Below, piece after piece: positions 1 to 43,512 of a stretch of DNA of 43,512 nucleotides. Positions within the stretch are counted from its first letter, which is position 1; each line of letters opens with the position of its first letter. The DNA is from Eubacteriales bacterium (GTDB lineage Bacteria; Bacillota; Clostridia; Tissierellales; GPF-1). Position numbers and translations under genes: made by a program. Below the pieces are notes generated by a model, which worked only from the letters and a program-made list of their open reading frames with translations, was not told where the DNA came from and did no database searches. The stretch spans positions 1 to 43,512 of the forward strand of contig DAOUQF010000031.1 in the NCBI GenBank assembly GCA_030625815.1, read 5' to 3'.

Positions 1-213
1 AAGAATTGGATGTTCAGTGGCAGTCCAAGGGGTGCAAAAGCAAGTGCGGCAATTTATAGTATCATCGAAACAGCGAAAGCGAACGGTTTGGAGCCGTACA
101 AATATTTGTTATATATTTTTAAGGAGCTTCCAGGTGTGCAAATTGGCAGACATCCAGAATTTTTAGAAGAGTATCTCCCATGGGATGAAGAAATTCAGCG
201 AATCTGCAAATAA
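1..213 (+). CDS. IS66 transposase, C-terminal fragment
   Basis: This is the last 70 codons of a transposase that starts before the window; the frame is open from base 1. The visible protein contains GSPRGAKASAAIYSIIETAK, then GLEPYKYL, and ends in EEYLPWDEEIQ. This is the conserved C-terminal segment of IS66 transposases, which follows the DDE catalytic domain: a serine/glycine turn, an RGA block and the IYS(I/L)(I/V)ETAK helix. The catalytic residues themselves are not in the window, so whether the transposase is intact is unknown. The stop is followed at once by a hairpin and by the IS right end, the usual order in this family. Confidence 0.85.
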   Translation, partial: KNWMFSGSPRGAKASAAIYSIIETAKANGLEPYKYLLYIFKELPGVQIGRHPEFLEEYLPWDEEIQRICK

Positions 214-247
214 AAGGCAAGATCCTCAAACGGGGATTTTGCCTTTT
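212..247 (+). terminator. Hairpin after IS66 transposase
   Basis: An inverted repeat begins at the transposase stop codon: AAAAGGCAAGATCC pairs with GGGATTTTGCCTTTT with one or two mismatches around a short loop. It ends in a T run. It fits an intrinsic terminator that closes the transposase transcript within the element. Confidence 0.6.
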
Positions 248-249
248 GC

Positions 250-275
250 AATACACCGGCTTATTAGACGCTTAC
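250..275 (-). repeat. IS66 terminal inverted repeat (right end)
   Basis: Read from 275 leftward on the minus strand this begins GTAAGCGTCTAATAAGCCGG. It lies between the transposase terminator and the interrupted reverse transcriptase. The TAA inside GGTAAGCG supplies the premature stop of the interrupted gene. The partner repeat is outside the window, so the repeat length is estimated from family knowledge. Confidence 0.65.
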
Positions 276-835
276 CGTTCTTGCAAACAACATATCATCC
301 AGTGATGGTCTACATGGTCGAAGAAACCTGAAATATCTGCATCAACCACCCAGTTCACTCGTTTGAAAAGAATAATTTCATTCAATTGTTTGATTGCTCC
401 ATGACAACCTCGATTCGGCCTGAATCCATGTGAAAAATCCAAGAAATCCTGTTCGTAAATTGCGATCAAGATCTTGGATACTGCCAGCTGAACGATTTTA
501 TCCTCGTATGCAGGTATACCCAAGGGTCTCATTTTGCTACTTCCTGTCTTCGGAATTTGAACTCGTCGTACTGGTTGTGGTTTATACTTCCCGAATTTCA
601 AGTTCTGATAAAGTTTCTCAATGTTGCCCCTTGCCTTACTTTCGTACATCTCTTTTGTCACTCGATCAACCCCTGTTGCCTTGCCATTCTTTAATTCATG
701 ATGGCATTCCAACAATAGCTTTTCATCAATCAAGTGAGCCAAGCTTGTGAATTTCTCTTTGGGATTTTCTTTTGCGATTTGTGTTATTCTTGCAAGTTTT
801 GTTGTCAATTTTTCCCCACCTCTGCGTATGGTCAT
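272..835 (-). pseudogene. ltrA: Group II intron reverse transcriptase/maturase, truncated
   Basis: Intron-encoded RT/maturases are usually 400-600 residues; this one stops at 187. Visible RT blocks are KATGVDRVT, RRVQIPKTGSSKMRPLGIP (RT-1/2), DFSHGFRPNRGCH (RT-2a) and VNWVVDADISGFFDHVDH (RT-3, with the first catalytic Asp). The YADD active site, maturase domain X and any endonuclease domain are absent. The natural sequence runs through CLQER and then meets the IS66 end, whose GGTAAGCG gives the stop codon, so the break is an insertion and not a point nonsense mutation. The start is the ATG at 835 directly after intron RNA sequence. The fragment cannot polymerise DNA, and the intron can move only if supplied with a maturase from elsewhere; with its catalytic domains V/VI displaced it is probably dead. 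Confidence 0.85.
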
Positions 836-1302
836 TGTTTCCCTTACAAGAGCTTTTACATGTGACCGCCTTCCCTCCCCGGGAATTACCCCGATTCATC
901 AGTACTATTCAGCCATCCGACTTCCTGCATCTCATCTGCTTTCCTTGCTTGGTTCTCGCTTGTACGGCATACCCGTTTCCAGGAAAATGCAGGATCTCCC
1001 AGGTTCCCGTTGCTTCTTAATTATAACGTGCCAAGTTCTCAGACCCCGGGGCGTCTCAATCAACTCGCCTTAACGCTGATTGAAATGTTGCCTTCTGCAG
1101 GTGTAACAGCATCGGCCGTTCCCAAGTTAATTTTCGAGGCTCAATCACTTCAGCTACCGCTTTCGGCCCGCTACTTTGCCGATCTACGCTTAAAATTTGT
1201 TGTTACCAACAAATCTCCAAGACCTAGCTACACGGCTGTTGGCTAAACTTTACCATGATGGGACTTCCACCCACTAGAAACAACGACCTTGCCTGGCCGC
1301 AC
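276..1302 (-). mobile_element. Group II intron, 5' part, interrupted by IS66
   Basis: The stretch from 836 to about 1302 has no gene. Read on the minus strand it looks like the 5' RNA domains of a bacterial group II intron, followed by the intron-encoded reverse transcriptase. The probable intron start is GTGCG at 1302-1298, matching the GUGYG consensus. Next come GGGTGGAAGTCCC (around 1260-1272) and GAAGTCGGATGGCTGAATAG just before the protein gene, both seen in many bacterial group II introns. Domains V and VI and the 3' end are missing because the IS66 element enters at 275/276. The intron starts about 20 bp downstream of the methyltransferase stop codon. The exact 5' splice site is inferred. 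Confidence 0.65.
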
Positions 1303-1321
1303 TACACCCTCATTTAGAACT

Positions 1322-2557
1322 TCACCAGTCTTCTCTTTCTATGATCTTTCTAACTTCTTTCGCCAATTTAAATGCCATATGAGGTGGTACTGCATTACCG
1401 ATCTGCTTAAAAGCAGTTGTTCTCGATGACTCAAAATAAAAATCATCTGGAAACGTTTGAAGTCTTGCCGCTTCCCTTACGGTAATCGACCTGTTTTGCT
1501 TAATGTCAGGATGAATAAAATAATGACCATCTTTAGATAAGTGAGCTACTACGGTATGCGATTGTCCCTCAGAATCAACAACTTTAAACCGGTCTAAAAA
1601 ACTTTTCTCATTCTTGTGAGTTTTCCATTGCTTCGGTAGCTCATTATACATGAGTCTTCGTCTTTCCTTATTCCAAACATCGACTACCATACGGTAAATA
1701 TTCAGATCTCGTTCTATGTGAGGTCTTGCCACATGTTGTGTAATCACATTGATTTCACTAACTATTCCTAGCCTCTTAAGTGCCGAATTTGGTTTAGCAA
1801 ATGTGAGCTGATTCTCATAAGACATTCCTGCATTTAGCTTTGGTAAACCAAAAAAAACATCATTAACAGTATTCCCATTATCAATCTTTTCAACATCTGG
1901 ATAACGAAAATCACATCCGATTAACCACCCAACAATAATAACACGCTCTCGTGATTGTGGTACTCCAAAATCCTTCGCATTCAAGAGCTTATATTCAACA
2001 TGATATCCAATATCTTCCATGCCTTTTTTTATTACAGGAAAAACTTTCCCGTTTTGAGCGGTGAGTATTCCTTTTACATTTTCAAACAAAAACATCTTAG
2101 GTCGATATTTTTTCAAAAACCTCAAATACCCTTCATAAAGATAATTCCGCTTATCTTTCGCCATACCAAATGGATCCCGCGCTCTTCCAATTAATGAATA
2201 TGCTTGGCAAGGTGGACCTCCAATAAGAATATCAACAGAATCTCCTTGAAGTATCTTATCGATTTTGTTGAAAATCTCACTTTCTTCTTCCTTTTCACCA
2301 ATGGGCTGGTTTATTACTCTATTAAGTAACTCGCTTGGTACGGTTTCATATAATTCATCACGCGAAATTTCATTCAACAAATAATCTTCATATCTATTGA
2401 GGGTTCCATTCTTTTTATGATAATAATAGGCAATCCTAGTTCTTAAAGTCAATGATGCTGACCGATCATTTTCAACGTGAGCAACTACATCAAAACCAGC
2501 CTGTGTGAACCCTTCAGACAATCCGCCAGCACCAGCAAATAAATCAATACACTTCAT
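1322..2557 (-). CDS. drmMII: DNA (cytosine-5) methyltransferase, DISARM DrmMII type
   Basis: A 411-residue C5-cytosine methylase that transfers methyl from S-adenosylmethionine to DNA cytosine. All key motifs are visible: motif I DLFAGAGGLSEGF (5-17) for AdoMet, motif IV GGPPCQAYS with catalytic Cys117, motif VI FENVKG (158-163), motif VIII QSRERVIIVG (201-210) and motif X QIGNAVPPHMA near the C-terminus. The variable stretch before motif X should be the target-recognition domain; the recognised site cannot be read from sequence. It is the last gene of the island, 204 bp after drmB, and has its own promoter. In class 2 DISARM this methylase marks host DNA as self. A stand-alone restriction-type methylase is the alternative, but drmA and drmB beside it argue for DISARM. 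Confidence 0.88.
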   Translation of the reverse strand: MKCIDLFAGAGGLSEGFTQAGFDVVAHVENDRSASLTLRTRIAYYYHKKNGTLNRYEDYLLNEISRDELYETVPSELLNRVINQPIGEKEEESEIFNKIDKILQGDSVDILIGGPPCQAYSLIGRARDPFGMAKDKRNYLYEGYLRFLKKYRPKMFLFENVKGILTAQNGKVFPVIKKGMEDIGYHVEYKLLNAKDFGVPQSRERVIIVGWLIGCDFRYPDVEKIDNGNTVNDVFFGLPKLNAGMSYENQLTFAKPNSALKRLGIVSEINVITQHVARPHIERDLNIYRMVVDVWNKERRRLMYNELPKQWKTHKNEKSFLDRFKVVDSEGQSHTVVAHLSKDGHYFIHPDIKQNRSITVREAARLQTFPDDFYFESSRTTAFKQIGNAVPPHMAFKLAKEVRKIIEREDW

Positions 2558-2586
2558 TTATTACCCCCCGTTTTATTCCTCGAGTA

Positions 2587-2615
2587 ATTATACCAGGTTA
2601 AAATTTGAATATCAA
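2587..2615 (-). promoter_or_regulatory. Sigma-70/SigA promoter of the methyltransferase gene
   Basis: On the minus strand TTGATA (2615-2610) is followed by exactly 17 bp and a perfect TATAAT (2592-2587), 30 bp before the methylase ATG; a GGGGGG ribosome site lies at 2565-2570. This gives the methylase expression independent of the effector genes upstream, as would be needed to protect host DNA first. Confidence 0.75.
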
Positions 2616-2761
2616 ACAAATCATTCTGTTTTCGCACAATAAAATTGAGGGTGTTTGAAAACGGTAAAATCATTTATTAAACGCGAAACAAACACTATGT
2701 CGAATTCTTAACTTTTTATTGTTTGTTCCCATAAATCAGAATAGTAAAACGATCAATTTCA

Positions 2762-4591
2762 TTACATTTTTTTAAAAAAACCGATAGATTCATCAGTGAT
2801 TGTCCCAATCAACATTCCACGATCAAGCAGTCTATTACCATTCTCACAACAAGTTTCCGGTAAAAGCGCACAATTATGACAAGCAGCCAAATTACAAGAA
2901 TCTGGTCCTTGTCCTTTCGATTCAATACATATTGGATCAGCCGTACACCAGCGCGCATTACTTATTGCTTTCCTCATTGTGTTTTCAATTACATTTGGAA
3001 TACCTTGATTAACCAGTCCACCAAGAGAACCTTCTGAATCCCCTGAAGCCGTATAAATTAACACACCATACATATCATTAGTCAATTCTCCTTTATCGCA
3101 ATATATCCTTTCTCGCAAAGCAGAACTACCATAACCACATTCAAAACTAAGTTGATTAATCAAGATATGAGCAAAAGTATGCAGTAATATATATATAGGA
3201 TTCAATTCAATAGCTTTTCTCGACATTTTGATGTTATACCTGTGATAATTATCATCCAAACGAGCGATTCTATCTTGTACTGATTTTTGTTGCATCCATC
3301 CCATCAGTTTTTCCTTATTGAACTGAAAAAACAAACCTTCGCCATATACTACTATCGCTGGCAACCAAGAAACTTCCTCATTACTTAACATATTCTTCTT
3401 ATCTGTGAAATTGGTACCTGAATCAGGTTGAACCCTCGAAAACCCTAAAAAGGCTCTAGTTTCTCTCAGCTTTTTTACTAAAGTTATACTTTCAAAATAA
3501 TCTTGAATCGCTGAATTATATTTTGAAATTGGAAAATTCACCGTATGAAGGTCAAGATTCTCATTCCCAAATGTTGATATGAGTTTCTTATACTCATCAA
3601 GCCTGAATTCTTCTTCTGTAATTCCAGCTAAATTTTCGCCAAACTCATTCTCCCCATTAATTCTTGACAATAACGTTTTGTATAAATCTTTAGCATCAAC
3701 TTTTTTGACCTCCGCTATAATTTCAATAGTTGATAAATCGATTTCTCCATTCACTCTTGAATCTTCTATTGATTTTTTCAACTTCTCATAGTAGTCATCA
3801 ACAACCTTCACTACTCTTTTATCAACTTCTTGTTCGTAATATGGTATCGTAATAGAACTTCTAATGTCAGGAAACCAAACATTTGACCCACCACGTTGAA
3901 CGACCTTTACACTCTTTCCACATTTTTCATTTTCATACCCCAGCCAAGGTTTTAATCCTTTACACGTATATCCAATATTATCAAGTACTCCCTTTTTCGT
4001 TGCCCCTAACAAACTTGAACTGGCACCACAAGTACAAGTATATCTAACCCCAGCCAACGAAGTTGATATTCCTCCAGTACTTCTTCTTAATTTACAGTCA
4101 GACTTTCTTTTAGGACCATTTCTATGCACCCATTCCATCAATGGAAAATCATCGATATGCCCATCTTCACATATTACTATAAACCGTTCAGGAACCAAAG
4201 TTCTTCTCCTTGACAAAGGTGTCTTATTCGAACAGCTTCTACCCTTTGTCCAAGGATATGCGTCACACTTATCTCGAGAATCCAAATATGGTGGAGCTTT
4301 AATCATAGAACCACAATACGGGCAATAATGCCACAACGGAAACCTGACAGCTGGAATACTTAACAAAGATTTCCCATTGAAATCGGGAGGCAGTCTAAGT
4401 TCTTTAACACCCAATCTTTGTGTTAGTCTCTTGTCGATTACACGGTAGCGTTCAACATCCTCATCATCATAATGCCAGAAATCTAATCCTGCAATCATCA
4501 ATGATTCATCATTAGGGAATGGAACAATCGCACCAATCCCCCAAGGACTAAGTATTTGAGCTCTCCTAATTGGTCTTTTTGAATAAACCAT
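2762..4591 (-). CDS. drmB: DISARM protein DrmB (DUF1998)
   Basis: A 609-residue protein with the hallmarks of the DUF1998 family: N-terminal RRAQILSPWGIGAIVPFP, a CPYCG zinc-ribbon-like pair near residue 91, further Cys pairs (CTCG; CNLAACHNCALLPETCCE close to the C-terminus), and HTFAHILINQLSFECGYGSSALRER-type helices, cut here to HTFAHILINQLSFECG. In DISARM, DrmB forms a complex with the helicase DrmA that grips DNA. The start overlaps the drmA stop by one base (TAATG), so translation is probably coupled and a 1:1 complex is favoured. No ribosome site of its own is evident beyond the coupling. The zinc ligands and complex role are family knowledge; the Cys clusters are seen directly. Confidence 0.85.
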   Translation of the reverse strand: MVYSKRPIRRAQILSPWGIGAIVPFPNDESLMIAGLDFWHYDDEDVERYRVIDKRLTQRLGVKELRLPPDFNGKSLLSIPAVRFPLWHYCPYCGSMIKAPPYLDSRDKCDAYPWTKGRSCSNKTPLSRRRTLVPERFIVICEDGHIDDFPLMEWVHRNGPKRKSDCKLRRSTGGISTSLAGVRYTCTCGASSSLLGATKKGVLDNIGYTCKGLKPWLGYENEKCGKSVKVVQRGGSNVWFPDIRSSITIPYYEQEVDKRVVKVVDDYYEKLKKSIEDSRVNGEIDLSTIEIIAEVKKVDAKDLYKTLLSRINGENEFGENLAGITEEEFRLDEYKKLISTFGNENLDLHTVNFPISKYNSAIQDYFESITLVKKLRETRAFLGFSRVQPDSGTNFTDKKNMLSNEEVSWLPAIVVYGEGLFFQFNKEKLMGWMQQKSVQDRIARLDDNYHRYNIKMSRKAIELNPIYILLHTFAHILINQLSFECGYGSSALRERIYCDKGELTNDMYGVLIYTASGDSEGSLGGLVNQGIPNVIENTMRKAISNARWCTADPICIESKGQGPDSCNLAACHNCALLPETCCENGNRLLDRGMLIGTITDESIGFFKKM

Positions 4592-7500
4592 TATTCGTTC
4601 ACCTCTTTATTTAATATACGAATCTCGCATGCAGCATCTACGTTTCTCATCGATGTAGGCGTGGAAAAACCTACCCGATTCCAATCTTCATTAGGACTCA
4701 TTGAAGATGGGTACATCAATACAGGATCCTCTTGATCCACAAAAGTATGATACTGCTGAGGTAAAAAAGTTTCCCAATGTTTAAACACATAATCAATCAA
4801 TGCTTTTGTACCAGATTTCTCTTCAATCGCGACATTTTCAACCCTATCAAGTATCATTTTATATATTCTCTTCTTAGTCTCTTCATCCGGAAGTTTTCTT
4901 GGATCATCATACGTACTTGCATCACCAAATAATCGTACATACCCAATTATTAATGCATGCATTGCTCGTTCTCTAACCCTTTCAGAAAAAGGAGTAACAC
5001 TCGTTGGTTCTACTTGACTATAAATCTTCATATGATATGCCTTAAATTGCTCATAATGGGATTTATCCCTGGGTTTACCAGGACTATAAGTAACAAAAAC
5101 AAGACCGGGTGCAGTATTGCTTCGACCAACCCTACTGGTTGCCTGTATATATTCCGATGTCGTTTTTGGTTGTCCTACTACTGTCATGAGCCCCAATCGA
5201 GGGATATCCACACCAACTGATACCATATTCGTTGCTAAACAAATATCTACAGGTCTTGGTTTTTCATTTGGATATTTCACACTTAAATTTTCCAAACTCA
5301 TCGGAATTTTCTCATTTGAGATTCTACTTGTCAGCTCTTCAAAACGATAGATATATCTTCGATCAATTTTCTTGCTACTATCTTTTCTTTTATCTCGTTC
5401 AATATATTTGCGACCGTAGATAGTGTGCAAATACTCTTCAATGTCCGCATTTATCCAAGTTGCCGTTTGCCCCAGCTCACGCAAGCTATTGTAATATCCC
5501 AAATTTGTCCAATAAGGATCCCTTTCACTTTCGTCTTTAACACTAATCTCTTTCGCCGCATATAACAGAGTCGCATATAATCTAATGTTGGTCATCGCAA
5601 ACGACGACGAGCCTGGCGCGAATATCCCTACATACTTCCGCCCTTTAGCCTTGTGATCTAGCTTCGCAAAAAACGAATCTCCCGCATTGATACCCATAGG
5701 AGGAAATTGTTTAACATTGTTTTTCCCACAATTATACAATGCATGACATTGATCGCTTGCATTTCTGATAGTAGCTGTTGAAGCAATTATTTTCGGTTTT
5801 ATCATGGAACCATCATCATTATATTTTGTGCACAACTCATCAATCAGTGTTTCATAATGACCTACCATAGTCCCTAGAGGACCCGAAATAAGATGCAATT
5901 CATCTTGGATAATCAGTTCAGGTGGACTCCAATCACAATTTATCCCAAATAATCTTTGTGCCTTTGGAATATAAGGCAACATTGCAAACTTATCTACAGT
6001 CCCTAGTAATAATGTGGGAGGTTCTTCGTAAATCTCTTCGTCAATCACCGTCATTGGTAGAGCATTGTTTTTAACACTGAACTGACAATCCGTATTACTA
6101 CATTGATATACAAAATGTTTTTTTGGAGTATTATTTTTTTTGTATCCTCGTAACGACACTTTTCCTTTAGGATGTTGAAAAACACCCATTTGAGCACCGC
6201 ACCATGGGCATTTTAAAACAATAAAAGGATTCGCAGTTGTTTTACCACACTTTAATTTTTCATATACCTTAACAGCATCTGCCATTTTTTTTGGTGTAGT
6301 TGCATTCCCAACCCATAATCCTATAGTTATTTTTTTATCTCCTAATTTCGAAATTTTTTCTTGCCTTATCATTTCACAAGAACAGATTAATGATGCTGCG
6401 CGTTGATATTGTTGAGTAGTTAATAAGCGCAAGGTATATCTCATTAAAATCGCAGTACCTGCATCCTCTTTATTCTTTAACCGTCTTAAAAATATGGTGT
6501 ATGCACTTAGACCCAAATACGCCTCTGTCTTCCCACCCCCGGTAGGGAACCATATTAAATCAACTAAACTGCGCTCTTCATTTGCAGCATCATTCATCGA
6601 AATCAAGTTCATTAGTATAAAAGCAATTTGAAATGGTCTCCACTTACCATATCTACTCGCATCGCCATACCATGTGCTTTCATCCTCAATATCTGGTAGC
6701 ACATTATACATTTTTATCATTTTCGCATTACTATTCTTTGTATCCCACAATGAAGTTGGCATATTAAAATGTAGTTGCTGCATTAACATAGCACGGTTCA
6801 TATACTGAAATGCAGTTCTAACTTTTTCATCTCTTTCTAGTAATTCTATTCCCTTTTTCATACGATTCATACTCTCTTTGCATAAAGCAATATGGCGTTT
6901 AGCAGACTCCCCATACTGTTTTGGTAAATTCATAGATTCCGTTTCGATTCGTTTTATCCACGATTTATACTCAATAACCAATTTGTTCAATTCGTAAAGT
7001 GCTCTATCAAAATCACCCAAATCACTCATTAATTTCATACTTAAAGAAACACCCTTTATCGCGGTTGGTAGTATCGGTTTCAAATCAAAAGTTGGGATGA
7101 TCTCAGTTCGAATCACAAAAACATTTTCTTCTTCATCTTCCCAATTAGCCGAGCAACCATGTCCAATTGCATAGTTTTTTTCGTTTCGATACAACAATTC
7201 ATTAGATGCATCGTCTTCCGACAAAAACTCTTTTTCAACTGAAGGTATTCTTAAGAAACCACAATTTGACTTAATAGAAAAACCAACTTGAAAAAAACAA
7301 TCCTCATCTAACGCACTCCGCGTTTTCCGTTTCTTATTGATTAATGAAAATGTATAGATATTTTCAACTTTTGTATTTTTCCTATTGATAATAATAAGCT
7401 CTAGCCCTTTATATTTATTACCTTCTCCAGATACTTGATATTTTTTTATCTTCTCAATTTCATCTGGTAATTCTATGAATTCACCGGAGTTGTTCCAGAA

Positions 7501-7971
7501 CATCGGTCGCCGATAATATAGTATGCGTTTTTTCCCTGCATCAGTATATTCTACTTTCCTTTCATATATTGCCGCCTTTACCATTACAGATATTTTATCT
7601 ATATTCTTACATGCCGAAGTTATACTGATTGCAGATTGATTGTACGCATTCGATAGCTTAACCGCTTCCTCAGAATCAGCTAAAATTTCTCCTACACTCG
7701 CATGATTTGTCCCGTTTATTTGGATATCCGACTCCCTTACATCTTTCCCACTTCTCTCAAACCCATCAGTATCTTTCTCATCATCTTTGATTTCTTCATT
7801 TAGGGACTCTCTTGGATAAAGAATTCCTGCTGAGTATTTTATTCTAGGCGATTCAGTAAGAATTTCTTCCCCATTTGGTTGTACATAATTTGGTGAATCA
7901 ATCGGATTGGGCCCAATGATTTCCTTTTTTATAATATCTATGATTTGATCACGAGCACTTAGATCGCTCAT
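4591..7971 (-). CDS. drmA: DISARM helicase DrmA (SF2)
   Basis: A 1126-residue superfamily 2 helicase. A long N-terminal region without ATPase motifs (about 1-440) precedes the motor: Walker A FPTGGGKTEAYLG (475-487), DELH in the DEAH-box position (IIQDELHLISGPLG), motif III ASTATI, and a C-terminal motor half with TNMVSVGVDIPRLGLM and QATSRVGR (the arginine finger). A CPWCGAQ...CQFS pair of cysteines sits between motifs I and II and may bind zinc. This matches DrmA, the core DISARM translocase, which with DrmB senses and processes incoming DNA. Its ATG overlaps the preceding NERD-helicase stop by four bases (ATGA), and its stop overlaps drmB, so three genes are tightly coupled. Length and motif layout fit the family. 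Confidence 0.87.
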   Translation of the reverse strand: MSDLSARDQIIDIIKKEIIGPNPIDSPNYVQPNGEEILTESPRIKYSAGILYPRESLNEEIKDDEKDTDGFERSGKDVRESDIQINGTNHASVGEILADSEEAVKLSNAYNQSAISITSACKNIDKISVMVKAAIYERKVEYTDAGKKRILYYRRPMFWNNSGEFIELPDEIEKIKKYQVSGEGNKYKGLELIIINRKNTKVENIYTFSLINKKRKTRSALDEDCFFQVGFSIKSNCGFLRIPSVEKEFLSEDDASNELLYRNEKNYAIGHGCSANWEDEEENVFVIRTEIIPTFDLKPILPTAIKGVSLSMKLMSDLGDFDRALYELNKLVIEYKSWIKRIETESMNLPKQYGESAKRHIALCKESMNRMKKGIELLERDEKVRTAFQYMNRAMLMQQLHFNMPTSLWDTKNSNAKMIKMYNVLPDIEDESTWYGDASRYGKWRPFQIAFILMNLISMNDAANEERSLVDLIWFPTGGGKTEAYLGLSAYTIFLRRLKNKEDAGTAILMRYTLRLLTTQQYQRAASLICSCEMIRQEKISKLGDKKITIGLWVGNATTPKKMADAVKVYEKLKCGKTTANPFIVLKCPWCGAQMGVFQHPKGKVSLRGYKKNNTPKKHFVYQCSNTDCQFSVKNNALPMTVIDEEIYEEPPTLLLGTVDKFAMLPYIPKAQRLFGINCDWSPPELIIQDELHLISGPLGTMVGHYETLIDELCTKYNDDGSMIKPKIIASTATIRNASDQCHALYNCGKNNVKQFPPMGINAGDSFFAKLDHKAKGRKYVGIFAPGSSSFAMTNIRLYATLLYAAKEISVKDESERDPYWTNLGYYNSLRELGQTATWINADIEEYLHTIYGRKYIERDKRKDSSKKIDRRYIYRFEELTSRISNEKIPMSLENLSVKYPNEKPRPVDICLATNMVSVGVDIPRLGLMTVVGQPKTTSEYIQATSRVGRSNTAPGLVFVTYSPGKPRDKSHYEQFKAYHMKIYSQVEPTSVTPFSERVRERAMHALIIGYVRLFGDASTYDDPRKLPDEETKKRIYKMILDRVENVAIEEKSGTKALIDYVFKHWETFLPQQYHTFVDQEDPVLMYPSSMSPNEDWNRVGFSTPTSMRNVDAACEIRILNKEVNE

Positions 7972-9698
7972 TGAAAAGACCTCCTAATAACACTTTTTCT
8001 TTCCTTATCAGCAGTTTTAGATTCAAAAATATACAATTTTGTTTTCGCTCTACTTAATCCAGTATAAAGCAGTTCTTTATTATTAATCGTTTCCAAATCG
8101 CAAATTATTATCACTGAATTTTCCAACCCTTTAAAAGAATGAACAGTACTAAAGGATATCTCTTTATGATCGCCAATTGAGTATTGTCTAATTTTACATT
8201 TTTTATTGTCTATGCATGATACAATTGATTTTTCATATTTCCTCGGACTTAAAATTGTAATTTTACTTTTTTCTATTTTTTTGACTTTTATTAAGTTTTC
8301 TAAAAGTAATTGAAGCTTTTCCAAATGCTCGTCACTCGATTTATATATCAAATAATCTACAGGGGGGCCATCAATATCATTTAAAAAGCGAAGTTGGTTT
8401 TTAGATTCAGTTAAAAAATTAACTTCCTGTCCAATTTGCCTTGTATTCCTACAGTTCATAGTTAGCTTAAATCTGATAAAAGAAGTCTTCTGATCTAATT
8501 CCTGCAATCCATTTTCGATTTCATCACTTTTGCAATATAATTTCTGCAACTCAAAATCTCCATAGAAAGACCAACGACCTCTATCAATACCATTCGTTAA
8601 CATACTGTCCATTACCGCCAAGTACTCTGGAATCAACAAATCTTGTGCTTCATCAACAATTATTTGATCAAACGAAACATCATTATCTTCAAGTGATTGT
8701 ATAGCATAAATGGGCAACTCATATTTATAAAATTCTGGATCATCAAAATCGAATTCCTCTTGACAAGACTCACGTGCCCTATCCAACATATAAGAATGAA
8801 ATGTCCCAACATATACCGGCTGCATTTCGTCTGGTAAATCCTTAAAATATTCTATTATCCATTTTGCCAATAACTTATTAAAACAAAAGAAAGCAATTCT
8901 TTTCCCATCGACAACTTTCCGTTTTGCCTCCTCTAATGCAATCAATGTTTTCCCAGTACCAGCACGGCCTTGAATTAGTATCCTTGCATTGTCTTCAAGT
9001 TGATCGAGACATCTCAATTGTTCGCTTGTAAAATGATCAATCTTTGATTCTGCAATTCGTATTTTAGTATCAAGTGTAACTGGGAAATCGAAATCAGGAC
9101 GAATTATCCTCGTTAATTCCTTCACTTCCTTTTTTGTCGGAATTTTATTGCTAGGAATCTTCCCATACTTTTCTTCCCATTTATGGATTGAATTGCTTGA
9201 TAAATGTTTGATAAAAGATACAATATCTCCATTATTGTTTTCATCATAAACTTGCCATTGTTCTGAATCCAAATCTTCAATTATATATTCAATATCTGGA
9301 AACATCACTCCATAACCAAATAGTATATTCTTCGCCTCATAACTAACATCATCTATCTTTTGGATTTCTTTTATCAAACTAAAAACACCATCTTTAGCTT
9401 GCTCGAAAGGACCTCGCAATTTACTATTTGACTGCCCATATCTATTTGTGAAATACCACTTCCCCATTTCTCGCCTAACTCTCCCCCCTTTTACCTCTAA
9501 AGCAAAAAGGCCTAATTTAGGCGCGAGAACAACAAAATCAATTTCTCCATAGATTACACGATTATGATTCGATATTCCCAACGAATGAAACACAACCCAA
9601 TTCTCAGTCCCAGGAGAATTTTGGAACAAATCAAATATTTTTCTTTCTGCATTACTTTTAACTTCAGGCGAAAATTGTCTAGGTATCATTTTTGACAT
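7968..9698 (-). CDS. NERD-domain nuclease fused to SF1 (UvrD-like) helicase
   Basis: A 576-residue two-part protein. Residues about 14-130 form a NERD domain, a relative of PD-(D/E)XK nucleases: GEIDFVV (51-57, acidic residues E52/D54) and FALEVKGGRV with the E-x-K pair E68/K70. Then comes an SF1 helicase: Walker A IQGRAGTGKTL (Lys250), DEAQDL, NCRNTRQ, STVHSFKGLE and TGLSRAKTKLYIF. It should therefore bind, unwind and possibly cut DNA. It lies between drmE and drmA with a 0-bp gap on one side and a 4-bp overlap on the other, so it belongs to the operon. The usual DISARM nuclease DrmC (phospholipase-D type, HxK motif) is absent; I infer that this protein takes that place. No HxKx4D motif is present in it. 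Confidence 0.82.
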   Translation of the reverse strand: MSKMIPRQFSPEVKSNAERKIFDLFQNSPGTENWVVFHSLGISNHNRVIYGEIDFVVLAPKLGLFALEVKGGRVRREMGKWYFTNRYGQSNSKLRGPFEQAKDGVFSLIKEIQKIDDVSYEAKNILFGYGVMFPDIEYIIEDLDSEQWQVYDENNNGDIVSFIKHLSSNSIHKWEEKYGKIPSNKIPTKKEVKELTRIIRPDFDFPVTLDTKIRIAESKIDHFTSEQLRCLDQLEDNARILIQGRAGTGKTLIALEEAKRKVVDGKRIAFFCFNKLLAKWIIEYFKDLPDEMQPVYVGTFHSYMLDRARESCQEEFDFDDPEFYKYELPIYAIQSLEDNDVSFDQIIVDEAQDLLIPEYLAVMDSMLTNGIDRGRWSFYGDFELQKLYCKSDEIENGLQELDQKTSFIRFKLTMNCRNTRQIGQEVNFLTESKNQLRFLNDIDGPPVDYLIYKSSDEHLEKLQLLLENLIKVKKIEKSKITILSPRKYEKSIVSCIDNKKCKIRQYSIGDHKEISFSTVHSFKGLENSVIIICDLETINNKELLYTGLSRAKTKLYIFESKTADKERKSVIRRSFQ

Positions 9699-12251
9699 TT
9701 ATCTTCTCCAATCATCCAATAATTTATTTAAGATAGTTTTACTGATCTTTTTTGATTCAAATACTTCCTCTATCAGCAATAGTCTAACCGTCCCAATGTT
9801 TTCAATTTCAAACTCAACTTTCTCATCAAGATCAATATATTCCAAATCGATATCATTTAATACATTTCTCAACTTCACTTTCAGAAGTTTTGTCAATATT
9901 TTACCTGCTTTAATATGGGCTCTTTTAACCTGTTTTCCCGCTTCAAATATTTCCTTTGCCCTTTTCAAACCATAGCTATTTTTCGCTAGTGCCAATATGA
10001 TCTCAACATGTTCCAGCTTTTGTGGAGTAATCATATCTGTATTATTGATCCAATTTCTTACTGTCAGTTTACTTACATGACATCCCATTTCATACAATCG
10101 TTTGTAAACATCAGAAAAAACATTGTCATCCATTTGCACCTTTAAAATCATATGCCACTCACTTGCTTTCTCACGTAACCTGCCCATATCATTTTTATTT
10201 AGAATTTCATCTGCCAAATCTCTCAGTATGTCTTTTGCTGTCTCTCTCATCACAATAAAATCACCGCTATACACATTTTTTGTCTCCTTGTTATTTATTG
10301 AACCATTTTCATTAAACAGTTCATTAATAACAATCATTTTGTGCGTTTCTTTAAAAAAGCCATAACTGTCATCATGAAATTTTATTGGAATCGCATCAAC
10401 ACTTTCTTCATCATTTTCGTTATTATAATCAGATCTAGCATATTTACTAAAAATATATTCGCCTATGTAATCATCAAAATCCCCAAAACTACTATTTTCA
10501 ACTTCAGTATTTACTGGAGTATTTATATTTTTAGTATTTGATATTCCAGTTATATCACTCAACAGAATATCGTTATTATTTTGAATTTCATGTCTAGTCC
10601 ATTGATACTCATGAGCTTTACGCCACTTATCCTCAATCTCATATAGTAATATAATAAGCTCGGAAGAATTATAAGCATTGATGATGCTTCTCATCTTTTT
10701 TTCACCAAACCATCCTGTTATAATAACTAAATCATAGAAATTGTTTTTCTCAGCAAGAAATTCTTTGTAATTCATGATATTAACACTGTAGAATTTTTTT
10801 ATATTAATCCGTTTCAAAAGATACTCTTCTGCTTCATAACAAAACTTACTTTTTTTCATTACAATGCATACTTTCTTCCTAGAAATATTCAATAAATACT
10901 CTTCGAGTTTCAACATTTTATCAATTATTGATTTTCTCGAGTACAAATCAGCAATCGCTTCAAAAGCATTTCTAAATGAATCATTTTGTGATTCAGAAAG
11001 TAATAACTGATATTGAATAACCATTTCATAATAGTATTCTAACGATTTCTTTACCGTTACAATCTCTTTAAAATTAATTGGCGAAACTTTATTCAAAAAC
11101 TCATACGTTTTTTTATAGAGAAACGAATATACTTCAACAAGTTTCCCTGTATACTCATCTAAATATCGATTTAGATAAAACAACTCTTTTAAAGCAGTCT
11201 CCAGCGAATTGTTTTGGCACTGTATATAGTGCTCTACTCTATTAACATAATTGTCCTGTATCTCATGTAGTGCTCTCTCTTCCTTATTCTGAAACAAACT
11301 TAGTGTTAATTGCTTATTCCATTCCCATACAGGAAACTCACGCATTTCCAATTGTTCCAAATATGGTGTCATTTCCATACCACATAGACATAGAATTTCA
11401 ATGTTGAAATTCAATATTTCATCGAACGCATCGAGTTCACTTTGAAATTTATTCAAATTATAAATTGGTAAAATCACTTTATTAATTTCGAGACCAGTTT
11501 CAATCGCTTCGATCGCCGAATACAAACTCGTCGATATGATTATTTCCGGCTTACCTTCAAGTTTCCCTTTCGTTACACTAATTATTTTTCCAGATTTATC
11601 TAATCGTGAGACATAGAATAACTCTGTGAGTTCATAGCCATTCATCTTGTTTTTTTGAAAAAATTCTATTAATTCGTTTTGAGAGGCGATAATACATATT
11701 GTTTCATGTGTATGTGTTCTCAAATTTTTCAATTTCATAACTAGCTGATCTTCACTATGTTGACGACGTTCTTTTTCTTGTTTTTTAAATTCTTTATAAA
11801 ATTTTTCATACTTCGATAATTTTTTTTTCGTACTTGTATGTTGAAAGACTGGTGCCAAATCAATTGGAACCCCATACATCATACCGTTCGCATTTTCAAT
11901 CCATATCAATTCTTTTCCCGACTTATTTTTTTCAATTCTATCGAATCTAGCTACAGAATTCCCGCATTTTAACAAATCATCTTTTTTGAATTTTGTTGGG
12001 TCATATTCTTTCGAAAACTCATTTGAATCAATTCTATATATTATGTGAAAAAGTAGAAATAAATTAGTATATTGCTTTAATTCAGGAAACACAATCAGCA
12101 AATTATTTTTATTTCTTTCAATAATTGATGTGCTTATGTATAAAATTTTTGGAAATTTTTTACTACTTTGTGAACTGTTGCTAAACATCAAATCATCAAA
12201 TTTTATATATTTACTCAATTCCTCTTCAATATATTCTTCCCACGTTTTCAT
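9699..12251 (-). CDS. drmE: DrmE-like protein of class 2 DISARM
   Basis: An 850-residue protein with no catalytic motif I can name. It sits first among the effector genes next to drmA/drmB, which is the position of DrmE in class 2 DISARM; its size also fits. Residues about 460-570 alternate hydrophobic strands and helices (KVCIVMKKSKF, YDLVIITGWFGEKKM, SELIILLYEIE) in a way that recalls the second RecA-like half of a helicase without its motifs; this is inference. The C-terminal 200 residues are helical with SKLTVRNWINN. The start at 12251 is chosen because AGGGAGG lies just upstream; the longer reading from 12287 has no ribosome site. The stop (TAA) is followed at once by the next ATG. Identity as DrmE rests mainly on context. 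Confidence 0.6.
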   Translation of the reverse strand: MKTWEEYIEEELSKYIKFDDLMFSNSSQSSKKFPKILYISTSIIERNKNNLLIVFPELKQYTNLFLLFHIIYRIDSNEFSKEYDPTKFKKDDLLKCGNSVARFDRIEKNKSGKELIWIENANGMMYGVPIDLAPVFQHTSTKKKLSKYEKFYKEFKKQEKERRQHSEDQLVMKLKNLRTHTHETICIIASQNELIEFFQKNKMNGYELTELFYVSRLDKSGKIISVTKGKLEGKPEIIISTSLYSAIEAIETGLEINKVILPIYNLNKFQSELDAFDEILNFNIEILCLCGMEMTPYLEQLEMREFPVWEWNKQLTLSLFQNKEERALHEIQDNYVNRVEHYIQCQNNSLETALKELFYLNRYLDEYTGKLVEVYSFLYKKTYEFLNKVSPINFKEIVTVKKSLEYYYEMVIQYQLLLSESQNDSFRNAFEAIADLYSRKSIIDKMLKLEEYLLNISRKKVCIVMKKSKFCYEAEEYLLKRINIKKFYSVNIMNYKEFLAEKNNFYDLVIITGWFGEKKMRSIINAYNSSELIILLYEIEDKWRKAHEYQWTRHEIQNNNDILLSDITGISNTKNINTPVNTEVENSSFGDFDDYIGEYIFSKYARSDYNNENDEESVDAIPIKFHDDSYGFFKETHKMIVINELFNENGSINNKETKNVYSGDFIVMRETAKDILRDLADEILNKNDMGRLREKASEWHMILKVQMDDNVFSDVYKRLYEMGCHVSKLTVRNWINNTDMITPQKLEHVEIILALAKNSYGLKRAKEIFEAGKQVKRAHIKAGKILTKLLKVKLRNVLNDIDLEYIDLDEKVEFEIENIGTVRLLLIEEVFESKKISKTILNKLLDDWRR

Positions 12252-12311
12252 CAAACCCTCCCTACAAATAAACTGATAAATCCCCATAAGTCAATAACAA
12301 TATAGAGTATT

Positions 12312-12332
12312 GGATAATATCCTATCTAGATA
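12312..12332. promoter_or_regulatory. Two adjoining palindromes between vsr and drmE
   Basis: GGATAATATCC (12312-12322) abuts the perfect palindrome TATCTAGATA (12323-12332) in the 83-bp gap between the vsr stop and the drmE start. They could be a regulator site controlling the effector genes or a weak attenuator. No function is shown. Confidence 0.35.
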
Positions 12333-12334
12333 AT

Positions 12335-12754
12335 TCACGATTTATTTCTTATATTATTCACAATTTCATCTACGACACCTTGAAAATCTTTTTTCAACTC
12401 ACATTCCCAAATCTCATATACCGTAAATCCTAACTTCTCAAGTTTACGCTTAACAATTTGATCTCGTTTTCTATTCGTATCAATTTTTTTCAACCAAAAG
12501 TCTGTATTTGATTTAGGTGTGCATGCATATTTACAGCTCTCATGACCATGCCAAAAACAACCATGAATAAAAATAACCGTTTTGTATTTCGGTAAGACAA
12601 TATCTGGTTTTCCAGGATATCTAGTGTCATTTTTTCTAAATCTAAAACCTTTCTTATGAAGATAACTTCTTACCATAACTTCATACATAGTATCCTTTGA
12701 TTTGATTTTAGACATAATTTCACTTCTTTTTTCTGGAGAAAACTTATCCGACAT
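12335..12754 (-). CDS. vsr: Very short patch repair (Vsr) endonuclease
   Basis: A 139-residue Vsr-type endonuclease, which nicks 5' of the T in T:G mismatches left by deamination of 5-methylcytosine. It shows MSDKFSPEKRSEIMSKIKSK at the N-terminus, YPGKPDIVLP with Asp51, and IFIHGCFWHGH with His64 and His69; these numbers match the known E. coli Vsr active-site positions, and Cys66, Cys74 and others could form the zinc site. The start at 12754 has AAAGGAG 7 bp upstream (12762-12768); a TTG start at 12778 would add eight residues that overlap that ribosome site. It is the first gene of the leftward island and pairs logically with the C5 methylase at the other end. Confidence 0.9.
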   Translation of the reverse strand: MSDKFSPEKRSEIMSKIKSKDTMYEVMVRSYLHKKGFRFRKNDTRYPGKPDIVLPKYKTVIFIHGCFWHGHESCKYACTPKSNTDFWLKKIDTNRKRDQIVKRKLEKLGFTVYEIWECELKKDFQGVVDEIVNNIRNKS

Positions 12755-13004
12755 AGCCAAACTCCTTTTGTTTTTCAAAAACTAACTCAGTACTCATAAA
12801 ATTTGAAAATCATTTCGGAAATTCCATCCATTTCTATTTTATCATGTTTTGAGTTCAATGTACGAATACGAGTTATCTCACCAAAGTAATATAACCCTTG
12901 CTAAACATTTGCTGTTAATCCCATTCCACTAATAAACATAAATAGCAAAAAAGAACCACAACTGATGTCATGGCCCCTCACATAATTATACTATACTAAA
13001 TTTC

Positions 13005-14102
13005 TTATCCCGCTAGAGCTCCAACCACCCTCAACTCAAGCCTTGCAATCCTCTCAAGGGAGTACTGCCAGTTCTCACTGCTGATGGTGTATGTTGGCTC
13101 TTTGAGTTCGATCTCGTTTCTTGTCAGGTAATTATCCATTGCCTGTCTGATTTCTTCTTCTATTTGATCCGTCAGCTTGCCTTGCGCCATATTAATCTGG
13201 CGGAATAGGCGCTTGCGGTATGGAATCTGAAACAGCCCGCCCATCGGGTTTCTTATGGCCGCATACCTGCCGTATTCAATCTGTTTGTTCCCTACTTTTC
13301 CTTCCATCACCACCGGTAAATCCCCATGGAGCCGTTTTAGAAATGTAATGGTATTTTCCAAATCACTTGCTTTGGATCTGCTGATTTTCACAAACCATGG
13401 TGGCAATTCATACCCATTGAAACTGCAACGATTCTGGTAATCAACGGGTTCCCCATCTTTTATCACTGCAAGAGAATACGCATCATCTTGCTTCTTCACA
13501 TAAATAAAGTCTTTCAAACGATGATGCCGCGCTGCCGATAGCAACTCCAATGCCTCCGCGGACCGCCAGGTTAACACGGGATTTCTCAAGATGTTTTTTG
13601 CGTCCGTAAGGAACCCGCTTCCCGTCAAAAAGTAGACAGGCACTGCGAAACCGCTCTGTTCCATCTTATCTTTCAACTGATTCATAAATTCTTTTGCCCG
13701 CTCATGCAGCATCAGATTCATCACCCAATAGTTCTCCCTAGTAATCTGATTTCGAATGAGCTCGACATCAGGGGTGACAACATCCTCCACATCAAACTCT
13801 GCCAATTGCCGATGCCGCAATTCCTCGAGTGTCATCGAGGTCTCCTTATTCGAATCAAAGAGCTTTTCTCTGACAAAATCTTCGGATTCCAAACGATATC
13901 GCCCGCCTTTCGCTTGGATCCGAGGCAACTCCTCGCAAAAATCCTTTTGCACAACAATAGAATCGATAGCAGCAAAGGAAATGCCGCATGTATCAATCCA
14001 TTCTACAAAATCCCCATTCGACTGAGAAAAAACAATGGTTCCTGCTTCCGCATACAGGTACTTCACTTGATCTTTCTGAATCACCAGACCCAATTGCGCC
14101 AT
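13005..14102 (-). CDS. Divergent protein, possibly hydantoinase-A/ASKHA-like
   Basis: A 365-residue protein that I do not recognise with confidence. The start is the ATG at 14102, 8 bp after AGGAGG. Two stretches recall the C-terminal half of HyuA-type proteins: VPVYFLTGSGFLTDAKNIL resembles the PVILVGGGSVLV element of the HyuA encoded at 19627, and DAYSLAVIKDGEPV resembles its LDVGGTTTDIGVI phosphate loop, but the GGTTTD residues are lost. It follows DUF917 by 19 bp, the same gene pairing as on the right side of the locus (DUF917 then HyuA). I infer a degenerate or strongly diverged HyuA partner, perhaps non-catalytic. It could be an unrelated family. Confidence 0.45.
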   Translation of the reverse strand: MAQLGLVIQKDQVKYLYAEAGTIVFSQSNGDFVEWIDTCGISFAAIDSIVVQKDFCEELPRIQAKGGRYRLESEDFVREKLFDSNKETSMTLEELRHRQLAEFDVEDVVTPDVELIRNQITRENYWVMNLMLHERAKEFMNQLKDKMEQSGFAVPVYFLTGSGFLTDAKNILRNPVLTWRSAEALELLSAARHHRLKDFIYVKKQDDAYSLAVIKDGEPVDYQNRCSFNGYELPPWFVKISRSKASDLENTITFLKRLHGDLPVVMEGKVGNKQIEYGRYAAIRNPMGGLFQIPYRKRLFRQINMAQGKLTDQIEEEIRQAMDNYLTRNEIELKEPTYTISSENWQYSLERIARLELRVVGALAG

Positions 14103-14121
14103 TCCCTTCACCTCCTATATT

Positions 14122-15207
14122 TTAGAAATAATGCTTAAAATGAATCTTTTCCAAGGGTTCATAAGCCGACTTGAATCCAAACGCCTTCGGTCCCACATAG
14201 CTGAGTGCCGTGGGTGTTCTCAACGACAGAGGTGCAGGCGTAGCAACGATGGCAACCCGCATGCCCAATTCTGCATCGGTTACAGATATCGGCTCCAGGG
14301 TATCCAAGTCCACCAAGGTAATCAGATCAGGCACATTGGCCACCAACTTCTTGTTATGGTACACCATCAGGTTTTCATAGTGATAGTACACTGTATATTC
14401 CCCCACCTGATACGACGCTATATTTGAGTGATCCATGGCTACATGTTCACTAACAACACCGCGGGTGATCTCGATGGCAGAACCATAGAGGGAATTGCGG
14501 GTTACATGCCCAAGTTCTCTCATCAGATCTTCAAAACTCTTCGCATTCAAAAAAGCTTCTCCTATCTTCATGCCAACCGAAAAGGTATGAGGAATCAAGA
14601 TCCGTTTCAGCACCGCAAAGGGTGCCTGATAGCCGGAGAAGAATGCCATGCCCGTAGTCTCCGCAATCTTCTGCCTGATTTTCAAATCCACTATACTTGC
14701 ATCCTGGTCGCTGTACACATAAAAGATATGGTCGATGTCCTGAAAAGCGATAGGTGCAATCGGCTGATTGTTGAATTGAAAGGTTGTCATAGGCAATTCC
14801 GGAAACGCACGCCCCATGGCATCGCCGTCCATTAGGGGCAATCCCATCGCATAGGCGACAATGACCGGGTAAATCAAATTAACACCTGCACCCTCTATGG
14901 TAAAAATCGCATCGGTTTTCTTCCCCGTCAGCTCCTGCATTTTCTCCAATAATTCCCGGCCTTCCTGCCCCGTGGGCAAAAATTCCTCGAGGGCTTCCGG
15001 AGAGCCCACCATACCGACAGTCGTGCCGATTCCCTCCTCATCCATTTCGTTCAAGTCAATCAAATCAACCGAAAAGGAATCATCAAAACTGTCCTTCACC
15101 AATTGTCTTAAAATATGAATCTTTCCGCCCCCGCCAGAGCCCAGAAATTGACTGCCGACCATAAGGGCTTCCAGAGATTGCTTATCGATCTTTTTCAAAA
15201 GAGTCAT
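14122..15207 (-). CDS. DUF917 family protein (first copy)
   Basis: A 361-residue DUF917 protein. The family is soluble, of unresolved function, and found next to hydantoinase/oxoprolinase-type enzymes. Family marks seen are LGSGGGGKIHILRQL (23-37), a central IEGAGVNLIYPVIVAYAMG, the MDGDAMGRAFPELPMTTF block (residues about 126-143) and the terminal VGPKAFGF. The same blocks are in the second copy at 18537, so the two are paralogues. It lies 25 bp after the sigma-54 activator gene and 19 bp before the hydantoinase-like gene, in one leftward operon. GGAAGGGGG precedes the ATG. Confidence 0.85.
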   Translation of the reverse strand: MTLLKKIDKQSLEALMVGSQFLGSGGGGKIHILRQLVKDSFDDSFSVDLIDLNEMDEEGIGTTVGMVGSPEALEEFLPTGQEGRELLEKMQELTGKKTDAIFTIEGAGVNLIYPVIVAYAMGLPLMDGDAMGRAFPELPMTTFQFNNQPIAPIAFQDIDHIFYVYSDQDASIVDLKIRQKIAETTGMAFFSGYQAPFAVLKRILIPHTFSVGMKIGEAFLNAKSFEDLMRELGHVTRNSLYGSAIEITRGVVSEHVAMDHSNIASYQVGEYTVYYHYENLMVYHNKKLVANVPDLITLVDLDTLEPISVTDAELGMRVAIVATPAPLSLRTPTALSYVGPKAFGFKSAYEPLEKIHFKHYF

Positions 15208-15232
15208 CCCCCTTCCAATTTATCCTTTACAA

Positions 15233-16861
15233 TTATGTGATTTCATGCTTTTTCAACCATCGATAAAGAGTCGCTGGACTGATGCTCAAATGTTTGGCCA
15301 GTTCCTTCTTGTTTTCGCTGGAATATCCGAACTCCTCAAGCAATTTCAAAAGTTCTTCCCGATTCGGTTTCCTTGGTTTTGCATTCGATTTCTTCACCAA
15401 CTGCCTTTGGGTTTTTTCAGCCGGCACGATACGGCGTTTCACCGCTTCTTCAATGGATTGATACAATTTCCCGTCCGACTTTTCTCTCCGCTTCATATTC
15501 AAGATTTCACGTGGCAGCATCTCTTCTGCAATGATTTCCCCTTCTTCAGTGGACACAATGTACTCAACCACATTAATCAATTCTCGAATATTTCCCGGCC
15601 AATTGTATGCCTTTAACTTTTCAATCACTTCTACCGATGGCCGCATAAAGGAACGATTGTTTACGATGCAATGTTTTTTAATATAGTAGTGTACCAGATT
15701 CTCGATATCTTCTGTTCTATCGCGAAGCGCTGGGATCGGCACCGGAATAACGTTCAGCCGATAAAAAAGATCCTTTCTGAATTGCTTCTTTAGAATCATG
15801 GTCTCCAAGTTCTGATGGGTCGCACTTATAATTCGTACATCCACCTTGACCGGCCGGGTTCCCCCTACCTTCTCAATCGTCTTCTCCTCCAAAACCCGCA
15901 ATAATTTTGCCTGCAAATTCATGGACATGTCGCCAATCTCATCCAAAAAGATCGTTCCCTTGCTGGCCGCTTCGAATTTACCTGTTTTGCCGCCCTTTAA
16001 AGCGCCTGTAAATGAGCCCTTCGCGTAGCCAAACAATTCACTTTCCAATAAATGCTCCGGAATCGATGCGCAATTGATAGCTATAAAAGGTTTGTCTTTT
16101 CTCGGGCTCTTGTCATGAATCAACTTAGCAAAGCCTTCCTTGCCCGTTCCGCTTTCTCCGCGAATCAACACAGTGGAATCCGTTGGCGCAACTTTATTAA
16201 TGGTATTCATAATTTCTTCCATGGTAGAAGTCTGTCCGATAATTTTTCTTTCCAGGGATACCGTAGATCCATACGCTTCAGGTTTTTGCCACTCTCCCTG
16301 CTGCATCTTGGAAAAGATGAGGGTGCCTCTTTGATCTGGCAATCCTCTACGATAGATTTTGTGCGACGGATATTCTCTGATCATCTCATCAAATTTCGTT
16401 GGCGCAGGCTCATCCATCTGGACCAGCTCCGCAACCGACACCTTCAAATCAATCTGTTGCGATGCGTCATTCTCATAGAGAAGTTGTCCTTTTTCATTGA
16501 CAACCAAGATCCCCGTATCCGAAACACGTCCCACTTCCCTGATCATATGGTGGTAGAAGTGTTGCAACTTTTGCAGCCGCTCATTCTCCACATGCAAATC
16601 CACCATCTTCAGATGGATTGGGTATAGTTCATCGAATGACTCAGCAATCCAAAGCAGGCCGTAGTTCCCGTGAAAACTGACGCGTGCAGGATGATCAAAG
16701 CCCCCGACCGGCTGATTGTTTCGCTTCTCCCACAATTCACGGAAGCCGTCAAACGAAACAGACTCCCCTATTGTATAAAGAATTTGCTCTTGATCAAACA
16801 CCACCAACGTCCGGTATGCACGCTCCCCAAAATCCATTAAAAGGCGTTTCAGATCTTCCAT
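15233..16861 (-). CDS. Sigma-54-dependent transcriptional activator (NtrC/PrpR-like)
   Basis: A 542-residue bacterial enhancer-binding protein that remodels sigma-54 RNA polymerase using ATP. An N-terminal sensory part (1 to about 200) includes a PAS-like stretch with SDTGILVVNEKGQLLYEN. The AAA+ domain follows: Walker A RGESGTGKEGF (234-244), the sigma-54 contact loop GSFTGALKGG (282-291, normally GAFTGA), Walker B GTIFLDEIGDM and RVLEEKTIEKVGG. The C-terminal Fis-type helix-turn-helix is KKELAKHLSISPATLYRWLK. The start at 16861 has GGGAGGG 8 bp upstream, whereas the longer frame to 16891 has none. It is divergent from the permease operon, whose -24/-12 promoter it almost certainly drives, and leads a leftward operon with DUF917. 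Confidence 0.9.
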   Translation of the reverse strand: MEDLKRLLMDFGERAYRTLVVFDQEQILYTIGESVSFDGFRELWEKRNNQPVGGFDHPARVSFHGNYGLLWIAESFDELYPIHLKMVDLHVENERLQKLQHFYHHMIREVGRVSDTGILVVNEKGQLLYENDASQQIDLKVSVAELVQMDEPAPTKFDEMIREYPSHKIYRRGLPDQRGTLIFSKMQQGEWQKPEAYGSTVSLERKIIGQTSTMEEIMNTINKVAPTDSTVLIRGESGTGKEGFAKLIHDKSPRKDKPFIAINCASIPEHLLESELFGYAKGSFTGALKGGKTGKFEAASKGTIFLDEIGDMSMNLQAKLLRVLEEKTIEKVGGTRPVKVDVRIISATHQNLETMILKKQFRKDLFYRLNVIPVPIPALRDRTEDIENLVHYYIKKHCIVNNRSFMRPSVEVIEKLKAYNWPGNIRELINVVEYIVSTEEGEIIAEEMLPREILNMKRREKSDGKLYQSIEEAVKRRIVPAEKTQRQLVKKSNAKPRKPNREELLKLLEEFGYSSENKKELAKHLSISPATLYRWLKKHEIT

Positions 16862-16944
16862 GACAGTTTCCCTCCCATCCTCTATCAACATGCGATATTT
16901 ATATTTTTTTGCATAAATTTTTATTATTACAATTTGTTAATACT

Positions 16945-16973
16945 AGTATAGAAGAAATTCCGTCGCAAAACAA
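16945..16973 (-). promoter_or_regulatory. Candidate SigA promoter of the activator gene
   Basis: On the minus strand TTGTTT is separated by 17 bp from TATACT, about 80 bp before the activator ATG. The -10 is good and the -35 weak. The first ATGAGAAA repeat touches the -35, so autoregulation is possible. Confidence 0.4.
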
Positions 16974-17058
16974 TGAGAAATGAGAAATATCTAGAAATAA
17001 TGAGAAAAACCGAGAATGTTTGCAAGAAAAATTAGAAATAATGAGAAATTATGAGAAA
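16973..17058 (+). repeat. Five ATGAGAAA repeats, candidate activator-binding region
   Basis: ATGAGAAA occurs at 16973, 16980, 17000, 17041 and 17051, all on the plus strand, with related AGAAAT copies between. They lie about 80-165 bp upstream of the sigma-54 promoter, where enhancer sites for NtrC-type activators usually sit, and in the gap shared with the activator gene. The rest of the 349-bp gap (16862-17210) holds the two promoters and no gene. Confidence 0.6.
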
Positions 17059-17137
17059 ACCCACATAGTGTTTTTGCCAAGTTCGGCTTGTTTTACCCGT
17101 TATTTGTGTCTTTTTCGCAAAAACTCCGATTTCAACT

Positions 17138-17153
17138 TGGCACGAAACTTGCA
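17138..17153 (+). promoter_or_regulatory. Sigma-54 (-24/-12) promoter of the permease operon
   Basis: TGGCACGAAACTTGCA matches the TGGCACR-N4-TTGCW consensus at every fixed position, with GG at 17139-17140 and GC at 17151-17152. The transcript would begin near 17164, about 47 bp before the permease ATG. The activator that would use it is encoded divergently. Confidence 0.88.
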
Positions 17154-17210
17154 ATTGTAGGTTATGCAAGACGAATTTATTCATTCCAATAAGGTTTAAA
17201 GGAGGAAAGC

Positions 17211-18524
17211 ATGAGCACAGAAAAGAAAAGTAATAGTTTTATTGAAAAGCGCGCACTAGAATCGATTCCCCAGTCGGAACGAAAACATTGGGTGAGCATC
17301 GCACTCATCTGGATCGGCGCCATTATCAGCGTATCGTCCCTGATGGTTGGCGGTGTCCTTGTCTCTGGTCTGCCGTTGAAGCAAGCCTTGCTGGCTGGTT
17401 TTGTCGGTTATGCGATCGTTGTTCTTTTTATGACTTTCCAAGGAGTTCAAGGCGCTGACCTTGGACGACCAACCGTTTCTTCCGCCAGCTCAGCCTTTGG
17501 GAAAAGCGGCGCATCCTTTATCATTTCCTTTGTCATCGGCATTTCCGTTATGGGTTGGTTCGGTGTTCAGACAAGCATTACAGGTAGCGCATTTTCTAGC
17601 ATTATGCACGATTGGCTTGGCGTCAACATCTCCTTCCAATTGTCTGCTGCCATCTGGGGCGGCATCATGCTGATGACAGCCGTTTACGGATATAAAGCAC
17701 TCGCTTACTTAAACTATGTTGCTGTGCCAGCCCTTTTGATTATGGCGGTATACGGAACATACAGTGTTATTTCGAACTTCGGCATGGATGCATTGCTTAG
17801 CTATACACCAGCTGCGCCATTCTCATTCTTGCAAGGCGTTGCGATCACCGTTGGCGGTTTCGCCGTTGGTGGGGTTATTGCTCCCGACTACTCCCGATAT
17901 GCAGAGAACCGAAAGGGCGCGATCCTTTCATCCGTTTTGGGCGTATTGCCAATGGGCGTCATCTTGCTGAGCGCGGGCGCGTTAATGGCAATTACCGCAG
18001 GCTCTGCGGATATGACTCAGGTCGTTTCCAGTCTGGGCTTCCCTTTGATCGGATTGATGATTCTGATTCTGGCAACTTGGACAACCAATGCGGTTAACGC
18101 TTATTCAGGCGGTATCGCTTTGACGAGCATGTTCCATCTGAAAGATGACAAGCGCCCTATGGCGACAGCTATTGCCGGCATCGTTGGCACTGTTTTAGCC
18201 GTAGTGGGAATTATGAACCACTTTATTCCATTCCTGATGGTATTAACAACAGGGATCTCGCCGATTGCCGGCGTAATGATCGCAGACTACTGGATTATCC
18301 GGAAAGGTGACCCTACCAAGTGGAAGGAAGAAGAAGGCGTTCGATGGACAGGCGTGATCTCCTGGTTGATTGGATTTGCAGTCGGTTACTTCGTACACAT
18401 AGGCAGCGCGCCAGTTAATGCGATTGTTGTCGCGATGATTGCCACAGTCATTTTAAACAAATTCAGCCATACAGAAACAGGTTCCAAAGAAGAAAGTAAC
18501 ACTGACAAAGAGGTCAGTGCATAG
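17211..18524 (+). CDS. NCS1-family (cytosine/purine/hydantoin) permease
   Basis: A 437-residue integral membrane protein of the nucleobase:cation symporter-1 type (CodB-like), with about 12 hydrophobic segments between residues 25 and 425. NCS1-like marks are ALIWIGAIISVSSLMVGG in the first helix, GRPTVSSASSAFGKSG after helix 2, and VIAPDYSRYAENRKG in the middle. Such carriers import nucleobases, hydantoins or allantoin with Na+ or H+. AAAGGAGG (17199-17206) gives a strong start. It is first in a three-gene operon with DUF917 (12 bp gap) and HyuA, so the imported compound is probably the substrate of those enzymes, likely a cyclic amide. The exact substrate is not readable. Confidence 0.87.
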   Translation: MSTEKKSNSFIEKRALESIPQSERKHWVSIALIWIGAIISVSSLMVGGVLVSGLPLKQALLAGFVGYAIVVLFMTFQGVQGADLGRPTVSSASSAFGKSGASFIISFVIGISVMGWFGVQTSITGSAFSSIMHDWLGVNISFQLSAAIWGGIMLMTAVYGYKALAYLNYVAVPALLIMAVYGTYSVISNFGMDALLSYTPAAPFSFLQGVAITVGGFAVGGVIAPDYSRYAENRKGAILSSVLGVLPMGVILLSAGALMAITAGSADMTQVVSSLGFPLIGLMILILATWTTNAVNAYSGGIALTSMFHLKDDKRPMATAIAGIVGTVLAVVGIMNHFIPFLMVLTTGISPIAGVMIADYWIIRKGDPTKWKEEEGVRWTGVISWLIGFAVGYFVHIGSAPVNAIVVAMIATVILNKFSHTETGSKEESNTDKEVSA

Positions 18525-18536
18525 GAGGAAGCAGAC

Positions 18537-19625
18537 ATGAGACTTATTGACGAAAAAGCCATTGAAAAGATTGCATTAGGTGCCGCACTTTTGGGTACTG
18601 GTGGTGGCGGAGACCCCTATATCGGCAAGCTGATGGCCATTGAAGCCATCCGGCAATACGGACCGGTACAAATGCTGGATCCGAGTGAAGTGCCTGATGA
18701 CGCCTTTGTGGTGCCAACCGCCATGATGGGTGCCCCCACCGTTTTGATCGAGAAGATTGCCAACGGAAAGGAATTTGATGTAATCATCGATCATCTGGAA
18801 AAATACACGGGTCAAAAAGTATTCGCTACCCTTCCAATCGAAGCCGGCGGTGTGAATTCCATGCTTCCATTTGCTGTTGCTGCAAAACTGGGTATTCCCA
18901 TTGTTGATTGCGACGGCATGGGACGCGCCTTCCCTGAATTGCAAATGGTCACATTCCATCTAGATGGAATCACAACAAGCCCGATGGTTGTTACCGATGA
19001 GAAAGGCAACTCCATGATCGTGGAGACAATCAACAACAATTGGTCCGAAACTCTTGCCAGAACCGCAACCATCACCATGGGCGGCTCTGTCATGATCTCA
19101 ATATATTCCATGTTTGGGCATCAGCTGAAGAAGTCAGCCATCTACAACACCCTGACTCTTGCGGAGAATATTGGGGCTGCCATTACGGACAAACAAGACA
19201 CGGATGTTCTACCGATCGACCGTATGATCGACTTTGTTGACGGCTACAAGTTGTTTACCGGCAAGATCGTGGATATCCTTCGCGAAACGCGTCAAGGCTT
19301 CAACTTCGGCAAGGCGAAAATCGCCGGTATCAATGATGACAAGGGCGAATCCTGTGAAGTGGACTTCCAAAACGAAAACCTCGTTGTTATGAAAGGCGAT
19401 GAAGTTTTGGCGACAACACCGGATTTAATCACCATCGTCGACTTGGAAACCGGCGTGCCCATTACGACCGAGGCGTTGAAATACGGACGCCGCGTTGTGG
19501 TAGTCGGCTTGCGTTGCGATGAAAAATGGCGAACGAAAAAAGGCATTGATACCGTTGGTCCACGCTACTTCAAATATGACATAGACTATGTACCAATCGA
19601 AGAACGAGTGAAGGGAGTGCAGTAG
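18537..19625 (+). CDS. DUF917 family protein (second copy)
   Basis: A 362-residue DUF917 protein, paralogous to the one at 14122. It shows LLGTGGGGDPYIGKLMAIEA (19-38), LPIEAGGVNSMLPFAVAAK, VDCDGMGRAFPELQMVTF and the terminal VGPRYFKYD. The glycine-rich N-terminal loop and the DGMGRAFPE block are the family's most conserved parts, probably ligand-binding. AGGAGG precedes the start. The stop and the next ATG are one base apart, so it should be made together with HyuA; in related operons this pair is thought to act together, which is inference. No membrane segment or signal peptide is visible. Confidence 0.86.
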   Translation: MRLIDEKAIEKIALGAALLGTGGGGDPYIGKLMAIEAIRQYGPVQMLDPSEVPDDAFVVPTAMMGAPTVLIEKIANGKEFDVIIDHLEKYTGQKVFATLPIEAGGVNSMLPFAVAAKLGIPIVDCDGMGRAFPELQMVTFHLDGITTSPMVVTDEKGNSMIVETINNNWSETLARTATITMGGSVMISIYSMFGHQLKKSAIYNTLTLAENIGAAITDKQDTDVLPIDRMIDFVDGYKLFTGKIVDILRETRQGFNFGKAKIAGINDDKGESCEVDFQNENLVVMKGDEVLATTPDLITIVDLETGVPITTEALKYGRRVVVVGLRCDEKWRTKKGIDTVGPRYFKYDIDYVPIEERVKGVQ

Positions 19626-19626
19626 A

Positions 19627-21180
19627 ATGAAATATAGACTTGGAATTGATGTTGGCGGTACAAATACGGATGCAGTCATCATTGACGAATCATTAAATAT
19701 TGTTGCCGGCGTGAAAATGCCTACAACCCTCGATGTTACTACGGGGATCAACAATGCCATCAAAAAGGTGCTCGTAGAAAGCCAGATCAACAAGCATGAA
19801 ATCGATTATGCCATGCTGGGCACCACCCATTGCACCAATGCCATTGTCGAGAGAAAAGGACTCTGCAGAGTCGGCATCATACGAATTGCAGCCCCTGCCA
19901 CTTTCAGCATCCGGCCGATGCCGGACTGGCCGGAGTCCCTTCGGGAAGCTATCGGCGACAATATTCACATCATCAAGGGCGGTTATGAATTCGACGGAAG
20001 AGAAATCACGCAGCTTGACTATCAAGAGATTCGAAATGTAGCCAAACAACTCAAAGGCAAGGTTGATACCATTGCCCTGACCGCTGTTTTTTCACCCGTT
20101 CGAAACGACCATGAGTATGAAGTGGAAAGCATTTTAAGAGAAGAACTTGGAGATATCCCGATTTCAAAATCAAGCGAGATCGCTTCCGTCGGCTTGATCG
20201 AACGTGAAAATGCGACAATCTTGAACGCAGCACTTCACACTGTTGCAACACGCACAGTGGAAGGATTCAAAGCTGGCTTGAAGCAGGAAGGGATTTCAGA
20301 TGCGGAGCTTTACCTTTGCCAAAACGACGGCACGTTAATGTCAGCCGATTACGCGCAGCGCTATCCGATTCTGACAATTGCCTGCGGACCAACCAACAGC
20401 ATCCGAGGCGCCTCTTACCTCAGCCAGAACCAGAATGCCATCGTACTGGATGTCGGCGGCACCACAACCGATATCGGTGTCATTATGAGCGGATTCCCGC
20501 GGGAATCTTCCTTGGCCGTTACCATCGGCGGCGCCCGCACAAACTTCCGAATGCCTGATATTACAGCAATCGGCGTAGGCGGCGGAACCCTGATAAAGGA
20601 AATTGGCGATAATGTGGTTGTCGGACCCGAAAGCGTCGGCTATCAAATCACAGAAAAATCCCTGATTTTCGGCGGAGATACCTTAACGACATCGGATATC
20701 GCGGTACGTCTTGGCATGATGGATCTAGGCGATCCGGCTTTAGTTTCGCACATCGATGAAGGCTTTGCGAAAAAAGCCTTGTCGGAATGGATGCGCTTGA
20801 TCAATGAAGGTGTTGACCGCATGAAGATTTCAGCCGAGCCCGTTCCAGTTATCTTGGTTGGCGGCGGCAGCGTTCTCGTTACAGATGAATTGGAAGGGAT
20901 CTCAGAGATTATTCGACCGAACCACTTCCCTGTTGCCAATGCTGTCGGCTCCGCCATCTCTCAGGTTAGCGGCGAAATCAACCGAGTCTTCTCCCTTGTT
21001 GAGATGACACGAGATGAAGCACTCGACAGTGCAAAATCCACAGCTATCGATGAAGCTGTGAAGGCTGGTGCAGAACCGAAGTCCATCGAGATTCAAGAAG
21101 TGGAAGACATTCCTTTGGCTTACCACCCAGGCAATGCGACACGAATTCGAGTCAAAGCAGTTGGCGATCTTTGCCAATAA
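19627..21180 (+). CDS. hyuA: Hydantoinase/oxoprolinase A-type protein
   Basis: A 517-residue ASKHA-fold protein of the HyuA/oxoprolinase family, whose members use ATP to open cyclic amides such as hydantoins or 5-oxoproline. The N-terminal hydantoinase/oxoprolinase domain starts LGIDVGGTNTDAVIIDE (5-21), with LGTTHCTNAIVER near residue 64. The second phosphate loop LDVGGTTTDIGVIMSG is near residue 275, and ILVGGGSVLVTDEL near 415. The length is short of full-size HyuA (about 650-700), as in the compact form that travels with DUF917. No HyuB gene is present. A strong terminator follows 29 bp after the stop. Substrate unknown; the NCS1 permease suggests a hydantoin-like or nucleobase-derived ring. 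Confidence 0.85.
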   Translation: MKYRLGIDVGGTNTDAVIIDESLNIVAGVKMPTTLDVTTGINNAIKKVLVESQINKHEIDYAMLGTTHCTNAIVERKGLCRVGIIRIAAPATFSIRPMPDWPESLREAIGDNIHIIKGGYEFDGREITQLDYQEIRNVAKQLKGKVDTIALTAVFSPVRNDHEYEVESILREELGDIPISKSSEIASVGLIERENATILNAALHTVATRTVEGFKAGLKQEGISDAELYLCQNDGTLMSADYAQRYPILTIACGPTNSIRGASYLSQNQNAIVLDVGGTTTDIGVIMSGFPRESSLAVTIGGARTNFRMPDITAIGVGGGTLIKEIGDNVVVGPESVGYQITEKSLIFGGDTLTTSDIAVRLGMMDLGDPALVSHIDEGFAKKALSEWMRLINEGVDRMKISAEPVPVILVGGGSVLVTDELEGISEIIRPNHFPVANAVGSAISQVSGEINRVFSLVEMTRDEALDSAKSTAIDEAVKAGAEPKSIEIQEVEDIPLAYHPGNATRIRVKAVGDLCQ

Positions 21181-21209
21181 CGCGACTCATCCAGCGCCTT
21201 AACTCCTAT

Positions 21210-21247
21210 AAAAAACACCAGTCGATTTCTCGATTGGTGTTTTTTTC
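21210..21247. terminator. Bidirectional terminator between hyuA and the macro-domain gene
   Basis: AAAAAACACCAGTCGA pairs with TCGATTGGTGTTTTTT around a TTTC loop, with one G:T pair. It has a T run on both strands, so it can end the rightward hyuA operon and the leftward macro-domain gene. Confidence 0.9.
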
Positions 21248-21255
21248 TTTCTTAT

Positions 21256-21720
21256 TTATCTTTGAAATAAAACTAGCTTCACCTGCATTTGCTGGTATTC
21301 CAAGAAATCCAGAATGGCGTTTTCCGCCACTGCCCTTGCCTGCTCTTTCGGATATCCATAAATACCGGAAGAAATCAAAGGAAAGGCTATGGATGTGCAA
21401 CCATGCTTTTTTGCAAGTCTCAAAGCATTCATATAGCAGTTGTACAAGAGAGTTTCTTCATTGTTGTCTCCCCCACGCCAAACCGGTCCCACGGTATGCA
21501 CAATGTAAGTCGCCGGCAAATTATATGCTTTTGTAATAACTGCCTGGCCCGTTTCACAATGTCCGATTTGATTGCATTCTATCTGCAGGTCACGCGCGCC
21601 CGCTGCCGCAAAGATCGCGCCGCAAACCCCACCGCCTCTTTGCAAATCTGAATTTGCCGCGTTCACAATTGCATCTGCTTGTATTTTTGTAATATCGCCA
21701 TGCACGATTTCAAATGGCAT
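21256..21720 (-). CDS. Macro-domain protein (ADP-ribose/O-acetyl-ADP-ribose hydrolase type)
   Basis: A 154-residue single macro domain, close to YmdB/MacroD-type deacetylases that remove acyl or ADP-ribosyl groups from ADP-ribose conjugates. Visible are VHGDITKIQADAIVNAANSD (6-25) with the catalytic Asn, GGGVCGAIFAAAG for the distal ribose and phosphates, YNLPATYIVHTVGPVW and AFPLISSGIYGYP (the phosphate-binding loop). The usual GGGGVDGAIH glycine loop is slightly altered (GGGVCGAIF). The domain ends a little early, at VLFQR, but the fold should be complete. AAGGAG precedes the ATG. It lies 114 bp after the TIR-LRR gene; TIR enzymes can produce ADP-ribose, so a link is possible but only inferred. 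Confidence 0.9.
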   Translation of the reverse strand: MPFEIVHGDITKIQADAIVNAANSDLQRGGGVCGAIFAAAGARDLQIECNQIGHCETGQAVITKAYNLPATYIVHTVGPVWRGGDNNEETLLYNCYMNALRLAKKHGCTSIAFPLISSGIYGYPKEQARAVAENAILDFLEYQQMQVKLVLFQR

Positions 21721-21834
21721 ACACCCACTCCTTCCAAGAATCCAGTGATCTTCTTTATTTTATCACATTTCCCAAAACTATCTTGCGCATGGAAAAAACC
21801 ACCCAAAGGACAGCTTTTGATCATGGTCATCCAA

Positions 21835-23409
21835 TCACTCAAGTACGTAAACCATAATATCCGCTTCTTCGAGCCGTTCCATTAGTTCGAAATTGGCATC
21901 ATAGGTTTGTGCATCAATCCAAAGCATTTTAAACTTTTCATGCAGCTCTTCCAATACTTCGATATTTTGAATCATGGTGTTTTCGATTCCCAATCCGATC
22001 AAGCGCTCAAATTCCTTTGCTACAGAAATATCTCGAATTTGATTCTCTCCAAGGTAAAGCCATTGCAATTCCGTTAATGAAGACAACTCATTGATATTGG
22101 TTACTTGATTGTGTTGAATATTCAGCCGCGTCAATTGTTTCAAATCCGCCAATACTCCGATATCATTGATCTGATTGCTTGCTATAACGATTCCTTCCAA
22201 GGATTCAAGCTTCCCAAGGGCTCTGATATTATGAATTTTGTTGTTCGACAAGTTCACATATTTTAACTTATTCATTTTTCCCAAAGATGTAATATCAATG
22301 ATTTCATTGCTTTCCAGATTCAATTCCGTCACCCGCTCCAAGTGTTCAAGCACTCCAATATCACGAATTGCATTGTAATCCAAGATCAGCACTCTGACAC
22401 TTTCAAGATTCTCAAGATCCGCAATACTGCTGATCCGATTTCCGCCTAAATCCAAAAATGTGAGTTTCGTCAAATTCGCGATCGGATCGATTTCTTGAAT
22501 CGATTGACCCGCTACAATCAATTCCTTCAGATTCTTTGCATACTCCAACCCATCTAGGGTTTCAATCACTCCGTCAATTTCAATAAGTCCATTCTCCGCC
22601 ATTCTTCGGTTCGCTTCTGTCAATAACGCCTCTTCGATGCGTCCGTTTTCATCCGGCGATATTACCTTTAAAGAGGTCAATTCCCATAAATCAGCTTCTG
22701 ATAATTGCCCCGACACCGCGTATCCCTGATCGGACAGGGTTGTTCGAATCGCCTCTTCAAGAATCGGATCTTGCAACTCGATCATATGTTGTCTCGCCGC
22801 CTCATACTCTTTATCAGACGGTGTTCCGCCAAAATCAAATCGCGACATGATGAACCAGATAATCAAAATAAAAACCAATGGGATCGCAAGCATAGCCAAA
22901 ATCGCAGTGTATGTTTTCCGTTTATAATTCGACCCTTCCGTTTCCGGCTTATTCTTCAATTCATCAATGCTCGCCTGCACCTTTTCAACGGCAATCTCTT
23001 GATCGCCTTTCTTTGTTTCGAGATATTCACTGATTTTATGCGCAGTCTCCCAAGGTTCCACTTCTTTTCTCTTCATGCTGAACCATCGCTTATCCGACAG
23101 ATAATACCCTAAACTTCCTGTCGGTTTTGTATCATCCAGTCGAGCAATCAGTATTTCCAATTCACTCTGTGTCGCCAATTCAACTTCTCGGATCACTTGA
23201 CCTGATTTGTTCGAATCCGCAGACATGACAACAAGCAGTACCTTCGCCATTGAAATCATACCGGCAATCTCCATGGCGAATCCTTCATCCAATTTTGTTA
23301 CACGGGGCGCAATCCTAGCTTGCACGCCTTCTGCAATCAATTGATTGCAAAGCGTTACTGCCAATTCTCTATCCTCCCGCGCGTATGAAACCACTACATC
23401 ATAGATCAT
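21835..23409 (-). CDS. TIR domain - transmembrane - leucine-rich-repeat protein
   Basis: A 524-residue membrane protein. Residues 1 to about 125 form a TIR domain: YDVVVSYAREDRELA, then MSADSNKSGQVIREVELA, where the REVE glutamates are candidates for the NADase acid, and LDDTKPTGSLGYYLSDKRW. A KRK patch (163-165) precedes one membrane helix (166-188, IPLVFILIIWFIM), which by the positive-inside rule puts TIR in the cytoplasm. Outside would lie a 95-residue linker and about nine 22-residue internalin-like repeats (about 285-490) of the form LxxLxxLxLxxNxIxDI. GAAGGAG precedes the ATG. I infer a receptor with an outer LRR sensor and an inner TIR effector. Signalling scaffold without NADase activity is an alternative. 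Confidence 0.85.
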   Translation of the reverse strand: MIYDVVVSYAREDRELAVTLCNQLIAEGVQARIAPRVTKLDEGFAMEIAGMISMAKVLLVVMSADSNKSGQVIREVELATQSELEILIARLDDTKPTGSLGYYLSDKRWFSMKRKEVEPWETAHKISEYLETKKGDQEIAVEKVQASIDELKNKPETEGSNYKRKTYTAILAMLAIPLVFILIIWFIMSRFDFGGTPSDKEYEAARQHMIELQDPILEEAIRTTLSDQGYAVSGQLSEADLWELTSLKVISPDENGRIEEALLTEANRRMAENGLIEIDGVIETLDGLEYAKNLKELIVAGQSIQEIDPIANLTKLTFLDLGGNRISSIADLENLESVRVLILDYNAIRDIGVLEHLERVTELNLESNEIIDITSLGKMNKLKYVNLSNNKIHNIRALGKLESLEGIVIASNQINDIGVLADLKQLTRLNIQHNQVTNINELSSLTELQWLYLGENQIRDISVAKEFERLIGLGIENTMIQNIEVLEELHEKFKMLWIDAQTYDANFELMERLEEADIMVYVLE

Positions 23410-23481
23410 CTTTTTTCTCCTTCACCGTTCTTAAGGAATTTATACCCAATTTATACGCATTCAGGAATATTTGATTAACAG

Positions 23482-23506
23482 AAAAACTGCCCTCTTTCGA
23501 GGGCAG
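23482..23506 (-). terminator. Terminator of the PTS operon
   Basis: On the minus strand CTGCCCTC-GAAA-GAGGGCAG is a perfect 8-bp stem with a tetraloop, followed by TTTTT. It lies just after the 52-residue gene's stop codon and marks the operon end. Confidence 0.88.
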
Positions 23507-23510
23507 CATT

Positions 23511-23669
23511 CTAAGGGTGTTGTATGTTTTTCTTGGTACGTTTATGTGCCAGGTACGCAAAGGCACCTGTTACAAGCAAAATGTTAAATATATTTTGATA
23601 CTGCAAGCAATAATCCATGACACGACACACATAGGGGCCTGCCATGAATCGCATGGCTTCATAGATCAT
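23511..23669 (-). CDS. Small membrane protein, 52 residues
   Basis: A short gene not noted by a usual length cut-off. The start ATG at 23669 is preceded by AAGGAGTGAGGAA, a strong ribosome site, 11 bp after the aldolase stop, and the frame ends 5 bp before the operon terminator. The protein starts MIYEAMRFMAGPYVCRVMDY, has one hydrophobic segment NIFNILLVTGAFAYLA (28-42) and a basic tail HKRTKKNIQ. This looks like a single-pass protein with a cytoplasmic C-terminus. Function is unknown. Its place as last gene of a sugar PTS operon suggests a helper of the EIIC permease or aldolase, but that is inference. Confidence 0.7.
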   Translation of the reverse strand: MIYEAMRFMAGPYVCRVMDYCLQYQNIFNILLVTGAFAYLAHKRTKKNIQHP

Positions 23670-23680
23670 TTCCTCACTCC

Positions 23681-24328
23681 TTATCTTTGGCCGTAGCCAG
23701 CATTTGCACTCAATCGTTCTGTTTCACATTCCTCTGGTGTAAACACGTACATGCCACCCAATTGCTCTGCGTAGAATGCCACTTTCGCACCCTCTTCCAC
23801 AATTACCGCATTGACATATGCACGTTGAATCGAATCAGCAACCACTAGTACACCATGGTTAGCCATCAAAACAGCATCGTCATCCTTAAGGTACTCTGCA
23901 GTAACATCCGCTAGTTCTTGAGAACCGCATAAAGCATATGGCGCACATTTAATTTTACCCTTCACCAAAGCTGCTACCTCGGCAACAATCGTTGGAATTG
24001 CTTTGTTACAGCATGCCCAAGTTGTGACAAAAGTCGAATGTGTATGTACGACTGCGCCAACTTCTGGACGATTTCTAAATACTGCACAATGAAGATCTTT
24101 TTCAATAGATGGCAATCGCTCTCCGTCTACATGATTGCCGTCTACGTCAACAACCACAATGTCTTCCGGTTTCAATTGATCATACAGCATGCCTGATGGC
24201 GTAATGCAAATATAACCTGTTTCAAAATCCCGCAGACTAAAGTTTCCAAATGTCAAAGGCACCAATTTGTCCTTTTGAATCTGTTGTGCCACCGCAATTA
24301 GTTCTTCTCTTCTCTCTTGTAATAACAT
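23681..24328 (-). CDS. Class II aldolase (L-fuculose-1-phosphate aldolase/AraD family)
   Basis: A 215-residue zinc-dependent aldolase/epimerase of the FucA/AraD family, cytoplasmic. Active-site parts are FGNFSLR (27-33), ITPSGMLYDQL (42-52), PSIEKDLH with Glu76, HTHS with His95 and His97, and NHG with His158. These sit exactly three residues later than the known E. coli FucA residues Glu73, His92, His94 and His155, so catalysis is likely retained. It follows a PTS, and I infer that it splits the phosphorylated ketose into dihydroxyacetone phosphate and an aldehyde. FucA, RhaD and AraD activities cannot be separated by motif alone. GAGGAGGAG precedes the ATG. Confidence 0.88.
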   Translation of the reverse strand: MLLQERREELIAVAQQIQKDKLVPLTFGNFSLRDFETGYICITPSGMLYDQLKPEDIVVVDVDGNHVDGERLPSIEKDLHCAVFRNRPEVGAVVHTHSTFVTTWACCNKAIPTIVAEVAALVKGKIKCAPYALCGSQELADVTAEYLKDDDAVLMANHGVLVVADSIQRAYVNAVIVEEGAKVAFYAEQLGGMYVFTPEECETERLSANAGYGQR

Positions 24329-24399
24329 ATCTCTTACTCCTCCTCGATATAACGGCGATAGGGGCAGTATTGCCCCTCGCCAAGTCCTTCTGTATAGGT

Positions 24400-25650
24400 C
24401 TATCCAAACAGACTAAATATTTTGTAGATTATATACGGTACCAAATGGGCGCCTTCATCCAAAGATGAAATCAAACTTGTGCCCTCAGGAATCGGGAATT
24501 GCACGTCCCGTGCGATCAACGTTGTAATCTCAGCCAAATCCGTTGCAATCAACAGAATCAATGCCATAAAGATGGTTCCTGTTACAACACCGCGGAATAC
24601 ATTACCCCGTGATGGCGCAACCGCCCAGATCATCAAGATCGGAATCAATCCCAAATCTGTAAATGGCAATACACGGTTTCCCGGCAAGATTGCCGCAAGA
24701 ATCAAGGTAATTGGAATCAAGATCAAACCCGTTGAGATAACGGAAGGATGACCAATGGCTGTTGCCGCATCGATTCCAATAAATACTTCTTTACCCGGGA
24801 ATCGCTTGTTGATAAAATCTCGTGCACTTTCAGACAAAGGCATCAAGCCTTCCATCAAGACACGTACCATTCTTGGCATCAAGAACATAACCGCTGACAT
24901 ATTAACACCCAGCATCAAAATGCCTGACGCGTCATATCCAGCCAATGCGCCAATACCCATGCCCAATAACAGACCCATGATCATCGGCTCTCCGAAGAGA
25001 CCAAATTTCTTTTGAATCCCTTCCGGCTTAATAACAATCTTGTTGATCACTGGAATGCGATCGATAATCTTGTCGATCAAGATCCCCAATGGCGCCCACG
25101 ATACCGTTTCTGTATGCGGCAAAGAGATGCCCGGCATTCCAAAGAACTCGGCAACATACGGTTGCGTATAATCTGCAAGTTTCATAATAATGACAAAACA
25201 AATGAGTGAAGCCAATACACCCAATGCCACGCTGTCCGTTACATACATCACCAACGCGCCAGTAAAGATAAAATGCCAGTAGTTCCAAATATCCACGTTC
25301 ATGGTTTTGGTCCAATTCAATGCCAGCATAATAATGTTCAAACCAAAACATGCGGCAAAAACTATGGGAACAATGCTGGTCCCGAAGCTAATGGATGCGG
25401 AGATTGGCCAGCCGACATCCATAACATCCAGCTTCAGTCCCCAATTTTGCACCATCGCTTGGGTTGCTGGAGAAAGGTTTGAAACCAGCATCCCAACGAT
25501 CATGAAAATTGCTGCAAATCCAATTCCGACGGTTAAACCGGAACGAAATGCCTTCGATAACTTCTGTCCAAAAATAAGACCTAAGATGGTAACGACGATG
25601 GGCATCATAATGGTTGCCCCTAAATCAAGAATAAATTGAATAAACGCCAT
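24400..25650 (-). CDS. PTS EIIC component, galactitol (GatC) family
   Basis: A 416-residue membrane permease of the galactitol-type PTS, with about 10-12 hydrophobic segments. It carries substrate in while EIIB phosphorylates it. Family signs are the N-terminal LGATIMMPIVVTILGLIFG, GWPISASISFGTSIVPI, FGLFGEPMIMGLLLGMGIG and IDAATAIGHPSVISTGLILI. Length fits GatC (about 420-450). GAGGG lies before the ATG. It is separated by about 20 bp from EIIB and by 71 bp from the aldolase in one leftward operon. The substrate is probably a hexitol, pentitol or ketose whose phosphate suits the class II aldolase. Confidence 0.88.
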   Translation of the reverse strand: MAFIQFILDLGATIMMPIVVTILGLIFGQKLSKAFRSGLTVGIGFAAIFMIVGMLVSNLSPATQAMVQNWGLKLDVMDVGWPISASISFGTSIVPIVFAACFGLNIIMLALNWTKTMNVDIWNYWHFIFTGALVMYVTDSVALGVLASLICFVIIMKLADYTQPYVAEFFGMPGISLPHTETVSWAPLGILIDKIIDRIPVINKIVIKPEGIQKKFGLFGEPMIMGLLLGMGIGALAGYDASGILMLGVNMSAVMFLMPRMVRVLMEGLMPLSESARDFINKRFPGKEVFIGIDAATAIGHPSVISTGLILIPITLILAAILPGNRVLPFTDLGLIPILMIWAVAPSRGNVFRGVVTGTIFMALILLIATDLAEITTLIARDVQFPIPEGTSLISSLDEGAHLVPYIIYKIFSLFG

Positions 25651-25671
25651 AATTTCCCTCCCTACTTTCTT

Positions 25672-25974
25672 CTATTCCACGCTCTTTAAGTAATCTGCAA
25701 TCTCATCGGCTAACTTATCCATCCCAACGCCTGTGATAAAGGCAAGCCCACGAATTTTTTTCACTGTGTTTCCAACATCTTCTCCCAAGATCGTCGTATG
25801 TACGATCACGTCAGGTCGATAAACCAGTATTTTGGATTCCACCTCTGTTGCCTTGCACTCAATAACCTCGATGTTCAATCCTCGATCCAACAGCATTTCT
25901 TTGCATTTTTCAGACGCAACCGTTGATGTCGCAATTCCCGTACCGCAAACCGTTAATACCTTAAATGTACGCAT
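25672..25974 (-). CDS. PTS EIIB component, galactitol (GatB) family
   Basis: A 100-residue EIIB protein that passes phosphate from EIIA to the sugar. The start MRTFKVLTVCGTGIATSTV places the phosphorylated cysteine at residue 10 within the VCGTGxATS loop, as in GatB. The ATG at 25974 has AAAGGGG upstream; the longer reading from 26013 would run the protein through that ribosome site. Residues 46-66 (KILVYRPDVIVHTTILGED) form the second half of the usual Rossmann-like fold. It lies between EIIA and EIIC with short gaps. Confidence 0.88.
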   Translation of the reverse strand: MRTFKVLTVCGTGIATSTVASEKCKEMLLDRGLNIEVIECKATEVESKILVYRPDVIVHTTILGEDVGNTVKKIRGLAFITGVGMDKLADEIADYLKSVE

Positions 25975-26027
25975 TTTCCATTCCCCTTTCACATTTTTTT
26001 CGTTCTCGTTCAATCCCTATATATTGC

Positions 26028-26495
26028 TCAATCCATGCAAAGCTTTTGATTGATCAATTCAACAATTTCCTTTTGGTCCGCTTTGTAAATCCTTTTTAAC
26101 AATTCTTGATCTTGCACAACCTTCATCAATTGCGTCAACAATTTGATTTGCTCCCGTCCATCCTGCATCGCCAACATAAATACAATCTGCACATCCAATA
26201 GCTCTTCAGGATTTCCCATCTCAGCAAATTGAACCGGGTTTTGTAAGGTTGCAACTCCAATCATCGGCTTATTAACATGAATGGCATCCGTATGTGGAAT
26301 GGCGACACAATACTCTTGCAAGGGAAGCCCCGTAGAGAATACCTCTTCTCTAGCCAACACCGCATCCTTATACGTCTCCTTCACATACCCTTCTTTCTCC
26401 AATACATCCGCCATCAGCCTCATAATTGCTTCGCGGTCTGGCACATCCACCTGAATCCGTACAACCTCTTCTGCTAACGTAAACCCCTTATGCAT
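26028..26495 (-). CDS. PTS EIIA component, fructose/galactitol (GatA/NtrA) type
   Basis: A 155-residue EIIA domain. The phospho-accepting histidine is His68 in YCVAIPHTDA, and the following HVNKPMIGVATLQNPVQF and VFMLAMQDGREQIKLL are family-typical. It takes phosphate from HPr and hands it to EIIB. Its ATG lies 8 bp inside the end of the LevR-like activator gene and is preceded by GGGAGG, so the two are probably co-translated. Besides transport it may phosphorylate the PRD domains of the activator, as is known for LevR systems. Confidence 0.9.
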   Translation of the reverse strand: MHKGFTLAEEVVRIQVDVPDREAIMRLMADVLEKEGYVKETYKDAVLAREEVFSTGLPLQEYCVAIPHTDAIHVNKPMIGVATLQNPVQFAEMGNPEELLDVQIVFMLAMQDGREQIKLLTQLMKVVQDQELLKRIYKADQKEIVELINQKLCMD

Positions 26496-29442
26496 TTCGA
26501 ATAACCTCCCTTAATTCTTCAAAACTGCTGCATTCTTTGATCTTTTTCAGAACATATGGATCCGTTGTGATCTTGTACAGCTTCTTAAATTCTGCTTTGT
26601 AATACTCGTTTATCGCCATAAAGAATATGCAATCAACATAATCCTTATCATTCCATAAGATCGGCTCGTCCAAAGTAAGAATGCCAATCACTGATTTTTT
26701 TACATACTGCGGATCTCCATGAGGCACTGCAATCCCTCCGCCAAACAGGGTCGGTGTCAAGTCCTCGCGATCATATACAGACGCCTGAAAATCCTCGGTC
26801 ACATAGCCAAACTCGTGTAGGAGATTCGTCATCTTGTCAATACATTCCCGTTTTGACAGCATATTCGACTGAAGCACGGTTGTTGTTTCATGAATCAATT
26901 GATCGGCAAGCACGATTTGCGGGTTTATTTCCTGTCCGCTCTCCTGCTTTTGAAACCCTCCGTCACGAATATACTGGTTCAGAAGTGAAATTCCGCTTCC
27001 ATCCAAAATGAATCTCGCTTCGATAAATGGAACCTTTCGAATATCTGGATTGATGGTACCCACAATCGCAACAAGCGTATGAGTTTTTTCGATATTTTCC
27101 ACTCGTTGTGCAATCGACTTTTCTTCAATGGCACTCATCGTAATCACATCAATCTCTTCATGAATGGATTCGATCACTTCTTCGATGGCATCCGCCATGA
27201 TCTTAGCTGATCCTTCCCCCGTCAGACATACCGATACAATCACTTTTCTCTGTCGCGATTCCTGCTGCTTTTGCGCGATTCCCTTATCAACCAATTGACT
27301 GCCTTGAAGAGAATCTGCAATCTCATCAAGATTTGAATCGGGCATCAAAGCCTTTCTAACGGCTTCAATTACCATCATGGTATCGACTCGCGACACCGTT
27401 CTCGTTTTCATGGACAATTCTTTTCCGACAAGTTTCCCGAATCCAACAAGCGATCCCATATCCGACAAGAATAGAATGCCTTTCTCGCTGGCCATTTCCT
27501 TGGCGATTTGCATGGTGCGCTCCAAGGCTACGCTTGGCGCTTCATCCAAGGACATCTCCATGGCTCGCGCATGATCCACTCCCAACAATCGGTTTGCAAC
27601 CGTCGCCATTCCCTGAGCCACCTGCTCATGGCTCAACACCAAAATCCCCACCTGATTCTGCGGCATCATTTCCTTTGATGCAGATGCCTTTACATACATG
27701 GCGATAAATGCCACTTCATCCTCCGGAATCTCTATCGTTAATCGATCCCCCGCCAACTCTGCCATCTCCCTGGCTATCTGAAATTCCTTCGGATGCTGCA
27801 CCTTGATCTTTTCCAGTTTTGGATTTTTAATGGATTCATTCTGCACCAACCGATCATAGGAAGCCGCAAGGTGTGTTGCCAAGCAATAAAACAAGCTATC
27901 ATCGATATCCCGGTAATGCTCCTTGGCGATCAAAATCATTTGTTCAACCACTTCAATGATCTGTGGTCCCACAATCCGCTCCAAATCATTTTTCACAAGC
28001 TTGGATTTGTCTTTTCGGATTCGTTTTACAGATTGGTAGACCTGCGTTTCCAATTCATTTTCGATAATTCTATTGATAATTTCTTTATCGATCCCTTTGT
28101 ATTGCATTTCTTTGTACTTCTTCTCAATCGTCTTGTAAATCTCTCTCGGAAGCAGATACGGTGTATCAACTACACATTCAAGCATCTCTTCTTCTGAATT
28201 AAAAATACTCAGGTCCTCTGTGACAACCTCTTCAATTTCTTGTCGAAACAAATTCAGTTTCAACAGACCTTGCACCACAACATGCGGCAGTGCTGTCACA
28301 TCTATCTTGATTGTAGAATCGGGACGAGCAATTAGCTTAAGAAAGCTACGGGCACAAATCACTTGAATATCGGACAATATTTTCCCGATATTTCCAGTTG
28401 GTTCATAAAGAATCAATGCTTGCACCACATTTTTGGAGATCACAAGATTTGCATTCATTCGAGACGCCTCTTGCTTGAAGAACTTTTCAATGATCTTATA
28501 GCGTTCGACGAAAGGACGTTCCGCCAAACTTGGCAATTCGATAATCATCGGCAATCTTCGCCGAAAAGTCGCAAGGAGATTGGATTCTAAATTTTCGGTT
28601 GTCGCTGCAATCAAGAGAATTTGCGCATCCCGATAAAGATCGGTTTCACCCAAACGGCGAAATTTCCCCTTATCGATTAAATGAAAGAGAATCTCTTGCC
28701 CCTCTGGTGGAAGGCGATGGATTTCGTCTAAGAATAAGATTCCATGATTCGCTTTTTCAACCAAGCCCGCCTTATCTTCTGCTGCTCCTGTAAATGATCC
28801 CTTTTTATAACCATACAATTGCGACATCAATAATTGAGGATTATCTGCATAATCCGCGCAATTAAAGATAATAAACGGCGCATCTTTCGCCTTGGTTTTC
28901 GACTCGATGGCAAAGCGATACATGCATTCGGCCATTTGACTCTTTCCTACTCCGGTTGCACCGTAAATCAAGGTATGCAATCCATTGGATGGATAGAGAA
29001 TTGCCGCCTTCGCCAATTCCACCTGTGCTTTTAAGCTGCCGCTTGCCCCAATTAGCGATTCAAATGCCTGAACCTCTTTTTTGCGGTTGCTGCTTTTTGA
29101 TACAGTCGAATCAGGGTTTTCTTCTTCTCGATTTTCCTTCAAACTTTTTAAGATTCCCGCGACTCCATTTCGCGAGATTTGGTACCCCATCTCGTTTAAC
29201 AGACTCGTTACAACCCGTACAGAAGCAGTTGGATCTTCCCGCAAAATACTTTTCATCGCACTGATCAGTCCAGACTTTCTGCGTTCACGCGAATCTTCAA
29301 TGGCATTTTCGCCCCGAAGAATCGATACCTCACTGCGAGAAATTTGCAATTGCGTTGCGATCTCCTGATCCGTATACGGATTTTTAGGATCTTCCTCTTG
29401 AATCACTTGCATTAACGCATTAACCAAATTCTTCTTTTCCAT
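26488..29442 (-). CDS. LevR-type sigma-54 activator with PRD and PTS domains
   Basis: A 984-residue activator. In order it has an N-terminal winged-helix region (1 to about 100), AAA+ ATPase with YGATGVGKSQM (Lys167), the GSFTGA sigma-54 loop (215-220) and GILFLDEIHRL, a first PRD (about 430-550), a mannose-type EIIA-like segment (VGILVLSHEQVAQGMA, phospho-His candidate), a GatB-like EIIB (VIVSVCLTGEGSA, Cys in the active loop), and a C-terminal EIIA with GGGIAVPHGD. PRD histidines such as those in FYCLATHLAAS would read PTS phosphorylation. It is the first gene of its own sigma-54 operon. The start at 29442 is set by GGGAGAGGG upstream; starting at 29484 would translate the promoter itself. 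Confidence 0.9.
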   Translation of the reverse strand: MEKKNLVNALMQVIQEEDPKNPYTDQEIATQLQISRSEVSILRGENAIEDSRERRKSGLISAMKSILREDPTASVRVVTSLLNEMGYQISRNGVAGILKSLKENREEENPDSTVSKSSNRKKEVQAFESLIGASGSLKAQVELAKAAILYPSNGLHTLIYGATGVGKSQMAECMYRFAIESKTKAKDAPFIIFNCADYADNPQLLMSQLYGYKKGSFTGAAEDKAGLVEKANHGILFLDEIHRLPPEGQEILFHLIDKGKFRRLGETDLYRDAQILLIAATTENLESNLLATFRRRLPMIIELPSLAERPFVERYKIIEKFFKQEASRMNANLVISKNVVQALILYEPTGNIGKILSDIQVICARSFLKLIARPDSTIKIDVTALPHVVVQGLLKLNLFRQEIEEVVTEDLSIFNSEEEMLECVVDTPYLLPREIYKTIEKKYKEMQYKGIDKEIINRIIENELETQVYQSVKRIRKDKSKLVKNDLERIVGPQIIEVVEQMILIAKEHYRDIDDSLFYCLATHLAASYDRLVQNESIKNPKLEKIKVQHPKEFQIAREMAELAGDRLTIEIPEDEVAFIAMYVKASASKEMMPQNQVGILVLSHEQVAQGMATVANRLLGVDHARAMEMSLDEAPSVALERTMQIAKEMASEKGILFLSDMGSLVGFGKLVGKELSMKTRTVSRVDTMMVIEAVRKALMPDSNLDEIADSLQGSQLVDKGIAQKQQESRQRKVIVSVCLTGEGSAKIMADAIEEVIESIHEEIDVITMSAIEEKSIAQRVENIEKTHTLVAIVGTINPDIRKVPFIEARFILDGSGISLLNQYIRDGGFQKQESGQEINPQIVLADQLIHETTTVLQSNMLSKRECIDKMTNLLHEFGYVTEDFQASVYDREDLTPTLFGGGIAVPHGDPQYVKKSVIGILTLDEPILWNDKDYVDCIFFMAINEYYKAEFKKLYKITTDPYVLKKIKECSSFEELREVIRNA

Positions 29443-29467
29443 GATTCCCTCTCCCACTCTTTCTATT

Positions 29468-29483
29468 TGCAATTCCCGTGCCA
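29468..29483 (-). promoter_or_regulatory. Sigma-54 (-24/-12) promoter of the PTS operon
   Basis: The minus strand reads TGGCACGGGAATTGCA, identical to the TGGCACR-N4-TTGCA consensus. Transcription would start near 29458, giving a leader of about 15 bases before the ATG at 29442. The activator encoded first in the operon is the natural user, so the operon is probably autoregulated. Confidence 0.9.
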
Positions 29484-29601
29484 AAATCCCGTCACGATTT
29501 GTTTAGCATCAGCAATTCACCCTCAAAGGATTGAAAAACCTAGCTTAAAAAAATCATTGCAGACTATTATTTCTGTTTTCAATCTCATTTTATCACACTA
29601 C

Positions 29602-29663
29602 GTGACACCAAAACATATTGTGACACCAAATGGGACTACGTTTTCATCAAACGTGACATGAAA
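29602..29663 (+). repeat. GTGACACCAAA repeats, candidate activator-binding sites
   Basis: On the plus strand GTGACACCAAA is at 29602 and 29620 and the related GTGACATGAAA at 29653. They are about 120-195 bp upstream of the sigma-54 promoter. This 361-bp gap (29443-29803) otherwise holds only the promoter and the flavoenzyme terminator. Confidence 0.5.
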
Positions 29664-29730
29664 TGATCGACAATCGAAGCTTTAGATCCTCATACCAAAC
29701 AAATTCGTCGTACAAATATTCAATAGCACA

Positions 29731-29760
29731 AAAAAAGATGCTGAAATCAGCATCTTTTTT
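29731..29760 (-). terminator. Terminator after the flavin reductase gene
   Basis: AAAAAAGATGCTGA pairs with TCAGCATCTTTTTT almost without a loop. Its minus-strand copy ends in seven T residues. It is 44 bp after the flavoprotein stop codon; T runs on both strands make it possibly bidirectional. Confidence 0.85.
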
Positions 29761-29803
29761 GTATCGATCAGTTCATCAGCAGCTATGCAACAAATGATCT
29801 TTA

Positions 29804-31639
29804 TTATTTTTCTAAAGCAACACTTTCGCCGGCAATCTTGCCGAACACCGCAATGTCAATCAATGCGTTTCCACCAAGACGGTTCGCGCCATGAATGCCG
29901 CCAGTTACTTCGCCTGCCGCATAGAATCCTGGGATTACATTGCCGTCCGCGTCCAATACTCTCGTTTCAGTATCAATCAGAATTCCACCCATGGTATGGT
30001 GAACAGTCGGTACGCGAGCACCCGCATAGAATGGAGGCGTATCGATCTTTTGATCGTACAGCGTTCTTCCAAATTCGTCTGTTCCGTTCTCAACACCTGC
30101 GTTGAAAGAATCAACAGCAGCTACCAAGTTCGCAGGGTCTACGCCGATTTGCGCCGCCAAGTCTTCCAAAGTGTCCGCTTTACATGCGCGTCCAGCTTCC
30201 ACCAGGTCGTCAATCACTTCATTGAAGTTGTTTCGAGTCTGTCCATCTGGATAAGAATGCTTGTCCAAAACAATCCACATATGTGTATCAGACTGCTCCA
30301 AGAGCGCGGCTGTCATAACATCGCGACGAGCACCTTCGTTGACAAAACGATTGCCTTGATCATTGACGAAGATTCGGTTTTCAACACCTTGCTCGATATT
30401 CCCAAGCAGACTTCCTGTTTTCGGATCGCCCATTGGTAACAATTGAATGGCTTCCATGCCAACCAAATTCGCGCCAATCTCTTCTGCCATGACAATACCA
30501 TCGCCCGTTGCACCTGGATGGTTGGTTGTATTCAATGTGCTCAAATCATTCCAAATCGTGTTGTACGCTACACGCATTTCAACATTCGCACCGAAACCGC
30601 CAGTTGCCATCACAACACCTTTTGATGCATGTACAATAATCTCTTTCTCTTTGCCGTCAGCTTTTACGCCAATCACACGGCCATCTTCCATCATAATTTC
30701 GAATACATCCGCATTCAATAAAACTTGAATGTCTTCTGAATGTTCATTAATATATCTCTCATATGTATCAATGTATCCAGTTCCCAATGGCATAACTGGT
30801 TTATGCGCGCGTGGCCACATTCCGCCCAGAACTGTAAATACATGATCCTTGAACTCCATGCCCATGCTTTCCAGCCATTGCAATGTTGGGTATCCGTTCT
30901 CAACCAGCGTGCGAATCATGACCGGATTGCCTTCTTCGTCGCCGCCTTCATATGTTTGTTGGAAGTGAAGATCAATGGAATCTTCAATGCCAAGAGGTTC
31001 TTGACGGCTTGGATCCACACAGTTGAATGCCGATCCTGACATAATTGTGTTTCCGCCCATTTTTGGCATTTTTTCCAACACGATAACTTTAGCACCGTTT
31101 TGGTGTGCCGATACGGCTGTAGCCAATCCCGCTCCGCCAGCACCGACTACAAGAACTTCCGTCTCATATTCTACGACTTCTTTTGACGCGCCTGTTTCAT
31201 CATCTGCCACTTCCTCTTTATAAGAAAGCGCTTCAATATCCGCGCCCGCCTCTGTAAGAGCAAGGGTTACCGCTTCAAGAATCCCTTCGCTTGAGAATGT
31301 AGCACCCGCAACCATATCAACCGCCAATGTCTGGCCATCAATAATCGCTTGTGGGATTTGTTCAAAAGCCGCATCGGAAATTCCAGGACTCTCCTTATGC
31401 TCAATTGCATTGATTGCTGTAATCGCATTCCCATCCACAACAACTTCCATGGTGATATCACCATTAATTCCTGCTGCTGTCCCCGTGTATGTTCCCAGTG
31501 TAAACAATGTTTCCTCTACAACTGCCTCTGGTGCAGTTGGTTCTGCCGCGCTTGAAGATGAACATCCTGCCACAGACATCACCATTGCAAGGCACAACAA
31601 AATACTGAGCATTTTTTTGAAACCATTCGTTTTTTTCAC
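29804..31639 (-). CDS. Extracellular FMN/FAD flavoprotein reductase lipoprotein (fumarate-reductase-like)
   Basis: A 611-residue lipoprotein. The start is GTG at 31639 with GGAGGGG upstream. A basic N-terminus, hydrophobic core and lipobox SVAGC (lipidated Cys26) anchor it outside the membrane. Residues about 45-130 are an FMN-binding domain ending in DMVAGATFSS, the covalent flavinylation-type site used by ApbE. FAD-binding follows with EVLVVGAGGAGLATAVSAH, EKMPKMGGNTIMSG and MATGGFG. The catalytic half has RFVNEGARRD and HHTMGGI, then AGEVTGGIHGANRLGGNALI. This is the fumarate/urocanate/enoate reductase family. No haem motif (CxxCH) is seen, so electrons should arrive by flavin. The acceptor is unknown. 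Confidence 0.85.
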   Translation of the reverse strand: MKKTNGFKKMLSILLCLAMVMSVAGCSSSSAAEPTAPEAVVEETLFTLGTYTGTAAGINGDITMEVVVDGNAITAINAIEHKESPGISDAAFEQIPQAIIDGQTLAVDMVAGATFSSEGILEAVTLALTEAGADIEALSYKEEVADDETGASKEVVEYETEVLVVGAGGAGLATAVSAHQNGAKVIVLEKMPKMGGNTIMSGSAFNCVDPSRQEPLGIEDSIDLHFQQTYEGGDEEGNPVMIRTLVENGYPTLQWLESMGMEFKDHVFTVLGGMWPRAHKPVMPLGTGYIDTYERYINEHSEDIQVLLNADVFEIMMEDGRVIGVKADGKEKEIIVHASKGVVMATGGFGANVEMRVAYNTIWNDLSTLNTTNHPGATGDGIVMAEEIGANLVGMEAIQLLPMGDPKTGSLLGNIEQGVENRIFVNDQGNRFVNEGARRDVMTAALLEQSDTHMWIVLDKHSYPDGQTRNNFNEVIDDLVEAGRACKADTLEDLAAQIGVDPANLVAAVDSFNAGVENGTDEFGRTLYDQKIDTPPFYAGARVPTVHHTMGGILIDTETRVLDADGNVIPGFYAAGEVTGGIHGANRLGGNALIDIAVFGKIAGESVALEK

Positions 31640-31683
31640 TTCTGCCCCTCCATATCAAGATTGTTATTTATTTGTCCAACACA

Positions 31684-31712
31684 AGGATACCACGATAAGT
31701 GAATTAATTCAA
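31684..31712 (-). promoter_or_regulatory. Candidate promoter of the flavoprotein gene
   Basis: On the minus strand TTGAAT (31712-31707) is followed by 17 bp and TATCCT (31689-31684), about 45 bp before the GTG start. The -35 lies within the tandem palindromes at 31700-31724. Confidence 0.45.
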
Positions 31713-31724
31713 TGAATATATTCA
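31700..31724. promoter_or_regulatory. Two 12-bp palindromes, candidate TetR operator
   Basis: TGAATTAATTCA (31700-31711) and TGAATATATTCA (31713-31724) are both perfect palindromes, their centres 13 bp apart. They overlap the flavoprotein promoter -35 and lie next to the tetR-type gene. Binding on the same face of DNA by two dimers would block the promoter. Confidence 0.6.
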
Positions 31725-31737
31725 TCGAAATTGTTAC

Positions 31738-31768
31738 AAAAAAAACAAAGCCTATAAATGACTTTGTT
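31738..31768 (-). terminator. Terminator after the TetR-type gene
   Basis: On the minus strand ACAAAGTC pairs with GGCTTTGT across a 7-base loop, then a run of T. It is 15 bp after the regulator stop codon, so regulator and flavoprotein are probably separate transcripts. Confidence 0.75.
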
Positions 31769-31782
31769 AAATTTTGCGCAAT

Positions 31783-32358
31783 TTAGTAAGTTTTCAATAC
31801 CCGTTTAATAAACGAAGTCATTTTTTCCACAAGATCAAAACCGCCATCCTTCAAGCACCAATCATACACGATACCCCGGGCAAGGACAAACAGATCGGCA
31901 ACCATATCATCCGAATCAACGGTCTTCATGATTTCCCCCGCTTCTTGACCCTTCACAATCACTTCGTTCAAGAGGTCCTGCATGCCTCTCTTTTTTGTAA
32001 AAAACTGATTCTCCGGGTTGTACAATTGCTTCAATGTTGTCATCCCAGTATTGATATTGTACTGGGCATAGTATCTGAAAAATACGATAACCGCTTCTTC
32101 CGCTTCCAAACCTTCCACTGCTTCCCGGACCGTCGTTTGGAAATATTCATCCCCTTTTTTAAAGATCAGTTCTAAAATCGCATTCTTTGATTTAAAGTAA
32201 TTGTAAAAGGTTCCGGTGGATACCCCTGCTTTATGACAAATATCCTCGATTCGAATATTTTCGTACCCGTCAGACTCCAACAAATCCAACGCGGTCTGAT
32301 AGATTTTCTCTTTTGTTTCCAATGCTTTCAGTTGACGATTTGTCATCGACAATCTCAT
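31783..32358 (-). CDS. TetR/AcrR-family repressor
   Basis: A 191-residue one-component regulator. The N-terminal DNA-binding domain is typical: ETKEKIYQTALDLLESDGYE, then IRIEDICHKAGVSTGTFYNYF with the recognition helix, then KSKNAILELIF. The C-terminal ligand domain (about 70-191) is family-variable and gives no ligand. The start at 32358 has AGGGAG upstream; the ATG at 32376 does not. It reads toward the flavoprotein gene, with tandem palindromes between the two that fit its operator, so it probably represses the reductase until a ligand, possibly the reductase's electron acceptor, appears. Confidence 0.9.
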   Translation of the reverse strand: MRLSMTNRQLKALETKEKIYQTALDLLESDGYENIRIEDICHKAGVSTGTFYNYFKSKNAILELIFKKGDEYFQTTVREAVEGLEAEEAVIVFFRYYAQYNINTGMTTLKQLYNPENQFFTKKRGMQDLLNEVIVKGQEAGEIMKTVDSDDMVADLFVLARGIVYDWCLKDGGFDLVEKMTSFIKRVLKTY

Positions 32359-32415
32359 GTACAGGACTCCCTTCATCCATTGCGCTTCCCAAAGAAGGCA
32401 ATCATCGTACCTATA

Positions 32416-32443
32416 ATTATAATCTATATTTCAGAATTGTAAA
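32416..32443 (-). promoter_or_regulatory. SigA promoter of the TetR-type gene
   Basis: On the minus strand TTTACA, 16 bp, then a perfect TATAAT about 57 bp before the regulator ATG. The flavoprotein-type palindromes are not repeated here. Confidence 0.6.
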
Positions 32444-32612
32444 ATGCCACTCAATTCACCGCTAGCTTTTATGATATTTCTTCCAATTATTACAACGCCT
32501 TCATAAACTTTCGGTACAGTTTTTGCATTTTGTTCGAATTTTCAGATATTTCTTTCCATAAGTGTTTTTCTGTTCTACACTAAAAGTAAGAAGAGCTGGA
32601 AAGGAGGTTCCC

Positions 32613-32918
32613 ATGCCAGACTATATCATTATGAAAATCAAAAAAGATACCAAAACCAATGAAGTCATTAAAATGAAAGTCCGCGAAGTGGAAATTCGCA
32701 ACAATCATGTGTACCGCGAAAAAAACGGTGGAAGATCCATCGAGTATACCCTGAATGAGGTGGTGCAGAAACTTTTAAATGGTGATCAATTCTATACCAT
32801 CGCCAAGGGAGAGAGCTCTGCATTCGCCAGAAAAATAGGAACCAAGATCGAATTCTTTATCCGCCCCCTTTCCAATGGGAAAGAACACACCATGGATGAA
32901 ATTCCAGAATACAAATAA
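32613..32918 (+). CDS. Small conserved-looking protein, DUF3892-like
   Basis: A 101-residue soluble protein starting MPDYIIMKIKKDTKTNEVIK, 5 bp after AAAGGAGG, with no membrane segment. It is rich in lysine and strand-forming residues and ends DEIPEYK. The layout (a beta-rich start, then an E-V-V helix, then a terminal D-E-(I/L)-P) recalls DUF3892 proteins, which have no known role; this match is weak. A terminator follows 12 bp after the stop, and it stands alone between the TetR gene and the exporter. The ATG at 32613 is preferred to a reading from 32562 that has no ribosome site. Confidence 0.65.
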   Translation: MPDYIIMKIKKDTKTNEVIKMKVREVEIRNNHVYREKNGGRSIEYTLNEVVQKLLNGDQFYTIAKGESSAFARKIGTKIEFFIRPLSNGKEHTMDEIPEYK

Positions 32919-32929
32919 ACTTCTCTACA

Positions 32930-32972
32930 AAAAAACATCGCAAGAATTTCCTCTCTTGCGGTGTTCTTTTTT
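32930..32972 (+). terminator. Terminator after the small protein gene
   Basis: AACATCGCAAGA pairs with TCTTGCGGTGTT (one G:T) around an 8-base loop, followed by CTTTTTT. Confidence 0.88.
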
Positions 32973-32999
32973 GTAATCCTTCTCATTTACTTAACCGCC

Positions 33000-33028
33000 T
33001 TGATTTTCAATGTTTGTTCTGATATATT
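33000..33028 (+). promoter_or_regulatory. SigA promoter of the ABC exporter operon
   Basis: TTGATT, 17 bp and TATATT, about 70 bp before the first permease start. Confidence 0.5.
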
Positions 33029-33043
33029 TAATTCCCTTTCATA

Positions 33044-33063
33044 TTGGGCACACAAAAGCCCAA
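33044..33063. promoter_or_regulatory. Short hairpin in the exporter leader
   Basis: TTGGGC-ACACAAAA-GCCCAA is an inverted repeat between the promoter and the AGGAGG site. It could be an operator just downstream of the transcription start or an mRNA stem. No T run follows, so it is not a terminator. Confidence 0.35.
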
Positions 33064-33097
33064 ATTAATATTTCTTTTCTTTTAGGAGGTGAGCACC

Positions 33098-33865
33098 ATG
33101 ATTTCAGGTCTTGCGCTTGCGAAAGCTTCCTTCGCTCGTGACCGCGCGTATCTACTCAATCATTTTATCAATAACATCGGAAGTATCATCTTTGGCTACA
33201 TCAATGTTCGGATTTGGCTGGCCGTACTAGGCGCCACTCCGGAAGGTCATTCCGCCGTCACCTACCTGATGGTAAACCAGGCCGGACTTTGGCTGGTGAT
33301 GTTTATTCCAAGAGGATGCTATATCCCCAATAAGGTACGAGAAGGCACCATTGCATTTGAAAGGCTCCGTCCCTATGGATTGCTTTATGGCAGCTTCTTT
33401 GAAATCGCGGGCCACTTATTCTATAACTTCCTGTTCCGATCGATTCCCATCTTTTTATTCAGCGTGCTCTTTATGGGTGTATCCCTGCCGGCATCGGCAC
33501 AGATCCTTCCCTATTTCATCACCTTGTTCAATGGGATGCTGATCGCATTTTTTCTTAATTATTATGTGGGGCTTTGGAGCATTCGATTTATCTCCATCAA
33601 CGGCGTTCAAATGCTGTACTACTTCGCCACTGCTCTTTTCAGCGGCGCCTTTATCCATATGCAATACTATCCGGAAATAATTCGAAAAATCAGCATGGCT
33701 TTGCCCTTCGCCTATTCAACCTATGTGCCAGCCGCCGTTTATCAAGGATCCTACCCCCTTGCCGATGCCCTTTTGCATCAGGGGATGTGGATTCTCATTC
33801 TTGGCAGTCTCGCCGTATTTTTAACCAAGCAAAGCTTAAAGCACTTGGTTATTCAAGGAGGATAA
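33098..33865 (+). CDS. ABC-2 type exporter permease (first)
   Basis: A 255-residue membrane protein with about six hydrophobic segments, of the ABC-2 permease type (DUF990-like). The start is the ATG at 33098, 8 bp after AGGAGG; a GTG at 33089 lies within that ribosome site and is rejected. It shows NHFINNIGSIIFGYINVRIW early, and YIPNKVREGTIAFERLRPYG, where a family-typical 'reg-x-(l/i)-d/e-x-l-l-r-P' loop normally sits. With the next gene it would form a heterodimeric channel driven by the ATPase encoded third. The stop and next ATG are one base apart. Substrate (drug, lipid or peptide) is unknown. Confidence 0.82.
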   Translation: MISGLALAKASFARDRAYLLNHFINNIGSIIFGYINVRIWLAVLGATPEGHSAVTYLMVNQAGLWLVMFIPRGCYIPNKVREGTIAFERLRPYGLLYGSFFEIAGHLFYNFLFRSIPIFLFSVLFMGVSLPASAQILPYFITLFNGMLIAFFLNYYVGLWSIRFISINGVQMLYYFATALFSGAFIHMQYYPEIIRKISMALPFAYSTYVPAAVYQGSYPLADALLHQGMWILILGSLAVFLTKQSLKHLVIQGG

Positions 33866-33866
33866 G

Positions 33867-34643
33867 ATGCGACTATTTAAAATACTATTTATCGCCTCCC
33901 TGAAAAGTCAGACCCAGTACGCCTTCGACTTCGTTGTCAATGTGATCGGAAATTTTCTTGGCGTTTTTGCAGACTTTTTAATAATCGCCATGATCCTGAT
34001 TCGCTTTCAAAACATCCAAGGATGGACCCTGGTGGAAATCGCCGTGATCTACTCCATCATTGAATTTGGTTTTGGCATCTACCGGGTCATTGGCGACGGA
34101 CTGAACAACTTTGAAATGCTGATCCTTTCCGGACGATTCGACACCCTTCTGATTCGCCCTGCTTCCGTTCTTGGCCAAGCGATGCTTCAGACCGTAGATT
34201 TTAAAAAAATCGGTTTGGTCCTGCAAGCCAGTTTGGTGGGTGCTTGGGGCTTGTCGCAAATTGAGTTTGCGCATTCCTATGCGTGGGTATACTTGCCGAC
34301 CCTCTATCTCGCCTCGATTGTCATGAATCTGCTGATCAGCATTCTGCTGGCATCCACCGCCTTTTGGACGGGAAAGAATGAAGACATCGTTATTCTCGGG
34401 CACTATGCCACGCGAACCGCGGCGCAATATCCAGCAACGATTTACCATAAATTCTTTCAGTCCGTAATGACCTTTGTAATTCCATTCTTCACAATAACCT
34501 ATTATCCCCTTTTGTTTTTAACGGGAAAATCACAGCAGTCGCTGTACTTACTGGCGCCATGGCTTGGGATTGCCATTCTCACGCCAATCACCATGGGCAT
34601 CTGGAAACTGGGAATCAAACGCTATTCCAGCACGGGTACTTAA
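33867..34643 (+). CDS. ABC-2 type exporter permease (second, DUF990)
   Basis: A 258-residue permease with about six membrane segments, homologous in layout to the preceding gene. It has AFDFVVNVIGNFLGVFADF, an IYSIIEFGFGIYRVIGDGLN stretch and SGRFDTLLIRPASVLGQ, which is the DUF990 loop with its R-P pair. GGAGG lies 5 bp upstream of the ATG, overlapping the end of the previous gene. It pairs with the first permease, and both serve the ATPase that follows 11 bp later. No extracellular domain or signal peptide is seen. Confidence 0.85.
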   Translation: MRLFKILFIASLKSQTQYAFDFVVNVIGNFLGVFADFLIIAMILIRFQNIQGWTLVEIAVIYSIIEFGFGIYRVIGDGLNNFEMLILSGRFDTLLIRPASVLGQAMLQTVDFKKIGLVLQASLVGAWGLSQIEFAHSYAWVYLPTLYLASIVMNLLISILLASTAFWTGKNEDIVILGHYATRTAAQYPATIYHKFFQSVMTFVIPFFTITYYPLLFLTGKSQQSLYLLAPWLGIAILTPITMGIWKLGIKRYSSTGT

Positions 34644-34654
34644 AGGAGGTCGAC

Positions 34655-35611
34655 ATGAGTTATATTACCGTAAAAAATCTGCAAAAGAACTATACCATTT
34701 ACGAAAAGACAGGGCGGTTAAAGCGAAACAAGCGGATCGTTAAAGCCTTGAATCATATCGACTTCAGTGTAGAGGAAGGCGCATTCCTTGGATATATCGG
34801 CCCCAATGGTGCCGGAAAATCCACAACCATCAAGGTGCTCACCGGAATCATGACCCCCGACGGCGGAGAAGCCCGAGTGGGAAACTATATTCCCTACAAG
34901 GATCGAAAAGCCTATGTACAAAACATCGGCGTCGTCTTCGGGCAGAAGACCCAGATGTGGTGGGACCTGCCGGTACTCGACACCTATCGGCTATTGGGCG
35001 GGATCTACAAGGTGCCGCAAAAGGCGTTCAAGCGCCAGCTGGAGTATCTTTGTGATCGCCTGGATCTTACCGAGATCCTCTATCAACCGGTACGGCAATT
35101 GAGTTTGGGCCAGCGCATGCGAGCGGAGCTTGGCGCGGCCATGATCCACGATCCGAAGATCCTCTTTCTCGACGAGCCCACCATCGGCCTTGATATCATC
35201 TCCAAACAAAAGGTCAATCACTTCCTGACGGAAATGAACCAGGGCGGAAAGACAATTTTTCTGACGACCCATGATTTAAAGGACATCGAAAGCCTCTGCG
35301 AAGAGATGCTGATTCTCAGCCATGGGGAGATTGTGTATAAAGGCGCCATCGATCAACTGAAAAGCAATACGGAACTGCCGATTCTGGTTACCGCGCAGCT
35401 GCCTCTGGAACAGCCGTTGGATGCCCTTCATCATTTGAAAGAGCGCTACGCCTTCTCCTTTGATCAAGCGAGATCCCAATTGGAAATTCAGCTGTCTGAA
35501 AAAAAACAGGTGGCAGAGCTTGCCCGCACCCTCTTTCATCAGTATGATATCCAAGACTTTCGGGTCGAGGAACCCAGCATTGAAGAGATCATCAAAAAAA
35601 TCTACGCATAA
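34655..35611 (+). CDS. ABC exporter ATP-binding protein
   Basis: A 318-residue ATPase. Start MSYITVKNLQKNYTIYEK lies 5 bp after AAAGGAGG; the longer frame from 34559 overlaps the permease and is rejected. Motifs: Walker A GYIGPNGAGKSTTIK, Q-loop VFGQKTQMWWD, signature LSLGQRMRAELGAAM, Walker B ILFLDEPTIGLD and H-loop TTHDLKDIE. The C-terminal about 80 residues are the accessory part usual in exporter ATPases. The wide spacing and the QKTQMWWDLP block fit the DUF990-associated group. A terminator follows, closing a three-gene operon. Confidence 0.93.
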   Translation: MSYITVKNLQKNYTIYEKTGRLKRNKRIVKALNHIDFSVEEGAFLGYIGPNGAGKSTTIKVLTGIMTPDGGEARVGNYIPYKDRKAYVQNIGVVFGQKTQMWWDLPVLDTYRLLGGIYKVPQKAFKRQLEYLCDRLDLTEILYQPVRQLSLGQRMRAELGAAMIHDPKILFLDEPTIGLDIISKQKVNHFLTEMNQGGKTIFLTTHDLKDIESLCEEMLILSHGEIVYKGAIDQLKSNTELPILVTAQLPLEQPLDALHHLKERYAFSFDQARSQLEIQLSEKKQVAELARTLFHQYDIQDFRVEEPSIEEIIKKIYA

Positions 35612-35616
35612 ATTCA

Positions 35617-35650
35617 CCCCCTTCACATTGAAGGGGCTTTTCTTTTTCTT
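35617..35650 (+). terminator. Terminator of the ABC exporter operon
   Basis: CCCCTTC-ACATT-GAAGGGG followed by CTTTTCTTTTTC, beginning 6 bp after the ATPase stop. Confidence 0.85.
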
Positions 35651-35666
35651 GATTTTTCTCTAGCCC

Positions 35667-35695
35667 TTGACGCAATCCCGATTAAGAACAATACT
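35667..35695 (+). promoter_or_regulatory. Candidate promoter of the DUF218 gene
   Basis: TTGACG, 17 bp, AATACT; the -35 matches at five of six bases, the -10 at four. It lies 42 bp before the ATG. Confidence 0.45.
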
Positions 35696-35736
35696 GGTAA
35701 CAGGATCACCATTAAAGAAGAAGGACGGATTCATCC

Positions 35737-36327
35737 ATGAAAAATACCAAGAAATTCATAAAAGGTATCAGCCTTGTTTTACTTATTGGCATCATCTTAT
35801 CCGGATTGTCCTTTCTCGCCATTCGCAGTGAATGGGACTCCACGATAGAAGCTCCCGGTTCTATCGATGTTTTAATCGTATTGGGTGCTGGCGTCTGGGG
35901 CGATCAACCCTCTCCCCAATTAAAATTGCGGCTGCAGACTGCAGCTACCATATTTAAAGAGAACCCTGAAATATCCGTTATCGTTTCCGGCGGACAAGGC
36001 CCCGATGAGGATATCAGCGAGGCACAGGCTATGCAAATGTATTTGATTCAGCTGGGTGTTGATGAAGCATCCATCTTCTTGGAAGACCAATCCACCTCAA
36101 CAGTGGAGAATCTACGCTTCAGCAAAGCCATCCTCGACACACAAAACATGAATACTTCCGCAGTGGGGATTGTCACCACCGACTTTCACATGTATCGCGC
36201 CAAGATGTTGGCAAGACGATACGGGATGAGCGCACAAGGTGAATCCGCTCCCAATGTGCCCATTATTGTCGTAAAAAACACGATGCGGGAAATCATAGCC
36301 GTTATCAAAGATACAATCATCCGCTAA
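35737..36327 (+). CDS. YdcF/ElyC/SanA-family membrane-anchored protein (DUF218)
   Basis: A 196-residue protein. A basic start and one hydrophobic segment (about 11-28, ISLVLLIGIILSGLSFLA) anchor it, with the DUF218 domain outside. The domain shows DVLIVLGAGVWGDQPSPQL, VIVSGGQGPDEDISEAQAM, EDQSTSTVENLRFSK and VTTDFHMYRAKMLAR, all in the usual order. Family members (SanA, ElyC) influence cell-envelope integrity, but the reaction is unsettled. The ribosome site is weak (AAGGA about 13 bp upstream). It stands alone between two terminators. Confidence 0.88.
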   Translation: MKNTKKFIKGISLVLLIGIILSGLSFLAIRSEWDSTIEAPGSIDVLIVLGAGVWGDQPSPQLKLRLQTAATIFKENPEISVIVSGGQGPDEDISEAQAMQMYLIQLGVDEASIFLEDQSTSTVENLRFSKAILDTQNMNTSAVGIVTTDFHMYRAKMLARRYGMSAQGESAPNVPIIVVKNTMREIIAVIKDTIIR

Positions 36328-36328
36328 A

Positions 36329-36354
36329 AAAGACCGATGCTTTCATCGGTCTTT
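36329..36354. terminator. Bidirectional terminator (DUF218 / YkvA)
   Basis: AAAGACCGATG-CTTT-CATCGGTCTTT has T-rich tails on both strands. It ends the rightward DUF218 gene and the leftward YkvA operon. Confidence 0.85.
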
Positions 36355-36363
36355 CTTATATTC

Positions 36364-36765
36364 CTATCTCTTCATTCGGTCATCCACGGATTTTAAGTCA
36401 TCCGGATCAAAATTCCCAAACCAGTCATACAATTTCATTCGCGCCCGTTCCTGGGCTTCCTCATTGATATACATGGCCACTGCGGCCACCGCAAGAATCA
36501 AAACGCCCAGGTCGTCGGAAAAACCAACAAGGGGCGTAAAATCGGGAATGGCATCAATCGGGGAGATAAAATATCCCAACGCACCTACAATCGTCGATTT
36601 TGCCCATAACGGAATATCAGCATCCTGCAAGGTATAATACAAAACCATACTTGCGTAGACAACAATAATTCCCGCTTTTTGCGCAGCAGTCTTAAACTTG
36701 TCAAACAGCGACTTCTCGCTGTATATCTCAGAGTATTCATTGTTCTCCATCTTATCATCGTCCAT
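36364..36765 (-). CDS. YkvA-type DUF1232 protein
   Basis: A 133-residue protein with a central DUF1232 domain: LGYFISPIDAIPDFTPLVGFSDDLGVLILAVAAVAM is its signature region (quoted in parts: YFISPIDAIPDFTPLVGF, then SDDLGVLILAV). Two hydrophobic helices around it suggest membrane association. The family has no established function. AAAGGAGG sits 8 bp before the ATG. The gap to the GNAT gene is 41 bp without a clear terminator, so it may be the third gene of a leftward operon with regulator and acetyltransferase. Confidence 0.88.
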   Translation of the reverse strand: MDDDKMENNEYSEIYSEKSLFDKFKTAAQKAGIIVVYASMVLYYTLQDADIPLWAKSTIVGALGYFISPIDAIPDFTPLVGFSDDLGVLILAVAAVAMYINEEAQERARMKLYDWFGNFDPDDLKSVDDRMKR

Positions 36766-36806
36766 CTTGCATGCCTCCTTTGATTTAAGAATACCACAAA
36801 AACAAG

Positions 36807-37250
36807 CTATTGCTCCATCTTCATAGGGGTAAAGCGAATCCCGTCAACAATTTGCTCGGCACTCTTGTCTTGAAACCCCAAACGGTGATAAAATTCTATC
36901 GCATAAGGCGAGGCATTTACCGTAATCTTGCCGGCTTGCTCTCCAAAGGCGACTTGGAAAAGCCTTGAACCAATCCCTTTTCTATGGAAATCCGGATCAA
37001 CAAAGAGCATCGAGACATGACTGTCAAGTTTTATGACGATAACGCCTACCAGTTGATCAACTTTATAAGCACCCCAAAACTTCAACTCCCGTCTCTCTAT
37101 AAGCTCTTGAATCTGTTCGATCTCGATAAACCTCTTGAAACTCTCGACCCCTTGCTGAGAATAGTCCGGTGCTTCGAATTCGAGAAACACACGCCAAACC
37201 AAATCCAATGCTTCCTGCAATTCTGACTTAACAATTCTGCGAATCTCCAT
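36807..37250 (-). CDS. GNAT-family N-acetyltransferase
   Basis: A 147-residue acetyltransferase that uses acetyl-CoA on an unknown amine. It begins MEIRRIVKSELQEALDLVWR, contains DSHVSMLFVDPDFHRKGIGS, which holds the R-K-G-I-G-S acetyl-CoA pyrophosphate loop, and ends with NASPYAIEFYHRLGFQ. The start ATG overlaps the previous gene's TAA by one base (TAATG), so translation is coupled; the longer frame to 37286 lies inside that gene and is rejected. A GGGGAGG is 9 bp upstream. Confidence 0.9.
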   Translation of the reverse strand: MEIRRIVKSELQEALDLVWRVFLEFEAPDYSQQGVESFKRFIEIEQIQELIERRELKFWGAYKVDQLVGVIVIKLDSHVSMLFVDPDFHRKGIGSRLFQVAFGEQAGKITVNASPYAIEFYHRLGFQDKSAEQIVDGIRFTPMKMEQ

Positions 37251-38011
37251 TAGATCTGGCCTCCCCGTACCCAGTACTCCCGACAATCTGTGGTACGATC
37301 CATAAACCCATACTCAATCAAATAACGTCGAAGGGTTACAAAATCCTCATAGACGGCCCAAAGAATCTGATTGATTTCTTTTTCCGAATACCGCTTCTCC
37401 GCTTCGAACTCCTTGACGATCAAACGCAACAATACCAATTTTCGTTTTTCTCCCTTGGGTATCGCCTTCATGCACAAAGGCACTTCCGAGATCAAGAAGT
37501 TCTTCTTCACCTTGTCTTCTTCCTTCTTTGTAATCAAATATCGATCATCCACCATTTTTGCTCCTTCATGAATTTCCAAGAACTCATCCTGTTTTCTTCC
37601 CTGAGTTGCTTGATCTACCAAATTATAAATCGCCAAATACATTTTGGCCTGTTGCGCGCGTTCCTTGAATACAAATCGTTGATGCCTGACTGTGCTATGA
37701 GCAATTCCTTGTTTGCCGGCTATCTGCTTGTCCGTTAGCCCGGCTGCAAAATCCCGCAAGACTTCCTTTTGCTTCTCCGTCAAACCCGTTTCTTTTTTAT
37801 CAAACTCCAACAGCATTTCATAAATCGGCGGATGATCCGCAAGCACATGTTCGCGCGCTGCAGTTTCCGCCATTAAAAACCGATCTCCTTTGGGGTACAC
37901 TTCCCCCTTCATAAATCGCTCTTCACATTGCAGGCAAACGAAGCCCGTTTCATCCTCTTGGTATCCACGAATCAATTCTTCAAGCGTCGCCTGTCGTATT
38001 TTCTCATTCAT
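37250..38011 (-). CDS. HTH regulator with C-terminal DUF2087
   Basis: A 253-residue regulator. Residues 24-34 (GFVCLQCEERF) hold a Cys-x2-Cys pair, perhaps a half zinc ribbon. A LuxR/FixJ-like helix-turn-helix follows (about 77-125): LTEKQKEVLRDFAAGLTDKQ, IAHSTVRHQRFV. The C-terminus has the DUF2087 block (RYSEKEINQILWAVYEDFVT, LRRYLIEYGFMDR, CREYWV), found in small-molecule-associated Firmicute regulators. It is the first gene of an operon with a GNAT enzyme, so the two may answer the same signal; the ligand is unknown. GAGGTGA precedes the ATG. Confidence 0.85.
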   Translation of the reverse strand: MNEKIRQATLEELIRGYQEDETGFVCLQCEERFMKGEVYPKGDRFLMAETAAREHVLADHPPIYEMLLEFDKKETGLTEKQKEVLRDFAAGLTDKQIAGKQGIAHSTVRHQRFVFKERAQQAKMYLAIYNLVDQATQGRKQDEFLEIHEGAKMVDDRYLITKKEEDKVKKNFLISEVPLCMKAIPKGEKRKLVLLRLIVKEFEAEKRYSEKEINQILWAVYEDFVTLRRYLIEYGFMDRTTDCREYWVRGGQI

Positions 38012-38047
38012 AAACTTTCACCTCTTCCGTTTACCTTTTCTATAGTC

Positions 38048-38076
38048 ATTCTATCCTTTTGTTTGTATAATTGCAA
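38048..38076 (-). promoter_or_regulatory. SigA promoter of the regulator/GNAT operon
   Basis: On the minus strand TTGCAA, 17 bp, TAGAAT, about 37 bp before the regulator ATG. Confidence 0.5.
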
Positions 38077-38096
38077 CGTTTTTCACTTCGGGATAT

Positions 38097-38129
38097 AAAA
38101 AAGGCAAACACATCAATTCTGTGTTTGCC
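38097..38129 (-). terminator. Terminator overlapping the end of the GDPD gene
   Basis: On the minus strand GGCAAACACA pairs with TGTGTTTGCC across a 7-base loop and is followed by TTTTTT. The left arm lies within the last codons of the phosphodiesterase. Confidence 0.85.
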
Positions 38130-39894
38130 CAATCTTCAACATTGCCCGTTCCTTTAACACCTGCTTTGCTACTCCCACCTGATCAGTGATCAATCCATCG
38201 ACTCCCATATTCAGCATTTCTTGCATTTCTTCCTCTGTGTTCACCGTCCAGACATGAACCTCTTTGCCAGCCAAATGAATCTTCTTCACCCGATCCTCAT
38301 TGATGCGAGAAATCTCCATGTTGAAAAAGTCTACCGGAATCTTCTCAACCTCGCCCATGGTCAAAACTACAATCAAGCCTGTCCGTAACTGAGGCTTGAT
38401 TATCTCCACTTCCTGCAGGACCGATTCATCCAAAGAGGTTATGACAACCTCTCTCTCCATCCCCGCTGCTTCAATCGCTTGAATGGCTCGAACCGCCATT
38501 TCTGCTTGATTGTCTGCCGTTTTCAATTCCAAATTTAACCGAATCCGTCCCTTTGCGGTTTCCAGCACCTCGTCCAAAAAGGGAACCGCTTCCTTTTCAG
38601 GCCAATCCATGCTCGCCGCCGCATTCAAAAGGATCACCTCTTCATAACTTGCCTCCGCAACAGGCAAATCGACATCTGTCGTACGCAAAAAGTTGCTGTC
38701 GTGCATCAAAATTAAATTTCCGTCCGCCAGCATTTGCACATCAAGTTCCGCATAATCCGCACCCTTTTGAATCGCCGATTCCACTGCCGCAATGGTATTC
38801 TCCGGTGCATCAAGCACATCTCCACGGTGTGCGGTCACATAAACCGGCCTCACCTGATCAAGCTGTGCGGCATAAAACCGCATAAATCCCACAAGGAAAA
38901 ATACAAAGACCACAAGAACAGCGACAATGATTTTTTTTCGAGTGAAAAACCAGTCAATCCACTGGATATTCCCACCAACTTTTACCCGTTCAGCAATAGG
39001 CTCAATCGATTCAAATCGATTGAGAAGAACCGTCAGACGATGAATTCCATAGGGAACCATCACCCAGGTTCCGCCAAGGGCAATCAAAGCGATAAAGCTT
39101 TCAAACACCGACAAGAAAAACCGTTCACCGGCAACGCCAGAATTCACCAAAAAAATCGCAATGGCGGAAACCGCAAAGAATACGCCGATGATCAGCAATA
39201 TCAAAATCCCGTTCAATGCAACCAAGATAGCCAAATCCTTAAGCATCTCCCACCAATGCTCTTTCAGCAACTCCCTGCTGCGTTTCATCGCTACCGATGC
39301 GCGCATATCCTTCAAAAGGATCAAGTGCAGAGAAAAAATCCATTGTATGGAATAAACAATCCCAATCAACGAAATTGCCTTTAGGATCAAATCCGCCCAC
39401 AATCGTGTTTGTGCGTATTCCATAATAAAGGGTGGAATCTGCAAGGATTGAATCAGACTATTGGAAATGCCAATTTTCAACCACGGCACCAAGACAGCCA
39501 TGTAAAACAGAAACAAAAGTCCGCCGAAAACACCAATCTTCCGCGCACGGCCCAAACAAAAAGAAAAAACCTTCCAATAGGAAGACTCCGGCAATCGTTC
39601 GTACACCTGCTGGCTCAGCACCACAATTCCGCCAATCTCAATAAAGATAATCACTGTAACGGTAATCAGCAAGAAAAGTGTTCCAACAAACCCTTGAATG
39701 GAAAACAGAAACTCCTGAATCCGATTGTTCGCGAAGACATCAAATCCGCGGCTCCGCATTAGAAATGAAAAACCCTTCCGATAAATCGGCAATATGATCA
39801 ATGCCAAGAATAATCTTGTCACAATTTGATATTTGGTAAATCGACGAAATCCAAAGAAAAAATCCTTCCAGGACCGGTGAAAAACATCCAGCAT
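38113..39894 (-). CDS. Membrane-anchored glycerophosphodiester phosphodiesterase
   Basis: A 593-residue enzyme. The N-terminal half (1 to about 340) has about seven or eight membrane helices of the GDPD-membrane-domain type. The C-terminal catalytic domain starts at about residue 355: TAHRGDVLDAPENT (catalytic HR and EN), GADYAELDVQMLADGNLILM (metal-binding Glu/Asp), HDSNF, LNLELKT and VDGLITDQ near the end. It should cleave glycerophosphodiesters, or lipoteichoic-acid or lipid-derived esters, outside or at the membrane. GGAGG precedes the ATG, and an extended -10 (TGATACAAT) lies near 39919-39927. It is monocistronic with a terminator overlapping its end. Confidence 0.93.
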   Translation of the reverse strand: MLDVFHRSWKDFFFGFRRFTKYQIVTRLFLALIILPIYRKGFSFLMRSRGFDVFANNRIQEFLFSIQGFVGTLFLLITVTVIIFIEIGGIVVLSQQVYERLPESSYWKVFSFCLGRARKIGVFGGLLFLFYMAVLVPWLKIGISNSLIQSLQIPPFIMEYAQTRLWADLILKAISLIGIVYSIQWIFSLHLILLKDMRASVAMKRSRELLKEHWWEMLKDLAILVALNGILILLIIGVFFAVSAIAIFLVNSGVAGERFFLSVFESFIALIALGGTWVMVPYGIHRLTVLLNRFESIEPIAERVKVGGNIQWIDWFFTRKKIIVAVLVVFVFFLVGFMRFYAAQLDQVRPVYVTAHRGDVLDAPENTIAAVESAIQKGADYAELDVQMLADGNLILMHDSNFLRTTDVDLPVAEASYEEVILLNAAASMDWPEKEAVPFLDEVLETAKGRIRLNLELKTADNQAEMAVRAIQAIEAAGMEREVVITSLDESVLQEVEIIKPQLRTGLIVVLTMGEVEKIPVDFFNMEISRINEDRVKKIHLAGKEVHVWTVNTEEEMQEMLNMGVDGLITDQVGVAKQVLKERAMLKIGQTQN

Positions 39895-39955
39895 GACACA
39901 CCTCCATACGATAATAAAATTGTATCACAGAATGATTAAGAGGATCTGAAATTCG

Positions 39956-39990
39956 TAAAAAAGTAGTGCCAATCAGTTGAGTGACACTAC
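39956..39990 (-). terminator. Hairpin terminator after the ferredoxin gene
   Basis: GTAGTG at 39963 pairs with CACTAC at 39985, continued by CA:TG and TCA:TGA inner pairs with two mismatches; the minus strand then has six T residues. It is about 90 bp after the ferredoxin stop and is the only terminator candidate for the aldehyde operon. Confidence 0.55.
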
Positions 39991-40081
39991 CATAGATTTT
40001 GTTATTTCCACTGTCCACTTGACAGGGAGCAGATCAAATAGCCAATAACTCAATCCTTTTTTTAAGCATCTTGAATGACTA

Positions 40082-40315
40082 TCATTCACCGGCAGTGCAT
40101 AGAACCATCGATATCGCATCTATGGGGCATGCTTTTTCACACAACTGACAGCCTACACAGTTTTCCGGTTCGACCAGAACTGCAACCGTATGTATATCGC
40201 CGCGCTCTTTGGGATCAGAGATCTGCAGACACCCAAAAGGACAATTCACCACACAGAGTGAACACCCGCAGCACACAGCCTCATCAATTTTTGCCTTTTG
40301 TTTTTTCTTGGCCAT
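40082..40315 (-). CDS. 2[4Fe-4S] ferredoxin
   Basis: A 77-residue ferredoxin with two clusters: CCGCSLCVVNCPFGC and CVGCQLCEKACP, each C-x2-C-x2-C-x3-C(P). A lysine-rich start, MAKKKQKAK, precedes them. It should carry electrons to or from the aldehyde oxidoreductase. The start at 40315 has GGGAGG upstream, and the previous gene's TGA lies one base before; the longer frame to 40360 has the ribosome site inside it and is rejected. Confidence 0.9.
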   Translation of the reverse strand: MAKKKQKAKIDEAVCCGCSLCVVNCPFGCLQISDPKERGDIHTVAVLVEPENCVGCQLCEKACPIDAISMVLCTAGE

Positions 40316-40316
40316 C

Positions 40317-40559
40317 TCAACCACCTCCCGCCGGCGAAAGAAACATGATTTCGTTCCCATCGCATAATCTAGTATTCATTTTTGCCCGCTTGCCATCCAC
40401 CAGGATGATGCGATTTTTCAGCTCCTTCTTATCTACTTTACCTGTGGCGGCGATTTTTTCGATTGCCCCGCCGACTCGATCCGCATCGACCCATATCGTT
40501 GAAACCCCTGCATTTAGCCTCATGACGCCGAAAAGTTTAGCCTTGACCATGTAAGTCAT
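40317..40559 (-). CDS. MoaD/ThiS-like protein for tungsten/molybdenum cofactor
   Basis: An 80-residue ubiquitin-fold sulfur carrier. It starts with VKAKLFGVMRLNAGVSTIWV, has NRIILVDGKRAKMNTRLCDG, and ends FLSPAGGG. The terminal Gly-Gly is the site where sulfur is loaded as thiocarboxylate for molybdopterin synthesis. Family members end in exactly GG, so the third glycine is worth noting. It overlaps the AOR gene end by 23 bp, so the two are coupled. The start at 40559 has GGAG 7 bp upstream; a second ATG at 40550 is also possible. It serves the pterin of the neighbouring tungsten enzyme. Confidence 0.82.
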   Translation of the reverse strand: MTYMVKAKLFGVMRLNAGVSTIWVDADRVGGAIEKIAATGKVDKKELKNRIILVDGKRAKMNTRLCDGNEIMFLSPAGGG

Positions 40560-42501
40560 CCCCCAGCTCCAGGTTTTTCAGGCCACTCCTTTCAGGGATA
40601 TCGTTTACGCCCTCCAGCTTCAGTTTTTTCAGGGTGCTTGTGGTGGGTAACCCATTTTTGTCCCAACCCCGGGCTCTATAATATACAGCCTTCATCCTGT
40701 CCAGCGGGACAGTGGTTCTAGGGTCATCCGCAACCTGCGGCGTCTGCGTCAATCTTGCGGGTAATACGTCGTCGCGAGAATCTATTCCGAACTTATTGTT
40801 TATAGATCGTTCCAAGGTGTAGCCCCGCTCGCCAGTGCGCAAATATTTGCCGAACCCCATTTTCATGCCCGTGACATACTCAAAGCACCTGGTCTGAGGA
40901 AATACCGGCAAGTGAAACTGCAGCGGCAGGGGGAATTTGTTCATCAGTCTAACTGCTCCGCCCATATATGGCAATATGCGGTTGATGCCCCTCGTATAGA
41001 ACGAGTTCGGGTTCTTTATCAACGGGCCAGGGAACATCGCATAGGATGTGAAAATACACTGTCCCGTGGCAGAAAGCATCTCCATTAGATCCTGCATCAT
41101 CATAGTCAGGTCAGGCTTCCCGTGTCTGGTCTGAGGATTTATAGAAATGCCGAGCCCCTCCAGAAACACTAGATAGCCACCGTTAATATGACATCCGCCC
41201 CTGTTTGAGATGGCATACCCCAGCCCCTGGCCGACCGCCCTTCTCGGTTCATATGCAGACAGCTCAAGCCCTTTGGAATTAATTGCGAACTCCCTGCCTC
41301 CGTATTTATTGCTGAGCCATCTCGTACCCTCAGCCAATTCGTTGCCTATGCCACGCCTGTATGCTATATCCTCCCACAGTTTTGAAATCACTCCGGTCTC
41401 ACCGAATCCGAGCCCGTTATCCCATAAGCCTTTTTCGCAGGCCTCCATCGCCCAAGCCAGCGTAGATGCGGCTGAGATCGTGTCCATCCCCAGTTCGTCC
41501 AGCTCATAGTTCCATCTGAGTATCAGCTCTATATTGTTATTTAGAATGCCGCCGCCCAGAAGACCGAGTGTCTCCAGTTCCGGTCCTTTGACCTCTTTCC
41601 CGTCAATTGCAACGGTTCTTGCGCATTTGATGGGGCAAGATAAGCACCCCTTATTCACAATGTTGTATTTTTCAGCCAACAGTTCTCCGTTTACCTTTTC
41701 AAATTCTTCAAACTGACCAAAGGTGAAATTCTTCGTAGCGAGAATGCCTCTCATCTGCATCGTGCTTACCAGATTCGCCGTGCCGAGACGGGGCAACACG
41801 TCGCCGGTCAGCGGGTGTGCCCGGAGATTGCTGTACCATTTTTTATTGAGCTGTTTATTTTTCGCTTCGTTAAAAACAGGTACTGTTTTATTGCCCGAAA
41901 CGGTTACCGCCTTTACATTCATCCAGCCCATAACAGCACCGAGACCAGCCCTTCCGGCAACTCTCTCCTGGCTGACAACACACGCATACTTAACAAGGTT
42001 CTCGCCAGCCGGTCCGATAACAATGTTTCCACCGCGCACAGGCAGGTGCTCCTGCGTCTCACCCGTTCGCATCCCCCACAAGTCATCCGCATTATGGAAT
42101 GAGACCCGATCGTTTTTTATTACGATGCGGATATGCTCTTCCGACTTGCCCTGAAGGATAAGCGCATCATAGCCCGCCTTCTTCAGAAAATAGCCGAAGC
42201 TGCCGCCGCAATTTGAGGAAGCAATCAGCCCAGTCTGCGGCGAAAGGGAAGATATGTTGAACCTGCTGCTGCTTGGTGCGCCAGTTCCTGTAAGGGGACC
42301 GGTGGTTATAACAAGCATGTTTCCATCGGAAAAAGACGTTTCTTTGCCCGTAAGGTTGTCGCTAAGAATTTTAGCAGCCATGATCTTGCCGCCAATAAAC
42401 AACTCCCGTTCCCTGTCAGAAAAAGGATAATCGCTGATTTCTCTTGTTGTAAGGTTTATTTTCATAACCTTACCCATATAGCCACCATATTTGGTATCCA
42501 T
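40537..42501 (-). CDS. aor: Tungsten-type aldehyde:ferredoxin oxidoreductase (AOR)
   Basis: A 654-residue AOR that interconverts aldehyde and carboxylate with ferredoxin. The N-terminal domain has GGKIMAAKIL, TGPLTGTGAPSSSRFNISS, NCGGSFGYFLKKAGYDAL and RAGLGAVMG, which bind the bis-pterin. A cluster ligand set CLSCPIKC (about residue 288) gives three of four cysteines, and Cys in TGQCIF near residue 490 would be the fourth. The start at 42501 (MDTKYGGYMGKVMKINLTTR) has GGGAGG 11 bp upstream; the longer 42534 frame runs through it. It lies between an Fe-alcohol dehydrogenase and MoaD-like and ferredoxin genes, so acid, aldehyde and alcohol can be linked in one operon. Confidence 0.92.
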   Translation of the reverse strand: MDTKYGGYMGKVMKINLTTREISDYPFSDRERELFIGGKIMAAKILSDNLTGKETSFSDGNMLVITTGPLTGTGAPSSSRFNISSLSPQTGLIASSNCGGSFGYFLKKAGYDALILQGKSEEHIRIVIKNDRVSFHNADDLWGMRTGETQEHLPVRGGNIVIGPAGENLVKYACVVSQERVAGRAGLGAVMGWMNVKAVTVSGNKTVPVFNEAKNKQLNKKWYSNLRAHPLTGDVLPRLGTANLVSTMQMRGILATKNFTFGQFEEFEKVNGELLAEKYNIVNKGCLSCPIKCARTVAIDGKEVKGPELETLGLLGGGILNNNIELILRWNYELDELGMDTISAASTLAWAMEACEKGLWDNGLGFGETGVISKLWEDIAYRRGIGNELAEGTRWLSNKYGGREFAINSKGLELSAYEPRRAVGQGLGYAISNRGGCHINGGYLVFLEGLGISINPQTRHGKPDLTMMMQDLMEMLSATGQCIFTSYAMFPGPLIKNPNSFYTRGINRILPYMGGAVRLMNKFPLPLQFHLPVFPQTRCFEYVTGMKMGFGKYLRTGERGYTLERSINNKFGIDSRDDVLPARLTQTPQVADDPRTTVPLDRMKAVYYRARGWDKNGLPTTSTLKKLKLEGVNDIPERSGLKNLELGDDLHGQG

Positions 42502-42552
42502 AATTAATTGAACCTCCCATCTCCCCGGCAACAACAGCTAATTAAAATATAA

Positions 42553-43512
42553 TTATGCCATTATTAGGTGATATATCCCGGCGAGTTCTCCTTTATCCAT
42601 AAGCCTCGGTACAGGGTAGAGCGGATTTGCCTCTTTGTCAGCGCGCTCGACCATTGTCGGTATATCCTTGTCAAGTATACCGGTTACCTTGTCAGGAATC
42701 CCCATATCCTTATTGAGATCCTTGATGGCTTTAATGAATTTTTTCGCTTTCTGTTCCATGGTGTCTGAAGGATCCGTTATCCCGACCGCGTCGGCCAGCT
42801 CCGACAGAGGCTTATGTGCCGATTCCCCGAACTGTTCCAAGACATATGGCAGGATTATCGCATTGGCCAATCCGTGCGGAACCCCGTAGAACCCGCCCAA
42901 CGTATGGGCGACCGCATGGACATATCCGACATACGCGCGAGTAAACGCGATGCCCGCATAATAGGCTGCCATCTGCATATTTTTACGTGCTTCGATATTG
43001 CTGCCATCGGAATATGCTGTGTAGACGTTTTCAAAAATCAGCTTTGTCGCATCAATCGCCATCTGCCTTGTCTCATTGGTATTGCTACGCCCGATGTAAG
43101 CCTCAACCGCATGAGTCAGGGCATCCATGCCCGTTGTAGAAGTAATATGGGGCGGCAGGCCAACGGTGACAGCCGGGTCGAGCACGGCATACCGTGGAAT
43201 CAGCACCCAGTCGTTCATGGCGTATTTTTCATGGGTCCGGCTATTTGTTATAACCGCGGCGATCGTTGTCTCACTCCCCGTACCGGCTGTTGTCGGTATG
43301 GCAAACAGTGGCGGCAATGCTTTCCTGATCTTAATCAAACCCTTTAATTGAGGGATCGTGTTATTGGGTCTCGCGACACGGGCGCCAACCCCCTTTGCGC
43401 AGTCCATTGCGGAACCGCCGCCAAAAGCAATGATCCCTTCACAGTGATTTGATTGATACAGAACCAGTGCCTCTTCAATATTGTCAATTGTGGGGTTGGG
43501 GATGGTTTTATC
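42553..43512 (-). CDS. Iron-containing alcohol dehydrogenase, 5' end outside window
   Basis: At least 319 residues of a group III Fe-type alcohol dehydrogenase; the frame is open to the window edge, so the start is outside. NAD(P) binding is seen as AFGGGSAMDCAKG, then PTTAGTGSE, and iron ligands in DALTHAVEAY and AVAHTLGGFYGVPHGLANA (His, His). It should interconvert alcohols and aldehydes. It is upstream of AOR by about 50 bp, so both belong to one operon, and its aldehyde may be the AOR substrate. Members differ widely in substrate, so the alcohol is not identified. Confidence 0.93.
   Translation of the reverse strand, partial: DKTIPNPTIDNIEEALVLYQSNHCEGIIAFGGGSAMDCAKGVGARVARPNNTIPQLKGLIKIRKALPPLFAIPTTAGTGSETTIAAVITNSRTHEKYAMNDWVLIPRYAVLDPAVTVGLPPHITSTTGMDALTHAVEAYIGRSNTNETRQMAIDATKLIFENVYTAYSDGSNIEARKNMQMAAYYAGIAFTRAYVGYVHAVAHTLGGFYGVPHGLANAIILPYVLEQFGESAHKPLSELADAVGITDPSDTMEQKAKKFIKAIKDLNKDMGIPDKVTGILDKDIPTMVERADKEANPLYPVPRLMDKGELAGIYHLIMA

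What the first reader, a model, noticed from the sequence alone, without database searches (positions are those of the whole stretch)
7968..9698. Two-domain nuclease-helicase of possible independent interest
Both halves look complete: NERD E52/D54 and E68-x-K70, and all main SF1 motifs from GRAGTGKT to TGLSRAKTK. NERD is the sort of nuclease domain found in defence helicases. This could be a functional module that appears in several defence operons and not only DISARM.
Basis: partly seen in the sequence, partly recalled or inferred. Interest (0 to 1): 0.55.

Follow-up and report, generated by a model that had tools for sequence, protein, structure and literature searches.

The report
Nuclease-helicase in DrmC-less DISARM operons
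This gene makes a predicted DNA-cutting, DNA-unwinding protein that sits inside one branch of the bacterial anti-virus system DISARM, a branch that lacks the usual DISARM nuclease, so it is a testable candidate for the enzyme that does the cutting there.

Summary
Window 7968-9698 (- strand) encodes an intact 576-aa protein: an N-terminal NERD domain (E52, D54, E68, K70) and a C-terminal UvrD-type SF1 helicase. It lies in a tight operon: vsr, drmE-family, NERD-helicase, drmA, drmB, drmMII. No drmC was found in the operon or, by profile search, in the genome.

In 67 DrmA+DrmB loci, nearly all sampled without reference to NERD, 16 carry it within 3 kb on the same strand, 30 carry DrmC, none both. 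On a 112-row DrmA tree DrmC lies on one side only; the other 66 rows have no DrmC and 43 clear NERD-helicases. This is essentially one deep split, not many independent swaps. The NERD-helicase has joined or left DrmAB at least seven times and also follows Druantia- and TmtA-type genes. Nuclease residues are kept in 47 of 47 DISARM-linked copies.

Best reading: nuclease-helicase effector of a DrmC-less DISARM branch; the nuclease role is inferred, not shown. Side lead: its nuclease fold ranks human Schlafen linker domains first in one of two structure comparisons. New variant of a known kind.

The parts
7968..9698 (-). NERD-SF1 nuclease-helicase, 576 aa; NERD domain about residues 1-215, helicase about 216-576
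   Evidence: ORF; Pfam/PADLOC; conserved residues; AF2 models; fold matches
9699..12287 (-). DrmE-family protein, 862 aa; its TAA stop abuts the ATG of the nuclease-helicase
   Evidence: NF038316 DrmE_fam 323.4 bits (cut-off 80), Pfam DrmE_C 38.5 bits (cut-off 27); not matched by the DISARM_DrmE equivalog NF038323 at E 0.01, nor by any PADLOC profile at E 0.01; junction
4591..7971 (-). DrmA, YprA-type SF2 helicase, 1126 aa; start overlaps the nuclease-helicase stop by 4 nt (ATGA)
   Evidence: NF038325 953.1 bits (cut-off 950), PADLOC DrmA E 1e-233; junction
2762..4591 (-). DrmB, DUF1998/MrfA Zn-binding protein, 609 aa; 1-nt overlap with drmA
   Evidence: NF038324 446.8 bits (cut-off 240); sole match in the genome
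1322..2557 (-). DrmMII, C5-cytosine methyltransferase, 411 aa
   Evidence: PADLOC DrmMII E 2e-162; PF00145 E 8e-70
12335..12778 (-). Vsr-type mismatch endonuclease, 147 aa, first gene of the run; membership of the system uncertain
   Evidence: PF03852 E 4e-34, TIGR00632 E 6e-42

Best explanation
The gene is an operon member of a DISARM branch that has no DrmC, and it most likely supplies the nuclease. Shown by sequence and comparison: the operon, the intact active-site residues, the recurrence beside DrmAB in several phyla, and the absence of DrmC from the same loci. Inferred steps: DrmAB loads on unmodified DNA with a 5' overhang and opens it (model of PMC9142583 for Serratia DISARM, passages read); the SF1 helicase half binds the exposed single strand and translocates, probably 3' to 5' as UvrD does (recalled); the PD-(D/E)xK NERD half nicks or cuts the DNA it passes. 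DrmMII marks self DNA by 5mC, and the DrmE-family protein is a sensor or adaptor (guess).
For: Tight operon: 0 nt to drmE, 4-nt overlap with drmA, 1-nt drmA/drmB overlap. Sample: 77 DrmA+DrmB loci, 67 with enough flank; of the 67, NERD-helicase 16, DrmC 30, both 0, neither 21, Fisher p 1.7e-5. DrmA tree of 112 rows: all 31 DrmC rows fall within a 46-row side (31 DrmC, 14 neither, 1 NERD, L084, which has no DrmC); the other 66 rows have 0 DrmC and 44 NERD labels, one of them (L206) doubtful. Order drmE-NERD-drmA-drmB in 9 of the 12 sampled loci with a DrmE-family gene. Catalytic E/D/E/K and Q kept in 47 of 47. Matches to the nucleases Can2 (Z 8.0), Card1 (6.3), McrBC (6.8) and EndoMS (6.4) for the nuclease half, and UvrD Z 31.1 for the helicase half. 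A DrmC profile finds nothing at E 0.01 in the window's genome, while it finds the locus DrmC in 7 of 7 held-out DrmC genomes; in 3 NERD-bearing DISARM genomes it finds nothing beside the operon. C5 methyltransferase within 6 kb in 11 of 16 NERD loci against 4 of 30 DrmC loci.
Against: The NERD/DrmC exclusion follows one deep split of DrmA: of 14 independent pairs on starred branches, DrmC differed in 0.8 on average, so replacement as such is untested. 22 rows on the DrmC-free side have no NERD label, so the branch can do without it. DrmC is reported dispensable in DISARM (PMC9142583), so a nuclease may not be needed at all. One of the 3 NERD-bearing control genomes (G266) has a PLD-type match elsewhere (E 9.4e-8, 501-aa frame, another contig) and a second has a marginal one (G068, E 0.004), so a borrowed PLD nuclease is not excluded there. 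No activity has been measured. The contig ends about 1.3 kb after drmMII, in a group II intron, so a lost downstream gene cannot be excluded.
Confidence: 0.58

Rival explanations
1. Accessory defence gene: the NERD-helicase is a mobile anti-phage gene of its own that often lands in DISARM operons and adds a second, perhaps suicidal, layer, without being needed by DrmAB.
For: At least 7 gains or losses of the DrmAB link forced by starred branches, and copies beside DruE-type and TmtA-type genes, near a type IV restriction gene, or alone. Papers read in passages interpret NERD domains in BREX and Dnd systems as backup effectors (PMC12839542, PMC10853773).
Against: In the window's clade 34 of 38 copies lie within 4 kb of DrmAB, in several phyla. 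Copies next to drmA are closely coupled to it: in 21 of 23 the nearest in-frame drmA start is within 9 nt of the NERD-helicase stop, though taking the nearest start favours small gaps. That is the place of an operon member rather than of an edge gene.
Confidence: 0.27
2. Loading or remodelling helicase: the helicase half clears or extends single-stranded DNA for DrmAB; the NERD half binds DNA and its cutting is incidental.
For: Neighbouring places in related operons hold SF1 helicases without a NERD half (for example L166 446 aa, L025 396 aa).
Against: E52, D54, E68, K70, Q100 are invariant in 47 of 47 DISARM-linked copies, while the N-terminal domain as a whole is 20-34% identical to the window's in 33 relatives; a non-catalytic domain would be expected to lose some of them.
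Confidence: 0.12
3. Ordinary repair or housekeeping helicase that lies by DISARM by chance.
For: 59 of 106 tree rows are not by DrmAB, including a compact actinobacterial group of 19.
Against: DrmA or DrmB was found in 77 of 1555 sampled genomes (18/398, 24/376, 11/388, 17/194, 7/199, centre genomes included), yet 19 of 43 NERD-helicase genome loci with flanks of 4.5 kb or more lie by them (the query leaned to DISARM-linked copies). Only 2 of 59 other genomes from its genus to its order hold a relative at E 1e-10.
Confidence: 0.03

Closest known systems
DISARM class/type II (PADLOC definition: DrmA, DrmB, DrmC, DrmE, DrmMII)
   Same: DrmA, DrmB, a DrmE-family protein and DrmMII in one operon
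   Different: No DrmC found; a NERD-SF1 nuclease-helicase stands between drmE and drmA; DrmE matches the broad family NF038316, not the equivalog NF038323
RTasNERD-Hel of PADLOC (NERD helicase listed under DRT)
   Same: Same two-domain architecture over the full length, E 1e-50
   Different: Filed under reverse-transcriptase systems; the only RT found beside this operon is a 187-aa group II intron maturase fragment at 272-835
C3a187 (NERD+UvrD candidate of PADLOC)
   Same: Architecture, E 8.6e-23
   Different: Weaker match; context not examined here
GajB of Gabija / UvrD, PcrA, Rep, HelD (SF1 helicases)
   Same: Helicase half; UvrD-DNA complex Z 31.1, rmsd 3.0 over 343 residues; sequence profile matches HelD, UvrD, PcrA, GajB
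   Different: No NERD domain; GajB works with GajA (recalled)
TALON (YprA-type helicase plus NERD nuclease, PMC12458937)
   Same: A NERD nuclease beside a YprA-family helicase
   Different: Described as an ARMADA-like helicase with TPR-CSD and TBP genes, largely Chloroflexota; here DISARM DrmA/DrmB and a NERD fused to an SF1 helicase
Human Schlafen linker plus helicase (SLFN11, SLFN14, SLFN5, SLFN12)
   Same: Same domain order; whole-model Foldseek best hit SLFN11 E 1.7e-16; with the NERD half alone VIA-align ranks seven Schlafen chains first, Z 8.3-9.1, rmsd 3.2-3.9
   Different: 7-12% identity; Can2 nuclease follows at Z 8.0, within the tie range of the lower Schlafen rows; Foldseek's own top 50 for the NERD half shows no Schlafen; Schlafens have an extra N-terminal RNase domain

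Membership tests
NERD nuclease (PF08378) | Match to the Pfam family | tested here: inconclusive
   11 of 12 family members match (best E 2.4e-14), but the window protein itself does not at E 0.01
NERD nuclease (PF08378) | PD-(D/E)xK-type active-site residues (motif recalled): E52, D54, E68-x-K70 | tested here: met
   Present in the window and in 47 of 47 DISARM-linked copies
NERD nuclease (PF08378) | Nuclease fold | tested here: inconclusive
   AF2 domain pLDDT 87.2; nuclease matches of middling Z: Can2 8.0, McrBC 6.8, EndoMS 6.4; Foldseek alone gave no E below 0.001
NERD nuclease (PF08378) | Nuclease activity | not testable with these tools
   Needs a biochemical assay
SF1 UvrD/Rep-type helicase | Walker A, Walker B and motif VI residues, and fold | tested here: met
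   Motifs; UvrD_C_2 33.5 bits over cut-off 27.4; UvrD Z 31.1
DISARM type II (PADLOC rule, PMC9252829 legend) | DrmA | tested here: met
   953.1 bits against cut-off 950
DISARM type II (PADLOC rule, PMC9252829 legend) | DrmB | tested here: met
   446.8 bits against cut-off 240
DISARM type II (PADLOC rule, PMC9252829 legend) | DrmMII | tested here: met
   PADLOC DrmMII E 2e-162
DISARM type II (PADLOC rule, PMC9252829 legend) | DrmE | tested here: inconclusive
   DrmE_fam and Pfam DrmE_C met; equivalog NF038323 and PADLOC profiles not matched at E 0.01
DISARM type II (PADLOC rule, PMC9252829 legend) | DrmC | tested here: not met
   None in the operon (window row; Pfam and PADLOC) and none in the genome at E 0.01 with a profile that finds 7 of 7 held-out locus DrmCs; caveat: the contig ends about 1.3 kb past drmMII
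DISARM in the wide sense (core DrmA+DrmB) | DrmAB core with methyltransferase in one operon | tested here: met

The most novel reading that the evidence does not exclude
DISARM has two deep branches with different nucleases: one uses the PLD nuclease DrmC, the other, often with DrmE-family proteins and 5mC methyltransferases, uses a NERD-SF1 nuclease-helicase. That enzyme is an exchangeable effector also plugged into Druantia and TmtA-type loci, and the same nuclease-helicase pair was inherited, with the nuclease half turned into the 'linker', by animal Schlafen proteins.
Probability: 0.3. Interest if true: 0.75.

Novelty: new variant of a known kind. Interest (0 to 1): 0.57.

Why it matters
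How DISARM destroys phage DNA is an open question: the structural paper (PMC9142583, passages read) calls it a mystery, because DrmC is dispensable and often missing, and proposes borrowed host PLD nucleases. Here a nuclease-helicase with intact residues is built into the operon in many members of a DrmC-free branch. That gives a named gene and single-residue mutants that can settle the point. It also gives annotators a marker for DISARM operons that rules requiring DrmC would not file as type II. If the Schlafen link holds, it gives the linker domain of SLFN proteins an origin.

Tried and rejected
Chance ORF or broken gene: rejected. Replacement of DrmC by NERD as many independent events: tested with independent pairs, not supported; one split explains most of it. 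Only L084 (Spirochaetaceae) lies among DrmC-bearing DrmAs with a NERD-helicase and without DrmC, a single case. Loci of the DrmE equivalog NF038323 for comparison: 0 of 299 genomes over cut-off, the one hit being sub-threshold in G177, itself a NERD locus, so a textbook type II operon was not compared directly.

Single-sequence pattern scans found no relative: genome contigs 7 pattern matches, none a relative; viral contigs none. tblastn against phages found 1 record. Sequence search of the NERD half against solved structures: 0 at E 1. Foldseek alone with the NERD half: no match below E 0.001 and no Schlafen among the 50 shown; the Schlafen ranking rests on VIA-align, where Z around 8 can be a common arrangement, so it is a lead.

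Plasmid records with a DrmA homologue: 74 found, 60 listed; besides those already read through NERD I read 7, picked by eye. One (L212) has an annotated drmC; none has a NERD-helicase annotated beside drmA or drmB.

Literature searches with no relevant hit: DISARM+NERD+helicase+drmE, DISARM+NERD domain, NERD+reverse transcriptases+helicase+defense. Schlafen+NERD+helicase gave one paper, whose Schlafen passages concern Schlafen-family RNases. One search (Schlafen, linker domain and nuclease terms) gave 111 papers, 15 listed, 3 looked into by passages. The original DISARM paper (PMC5739279) is not held, and no supplements were read, so 'not in print' is claimed only for these searches and the passages seen.

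Label errors and drops: L161 was counted as NERD downstream but the gene lies upstream of drmA. L206 was labelled NERD in the DrmA tree on a weak match (50 bits) to a gene annotated as a pentapeptide repeat protein and is doubtful; the other 44 of 45 labels are 38 adjacent on the same strand, 5 same strand within 3 kb and 1 (L055) on the opposite strand. In one search, 2 of 78 fetched regions lacked drmA or drmB (L137, L184), and 10 of 77 rows were dropped for short flanks; some genomes gave more than one locus (G414, G478, G1242, G1601). I did not refetch the DrmB loci of G455, G456 and G460 (chosen through NERD), the extra partial places in G1391 and G1272, or the duplicate contig of G211; the DrmB locus of G458, a centre also reached through a NERD locus elsewhere in its genome, was kept (L188). 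The window itself is one of the 16. L019 was left out of the trees as a copy of L134; L068 and L077 were not in the tree. The DrmC, DrmE and NERD profiles used in the scripts were built from these same loci; the DrmC calls were checked against PADLOC in 2 cases. Both trees are quick trees with one support value and a midpoint root.
Full report
What is there. The window is the whole of contig 19 (43512 bases) of a 3.2-Mb genome with 58 contigs. On the minus strand a run of genes reads: vsr (12335-12778), a DrmE-family gene (9699-12287), the NERD-helicase (7968-9698), drmA (4591-7971), drmB (2762-4591) and drmMII (1322-2557). The stop of drmE abuts the start of the NERD-helicase, the NERD-helicase stop overlaps the drmA start by four bases, and drmA and drmB overlap by one. 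Beyond drmMII a group II intron begins (Rfam match at 1034-1267, minus strand) with a 187-aa maturase fragment, and the contig ends.

The protein. The Pfam NERD family is found in 11 of 12 aligned relatives though not, at E 0.01, in the window protein, which is the twelfth. E52, D54, E68, K70, Q100 and the helicase residues G244 and K250 are identical in 34 of 34 sequences of the larger alignment. E52, D54, E68, K70 and Q100 are kept in 47 of 47 copies that lie by DrmAB, and each in at least 58 of 59 of the others. AlphaFold2 gives confident models of the whole (pLDDT 88.6) and of the first 218 residues (87.2). The helicase half matches UvrD at Z 31.1, rmsd 3.0. In the second-look aligner the nuclease half matches nucleases such as Can2 (Z 8.0), McrBC (6.8) and EndoMS (6.4), and, ranked above them, the linker domains of human Schlafens (Z 8.3-9.1, rmsd 3.2-3.9); Foldseek itself gives the nuclease half no match below E 0.001. 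That those nucleases share the PD-(D/E)xK fold is recalled.

Where relatives live. Near kin are rare: 2 of 59 other genomes from its genus to its order hold one at E 1e-10. tblastn against plasmids gave 33 records; I fetched the surroundings of 10, one of which has no annotation there. In 5 of them (Rhodococcus, Azospirillum, Rhizobium twice, Deinococcus) the gene directly adjoins DrmA or DrmB homologues. In a sixth (Burkholderia) a DrmB homologue lies next to it on the other strand, with DrmA homologues in pieces beyond. A profile scan of one genome per species, capped, gave the best 80 loci. Of the 77 that entered the tree, 24 lie within 4 kb of DrmA/DrmB, and of those with 4.5 kb on both sides 19 of 43. 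By rank, 16 of 19 among the best, then 3 of 20, 2 of 19 and 3 of 19. The scan's query alignment leaned to DISARM-linked copies, so these fractions are not population frequencies.

DISARM sampled the other way. I searched for DrmA or DrmB without regard to NERD: DrmA (E 1e-30) in 18 of 398 genomes of the window's own phylum (unnamed), DrmB (E 1e-40) in 24 of 376, 11 of 388, 17 of 194 and 7 of 199 in the phyla of a Microtetraspora, a Bradyrhizobium, a Calothrix and a Thermoanaerobaculia genome (of 14 control genomes Deinobacterium chartae rang each time, Haloferax volcanii also). I fetched 78 stretches. With the window, 77 hold both genes and 67 have 2.5 kb upstream and 1.5 kb downstream. Among these 67 the NERD-helicase is within 3 kb on the same strand in 16 (window included), DrmC in 30, both in none, neither in 21. 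NERD loci occurred in all five samples, but in only 1 locus each of the Calothrix and Thermoanaerobaculia phyla. My DrmC profile agrees with PADLOC where checked (2 of 2). A DrmE-family gene was seen in 12 of the 67, and 9 of those 12 have the NERD-helicase between it and drmA. C5 methyltransferases were within 6 kb in 11 of 16 NERD loci, 4 of 30 DrmC loci and 2 of 21 others.

Is DrmC absent elsewhere too? A profile of four DrmCs finds nothing at E 0.01 in the window's genome. As a control it finds the DrmC beside drmB in 7 of 7 held-out DrmC genomes. In three NERD-bearing DISARM genomes it finds nothing beside the operon: nothing at all in G177, a PLD-type match on other contigs in G266 (best E 9.4e-8, in a 501-aa frame) and a marginal one in G068 (E 0.004).

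Is it replacement or ancestry? On a DrmA tree of 112 rows, built from both samples together, all 31 DrmC rows fall on one side of a starred branch (46 rows: 31 DrmC, 14 neither, 1 NERD). The other 66 rows hold no DrmC, 44 NERD labels (L206 doubtful) and 22 with neither. Independent pairs show that the exclusion rests on this split and not on repeated swaps. So the sound claim is: DISARM has a DrmC-free branch, and the NERD-helicase is the nuclease candidate seen there most often in this collection. On that side other operons carry SF1 helicases without a NERD half, or none that these profiles see.

The module itself. In the NERD-helicase tree (106 rows) the window falls in a 38-row group, 34 of them by DrmAB; the other four are L020, L036, L095 and L038, the last at a contig edge. 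Outside this group DrmAB links recur in separate places, at least seven changes on the whole tree being forced by starred branches. Two layouts are common: drmE-NERD-drmA-drmB as here, and UvrD/GajB-like helicase-drmA-drmB-NERD. Not by DrmAB, the gene directly follows a DruE1-type helicase (L013), a DruE3-type helicase (L072) and a TmtA-type gene (L008); L007 and L080 have upstream genes in the same BLAST cluster as those of L013 and L072. That TmtA stands for the Tiamat system is recalled. A 19-row actinobacterial group stands alone and shares no neighbour family in three or more loci within four genes.

How it may work. PMC9142583 (passages read) proposes that Serratia DrmAB is released from autoinhibition by unmodified 5'-overhang DNA, reports that DrmC does not co-purify, and states that DrmC is dispensable and often missing and the nuclease step a mystery. 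I infer that in the DrmC-free branch the SF1 half is loaded on the strand opened by DrmAB and the NERD half cuts it, with 5mC from DrmMII sparing self. Nothing here measures activity or interaction.

What is known. The YprA-helicase preprint (PMC12458937; abstract, sections 5 and 8 and passages read) describes DISARM as typically followed by DrmC. It holds NERD twice, the passage I saw being on TALON, and DrmE not at all in its main text. PADLOC's type II rule requires DrmC (PMC9252829 legend). Full-text searches for DISARM with NERD domain terms found nothing. Hence: new variant of a known kind, resting on those searches and passages.

Schlafens. Papers on SLFN5, SLFN11 and SLFN14 (passages read) describe a linker domain between RNase core and helicase; the SLFN5 paper gives it mixed alpha/beta topology and unknown function, and the passages shown name no nuclease kinship. 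The whole NERD-helicase model finds SLFN11 first in Foldseek (E 1.7e-16), and VIA-align pairs model 1-561 with SLFN11 404-899 in the same domain order, though at rmsd 13.3. The helicase half probably drives most of that score, and the NERD-half match is modest and aligner-dependent, so this is a lead.

Noticed in passing
window 7968-9698, NERD half (model m4b45be79940f): VIA-align ranks the linker domains of human SLFN12, SLFN14, SLFN5 and SLFN11 first for the NERD domain (Z 8.3-9.1), and the whole protein pairs with SLFN11 residues 404-899 in the same domain order; Foldseek's top 50 for the NERD half alone shows no Schlafen.
   Followed up: partly
window 21835-23409 (-): A 524-aa protein with an N-terminal TIR domain and leucine-rich repeats.
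   Followed up: no
window 272-1267 (-): Group II intron start (Rfam 1034-1267) and a 187-aa maturase fragment directly after drmMII, at the contig end.
   Followed up: partly
L161, L163, L164, L166, L178, L203-L205; L025, L030, L031, L033, L034: On the DrmC-free side of the DrmA tree the gene after drmB is in these loci a 367-505-aa SF1 helicase without a NERD half, in the place where DrmC stands in the other branch.
   Followed up: partly
L006, L009, L012, L134, L157: Layout UvrD/GajB-like helicase-drmA-drmB-NERD-helicase, without a DrmE-family gene by the profile used.
   Followed up: partly
19 actinobacterial loci, e.g. L057, L061, L059, L079, L090: A well-supported group of stand-alone NERD-helicases without conserved neighbours.
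   Followed up: partly
L013, L072, L008; also L007, L080: NERD-helicase directly after DruE1-type, DruE3-type or TmtA-type genes (L007 and L080 by BLAST clustering of the upstream gene only).
   Followed up: partly
L005, L010, L012, window 12335-12778: A Vsr endonuclease gene lies within about 10 kb of the NERD-helicase in these DISARM loci.
   Followed up: no
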